A stretch of 20,086 bases of DNA from a virus. Position numbers and translations under genes: made by a program. The stretch is taken from the IMG/VR virus record IMGVR_UViG_3300020385_000084, positions 1 to 20,086 of that record. The stretch is one strand, 5' to 3'. The notes beneath the pieces were generated by a model. The model saw nothing but the letters and a program-made list of their open reading frames with translations. It was not told the origin of the DNA and did not search any database. Shown here in pieces: positions 1 through 20,086 of this stretch (positions are counted from its first letter, which is position 1; each line of letters starts with the position of its first letter).

Positions 1-3000
1 TCACAGCAACTTGATTTGTTCAAAGATGAAAGTGTTGTACTAACACAATCAATCCAGGACATAAAAGATATACAAAAGGTGTTTGTTCCTTTTACACAAA
101 CTTTTAATGTTCCTGCATCTAAAAACAATAACAAAATTTTCAAGCATTTTTACAATTTTAATATTGATGGTTTTGATGCTAGAAAAAAAACAGCTTCAGA
201 ACTGTTCTTAAATTATAAGCTTTTTAAAAAAGGAAAGATAAAACTTGAAGGCGTACAGTTAAAAAACAATGAACCACACACATACAAGCTTACATTTTTC
301 GGCAACACAATAAATCTAAAAGACCTAGTCGGAGAAGATAAACTTGCAGCTCTTAGTCATTTAAAAGATTACAGCTTTGACTACAACGACACAAATATTG
401 CAGCCTATATGTCGAATGGTCTTGATGTGTTTAGTACAGGTGGAACAGTAACCGATGCAGTCATTATTCCTTTAATCACACACACAGATAGACTGATTTT
501 TGACAGCAACTCTGCTGTTGTAAATGCTGACACATTAAAAAACATAAACCCCACAGCAGGAACATCAACAAACTATGGAGTTCCATTTAAACAGTTAAAA
601 CCTGCACTTAGATTAATTGCAATTATAAAAGCCATAGAAATAGAATATGGCATCACTTTCAGTACTGACTTTTTTAATGAAACAAATACTGCTTTCTCTG
701 GTCTGTATATGTGGCTTCACAATAAAGAAGGCGAACTGTTCCAAGATCAAGATGCACAACACCAGGCTTCTGGATTTACAGTTACAAGCAAGGACAAAAC
801 AATGGGTCTTGGAAGTTTTTTCACAGGATTTAAAAATGCGAGTTTTGAAACTAAACTTGATGACATAAGAAAGCACAGAATATTTGATAACATTCCTGTT
901 AATAAAATAGAGAGAGCCTTGAATGTTAAAGTTGTTCCTTCTGGAAGCGCAGGCTATAGTCTAGTAATTAAAAAAGATGGAGAAGAGTTTCAACGCTTTG
1001 ATGGACTTACAGGGACAACAGAACTAGGTCAAAGCTCTAGTTTAAAAAGAGATCAGTTTTTAAGAATAGGAGATGGCGTTTATACATTTTTTATAGAGAC
1101 AGATGCCATATCAAGTTATGCGCTGACTATAACTCATTTTATTAAGAGTTTAAGAACAGGTGGAAGAAGAAAGGACATTGAATTTACAGCAAGTGCAGCC
1201 AAGACAACTGACAATCCTGTTTCAGCTACACAGTTTGTACCAGACATTAAGGTCTTAGACCTACTAACAGGAATATTTAAAATGTTTAATCTAACTGCTT
1301 TTGAAGACGAAGCAGGAATTGTCCAAGTACAGACTCTAGATGAGTTCTATGCGAGCAGCACAGTTTTTCATGACATCACACCCTTTGTCGATAAAACTGA
1401 AACTGTGACTGATTCAGTTTTGCCTTTTAAAGAGATAGATTTTAGGTTTGAAGGGACAGGGAGTTTTCTAGCAAACAACCACAAAGAAAAATTCAATACA
1501 GAATGGGGTGCTTTATACTATAACGCTCCAGAGAAATACGATGGCAAAGTCTATGACATAGAAGTTCCCTTTGAACATTTTAAATATGAGCATTTATACC
1601 TTACAAATAATAGTGTATTAACTGCAACAGATAGCGGTGTTCAGTATGGATATTCTGTAAACGAATCGCAAAGCGCATATCTAGGAAAACCCCTTTTGTT
1701 TTATGCTGCAAAATCTACTGCAACGATCAGAGCGTTAAACCTTACAAAGAGTGCAGGGGTTTCAGTAGCTAATCCATACATCCCTTTAAACTGTGAATCG
1801 ACAGGAAGCACATTTTTAGTTGGTAAACAAAGCATAAATTTTAATGCAGAATTTGATGAATTCTCAAGACAGGTAAATCCCAAAACTTTATTCAACACAT
1901 ATTATAAAAATTATGTGGACGATATGTTTGATGTCAGAAAAAGGCTAACAAGCGTTAAGGCTTATCTGCCTATGAATATAATATACAATCTAAATCTAGC
2001 GGATAAATTTATTCTTAATAATAACGAATATAGGATTAACAAAATCTCCACAAACTTTGAAACAGAACAAAGCAGTCTAGAACTGACAAACATATTTGAA
2101 GCACCTGTATTTAGAACACTTAAAGCAATAGAAAACAACTGCTTGACAATAGACACAACCTTAATTAGTGTAGATAGTGTTGACATTACTGTCGATGCAG
2201 CGTGTGACTTAGACTTTACTATTCCAAACACAAACACAGGTGTTCCAACAGCTTCTGTTAATAATCCTGTGAGTCAATTTACAAATACAAGTCTGAAGGT
2301 TATAGCTCCGACAATCGATACAGATCAGATTCCTGTTTCTACAACAACAGAAGTTTTCTTTAGTCATCAAATAACTGCACTAGGGAAAGTAGGAGACACA
2401 GATAGACTAGATGAATACGGATATTTGTATTCTACATCTTTAACAAATCTAAGCTCTACAAATGACATTGATACTTTGAAAGCTTTTGGAGATGTCACAG
2501 TCGTTCCTTTTACACCTTCTCTAGCTGTTTTAAATGTGCCTATAAAAAGCATTTACAAAAAAGCAGGATTGACTGACCCTGCTACTATTTATTATCGTTT
2601 TTATGCAAGGACAAACACGACAGTCCAAAACGATAAAGCAGATGCAATTAGTAGCCTAGTAATAGCAAAGACTGTCGCTTCAGCAGTTACTCAATATAAT
2701 AATGCAAGTGGAGAGAATCTCTATGGTATTGTTGGAACACAAGGCTACATGAGTGCAGGCTCGCCACAGCATAACTTAACAAAAAATAATTTTACAGTAT
2801 ATGGTGCTGAAGACCAAGATGGATTTACTATTTCAAATGTTATACAACCAAACGAAACAGCAGTCAAAGAAATAGTTGAATGGTTGTCAAGTGTTGCTAA
2901 TCCAACAGCAGGTACTTATTATCCTGTATCACATACTTTCAAAGCAGTAAATAGATTTGGAGCAGATTTTTCTGCTGTGTTTAATATGAGTAATAAAACA

Positions 3001-3141
3001 AACGCCTTTGTCAAATATCATATGTATTTAAACGCTTATCCTATTGTAATGATTAAAGGCGGTACAGTCACAGGGAGTATAGTTAGTGGTGGCTCTTTAG
3101 GATTAGCATTTACAGTTGCAGATTTACAAAGTACATCATGA
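1..3141 (+). CDS. Large tail/baseplate-type structural protein (5' partial)
   Basis: The frame is open from base 1 (reads SQQLDLFKDES...), so the gene starts upstream; the TTG at 16 is probably internal. About 1046 residues are visible. The N-terminus, with its QLDLFKDESV and FNVPAS...NNKIFKH segments, resembles a family of very long tail-associated proteins that I recall from Bacteroidota phages. The rest is rich in Thr, Ser, Asn and Phe with beta character, and shows no signal peptide or membrane segment. The C-terminal ~350 residues look like repeated beta domains. It lies directly upstream of the tape-measure-like gene, joined by an ATGA overlap to a small gene, which supports a tail-tip, hub or fibre role. 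The exact virion position is inference. Confidence 0.7.
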   Translation, partial: SQQLDLFKDESVVLTQSIQDIKDIQKVFVPFTQTFNVPASKNNNKIFKHFYNFNIDGFDARKKTASELFLNYKLFKKGKIKLEGVQLKNNEPHTYKLTFFGNTINLKDLVGEDKLAALSHLKDYSFDYNDTNIAAYMSNGLDVFSTGGTVTDAVIIPLITHTDRLIFDSNSAVVNADTLKNINPTAGTSTNYGVPFKQLKPALRLIAIIKAIEIEYGITFSTDFFNETNTAFSGLYMWLHNKEGELFQDQDAQHQASGFTVTSKDKTMGLGSFFTGFKNASFETKLDDIRKHRIFDNIPVNKIERALNVKVVPSGSAGYSLVIKKDGEEFQRFDGLTGTTELGQSSSLKRDQFLRIGDGVYTFFIETDAISSYALTITHFIKSLRTGGRRKDIEFTASAAKTTDNPVSATQFVPDIKVLDLLTGIFKMFNLTAFEDEAGIVQVQTLDEFYASSTVFHDITPFVDKTETVTDSVLPFKEIDFRFEGTGSFLANNHKEKFNTEWGALYYNAPEKYDGKVYDIEVPFEHFKYEHLYLTNNSVLTATDSGVQYGYSVNESQSAYLGKPLLFYAAKSTATIRALNLTKSAGVSVANPYIPLNCESTGSTFLVGKQSINFNAEFDEFSRQVNPKTLFNTYYKNYVDDMFDVRKRLTSVKAYLPMNIIYNLNLADKFILNNNEYRINKISTNFETEQSSLELTNIFEAPVFRTLKAIENNCLTIDTTLISVDSVDITVDAACDLDFTIPNTNTGVPTASVNNPVSQFTNTSLKVIAPTIDTDQIPVSTTTEVFFSHQITALGKVGDTDRLDEYGYLYSTSLTNLSSTNDIDTLKAFGDVTVVPFTPSLAVLNVPIKSIYKKAGLTDPATIYYRFYARTNTTVQNDKADAISSLVIAKTVASAVTQYNNASGENLYGIVGTQGYMSAGSPQHNLTKNNFTVYGAEDQDGFTISNVIQPNETAVKEIVEWLSSVANPTAGTYYPVSHTFKAVNRFGADFSAVFNMSNKTNAFVKYHMYLNAYPIVMIKGGTVTGSIVSGGSLGLAFTVADLQSTS

Positions 3142-3293
3142 TAAAGAACATATTAGAAATGCTAGAATTTGTAAAAGATGACACTAAGAATTTAGGAGAG
3201 TTATCTAGGATAGCATTAGGGAGAAACAAAATACCAGAATCAATGAATGAGTTAATTCATTTAACACTATTAAGAAATGGCAGAAGAAGTTAA
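3138..3293 (+). CDS. Small hypothetical protein between tail genes
   Basis: A 51-aa ORF begins with an ATG inside the stop of the large tail gene (ATGA, translational coupling). Its last 17 bases overlap the start of the tape-measure-like gene in another frame. It fills a gap that would otherwise be empty in a tightly packed operon. The protein is helical and mixed in charge (MIKNILEMLEF start, LRNGRRS end), with no cysteine motif or membrane segment. The position next to the tape-measure gene would suit a tail-assembly chaperone or minor tail factor, but no family is recognised. Confidence 0.6.
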   Translation: MIKNILEMLEFVKDDTKNLGELSRIALGRNKIPESMNELIHLTLLRNGRRS

Positions 3294-4800
3294 GGTTAAT
3301 TTAAAAGCCGAGTTTGGCAGTCTTAGGAAAGACTTGCAAGATGTTACAACTGAATTAGTCGATATAAAAGACGAATCAAAAAAAGCTAGTAAAGGACTAG
3401 GGGGTATTAAAAAAGCAGTCACAGGAGTCGGTGCTGTTTTAACAGGTGGACTTTTTAAAGCAGGTGCAGTCATCTTTGAAAAACTCATGGAGCTATTCAT
3501 GGGTAATCAGAGAGTGATGGATGCTATGGCTGTGGGAGCTAATTTCTTGCAAAAAGCTTTTAATGATTTAGTAAGTTTTGTAACAGATTTTTCATTGCCT
3601 ACTTTTACCGAATTAAAAGATATAGTAATTCAAGGAACAATCGATAGGTTCAATGAATTAATGGAAGTCTTCGGATTACTTGGTAAAGCATTCATGAAAA
3701 TTGTCAAGGGAGATTTTTCTGGTGCTTTTGACACTATAAAACAAGCAGGTCTCGAAGTTGTTGATGTTTATACAGGTGTAGACAAATCAGTTGAAAAAGC
3801 AACAAAAGCAGTTGGAGACTATGCAAAAGAAACTTTTAAAGCTGCTAAAAATCAAGTTGATTTAAATAAACAAGCACAATTAGCTGAAGCACAAAACGCT
3901 AAACTCTTGTTGCAATTTAGTCAAGAAGCAGAACTTCAGAGACAGATTAGAGATGACACTTCACAGTCAATAGAAGATAGAATTGCTGCTAATGAAGAAT
4001 TAGGTAACGTCTTAGACAGACAAGCAGAAGTCATGATGGGTAATGCTCAAGATCAAGTCGATGCTGCTCAGGCTGCTTTAGACCTAGATAAAGAAAATCT
4101 AGATTTACAGATTGCACTTATAAATGCTGAGACATCTCTTATAGATGTTCAAGAAACAGTCACAGGTTTAAGATCAGAACAACTCACAAACACGAATTCT
4201 TTACTACAAGAACAAAAAGACCTGCAAGATGAAGTAATACAAAATGAAAAAGACTTAGCTGCTAAATCTCAAAAAATAAAAGACGATGCACAGAAGAAAG
4301 ATGACGATATTAAAAAGTCCGCAGAAGATGCTGCAATAGCACAAGACAATGCAACACTAGGGAGACTAGCAAATCTCGCAGGAGAAGGCACTAAAATAGG
4401 CAAGGCGATGGCAGTTGCAGATGTGACTAGAGAGACTGTTAAAGGTGTTCAAAATGCCTTTACAACAGCACAATCTTCTCCAATTACAGCAATTCCAATT
4501 ATTGGGCCTGCATATCCATTTATTCAAGCAGGAATAGCAGCAGCCTTTGGAGCAAAATCCATAAAAAGCATAGTAAGTGGATCAAAACCTTCTGTCTCTG
4601 GTGGTGGTGGAGGCGGTGGAGCTGCGATACCTTCTGCACCCCCAGACTTTAACATTGTAGGGGCATCGCCTGTTAATCAGTTAGCAGAAACCATAGGTGG
4701 AGAAAGTCAGAAACCAATTAAAGCTTTTGTCACATCTGGAGATGTATCAACAGCACAATCACTAGACAGAAATATAATAGAAAATGCATCAATAGGATAA
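3277..4800 (+). CDS. Tape-measure-like tail protein
   Basis: This 507-aa protein starts with a charged helix, followed by a Gly/Ala-rich hydrophobic stretch at about residues 43-75. A long coiled-coil region rich in Gln, Asp and Lys follows at about 180-360. Residues about 360-435 hold the hydrophobic GKAMAVADVTRETVKG...IPIIGPAYP segment typical of tape-measure C-termini. A run of seven glycines near 443-449 leads into a conserved-looking tail ending in SLDRNIIENASIG. Tape-measure proteins set tail length and occupy the tube lumen. At roughly 1.5 Angstrom per residue this would imply a tail of about 75 nm if full length is used; that is inference. It stops 2 bases before the protease gene. 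Confidence 0.72.
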   Translation: MAEEVKVNLKAEFGSLRKDLQDVTTELVDIKDESKKASKGLGGIKKAVTGVGAVLTGGLFKAGAVIFEKLMELFMGNQRVMDAMAVGANFLQKAFNDLVSFVTDFSLPTFTELKDIVIQGTIDRFNELMEVFGLLGKAFMKIVKGDFSGAFDTIKQAGLEVVDVYTGVDKSVEKATKAVGDYAKETFKAAKNQVDLNKQAQLAEAQNAKLLLQFSQEAELQRQIRDDTSQSIEDRIAANEELGNVLDRQAEVMMGNAQDQVDAAQAALDLDKENLDLQIALINAETSLIDVQETVTGLRSEQLTNTNSLLQEQKDLQDEVIQNEKDLAAKSQKIKDDAQKKDDDIKKSAEDAAIAQDNATLGRLANLAGEGTKIGKAMAVADVTRETVKGVQNAFTTAQSSPITAIPIIGPAYPFIQAGIAAAFGAKSIKSIVSGSKPSVSGGGGGGGAAIPSAPPDFNIVGASPVNQLAETIGGESQKPIKAFVTSGDVSTAQSLDRNIIENASIG

Positions 4801-4802
4801 AC

Positions 4803-5993
4803 ATGAAAATAATAGAATTAATACTAGACGAAGAAAACGAAGACAATGGTATCACAGCCATTTCAGTAGTAGAAAACCCTGCAATCGAAGAAGACTTTAT
4901 TGCCCTAAAAAACCAGGAAGTCAAGTTTGCAGAACAGGACAAAGAAAAGCGAATCTTAATGGGTGCAGCTCTTATTCCTAATAAACCAATATTCCGTAAA
5001 AATGAAGAAGACGAATATTACATTTTCTTCTCAAAAGATACTGTCAGAAAAGCCTCTGAGTTGTTTTTTATAAAAGGCAATCAATCTCAATCTACTCTAG
5101 AGCATAAAGTAGCCTTAGAAGGTCTTACTGTGGTGGAGAGTTGGATTGTAGAATCAGAACAAGATAAGTCTAGACATTATGGAATGGATGTTCCTATGGG
5201 AACTTGGATGGTTTCAATGAAAGTGAATTCTGATGAAGTTTGGAATGAATATGTCAAAAAAGGAAAGGTCAAAGGGTTTTCAATAGAAGCTTATTTCTCA
5301 GATAAAATGTCAAGACCAAAAGACAAAACTTTGAATGAATCTCTAGAGGATGAAGCCAATGAGCTTTTAGACGAATTAAAAGACTTTCTCTCTAGTGAAA
5401 ATTTAGAGTCATATTCTGATTATCCAGATGCTGTATCTAATAATGCTAAAAGAGGAATTGATCTGAATGAAAAAAATAACAATAAGTGTGCAACACAAGT
5501 TGGTAAAGTAAGAGCGCAACAATTAGCTAAAAAAGAAGCTATAACTGTTGAAACTGTCAAGAGAATGTTTAGCTATCTATCAAGAGCAGGAGAATACTAT
5601 GATGAAGGGGATACTAAAGCCTGTGGAACTATCTCTTACTTATTGTGGGGTGGCAAAGCAGGTCTTAGATGGGCAGGATCAAAACTTCGTGAATTAGATA
5701 TGTTAGAAGAAGATTTAAAAAAACCTTGTTATGCAGGTTATGAAATGATAGGTTTTAAAATTAAGAATGGGCGTAAAGTTCCTAATTGTGTTCCTATGAA
5801 TAGTCAAAAACTAGAAACAATGGTAGTCAATGAAGATTATGCTGTCATAGATGACCGCCTTGCCTATTCAACACAAGAAAAAGCAGAAGAAATGGCTGCA
5901 AGTCTTGGATGTTCTGGATTCCATAGCCATGATTTAGAAAACAAGACCTGGTTTATGCCTTGTGAATCACATAATAACGATAAAGATGCCTAG
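4803..5993 (+). CDS. XkdF-like prohead serine protease, multidomain
   Basis: Residues 1-180 resemble the XkdF/prohead protease group: MKIIELILDEEN start, ISVVENPAIEEDFIAL, then STLEH (H101) followed by VVESWIVE, and VKGFSIEAYF with a candidate nucleophile S160. Such proteases clear scaffold and trim capsid during head maturation. Residues about 204-300 form a separate domain (YPDAVSNNAKRGIDLN, KCATQVGKVRAQQL, GDTKACGTISYLLWGGKAG). Two small Cys-containing segments follow: GYEMIGFKIKNGRKVPNCVP near 312-331, and an end with GCSGFHSHD and WFMPCESH. The family's usual core is much shorter, so about half of the protein is extension. It stands directly before the scaffold and capsid genes, as expected. 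The protease call is fairly firm; roles of the added domains are unknown. Confidence 0.75.
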   Translation: MKIIELILDEENEDNGITAISVVENPAIEEDFIALKNQEVKFAEQDKEKRILMGAALIPNKPIFRKNEEDEYYIFFSKDTVRKASELFFIKGNQSQSTLEHKVALEGLTVVESWIVESEQDKSRHYGMDVPMGTWMVSMKVNSDEVWNEYVKKGKVKGFSIEAYFSDKMSRPKDKTLNESLEDEANELLDELKDFLSSENLESYSDYPDAVSNNAKRGIDLNEKNNNKCATQVGKVRAQQLAKKEAITVETVKRMFSYLSRAGEYYDEGDTKACGTISYLLWGGKAGLRWAGSKLRELDMLEEDLKKPCYAGYEMIGFKIKNGRKVPNCVPMNSQKLETMVVNEDYAVIDDRLAYSTQEKAEEMAASLGCSGFHSHDLENKTWFMPCESHNNDKDA

Positions 5994-6126
5994 AAAGAAA
6001 CAAAAAACAGTAAGTCGCACATCTCCTAAAGGTGGAAAGCGTGGTTGTTTATGTAGAGACCGCAAAACTTATGATTCTAAGTGCTGTGATGGCTCTATGA
6101 TAGCACAAGGAATTGGAAAAATATAA
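5986..6126 (+). CDS. 46-aa basic Cys-rich peptide (CxC...CCDG)
   Basis: The ATG overlaps the last 8 bases of the protease gene, and the ORF ends with TAA at 6124-6126. The protein has a basic N-terminus (MPRKKQKTVSR...KGGKRG), then CLCRDRKTYDSKCCDGS and the tail AQGIGKI. The spacing of CxC, K-x-Y and CC resembles the SEC-C zinc motif found at the SecA C-terminus, with one extra residue. It also shares CxC...CDG(S/T) with the 23-aa peptide at 14544. Zinc binding and nucleic-acid or scaffold contact are plausible but unproven. I believe similar short peptides occur in other flavobacterial phages, but I cannot check that here. Confidence 0.65.
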   Translation: MPRKKQKTVSRTSPKGGKRGCLCRDRKTYDSKCCDGSMIAQGIGKI

Positions 6127-6130
6127 AAAA

Positions 6131-6155
6131 GGTCTATAAATATGACCGATTTTTT
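6131..6155 (+). terminator. Weak hairpin plus T-run (possible terminator/attenuator)
   Basis: A short GGTC/GACC stem (6131-6134 with 6144-6147) and a 9-nt AT loop are followed by GATTTTTT. It lies in the 66-bp gap between the Cys-rich peptide and the scaffold-like gene, one of the larger gaps in the structural operon. Only four pairs are present, so read-through is likely. The AT-rich stretch after it (6160-6190) could hold a promoter, but I see no clear Bacteroidota-type -33/-7 pair. Confidence 0.3.
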
Positions 6156-6192
6156 AAACTCAAACGTATATATAGTATAGAAAATAATATAA

Positions 6193-6771
6193 ATGAAAGC
6201 ACTTGAAGTTATAGACCAAATAAAAGGCATTCTAGGAATAGAATTGTCTGAACAAACAGTACAGTTGGCGACTATGAAGTTGGACAATGGTACGGAGATC
6301 GAGGCTGAAGAATTTGTCAAAGACAAAGAAGTATTTATCGTGGGAGAAGAAGGCGAAAAAATTGCCCTTCCTGTTGGAGAATACACTATGGAAGATGGCA
6401 AAATCTTATCAGTTATCGAAGAAGGTTTAATTAATGAGATCAAAGAAGAGGCTGCTGAAGAAGAAGTTGTTGAAGAACAAGCTGAAGAAGAAGTGGAAGC
6501 TGAAGCTGAAGAAGCTAAAGTAAAATCAAAAACTGAATCTACACAAGTTGTATATGCAACTAAAGAGGAAGTTGATGAAGTCAAATCTATGATTGCTGAG
6601 ATTAAAACCCTTTTAGAAAAAGAAAAAGAAGTTGAACAAGTAGAGATGTCAGCAGAAGTTGCAGAGCCTATTGCTCACAATCCAGAAGCTGTATCTGAGC
6701 CAAAAAGTAATTTGCCTCATCAAGAAAACAATCAACTGAGTCGAATTAGACAAATGATTTACAACAAATAA
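6193..6771 (+). CDS. Acidic scaffold-like head assembly protein
   Basis: This 192-aa, strongly acidic protein sits between the protease and capsid genes, where scaffolds usually lie. Residues 1-85 include a short beta-rich unit (MKLDNGTEIEAEEF, VFIVGEEGEK, ALPVGEYTMEDGK). A Glu/Ala-rich stretch follows (about 85-110, with EEVVEEQAEEEVEAEAEEA), then a predicted coiled coil at about 122-150 and a basic end (LSRIRQMIYNK). Low-complexity acidic coils with a basic C-terminus that contacts capsid are characteristic of phage scaffolds. The family name is not certain. The opposite strand shows a long Ser-rich ORF over this gene that is only a composition artefact. Confidence 0.65.
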   Translation: MKALEVIDQIKGILGIELSEQTVQLATMKLDNGTEIEAEEFVKDKEVFIVGEEGEKIALPVGEYTMEDGKILSVIEEGLINEIKEEAAEEEVVEEQAEEEVEAEAEEAKVKSKTESTQVVYATKEEVDEVKSMIAEIKTLLEKEKEVEQVEMSAEVAEPIAHNPEAVSEPKSNLPHQENNQLSRIRQMIYNK

Positions 6772-6781
6772 AATATAAAAA

Positions 6782-7189
6782 ATGTCAAATACAATTAATA
6801 CAAGTAATGACGTACTAAGAGCTAGATCAAAGCAAACGACTTTGACAGTAACTCAAGACGTTAATGCAAATCAAGCAGGTGGCGAATTTAACATCGCAAC
6901 AGATGCTAAAGTGATAACACTTCCAAAAATCGATGCTAATAATGTTGGAATGGAATTTAAATTCAGAAACACAGGAGCAGACGGAAACAATATCATTACA
7001 ATTAGTCCTAATGCTGCGGATGCAATTCATGGAACTGTTGCTGCTATACAATCTAGCGGTGTTGCAAACAAAGATTGGATAAACACAAAAGCCACAGCAA
7101 ACAAAGGCGATTGGTGTTCTCTAGTAGCTATAGAAGCGGGATCATGGTACTTAACAGGTGGAGACGGTGTTTGGGCATCTGAATCATAA
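6782..7189 (+). CDS. Small beta-rich virion protein, possible head decoration
   Basis: A 135-aa protein, 10 bases after the scaffold-like gene and 26 before the capsid gene. It has a hydrophilic N-terminus and a run of beta strands (AKVITLPKIDANNVGMEFKF, RNTGADGNNIITISPNA, WCSLVAIEAGSWYLTGGDG). The FRNTGADG...ITISP pattern resembles the beta-rich modules seen in small phage surface or fibre proteins. Its position between scaffold and capsid fits a capsid decoration or stabilising protein made in high amounts. A detached fibre domain is the alternative. No membrane segment, signal peptide or cysteine pair is present. Confidence 0.55.
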   Translation: MSNTINTSNDVLRARSKQTTLTVTQDVNANQAGGEFNIATDAKVITLPKIDANNVGMEFKFRNTGADGNNIITISPNAADAIHGTVAAIQSSGVANKDWINTKATANKGDWCSLVAIEAGSWYLTGGDGVWASES

Positions 7190-7215
7190 TATATAATAAA
7201 TAAAAAAAAGAAAAA
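7190..7215 (+). promoter_or_regulatory. A-rich leader before the capsid gene
   Basis: The 26 bases before the capsid ATG are almost only A and T (ending in AAAAAAAAGAAAAAATG) and have no GGAGG-like element. Bacteroidota genes commonly initiate without Shine-Dalgarno pairing and favour A-rich, unstructured leaders. This is the clearest example in the window and fits a highly translated gene. Similar shorter A-rich leaders precede the starts at 6782, 8836 and 19514. Confidence 0.5.
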
Positions 7216-8163
7216 ATGAAAGTAGAATTAGGAACTACCCAGAACATTACCACAAGTTACAGTGGGAAGGCAGCTAAAGGCTATTTGTCAGCAGCACTTT
7301 TGAGCGGAGATACACTTGCCTCTGGAGCAATTGACATCAGAGACAATATACAATTTAAAGAAGTAATCCAGATTATAAGCTCGGATGCTAATTTAATTAA
7401 ACCAGGTACTTGCGACTTCGATGCAACAGGTACTTTGACAACGAGTGAAGTGGTTATTGAGCCGAAAGAAATTCAAGTAAATCTTGAAGTTTGTTCAAAA
7501 AATTTCCGCAATCAATGGCAAAGTTTAGAGCTCAATGGAATTAATTCTAAATTGCCACAAACATTTGGACAATTTATCCTTGAGCATGTTGTTCAAAAAA
7601 CAGCAGCATCAATGGAAACAGCAATTTGGTCTGGAACAACAGCAGGAGATATTCCTTTTGATGGATTTGAAGTTTTAGCTAATGCAAACGGAGATGTTGT
7701 TGATGTAGCAAAAGCAGGCGTGACCGCTGCTAATGTCACAACAGAACTTTCTCGCGTTTTTGATGCAATTCCTACAACCATAAAAGGAAAACAAGATTTA
7801 TACATATATACTCCAACAGACATCTTTTTCAAGTACGTTCAAAGTTTAGGCGGTTTTGGTGCTGTAGATGGTTCTCCATCAACAACAGGTCTTGACGGCA
7901 AGTATTCGACTTGGTATGGTGGTCAACAGGAGCTTAATTTCTTAGGAGCAAAAGTAAGACATTGTCCAGGAATGACTTCAACTGATATGATAGCGACAAC
8001 TAAATCAAATATGATTTTCGGAACTTCTTTATTCAGCGACATGAATAGAGCAGAAATAATTGATCTTGGCCCTATTAATGGAAGTCAAAATTCAAGAGTT
8101 ATTCTTCGAGGTTCAGCATCAGTTGCACTTGGAATAGGTAGTGAGATAGTACTTTACTCTTAA
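7216..8163 (+). CDS. Major capsid protein (HK97-fold type)
   Basis: This 315-aa protein follows protease, scaffold-like and decoration-like genes, as the main shell protein usually does. The sequence matches the style of capsid proteins in Bacteroidota phages: an N-terminal arm (TTSYSGKAAKGYLSAALLSG), a central E-loop/P-domain-like region (QVNLEVCSKNFRNQW, QTFGQFILEHVVQKTAASME) and an A-domain-like end (MIFGTSLFSDMNRAEI, VILRGSASVALGIGSEIVLY). It has no long delta domain, which agrees with a separate scaffold gene. The strong A-rich leader and the downstream hairpin are consistent with high expression. The HK97 fold is inferred from family resemblance. Confidence 0.78.
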   Translation: MKVELGTTQNITTSYSGKAAKGYLSAALLSGDTLASGAIDIRDNIQFKEVIQIISSDANLIKPGTCDFDATGTLTTSEVVIEPKEIQVNLEVCSKNFRNQWQSLELNGINSKLPQTFGQFILEHVVQKTAASMETAIWSGTTAGDIPFDGFEVLANANGDVVDVAKAGVTAANVTTELSRVFDAIPTTIKGKQDLYIYTPTDIFFKYVQSLGGFGAVDGSPSTTGLDGKYSTWYGGQQELNFLGAKVRHCPGMTSTDMIATTKSNMIFGTSLFSDMNRAEIIDLGPINGSQNSRVILRGSASVALGIGSEIVLYS

Positions 8164-8180
8164 TATTAATCAATACAAAG

Positions 8181-8196
8181 GGGGGGCAACTCCCCT
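8181..8196 (+). terminator. G-run/C-run hairpin after capsid gene
   Basis: Seven G residues (8180-8186), CAAC, then TCCCCT allow a compact stem of four G-C pairs closed by two G-T wobbles with a CAAC tetraloop. It lies 18 bases after the capsid stop and is followed by AGTATTTAAAT, not a clean T-run. It is more likely an attenuator or an mRNA-stabilising 3' structure than a strong terminator, because the next gene starts only 20 bases further on. Confidence 0.5.
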
Positions 8197-8216
8197 AGTA
8201 TTTAAATCAAAGACTT

Positions 8217-8771
8217 ATGGCATGTTTAGTGACTAAAGGTAGAGCAATCAATTGTAATGATGTTCAAGGTGGTATCTCTGCGCTTTTTATAACAAACGGA
8301 GTTGCGCCATACGGAACTGTTACTATTTCTTCAGATGCTATTTCAAATATGAGTGGGACGTTCACAGCGTTTAAATACGATTTGAATGGTGCAGGAAATA
8401 GTTTTACAACCACAGCGACAACTTCAAAAGATACAGGCACGACTTTTTATAGTACTGTCTTATCTGTGACTTTACCAAAACTTTCAAAAGATGACTCGGC
8501 ACAATTAAAATTATTGTCTTATGGTCGCAACTCAATAGTTGTCCAAGACAGGAACTTAAATGCCTTTTTACTTGGAAGAGAAAATGGTGTGACTGTCAGT
8601 TCAACCACGATGACAAGTGGCGATGGCAGAGGAGATATGTCTGGATACACGATTGAGTTTCTTGCAGAAGAAGCTAGTCCACCAGACTTTATTAATGGAG
8701 CAACAGCAGCAACACCATTCGCAGGAATGAGTAGTGCTTCGCCAACAATAACTGTTGGGACTAACTCCTAA
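8217..8771 (+). CDS. Tail-tube-like major virion protein
   Basis: A 184-aa beta-rich protein starting MACLVTKGRAINCND and GGISALFI, with NMSGTFTAFKYDLNGAG, VTLPKLSKDDSAQLKLLSYGR and SIVVQDRNLNAFLLGRENG further in. It ends with a Ser/Thr/Ala-rich tail. From memory, proteins with this start and the LLxYGRxxxVVxD pattern are frequent beside capsid genes in Bacteroidota phages and are taken as tail-tube or tail-terminator-type proteins. It is bracketed by two intergenic hairpins, which suggests separate control of its expression. If it is the tube, the phage is long-tailed; no sheath gene is seen. An extra capsid cement protein is the alternative. Confidence 0.55.
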   Translation: MACLVTKGRAINCNDVQGGISALFITNGVAPYGTVTISSDAISNMSGTFTAFKYDLNGAGNSFTTTATTSKDTGTTFYSTVLSVTLPKLSKDDSAQLKLLSYGRNSIVVQDRNLNAFLLGRENGVTVSSTTMTSGDGRGDMSGYTIEFLAEEASPPDFINGATAATPFAGMSSASPTITVGTNS

Positions 8772-8788
8772 AAATGTGTTTTGTTTGG

Positions 8789-8808
8789 GGGTATGCTTAT
8801 GGCTGCCC
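8789..8808 (+). terminator. Imperfect hairpin after tail-tube-like gene
   Basis: GGGTA (8789-8793) can pair with TGCCC (8804-8808) through three G-C pairs, one T-G wobble and one A-T pair, around a 10-nt loop. TCTTC follows, then an A-rich leader to the next ATG at 8836. It is the second structured gap in a region of otherwise overlapping genes. With only a short stem and no T-run, an intercistronic processing or attenuation element is more likely than full termination. Confidence 0.35.
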
Positions 8809-8835
8809 TCTTCAAAACAATTATAAAAACAAAAC

Positions 8836-8994
8836 ATGAAGAAAAAAAACATAATATTCAAACCTTTCGACAGACTTGAGTGGCATGATGCTACTGAGGA
8901 ACAAGCAAGAGAAGCTTTGACAGAAGATCAGTTTAAATCTTTAAAGAAAAACAAAATCTATAATATAGGGACAGGAACTTTTAAGATAGACTAA
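8836..8994 (+). CDS. 52-aa basic hypothetical protein
   Basis: The start lies in an A-rich leader and the stop TAA overlaps the next ATG (TAATG). The product has a basic head (MKKKNIIFKPFDRLEWHD), an acidic helix (ATEEQAREALTEDQFKSLKKN) and a short ending (IYNIGTGTFKID). The layout helix-turn-strand with 'LTEDQFKSLKKNKIY' resembles small tail-completion or chaperone-type peptides, but no family is recognised. Coupling to the next gene and placement between tail-tube-like and portal genes make it part of the structural operon. Confidence 0.6.
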   Translation: MKKKNIIFKPFDRLEWHDATEEQAREALTEDQFKSLKKNKIYNIGTGTFKID

Positions 8995-9359
8995 TGATAG
9001 TAGTGGACAGAACACAAGCAAGCCACACATTAAACATAATACCTAGAAGCTATGCGCCAACAGGTTCAAATATTTTTAAAGTAGTGATAACAAACGAAGA
9101 GCAAAACACAGAAGTACATAATGCAACAGTCAGTTCTTTGACTCCTGTAAAGTACTATTACTCATATACAGCAAATCTAGGTTTAGATGCTGCAAAAGAC
9201 ATTACATACATTTTAGAGGTTACAAATACAGCAACTTCAGAGGTTTTATATAGAGATAAGATTTTTGGAACAGATCAGACTGTAAGTACCTATTCTCCTA
9301 ACACAGGCAAGTTTGTGCAAAATCCAACTGCTGCTAATGATTATTTAGTTTATGAATAG
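8994..9359 (+). CDS. Small beta-rich neck/tail protein
   Basis: A 121-aa protein coupled upstream by TAATG and overlapping the portal start by 8 bases. It is built of beta strands (HTLNIIPRSY, IFKVVITNEEQNTE, YYYSYTANLGLD, ITYILEVTNTATSEVLYRDKIFG) in an immunoglobulin-like or tail-component style, followed by a Thr/Asn-rich end. There are no membrane segments or cysteines. Its position between tail-tube-like and portal genes suggests a neck, tail-completion or minor tail role. The family name is not known to me. Confidence 0.6.
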   Translation: MIVVDRTQASHTLNIIPRSYAPTGSNIFKVVITNEEQNTEVHNATVSSLTPVKYYYSYTANLGLDAAKDITYILEVTNTATSEVLYRDKIFGTDQTVSTYSPNTGKFVQNPTAANDYLVYE

Positions 9360-11088
9360 CGATTTTCACATACTTAATCTAGAGGCTTACAAAACTCCAG
9401 AGGTCTATGAAGACCCACACAGCGATTTTGTGGCTTTTGGAGACGACAATGACTTCTACACAGAGTTAATCGATGCCTACTTAAACTCCCCTACTACTAA
9501 CAGCATCATAACAGGTGTTGTAGGTCAAATATATGGTAAAGGCTTCGATGCTTTAGATTCTAGTAGAAGACCAGATGAATTCGCTGCTTTTAAAAAGCTA
9601 TTTAAAGCTAAAGATTTAAAGCGTGTCTGTTTAGATTATAAGCTACTCGGAGAAGCAGCCTTTCAAGTGACTTATAAAGGCTCTAAAGTCGATAAGGTAA
9701 CCCACTTCAATAGAGAGACATTAAGAGCTGAGAAATGCGACCATAAGGGCGTTATAAACGCTTATTACTACTTCCCTAAGTGGGACGAATACCAGGAAGG
9801 CGATAAGCTTACAAGAATTCCTGTCTTTGGCTCTGGAGCAAAGAATGAAATATACATTATAAGAAGGCATATTCCTTCAATGCATTACTATTCTCCACCA
9901 GATTATATTGGTGCGATAAATTACAGTAAACTAGAATGCGAAATTTCTGAGTATTTAGTGAATGAAGTGACAAATTCTTTTTCTGGAACTAAGCTAGTAA
10001 GCTTTACAAATGGCGTGCCTACAACTGAGAAGCAGCAAATGATTAAATCAGAGATCATGAATAAGCTCACAGGTGCTAATGGCGAGAAAGTAATTGTTTC
10101 TTTTAGTGATTCTCCAGAGAATAAAACAACAATTGAAGACATTTCAGTAAGTGATGCAGCAGATGTTTATCAGTACATAGCAGAAGAATGCACTAGAAAG
10201 CTTCTTTTAGCACACAGAATCACTTCTCCTCTACTTGTAGGGATTAGAGATAACAACAATGGATTAGGCAGCAACTCTGAAGAGATAGAAAATGCACACA
10301 ATTTATTTGAAAATGTGGTTATAAGACCATATCAAAACGACATCATTGATGCGATTGACGATATACTTGCTGTTAATGGTATTGCTCTAAAAATATACGT
10401 TCAGACTTTAACACCCATAGAATTTACAGATGAAACTCTAGTGACTCAAGAACAAAAAGAAGAAGAAACAGGGCAAAAGCTTTCAAGTGATGTTGATGTT
10501 CATACAGAGGAGCTTGTCAATGATTTAGGAGATAATGAAAAAACGCTTTTTGAATTAGGCTATGAATTAGTTGATGAAAGGGCAGTTGACTATGACGATG
10601 AAGAAAACCTAGACAAGCAAATTCAGATGGCTTCTGTGCCAAAAGGAAGGGCAACAGCTCCTAGTAAGTTGGATGGAGAAACAAAAGAAGGTTATAAATA
10701 TTTAGTCCGTTACCAATATGCACCGCTTTCTGTAAAAGATAATTCTAGAGAGTTCTGCAAGAAAATGGTTCGTGCTAAAAGGGTTTATCGTAAAGAAGAT
10801 TTAGACAGAGAGTTTCAAGGGAATAAAGAATTTAATCCTAAAGATGGCAACAGTTACAACTTATTTAAGTACAAAGGTGGTGTCAATTGCAATCACTATT
10901 GGCAAAGAAAAACCTATTTGTTAAAAGACGATAGAAAAATTGATCCTAACAATCCAAACGCTGCAAAAGATTTGATTTATAAAACTGAAATAGCAAAAAA
11001 AGGTATTAAAGAACCTAACAAAAGACAAGAGCCTGCAATTGTTAGTGAGAAAATGATTGATAGACCAGACAAAGGAAGAAAAAACTAA
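9352..11088 (+). CDS. Portal protein with C-terminal Cys/His extension
   Basis: A 578-aa protein whose first ~390 residues look like a phage portal: SPTTNSIITGVVGQIYGKGF, LGEAAFQVTYKG, HIPSMHYYSPPDYIGAINY, EECTRKLLLAHRITSPLLVG, SEEIENAHNLFENVVIRPYQ and ALKIYVQTLTPIEFTDE. Portals form the dodecameric DNA-entry ring at one capsid vertex. After an acidic linker (about 395-440), residues about 444-525 make a separate domain: GYKYLVRYQYAPLS, SREFCKKMVRAKRVYRKEDL (C469) and YKGGVNCNHYWQRKTY (C513, H515, W517). That extension resembles one I recall in other Bacteroidota phage head proteins. A basic tail follows. The extension could bind zinc; this is inference. No terminase gene lies beside it. Confidence 0.78.
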   Translation: MNSDFHILNLEAYKTPEVYEDPHSDFVAFGDDNDFYTELIDAYLNSPTTNSIITGVVGQIYGKGFDALDSSRRPDEFAAFKKLFKAKDLKRVCLDYKLLGEAAFQVTYKGSKVDKVTHFNRETLRAEKCDHKGVINAYYYFPKWDEYQEGDKLTRIPVFGSGAKNEIYIIRRHIPSMHYYSPPDYIGAINYSKLECEISEYLVNEVTNSFSGTKLVSFTNGVPTTEKQQMIKSEIMNKLTGANGEKVIVSFSDSPENKTTIEDISVSDAADVYQYIAEECTRKLLLAHRITSPLLVGIRDNNNGLGSNSEEIENAHNLFENVVIRPYQNDIIDAIDDILAVNGIALKIYVQTLTPIEFTDETLVTQEQKEEETGQKLSSDVDVHTEELVNDLGDNEKTLFELGYELVDERAVDYDDEENLDKQIQMASVPKGRATAPSKLDGETKEGYKYLVRYQYAPLSVKDNSREFCKKMVRAKRVYRKEDLDREFQGNKEFNPKDGNSYNLFKYKGGVNCNHYWQRKTYLLKDDRKIDPNNPNAAKDLIYKTEIAKKGIKEPNKRQEPAIVSEKMIDRPDKGRKN

Positions 11089-11091
11089 GAC

Positions 11092-11607
11092 ATGGCAGAA
11101 GTATTATTTGTGAGCAAAGAAGACATCGTAAGAAGGTCGCCTATAATGGACGGAAATATCGATGCGGACAAGATTATCCCTGCACTTCATTTAAGTCAAA
11201 CTCAGTACCTAAGAGAGATCATAGGAACTGATTTATACAACTATTATGTGACTGCTATTAAAGCATTACCTGGAACACCAATTCCAACAAATCACAAAAA
11301 CCTTTTAAATGACTTTATAAAACCCATCTTGATACATCTAACAACTGCGGAGTTTTTAAAATCTGCAGCCTACACAGTTTCTAATGGTGGAGTTTTTAAA
11401 AGAACAAGTGAGAATTCAAGTGAGCCATCTTTAAGTGAAGTAAAAGAATTAATTCAAGTAGAGAGAGACAGAGCGCAAAGCTACACAGAACGTTTTCTAG
11501 ATCACATGGCTTTTAACGCTTCAGCTAATTTTCCAGAATGGTATTCTAATTCAAATGAAGACGTTTCCCCAAACTACGAATCATATAATATTGACTTTGT
11601 ACTATGA
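11092..11607 (+). CDS. Head-tail connector/adaptor-like protein
   Basis: A 171-aa, mainly helical protein starting 3 bases after the portal stop. Segments such as LFVSKEDIVRRSPIMDGNID, ALHLSQTQYLREIIGTDLYN and KPILIHLTTAEFLKSAAYTV followed by a long charged helix with VERDRAQSYTERFLDHM match the general pattern of gp6-type connectors, which dock under the portal and close the head. Position right after the portal supports this. The stop overlaps the next ATG (ATGA). The assignment is by architecture and neighbourhood. Confidence 0.62.
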   Translation: MAEVLFVSKEDIVRRSPIMDGNIDADKIIPALHLSQTQYLREIIGTDLYNYYVTAIKALPGTPIPTNHKNLLNDFIKPILIHLTTAEFLKSAAYTVSNGGVFKRTSENSSEPSLSEVKELIQVERDRAQSYTERFLDHMAFNASANFPEWYSNSNEDVSPNYESYNIDFVL

Positions 11608-11759
11608 GTTTCGGAGCAATATATTGTGAGAGTTGGTGGGGTTCTGGAATAGGAACAGACGGATGGGGAAGCATTTATCCGATAGGAAGCTGTGGTGGCA
11701 CAGTAGACAACACAAACATAAAAGTAGATACAACATCAATAACAACAGATAAGACATAA
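11604..11759 (+). CDS. 51-aa Trp/Gly-rich peptide
   Basis: Starts within the connector stop (ATGA). The N-terminal half is aromatic and glycine-rich (MSFGAIYCESWWGSGIGTDG, WGSIYPIGSCGG) with two cysteines; the second half is Thr/Asp-rich (TVDNTNIKVDTTSITTDKT). It has no charged membrane-type segment. It looks like a small structural peptide of the neck or fibre attachment zone. I have the impression that short proteins with the SFGxIY...WW...WGSIY pattern occur beside fibre genes in flavobacterial phages, but I cannot confirm it. Confidence 0.6.
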   Translation: MSFGAIYCESWWGSGIGTDGWGSIYPIGSCGGTVDNTNIKVDTTSITTDKT

Positions 11760-11763
11760 TATA

Positions 11764-12390
11764 ATGGCACAAGAAAATATAACAATAGGAGCTGCAAATG
11801 CAGGTGGGGGCGATAGTCTGTTTGCCGCATTCACGAAAGTGCAAAATAATTTTACAGACCTGTATAATGACGATGCAGGAGATGTAGGAAGTATAACAGC
11901 GACAGCACCAATAGAAAGAGATTCAGCGACAGGAGCAGTAACTATATCGTTGGCTAATTTAGGTGTTACAAGTGGTAAACTTGCTGCAGATTCTGTTATT
12001 ACAACAAAGATTCTAAATGATAATGTTACTCACGATAAGTTAGAACCAAGATATACAACAAGTGGAAGTATTACAACTTATACAGGAGCAGTAACTGTAA
12101 ATTGGGCATTAGCAACAAACTTTGTAATGGGTTCTTCTTTAACAGGAGCAATAGAATTTGATTTTACAAACTTCAAAACAGGTCAAGTTTTAACTATTCA
12201 CAACCTTACAGGAGCGCAAACTATTACTTTAGATTCTAACGCTGCTACAAGTGAAACATTTAACAAATTAGGTGGAAACGATTACGATGGTTCTACAACA
12301 AACGCTTTAATGATAGAATGTATTAGTGATTCAGCAAATGCTGTTTTTAACTATTCAATATTAACCTATGCAAGTGATACAACACCATAA
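11764..12390 (+). CDS. Tail fibre/virion surface protein, N-terminal anchor type
   Basis: A 208-aa protein opening with NITIGAANAGGGDSLFAAFT and KVQNNFTDLYND, a start that I recognise in many marine phage fibre proteins and that likely anchors the fibre to the tail. The middle resembles a trimeric fibre shaft with short repeats (PIERDSATGAVTISLANLGV, TSGKLAADSVITTKILNDN), and the end has a beta-rich module (TGQVLTIHNLTGAQTITLDS). No enzyme motif is visible. It heads the fibre block (fibre, assembly factor, receptor-binding fibre). The fibre role is inferred from composition and neighbours. Confidence 0.6.
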   Translation: MAQENITIGAANAGGGDSLFAAFTKVQNNFTDLYNDDAGDVGSITATAPIERDSATGAVTISLANLGVTSGKLAADSVITTKILNDNVTHDKLEPRYTTSGSITTYTGAVTVNWALATNFVMGSSLTGAIEFDFTNFKTGQVLTIHNLTGAQTITLDSNAATSETFNKLGGNDYDGSTTNALMIECISDSANAVFNYSILTYASDTTP

Positions 12391-12400
12391 TAAATAAGAT

Positions 12401-12859
12401 ATGAAAGCAATTAACATAGATGGAACAATAAAAATTTATAACAACCTTAAATCTTTTGGGGGTGCTTTAGGTTTACAATATTCAAATGATCCCGAATTAG
12501 AAGAACTTGGTTTTTATGATGTAGTTACACCAACAACTAAACAAAGCCAAGAATTAGGTGCTATAGAATGGGATTCAAAAAATAAAGTATTTACTTACCC
12601 TATTAAAAACAAAACTTATAGTCAATCAGTAGCTGAACTTAAAACACAAAAAATAGAAAACTTAAAAAGTATTTACGGAAGTGAATTAGGTAAAACTGAT
12701 TGGATAATTGTAAGGGCGCAAGAAGGTACGGCAGCACCTCAATCAATTTTAGATGCAAGAGCAGCTTTAAGGAGTGAATGTGCAAGTAAAGAAGCAGAAA
12801 TAAATGCTTTAAGTACAAAGGCTTCTATTGTAGATTATCAACTTCCAAGTTATATATAA
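12401..12859 (+). CDS. Tail-fibre assembly-like protein
   Basis: A 152-aa protein placed between two fibre-type genes; its last A is shared with the next ATG (TAATG). The second half carries KIENLKSIYGSELGKTDWII, VRAQEGTAAPQSILDARAAL and RSECASKEAEINAL. The pattern 'helix - W - (R)..E.....P..IL..R..LR' is typical of phage fibre-assembly chaperones and DUF4376-like domains, which help fibres fold and are encoded beside them. The N-terminal half (MKAINIDGTIKIYNNLKSF, GFYDVVTPT) resembles the associated beta domain. Moderate certainty. Confidence 0.6.
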   Translation: MKAINIDGTIKIYNNLKSFGGALGLQYSNDPELEELGFYDVVTPTTKQSQELGAIEWDSKNKVFTYPIKNKTYSQSVAELKTQKIENLKSIYGSELGKTDWIIVRAQEGTAAPQSILDARAALRSECASKEAEINALSTKASIVDYQLPSYI

Positions 12860-13884
12860 TGAGTTTAGGAAAAAAGAAAATGCTTTCTCAAGGTGCTGCA
12901 GGGGGTGTTGTAGGTACTGACCATTTTGCTCCTGTTTTATATACAGGAAATGGAAGTACTCAAACAATTACAGGACTAAATTTCCAACCTGATATGGTGT
13001 GGAATAAATCTCTGTCAGCATCTTTTCCTCATTATATTACAGATAGTATAAGAGGAACAGGTAATGTTTTAAGACCAAGTGAACCTGATGCGCAAAGTTC
13101 AGGAGATGGTGTAAGTTCTTTTGATAGTAATGGCTTTAAAGTGAGCGGAGGAGGTTCAAATCAAAATAATGGTTCATACGTTGCTTGGGCGTGGAGAGGT
13201 GCAGCAAGTGATGCAACAAATAATGATGGCTCAACACAAAGTACGGTTAGAGCAAATGTAGATGCAGGGTTTAGTATTGTTCAATTTAGTGGAAATTTAA
13301 ACTCTGCGGGTAATATACAAGTAGGACACGGTTTAAGTAGCCCACCTGAATTAATTATTCAAAAAAACACTCAAGCTACAGGTACTTGGTGGGCAAGACC
13401 ATTTTTTTTAAATAATAATCCATATCAATATTTAGGGTTATCAGAAAGCGCTTCTCTTGTTACTTCAAGTTCTTCAGATGGTACAATGGCGGTTCCTACA
13501 TCTACAACTTTTGACAATAATTGGAATACATCTCTTGGTTCAGCTAATGGTGTTCCTGTAATCGCCTACTGCTTCCATTCGGTGGATGGTTATCAGAAGG
13601 TGGGGAGTTATAGTGGAAACCAATCTTTAAATACAGCAAATCAAATAAATTTTGGTTTTACTCCTCGTTTTGTTTTAATAAAAAATACTACTAATACAAG
13701 TTCTCAATGGATGTTATTTGATAGTGTTAGAACAAATGGTATGGCTTTATATGCTAACCAAGTCTCTACTGAATCAGATTACACTACAGATTTATTGTTG
13801 AGCAGTCAAGGTTTAGAATTTAAAAGCACTAATATAAATGTAAATCAAAGTGGAGCAACTTACATCTATTTAGCAATCGCATAA
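12859..13884 (+). CDS. Receptor-binding tail fibre with DUF7483-like domain
   Basis: A 341-aa protein with the start MSLGKKKMLSQGAAGG, then a pattern known from marine phage fibres: YTGNGSTQTITGLNFQPDMV, ITDSIRGTGNVLRPS, GSYVAWAWRGAAS, TDDG-like spacer, AGFSIVQFSGN, VGHGLSSPPELIIQ and IAYCFHSVDGYQKVGSYSG, then GFTPRFVLIKN. The concanavalin-like beta architecture suggests a cell-surface glycan-binding tip. The C-terminus is hydrophobic (TYIYLAIA). The gene is joined to both neighbours by TAATG overlaps. A 51-base segment at 13561-13611 is clearly richer in G and C than its surroundings, which suggests exchange between phages. The host-range role is inference. Confidence 0.72.
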   Translation: MSLGKKKMLSQGAAGGVVGTDHFAPVLYTGNGSTQTITGLNFQPDMVWNKSLSASFPHYITDSIRGTGNVLRPSEPDAQSSGDGVSSFDSNGFKVSGGGSNQNNGSYVAWAWRGAASDATNNDGSTQSTVRANVDAGFSIVQFSGNLNSAGNIQVGHGLSSPPELIIQKNTQATGTWWARPFFLNNNPYQYLGLSESASLVTSSSSDGTMAVPTSTTFDNNWNTSLGSANGVPVIAYCFHSVDGYQKVGSYSGNQSLNTANQINFGFTPRFVLIKNTTNTSSQWMLFDSVRTNGMALYANQVSTESDYTTDLLLSSQGLEFKSTNINVNQSGATYIYLAIA

Positions 13885-14024
13885 TGGAAGAATTAAGAAT
13901 TGGTTTCGTTAACTTTTTTGCTTTAGGCATTTCTATAAGTGAAGCGAATCCTATGCTTCAGTCAGTCAGTTTAATACTTGCAGTAGTATATACATCTATA
14001 TCAATTTATAAAAAGCTAAAGTGA
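13884..14024 (+). CDS. 46-aa single-TM lysis-cassette protein
   Basis: The ATG overlaps the fibre stop (TAATG) and the stop overlaps the next ATG (TGATG). The product (MEELRIGFVNFFALGIS..., then SVSLILAVVYTSISIYKKLK) has a short N-terminal amphipathic part and one hydrophobic segment at about residues 27-42 followed by a basic end. Small one-TM proteins of this type precede holin/endolysin genes in many marine phages. A holin, antiholin or pinholin-like role is possible; no family can be named. Confidence 0.6.
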   Translation: MEELRIGFVNFFALGISISEANPMLQSVSLILAVVYTSISIYKKLK

Positions 14025-14389
14025 TGAACAGCAGAGAACGAAAAGACATAAGGGGCTACATTGGAAGTGGAGTTGTTTTCCTTTTTGTAATTCTTTTGTT
14101 GATTTTTTTAAGTTGGAAAGAAATTCCAAACTCTAACAATGATTCTTTCAAACTTATTGTAGGAGCTTTAATTGCCACAATAGGAGCTGCGGTTTATGTT
14201 TTTATAGGAAAAGATCCAAACGAGGTCATGGAACTGCAAAGAAAAAACGATTCTTTAGAAACAAAAGTTGATGCTTTAGTTGCTGAAAAAGACAGGCTTG
14301 AAAGCCTTATTATAAAAATGCAGGAAGATCTGATTGATAGAATCCTTTTAGTTTCTGCAATGAATCACGATAAAAATAACGAAAAATGA
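14024..14389 (+). CDS. Two-TM coiled-coil membrane protein, candidate holin
   Basis: I choose the ATG at 14024, which overlaps the preceding stop, over the GTG at 14021. The 121-aa product has a basic N-terminus, TM1 at about residues 12-30 (GYIGSGVVFLFVILLLIFLS), a short polar loop, TM2 at about 43-61 (KLIVGALIATIGAAVYVFIG), and a charged coiled coil at about 66-108. Two TM segments with a cytoplasmic or periplasmic coil fit a class II-type holin or an accessory lysis protein. The exact lysis role cannot be decided between this gene and the one at 15155. Confidence 0.6.
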   Translation: MNSRERKDIRGYIGSGVVFLFVILLLIFLSWKEIPNSNNDSFKLIVGALIATIGAAVYVFIGKDPNEVMELQRKNDSLETKVDALVAEKDRLESLIIKMQEDLIDRILLVSAMNHDKNNEK

Positions 14390-14547
14390 TTATAACATTA
14401 TCTCTATTATTAATAGCTGCTGCTATTGTTGTAGGTCTTACTTACAATGGTGTGTTTGCAGACAAAGACAAAGACGGAATTCCAGACAAAGTGGAAGAAA
14501 AATTCCAGGAAGTAAAAAAGAAAGTTAAATCAAAACTAAAAAAATGA
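14386..14547 (+). CDS. 53-aa membrane peptide with DxDxDG-type acidic motif
   Basis: Coupled on both sides by ATGA overlaps. A hydrophobic N-terminal segment (ITLSLLLIAAAIVVGLTY, residues about 3-20) acts as a TM or signal anchor. It is followed by FADKDKDGIPDKVEEKF, where DKDKDGIPD matches the calcium-binding DxDxDG loop seen in thrombospondin type 3 and related repeats. The tail is very basic (KKKVKSKLKK). Such a layout fits a small inner-membrane protein with its charged part in the periplasm, for example a spanin-like factor. Calcium binding by a single loop is uncertain. Confidence 0.62.
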   Translation: MIITLSLLLIAAAIVVGLTYNGVFADKDKDGIPDKVEEKFQEVKKKVKSKLKK

Positions 14548-14615
14548 TTAAGCCTTGTCAATGTGGACAAACGTCCGATCCTAGCGGAAACTGTGACGGA
14601 ACACATATAAAATGA
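14544..14615 (+). CDS. 23-aa micropeptide with CxC...CDGTH motif
   Basis: Starts in the previous stop (ATGA) and its own stop overlaps the next ATG (ATGA), so the gene lies in a four-gene overlap chain; this supports real translation despite its size. The whole product is MIKPC, QCGQTSDPSGN, CDGTHIK: three cysteines (C5, C7, C17) and H21 in C-x-C-x9-C-D-G-T-H. The CDGSH iron-sulphur signature is C-x-C-x2-(S/T)-x3-P-x-C-D-G-(S/A/T)-H, so this version has one extra residue between the second and third cysteines. The PCxCG start also recalls SEC-C zinc motifs. Metal binding is inference. Confidence 0.6.
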   Translation: MIKPCQCGQTSDPSGNCDGTHIK

Positions 14616-14710
14616 ATTTCTACAACATATTTGGTTCTTACATAGTATTCCGCCTTTTAGAGTATTTAGTGAAACAAATATGGCTTCAGTTTAGTAATGG
14701 AAAAGATTAG
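14612..14710 (+). CDS. 32-aa amphipathic/membrane-type peptide
   Basis: ATGA overlap with the micropeptide before it, and a 14-base overlap with the endolysin start. The product is hydrophobic and aromatic (MNFYNIFGSYIVFRLLEYLV, then KQIWLQFSNGKD), with one possible membrane helix at about residues 4-20 interrupted by an Arg. It sits directly before the endolysin gene, so a small accessory lysis role or a translational-coupling leader is possible. Because of its small size, coding is supported mainly by the continuous chain of overlaps. Confidence 0.45.
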   Translation: MNFYNIFGSYIVFRLLEYLVKQIWLQFSNGKD

Positions 14711-15158
14711 CCAAAACATATCATTTAAAGAAGCAACTAAATCCAATACTGCTTTACGTCTTAATTTAAATAACAATCCAGATGCTTATCAAGTTACTAA
14801 TATGGTTGGTGTTGCTGAAAATGTTTTCGAGCCTCTTAGAAAATATGTAGGCGGTGCAATAAAAATCAACTCAATGTTTAGATCAGAAGAATTAAATACT
14901 GCTATCGGTGGCTCAAGTCGATCACAACATATAGAAGGCAGAGCGATGGATTTAGACGACACTTTTGGTCACAAATCAAATGCTGAGATGTTTCACTATA
15001 TAAAAGACAATCTAAATTTTGACCAATTGATTTGGGAATTTGGAGATGACAAAAATCCTAATTGGATTCATGTCAGCTATATATCAGAAGAAGAAAACAG
15101 AGGCAGATGCTTACGAGCTGAGAAAGTAAATGGAAGAACATCTTATAGGGTTATATGA
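14697..15158 (+). CDS. M15-type peptidase endolysin
   Basis: A 153-aa peptidoglycan-cleaving enzyme in the M15 (D-Ala-D-Ala carboxypeptidase/VanY-like) zinc peptidase group. The metal and catalytic signature is present: SRSQHIEGRAMDLDD with H78 and D85, IWEFG with candidate E114, and WIHVSY with H125; R62 in MFRSEEL suits substrate binding. There is no signal peptide or membrane helix, so export through the membrane must be by a holin, which the neighbouring genes can provide. It shares 4 bases with the downstream holin-type gene. Full length and confident. Confidence 0.88.
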   Translation: MEKISQNISFKEATKSNTALRLNLNNNPDAYQVTNMVGVAENVFEPLRKYVGGAIKINSMFRSEELNTAIGGSSRSQHIEGRAMDLDDTFGHKSNAEMFHYIKDNLNFDQLIWEFGDDKNPNWIHVSYISEEENRGRCLRAEKVNGRTSYRVI

Positions 15159-15535
15159 TAAAAGCATTACTTAGTTTATTAGGCAAAGGATCCTCTAGCA
15201 GGTCTCCAATTGGGGGTTTAGCACTAGACATTAGAGAAGCTATAAAAGGCAAAGAATTAGATCCCCAAAGGCTTATTGAGCTGCAATCAGAAATAAACAA
15301 ACTAGAGGCACAACACAGAAGCATTTTTGTTGCAGGATGGAGACCTTTTATAGGATGGATTTGTGGTTTTGCTTTAGCCTATAATTTTATAATAAGAGAC
15401 CTTGCTATTTGGGCATTTGGAATTCAAAGCGTTCCTGCTCCTTTACAGATGGAACATTTAATGACTGTTCTTTTAGGAATGCTAGGATTAGGCGGAATGA
15501 GAACATTTGAAAAGCTTAAAGACAAAACTCGGTAA
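15155..15535 (+). CDS. Holin, GTA_holin_3TM-like
   Basis: A 126-aa protein coupled to the endolysin by ATGA. An N-terminal helix and a charged region (LDIREAIKGKELDPQRLIEL...) precede hydrophobic segments at about 58-88 (FVAGWRPFIGWICGFALAYN) and 101-116 (HLMTVLLGMLGLGGM), ending RTFEKLKDKTR. The AGWRPFIGW and LMTVLLGMLGLGGMRTFEK pattern matches the 'holin of 3TMs' (GTA_holin_3TM) family. These proteins make membrane holes that release the endolysin. The next tiny gene starts in its stop (TAATG). Confidence 0.78.
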   Translation: MIKALLSLLGKGSSSRSPIGGLALDIREAIKGKELDPQRLIELQSEINKLEAQHRSIFVAGWRPFIGWICGFALAYNFIIRDLAIWAFGIQSVPAPLQMEHLMTVLLGMLGLGGMRTFEKLKDKTR

Positions 15536-15660
15536 TGGCAAAAATACAAGTAACATCATATCGCAGAAAAAAGAAAACTAAAAGACCTGGTATTCATTCT
15601 AAAAATGCTAGTGTAAACCAGACAGGATATAAAAAACCATATAAAGGTCAAGGCAGATGA
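15535..15660 (+). CDS. 41-aa very basic peptide
   Basis: TAATG overlap upstream and ATGA overlap with the phosphoesterase downstream. The product MAKIQVTSYRRKKKTKRPGI, HSKNASVNQTGYKKP, YKGQGR is almost all Lys, Arg, Gly and polar residues, and lacks a hydrophobic segment. The charge suggests binding to DNA, RNA or an acidic partner. I recall similar 'KRPGxHSK...YKGQG' peptides in other Bacteroidota phages close to packaging or phosphoesterase genes; this has not been checked. Function unknown. Confidence 0.62.
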   Translation: MAKIQVTSYRRKKKTKRPGIHSKNASVNQTGYKKPYKGQGR

Positions 15661-16367
15661 CACAAAGACCTAGACTTAGTGGAAAAAGATTAGCTGCATA
15701 TAATCACATTACTAAGAAAGAATCAAGAATTCTTGTGATTGGAGATTTACATTGCCCATTTGACTTAGATGAATATTTTGATTTTTGCAGAGTTACTTAT
15801 GATAAATGGAACTGTACATCCACAATCTTTATAGGAGATGTAATTGATAACCACTACTCTAGTTATCATGAAACAGATGCAGACGGATATTCTGGTGGCG
15901 AAGAGCTTGAACTAGCTATTGCAAGACTACAACGATATTTTAAAGAGTTTCCTGTGGCAGATGTTATTCTAGGAAACCATGATCGTCTTGTAATGAGAAA
16001 GGCTCAAACATCTGCTATTCCTAGTAAATGGATTAAATCATATAAAGAAGTTCTAGAAGTGCCTACATGGAATTTTACTGAGCGCATAGAATACGATGGA
16101 GTTCAATATATTCATGGCGAAGCAGGAACAGCTCGGACAAAGTCTAAGGCAGATATGCAGTCAACAGTTCAAGGACATCTACACACACAAGCTTATTCTG
16201 AATTCTCAGTTGGCAGAAATTTTAAAATCTTTGGTACACAGACAGGATGTGGAATTGATTTTGATTCTTATGCAATGGCTTATGCTAAAGCAGGAAAAAA
16301 ACCTGCAATTGGATGTGCTGTTATTTTAGGGGGTCATACTCCTATAAATTGCATGATGGATTTATAG
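15657..16367 (+). CDS. Calcineurin-like metallophosphoesterase
   Basis: This 236-aa protein carries the full dimetal phosphoesterase set in order: GDLHCP (D30, H32), GDVIDNH (D61), GNHDR (N107, H108), IHGE (H153) and GHLH (H174, H176). The ~20-residue N-terminus is basic. It probably hydrolyses a phosphodiester or phosphomonoester in the cytoplasm; the substrate cannot be read. In phages, such enzymes have been suggested to act on DNA or nucleotides or as accessory genes. Here it is the last gene before the attachment site and coupled to the lysis operon, where lysogenic-conversion genes can also sit. Confidence 0.85.
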   Translation: MTQRPRLSGKRLAAYNHITKKESRILVIGDLHCPFDLDEYFDFCRVTYDKWNCTSTIFIGDVIDNHYSSYHETDADGYSGGEELELAIARLQRYFKEFPVADVILGNHDRLVMRKAQTSAIPSKWIKSYKEVLEVPTWNFTERIEYDGVQYIHGEAGTARTKSKADMQSTVQGHLHTQAYSEFSVGRNFKIFGTQTGCGIDFDSYAMAYAKAGKKPAIGCAVILGGHTPINCMMDL

Positions 16368-16378
16368 TTAAATATAGC

Positions 16379-16403
16379 TTTTCATTCCCCTTTTTATTCC
16401 CCC
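16379..16403 (+). repeat. Direct repeat pair, left of att core
   Basis: Two adjacent copies, TTTTCATTCCCC (16379-16390) and TTTTTATTCCCCC (16391-16403), lie 11 bases after the phosphoesterase stop. They match the pair at 16591-16615 on the far side of the att core in the same orientation. Tandem ~12-bp repeats on both sides of a core are how arm-type sites of tyrosine integrases are often arranged, so these are candidate P-arm binding sites. Confidence 0.5.
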
Positions 16404-16434
16404 AAAAAACAAGACCCTACTGTTAATAGGGTCT
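16404..16434 (-). terminator. Minus-strand hairpin terminator beside att core
   Basis: A perfect 8-bp stem (AGACCCTA 16412-16419 with TAGGGTCT 16427-16434) with a 7-nt loop. Read on the minus strand it is followed by TTG and TTTTTT, a Rho-independent pattern. There is no T-run on the plus strand. It lies just downstream of the tRNA 3' fragment in tRNA orientation, so it may be the terminator of the host tRNA gene carried within attP, which would restore termination after integration. Confidence 0.6.
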
Positions 16435-16448
16435 AAGAGAATTATAAG

Positions 16449-16473
16449 TGATCGCGATAGGATTTGAACCTTT
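16449..16473 (-). other. attP core: tRNA 3'-end fragment
   Basis: Read on the minus strand, this segment gives a T-arm (GG, TTCAAAT loop, CCTAT), a 3' acceptor half (CGCGATC) and discriminator A, with CTT, not CCA, after it. The 5' T-stem half reads AAAGG, which leaves one mismatch, and beyond it the sequence is plain AT with no D- or anticodon arm, so this is not a full tRNA. Phages that integrate into a tRNA 3' end carry just such a piece. The host tRNA should begin GATCGCG. With the flanking repeats this fills the 250-bp gene-free stretch from 16368 to 16617; its remainder is AT-rich without clear features. Confidence 0.7.
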
Positions 16474-16590
16474 GTTTTTATTTTTTTATTCTTTTTTTAT
16501 AATCATTTTTATTTTTTATAAAACCCTATCAATAGTACAATTTAAAAAAATTTAGAAAATATATGCAAAAATAAAAAATATTTATTATTA

Positions 16591-16615
16591 TTTTACATTC
16601 ACCTTTTCATTCACC
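16591..16615 (+). repeat. Direct repeat pair, right of att core
   Basis: TTTTACATTCACC (16591-16603) and TTTTCATTCACC (16604-16615) are adjacent copies just before the integrase ATG at 16618. They differ from the left pair mainly by A versus C near the end. Their position at the integrase start means that integrase bound here could also repress its own gene. They are candidate P'-arm sites. Confidence 0.5.
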
Positions 16616-16617
16616 TT

Positions 16618-17823
16618 ATGGGATTCTTTTTAAAAAAACCTAACGATGAAGTTCTAACTGCAATACAATTTATAGTTTATATAAATGACACTAATAATTA
16701 TTTAAAATATTACACAGGTCAAAAAATAAAACCAATTAATTGGAATAAAGAAACACAAAGGCCCAAACTACAAAGAGGAGATCAAGGCAAAGTCAATGCA
16801 AAAATTACTCATGTATTAAATGAATATGCTCAAGTCTTAGACGAACTAAAAGATTTTCATGGTAAAGGATTGTCAAAGCAAATAGTAAAAAAAGAATTAG
16901 ACAAGCATTTTAAAAAAATAGAAGAGAAAACAAAAGAATATTACTCTGATTATTTCGCTGAATTTATTGAGCAAAAAAAAGAAAATCAAACAATCAAAAA
17001 AGTATCTATTGACAGATACATCAAAGTCTATGAAGTAGTTTTAGAATTAGAGAAAAAAAATAAAACAAAATACAAGTTGCAGGATTTTGACAATGCCTTT
17101 TTTTCTAAGCTTATTGCCTATTTAAGAATTGACAAAAATATTTCTGACAACACCCTAAGAAGAAAGATTGGCTTTTTTAAATCGTTTTTGAATTGGTGCA
17201 TTAATAATAGTTACCAGGTTAACATGGATTATAAAAGTGTTTTATTAAAAGGCAGAGAAACACAGCACGAACATTTAACATTAAAAGAATTAGATATTTT
17301 AGAAAACCTAAAACTCAAAGAGCCTAGATCATATTACAGAGACATTTTTTTAATAGGTTGTTATTCTGGACAACGATACAGCGACTATTCCAGGTTCAAT
17401 AGAAAGCATGTAAGCAATAACATTATAAAGATTAGAGCTAAAAAAACAGCACAATTTTCTTACATACCCTTAAATAAGAGACTAAAAAGAATTCTTGACA
17501 AATATGATTGGATATTGCCAAAAATAAGTCCACAGAAGTTTAATGTCCATATTCATGAAATATGCAAAAGCGCAGGATTTGACAACATTGTAGTTCGTGA
17601 GAGGTTTTATGGTAATAAAAAAACTACTGAAGAAACGCCTCGCTATAAGCTTATTTCTAGCCACACAGCTAGAAGGACATTTATTACTTTATCTGGTCTT
17701 AAAAACGTACCTAAACAAGTAGTAAAACAAGTCACAGGCATAAGAGACGACAGAACTTTAAGCAACTATCAGCAATATGATGAAGATCAATTAAACACTA
17801 CTATTTCTGATGCTTGGGATTAG
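16618..17823 (+). CDS. int: Tyrosine recombinase integrase
   Basis: A 401-aa site-specific recombinase of the Bacteroidota 'SAM-like' type. Residues about 1-100 form an arm-binding N-terminus, about 105-205 a core-binding SAM-like helical domain (ISDNTLRRKIGFFKSFLNW), and about 220-401 the catalytic domain. Catalytic residues seen: R253 (CYSGQRYSD), K275 or K276 (RAKKTAQF), H349 and R352 (SSHTARRTF), and candidate nucleophile Y384 (LSNYQQY). The usual second His/Trp is Ile here (TGIRDDRTL). It lies right beside the att site, and its 3' end overlaps the converging repressor gene by 23 bases. It should catalyse attP x attB exchange at a tRNA gene. Confidence 0.9.
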   Translation: MGFFLKKPNDEVLTAIQFIVYINDTNNYLKYYTGQKIKPINWNKETQRPKLQRGDQGKVNAKITHVLNEYAQVLDELKDFHGKGLSKQIVKKELDKHFKKIEEKTKEYYSDYFAEFIEQKKENQTIKKVSIDRYIKVYEVVLELEKKNKTKYKLQDFDNAFFSKLIAYLRIDKNISDNTLRRKIGFFKSFLNWCINNSYQVNMDYKSVLLKGRETQHEHLTLKELDILENLKLKEPRSYYRDIFLIGCYSGQRYSDYSRFNRKHVSNNIIKIRAKKTAQFSYIPLNKRLKRILDKYDWILPKISPQKFNVHIHEICKSAGFDNIVVRERFYGNKKTTEETPRYKLISSHTARRTFITLSGLKNVPKQVVKQVTGIRDDRTLSNYQQYDEDQLNTTISDAWD

Positions 17824-18643
17824 ATACTTTTTCTGGAGATCCTAGCTTTGGAAGTATTTTTTTTAGAGAAAATTTATCTAATAAAGCTTTAATTGCAAAA
17901 TCCGTCTGAGAAATAGCGTTTTTGTGCATTTCATCATTTAAAAATTTAATTCCTTCGTCTAATTTTTTCTGAATTATTTGTTCCTGTAATTCTCTAGATT
18001 CTTTTAAGTACTCATGTATTTTTCTTGACAGCTTGTCAAAATTTTCCTGGTTTCTCTCTTTACGTTCGTGATCTAGCTTTTGTATTAAAGCTCTGTTTTC
18101 AATTTCTAATTTTTCAGCATTTTTTCTTATGCCTTCTAATTCATTAATAAAAAATTTTTCCCCTCTTTCAATTTTTAGATCTACTTTGTCAAAGAATGCA
18201 ACTGCTCTTTCCTGTTGTTCTTTTCGGTATTGATTAACTGTTTCAATCATTAGCCTTGCAGTTGTATCAACTTTTTGATTTGCTTTTTCGACTGATTTAC
18301 TTGTTTCATTAAGGGCGAAGTCATGATCTCTAAGTGCTTGGATAATGTATTGATATGAAGATTCACTTGATTTTTCTAAAGAATTTGTGCTTGTTTCTTG
18401 AGTTTGCAAACCTTTCACAATCATTTCTCCATAGCCTAAGACAACCCAATCATGATTGAGCTGTGGAAACCTTGCAATAATTTTTTCAAGAACTTTTGAA
18501 GTTGGTGTCGCGCCTTCTGTAATAATTTTTGCAATAGTTCTAACAGATGCTATTTCACATTGTTTTGCAAATTCATTTAAAGAATACCCTGTTAAATCAA
18601 CGAATTCTTTTAGCCTTTTTGATTGAGGACTGATATTTTCCAT
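17801..18643 (-). CDS. HTH repressor-like protein with coiled-coil C-terminus
   Basis: A 280-aa protein on the minus strand, facing the integrase and divergent from the early operon, where a lysogeny repressor is expected. Residues 1-75 match the DNA-binding part of Bacteroidota phage XRE repressors: RLKEFVDLTGYSLNEFAKQC, IITEGATPTSKVLEKIIARF, then FPQLNHDWVVLGYGEMI. Typical relatives continue with an S24/LexA-type self-cleaving domain. Here residues about 95-265 are instead a long charged coiled coil (e.g. KLDHERKERNQENFDKLSRK), with no Ser-Lys protease motif. Induction by RecA-stimulated cleavage is therefore unlikely; oligomerisation or partner control is more plausible. Confidence 0.75.
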   Translation of the reverse strand: MENISPQSKRLKEFVDLTGYSLNEFAKQCEIASVRTIAKIITEGATPTSKVLEKIIARFPQLNHDWVVLGYGEMIVKGLQTQETSTNSLEKSSESSYQYIIQALRDHDFALNETSKSVEKANQKVDTTARLMIETVNQYRKEQQERAVAFFDKVDLKIERGEKFFINELEGIRKNAEKLEIENRALIQKLDHERKERNQENFDKLSRKIHEYLKESRELQEQIIQKKLDEGIKFLNDEMHKNAISQTDFAIKALLDKFSLKKILPKLGSPEKVSNPKHQK

Positions 18644-18652
18644 GTGTTTTGT

Positions 18653-18664
18653 TAATAATTATTA
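18653..18664. promoter_or_regulatory. 12-bp palindrome near repressor start
   Basis: TAATAATTATTA is a perfect palindrome that lies 10 bases upstream of the repressor start on the minus strand. In AT-rich DNA such a palindrome can arise by chance, so it is only a weak operator candidate for autoregulation. Confidence 0.3.
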
Positions 18665-18669
18665 TGTAC

Positions 18670-18692
18670 TTAAATATTGATTTTATATTTAA
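18670..18692. promoter_or_regulatory. Inverted repeat, 8-bp arms, 7-bp spacer
   Basis: TTAAATAT (18670-18677) and ATATTTAA (18685-18692) are exact reverse complements around TGATTTT. The site lies in the 144-bp divergent region between repressor and early operon. It may be an operator or promoter-overlapping element; low base complexity limits the certainty. Confidence 0.4.
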
Positions 18693-18730
18693 AACATGAT
18701 TTTTATATAAATTTTACTTATATTAGCCTA

Positions 18731-18749
18731 ATAATGTATAAAACATTAT
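18731..18749. promoter_or_regulatory. Candidate repressor operator (7-5-7 inverted repeat)
   Basis: ATAATGT-ATAAA-ACATTAT is a perfect 19-bp dyad located 39 bases before the first early-operon start. Its ATGT/ACAT half-sites contain the only G and C in the repeat, and related ATGT or ACAT words recur at 18642, 18664 and 18694 in the same gap. That fits several operators of one dimeric HTH repressor controlling both divergent promoters. Confidence 0.5.
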
Positions 18750-18787
18750 AATTTTTTGTAAAAAACTTATACTAAATATATCTAAAA

Positions 18788-19093
18788 ATGACAAACGAAA
18801 TGCACAAAAAAGCTCTTAAAGAGTTAAAATCTATCAACAAATTATATATAAATAAAAAAACCAAAAAGGACGCTGACACCTATAGGACTGAAATAAAAGG
18901 ACTTTTAATTCCATTAGGAGATGTGACTATGACTGTGTGTGGAAGTATTGAAAACAAATATTCTCTTAATCATTCAATAGAACAAACCTTTTTGATAATT
19001 AGTTTACATGATTCAGATAATGAGGAAATAAAATTTACATCTGAACAAAACTTTGAATATAAAAAAGAACTTAAAAAATTAATGACAGTATGA
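18788..19093 (+). CDS. Early hypothetical protein
   Basis: The first gene of the rightward early operon, 101 aa, starting at ATG 18788; an in-frame ATG at 18800 is an alternative. The N-terminus is lysine-rich and helical (MHKKALKELKSINKLYINKK), and the middle is beta-rich (GLLIPLGDVTMTVCGSIENK, TFLIISLHDSDNEEIKF), with a basic end. No known motif or membrane segment. Its stop overlaps the next ATG (ATGA). Placement directly downstream of the operator region suggests a regulator or antirepressor-type early function, but this is inference. Confidence 0.65.
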   Translation: MTNEMHKKALKELKSINKLYINKKTKKDADTYRTEIKGLLIPLGDVTMTVCGSIENKYSLNHSIEQTFLIISLHDSDNEEIKFTSEQNFEYKKELKKLMTV

Positions 19094-19335
19094 AAAGCAC
19101 ATTCGCAATTGACACAGATTTAAAAAATCAAAAACCTTCTGTTTCAGAAACAGGGGTACGAGATATAATTACAAGAGGAGACTTGTTTAATATGTCACAA
19201 ATATCAAAAAAATATGGGTGGTCTGTAAATGTTATAAAACAAGAAATGGATTCTGGCAGACTTGAATCTAGAAAGGTTGCAGGAAGACGCTACTCTACAC
19301 AAGAGGAACTCGACAAATGGAGTCAAAAAATATAA
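19090..19335 (+). CDS. Excisionase-like HTH DNA-binding protein
   Basis: An 81-aa protein coupled to the gene before by ATGA. After a ~30-residue polar N-terminus it holds a MerR/Xis-like winged helix: FNMSQISKKYGWSVNVIKQE, then MDSGRLESRKVAGRRYSTQE and ELDKW. The pattern 'helix-turn-helix, GRL, RRYS...L..W' is typical of helix-turn-helix type 17 and excisionase families. In the early operon it may act as excisionase working with the integrase, or as a transcription regulator. The short 52-aa gene follows 2 bases later. Confidence 0.68.
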   Translation: MKSTFAIDTDLKNQKPSVSETGVRDIITRGDLFNMSQISKKYGWSVNVIKQEMDSGRLESRKVAGRRYSTQEELDKWSQKI

Positions 19336-19337
19336 CA

Positions 19338-19496
19338 ATGGAAGAGGATTACATAAATAACCTAATTGAAAAAGCTAAATCAGATTTAGTTTTTCATACA
19401 GACAAAGCAAAACAACTTAAAATTCAGATTGATGGCTATGAGCTTTTAATTGAAGACATAAAAATTCGTGATAGAAAAAAACAATTTACTGCTTAA
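19338..19496 (+). CDS. 52-aa coiled-coil hypothetical protein
   Basis: Starts 2 bases after the Xis-like gene and ends 17 bases before the next gene. The product is almost fully helical and charged (MEEDYINNLIEKAKSDLVFH, TDKAKQLKIQIDGYELLIED, then IKIRDRKKQFTA), so a short coiled coil is likely. No motif is recognised. The continuous early-operon spacing supports a real gene. Confidence 0.55.
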   Translation: MEEDYINNLIEKAKSDLVFHTDKAKQLKIQIDGYELLIEDIKIRDRKKQFTA

Positions 19497-19513
19497 TTAA
19501 AAAAACAAAACAC

Positions 19514-19891
19514 ATGACAAAATCAGAACAATTAAATACTCTCTACAAAAAATTTGGTCTAGTTCCAGAAGATTATTTTAAATCAACTCAAGGATGGACA
19601 ATCTTTTTGAGACATGGTATTGATAAAATCCAAGCTAAAGCTAAAATAAAAATAACCTATAATCCTATTGTAGTAGAAAGAGACTTTGTAGTTATAAAAG
19701 GTGTGGGAAACTATAATGATAATACAATAGAAACTTTTGGAGAAGCTGACAGAAACAGTAATTGTCGACAGACATATCCTGTTGCTATGGCAGAAAAAAG
19801 AGCAATGTCTAGAGTTGTCTTAAAACTGACAGGCTTCTATGAGTTAAATGCTTTTAGCGTTGATGAAGGCGAATTCGAAAAAGCTTCATGA
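19514..19891 (+). CDS. Possible recombination/ssDNA-related early protein
   Basis: A 125-aa protein with an A-rich leader (AAAAAAACAAAACACATG). The first half has TQGWTIFLRHGIDKIQAKAK, IKITYNPIVVERDFVVIKG. The second half has ETFGEADRNSNCRQTYPVAM, AEKRAMSRVVLKLTGFYELN. The A-x-AEKRAxSR-xxLKLxG helix resembles a segment that ERF/Sak-type annealing proteins and related early phage proteins share, where an acidic plus basic helix packs on a beta sheet. The protein is shorter than typical ERF or Rad52-like annealases, so the link is only suggestive. ATGA overlap couples it to a zinc-ribbon peptide. Confidence 0.5.
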   Translation: MTKSEQLNTLYKKFGLVPEDYFKSTQGWTIFLRHGIDKIQAKAKIKITYNPIVVERDFVVIKGVGNYNDNTIETFGEADRNSNCRQTYPVAMAEKRAMSRVVLKLTGFYELNAFSVDEGEFEKAS

Positions 19892-20028
19892 GTTTCCCAC
19901 AAACATATTATCAAGACAGAGACGAAATATGCAGCAGATGTGGTGGGCGTGCAAAAGATTTATTTCAGAACATTCCATATTGCAGAACCTGTATAAAACA
20001 AGCACAAAATCATTATCAAAATGTTTAA
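19888..20028 (+). CDS. 46-aa zinc-ribbon peptide
   Basis: ATGA overlap with the gene before. The product has two CxxC knuckles, ICSRCGG (C15, C18) and YCRTCIK (C32, C35), 13 residues apart, as in small zinc ribbons, followed by a short polar tail (QAQNHYQNV). Such peptides in early phage regions often touch DNA, RNA polymerase or other proteins. Binding of one zinc is likely from spacing; the target is unknown. The last 8 bases overlap another start. Confidence 0.62.
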   Translation: MSFPQTYYQDRDEICSRCGGRAKDLFQNIPYCRTCIKQAQNHYQNV

Positions 20029-20086
20029 AAAAATTAAAGATTCTATCTGCGATTATAGAGCAAAAAAACGATTAAAAAGTCTTTTG
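20021..20086 (+). CDS. Start of a lysine-rich ORF (3' partial)
   Basis: An ATG inside the end of the zinc-ribbon gene opens a frame that remains open to the last base of the window: MFKKIKDSICDYRAKKRLKS, LL. It is 22 residues long so far and basic. The overlap follows the same packing style as its neighbours, so it is likely a real gene that continues beyond the window. No function can be given. Confidence 0.4.
   Translation, partial: MFKKIKDSICDYRAKKRLKSLL

Follow-up and report, generated by a model that had tools for sequence, protein, structure and literature searches.

Genes and motif at the locus

The window, i.e. the whole DNA stretch analysed, is a 20,086-base IMG/VR virus record that does not necessarily represent a complete genome. 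It contains a 23-codon gene in a chain of small open reading frames (ORFs) ahead of an endolysin gene and a holin gene, and a second Cys-containing micro-ORF at a distance:

14021..14389, + strand: p121, 121 amino acids (aa), two hydrophobic (predicted transmembrane, TM) segments and a C-terminal coiled coil; the upstream, conserved genomic companion of the peptide
14386..14547, + strand: p53, 53 aa, a TM segment, DKDKDGIPDKVE (Ca-binding-like) and a charged tail; ATGA-coupled to the peptide gene
14544..14615, + strand: x9 CDGSH-like micro-protein, 23 aa, MIKPCQCGQTSDPSGNCDGTHIK; an ORF from ATG to TGA, recognised by its family and its conservation
14556..14606, + strand: 17-codon motif CQCGQTSDPSGNCDGTH with the predicted ligands Cys1, Cys3, Cys13 and His17; identified by pattern match and ligand invariance
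14612..14710, + strand: 32-aa ORF with one hydrophobic segment; ATGA-coupled downstream of the peptide ORF
14697..15158, + strand: M15 peptidase/endolysin (PF08291, 1.4e-13; phrog_894, 1.4e-27)
15155..15535, + strand: GTA-type 3TM holin (PF11351, 1.8e-12; phrog_3427, 3.4e-25)
5986-6126, + strand: second Cys micro-ORF, MPRKKQKTVSRTSPKGGKRGCLCRDRKTYDSKCCDGSMIAQGIGKI (CxC-x9-CCDGS), directly after an XkdF-like protein; a relative is present in L088

The original prediction had described a micro-ORF held in an ATGA-ATGA chain within a lysis cassette, and its coordinates as well as both overlaps were borne out. The TGA of the 53-aa ORF (14545-14547) lies inside the ATGA shared with the start of the peptide gene, the ATG of the 32-aa ORF (14612) lies inside the ATGA shared with its stop, and the M15 endolysin and the GTA-type holin identified downstream confirm the setting. 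Four residues precede the first Cys, and the motif C-x-C-x9-C-D-G-T-H can be read in the ORF exactly as claimed. The 32-aa downstream ORF is kept in L135, L507 and L018. ORFs resembling p53 are found in relatives both with and without the peptide, and DKDKDGIPDALE versions recur in flavophage lysis cassettes.

Frame dependence and conservation of the motif

As the window peptide matches no family in Pfam, PHROG or NCBIfam, DNA was searched with the back-translated motif. The in-frame pattern CxCG-x8-CDG[ST]H, in which the G is the first of the nine residues, was present in at least 120 IMG/VR stretches, compared with 11 for the control, a pattern that is one base shorter and thus breaks the frame. 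The spacing that is one residue longer (x10) was found in 3 IMG/VR stretches, the canonical x8 spacing, one residue shorter, in at least 120. The window has a single match to the degenerate DNA pattern, and no match was seen in 100 dinucleotide shuffles. Of the in-frame matches listed, nearly all belong to ORFs of 22-60 aa or form the ends of longer proteins, and the x9 pattern is also matched in cellular genomes. The viral matches are redundant, 119 hits corresponding to 90 unique peptides, and include a few evident chance matches. Searches of cultured phages by tblastn with peptides of 23-26 aa gave nothing or matches with E >= 3, which is weak evidence because the queries are so short.

Because this first pattern imposes the Cys and His residues, two extra scans of viral stretches were performed with the ligands left free. 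The first was anchored at CxCG-T-[ND]P-G-C with DGSH free, and C-[DN]-[GATS]-[ST]-H, including the His, was present in 119 of the 120 matches listed. The second was anchored at G-T-[ND]P-G-DG[ST]H with the Cys free, and all 120 matches listed have Cys at positions 1, 3 and 13. Two sites that the pattern does not impose are also highly conserved, i.e. S/T6 in 87 of the 90 unique viral peptides (97%; T in the window) and G11 in 84 of 90 (93%). At both sites the third codon bases are mixed, and both Ser codon boxes are used. The x9 consensus is C-x-C-G-x-[TS]-x-[ND]-P-x-G-x-C-D-G-[ST]-H.

Pooled over the viral copies, dN/dS is 0.23, and over the cellular copies 0.10; for the nine unimposed sites the values are 0.42 and 0.21, respectively. 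Between the window and L135, whose holin is the most similar among the relatives, the motif has five synonymous changes and no non-synonymous change. The x9 peptide is under purifying selection, and both expectations that had been formulated for a genuine gene, Cys/His positions that do not vary and a dN/dS below 1, agree with these values.

A length of just 23 codons and the lack of a match among database families are also what would be seen with a non-coding or chance ORF, the motif being a sequence accident or a nucleic-acid element. That reading is already strongly contradicted by the dependence of the counts on the frame, by the invariance of the ligands, by conservation that acts at the protein level and not at third bases, and by the presence or absence of the gene as a unit in relatives, and we regard it as hardly credible. 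A chance motif is ruled out by the frame control together with the dinucleotide shuffles. The data support that 14544-14615 is a real, selected gene in a lysis cassette, with a near-CDGSH motif and conserved Cys and His residues.

Relation to CDGSH iron-sulfur domains

The CISD consensus is PhiCXCXX(S/T)XXXPPhiCDG(S/T/A)H, to which a beta-sandwich dimerisation module (N-strand, P motif) is added (PMC3174974); the eight residues between its second and third Cys agree with the original prediction, which had set this spacing against the nine residues found here. With the CISD/NEET proteins (PF09360; 3TBM, 3TBN, 3TBO, mitoNEET), the window peptide shares the order of three Cys and one His (C-x-C...C-x3-H), the S/T at position 6, C-D-G-[ST]-H and the profile similarity. 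It differs by its x9 spacing, by the G11 in place of P11 (two residues before CDGSH), by an NPxG turn, and by belonging to stand-alone proteins of 22-30 aa; at a total of 23 aa it has no beta-sandwich and no N-strand/P motif. The hydrophobic residue that follows P11 in CISDs is often Y, L or F in x9 peptides and N in the window. For single x9 proteins the PF09360 (zf-CDGSH) score does not exceed 14-16 bits, below the cut-off of 29.5, and the window peptide itself has no match to this family; the exception is L231, a bacterial protein with a first x9 and a second x8 motif, which reaches 61 bits. Because spacing, P11 and beta-sandwich all deviate, we classify the x9 peptide, judging from its sequence, as a CDGSH variant outside CISD membership.

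The relationship itself is visible at the profile level. A profile of 67 x9 peptides aligned with one of 18 canonical x8 phage peptides at an hhalign probability of 97%, with a one-residue gap, and in a profile search of the PDB three solved CISDs ranked first (3tbm, E 0.002; 3tbo, 0.02; 3tbn, 0.055). Furthermore, the same carriers bear interchangeable spacing variants. The WYL_2 phage domain is combined with x9 in L017 (identified by Pfam) and with x8 in a clearly similar protein of L339, and the SAP-like phage domain with x9 in L086 and with x10 in L455, which argues for homology of the spacing variants. AF2 predicted the block of residues 11-20 of a 41-aa relative with a pLDDT of 84 (69 overall), and Foldseek retrieved only mitoNEET chains for this model, at a non-significant E of 9.3. 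L231 modelled alone gave a poor fold (pLDDT 42).

Stand-alone canonical x8 phage peptides (e.g. MKKCTCGESQTKPTCDGSHKNKGK, L345) resemble the x9 peptides in being tiny and either free or appended to WYL_2, and differ by an x8 loop with P11 and by additional carriers that resemble 2OG-Fe(II) oxygenases. Such x8 peptides are common in viral contigs (L335-L454), free or fused; the fusions are N-terminal to apparent 2OG-Fe(II) oxygenases, C-terminal to WYL_2, or within an isoaspartate methyltransferase-like protein.

The SEC-C zinc motif has a C-x-C-x8-C core and is used as a portable tail, and in these two features lies its likeness to the peptide. In SEC-C, however, the fourth ligand is adjacent to the third Cys, and DGSH is lacking. 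Membership in SEC-C (PF02810, C-x-C-x8-C-[H/C]) was ruled out, because the fourth ligand of the peptide is a His four residues after Cys3 and there is no Pfam match.

Occurrence in phages

Stand-alone viral copies (up to 60 aa) were found at 87 loci among the matches listed. Within this set, a p121-type protein is encoded directly upstream at 32 loci and a GTA holin directly upstream at 11, while a GTA holin lies within 1.5 kb at 43 loci. When loci were anchored at p121, the peptide gene followed within 260 nt in 49 of the 76 loci with enough sequence, always in the x9 form; this fraction may be inflated because the query was built from the p121 copies of peptide-bearing loci. At the other 27 loci the ORF immediately after p121 is a p53-like one or a different small membrane ORF, and the peptide gene is therefore an optional unit. 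When loci were anchored at the holin, the peptide was present upstream only in L135 and L137, i.e. in 2 of the 56 loci with sufficient upstream sequence. As the gene is missing from 27 of the 76 loci with p121 and from most loci anchored at the holin, p121 does not need the peptide. In L141, L159 and L199 the peptide is located just after the holin. For p121, no match was found among cultured phages.

The expectation that homologous phages would have the ORF is thus correct for a part of the relatives, but many close lysis cassettes do not contain it. A core lysis gene was ruled out by its absence from most holin-anchored cassettes and by its absence as a unit downstream of many p121 genes. 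In phages, the peptide gene is accessory, and its neighbour in the lysis cassette encodes a membrane/coiled-coil protein.

Occurrence in bacteria and fusions to other proteins

The x9 form exists as proteins of 22-30 aa in phages, Flavobacteriaceae and Paenibacillus. The Paenibacillus copies have 25 aa, actinobacterial bins encode copies of 49 aa, and Opitutae have two tandem motifs. Opitutae-type proteins with two tandem x9 motifs were seen in L232, L245, L274, L276, L278, L293, L298, L309, L327 and L333. The flavobacterial form (CGCG) has the gene for YceI, a lipid-binding protein, directly upstream in 48 of 68 loci, and the distance from the YceI stop to the first Cys is 20-81 nt over 50 loci. 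The gene is infrequent: it was found in 10 of 199 sampled genomes of Flavobacteriaceae, the seed being among the 10, and in 1 of 296 genomes of the phylum sample, which is the seed itself. A universal flavobacterial gene was ruled out by these numbers.

The x9 peptides are a conserved, widespread family of flavobacterial phages and of bacteria, and the framing as a phage-encoded oddity was too narrow in two respects, because the same peptide is also a cellular micro-protein family and because stand-alone canonical x8 CDGSH peptides also occur in phages. The family is apparently uncatalogued, representing a CDGSH subclass that Pfam, NCBIfam and PHROGs have missed, and no description was found in the open-access literature.

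Carriers of the x9 motif identified with Pfam are the XkdF protease, WYL_2, YceI, a PSP1/RicT-like protein and ribosomal protein S16. In L244 and L262 a single polypeptide comprises an N-terminal x9 motif, a TM segment and a YceI domain. A C-terminal x9 motif is found on a flavobacterial PSP1/RicT-like protein and on a bacterial ribosomal protein S16 (L234, L329), and in other phages an x9 CDGSH motif is fused to the C-terminus of XkdF.

A putative metal site and its possible partner

A metal site in the peptide is likely, because four invariant ligands in CDGSH order are accompanied by conserved second-shell residues. The three Cys and the His would bind one metal centre, for which [2Fe-2S] is slightly preferred over Zn2+ because the sequence follows that of CDGSH proteins rather than SEC-C; the stability of a [2Fe-2S] site is not assured, because P11 and the CISD beta-sandwich are missing. 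The peptide is too small for that beta-sandwich and has no dimerisation module, so that it would need a partner or self-association, and it may act as an oligomer or in a partner-bound form. In phages, gene order and predicted topology make p121 the best candidate for a partner: its two predicted TM segments presumably place both ends on the same side, in the cytoplasm, where the coiled coil, like the peptide, is predicted to reside. The bacterial peptide goes with YceI instead. Our preferred reading, which we consider reasonably probable, is that the gene encodes a metal-site peptide of minimal CDGSH type, which would, upon translation, act as an optional cofactor-bearing subunit of a late lysis/membrane module, with p121 as the likeliest partner. 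A bolder version, possible but doubtful, is that a stand-alone peptide of 22-30 aa would suffice on its own as a minimal NEET-type module with [2Fe-2S] or mixed metals, with no need of the beta-sandwich. Phages and bacteria would exchange it as a mobile cofactor tag, which occurs free next to p121 (phages) or YceI (flavobacteria) and as an extension of phage protease, of RicT-like proteins and of ribosomal proteins.

The modular use of the motif, attached N- or C-terminally to XkdF protease, WYL_2, SAP-like, YceI, PSP1/RicT-like and S16 proteins, makes a zinc tail a serious rival. The peptide would then be a Zn2+ knuckle that serves as a portable tail for binding other proteins or the ribosome, in the manner of the SecA SEC-C tail, without a redox or Fe-S role, which would also be compatible with its small size, insufficient for a CISD beta-sandwich, and with the CC-type relative CLCRDRKTYDSKCCDGS (5986-6126) in the same phage. 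However, the fourth ligand is of the CDGSH type (C-x3-H) and not C-H or C-C, the CDGSH second shell (S/T6, D, G and S/T) is kept, a SEC-C match in Pfam is absent, and it is CISDs that the PDB profile search finds, so we judge a zinc tail to be unlikely. Another view starts from the high sequence similarity of the phage and host versions: the phage copy could imitate the host micro-protein of 26-30 aa from the YceI operon and act in trans on a host partner or on iron/sulfur handling, and not in lysis. The position of the host version directly behind YceI in the flavobacterial CGCG loci and the N-terminal x9 fusions to YceI fit this idea, but the phage copies go together with p121 and the lysis region, and copies fused to phage proteins are ill-suited to a host target. 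We consider such mimicry improbable.

If the peptide binds metal, it would be one of the smallest genetically encoded metal-site proteins in nature. The x9 form offers a minimal system for asking whether the CDGSH loop alone can hold [2Fe-2S]. It also connects an Fe-S-type motif with phage lysis modules and, in marine flavobacteria, with YceI. The tail-tip proteins of the phage lambda gpL type are a precedent for a phage-encoded Fe-S protein, but they are large structural proteins with another fold and motif. A discussion of gpL that includes an iron-sulfur cluster is given in PMC10721106.

In L112, near 3247-3417, a phage protein of 96 aa combines an N-terminal CGCGRSPTGKCIGWH motif with a C-terminal x9 motif, which suggests that the Cys/His loops of phages form a wider superfamily.
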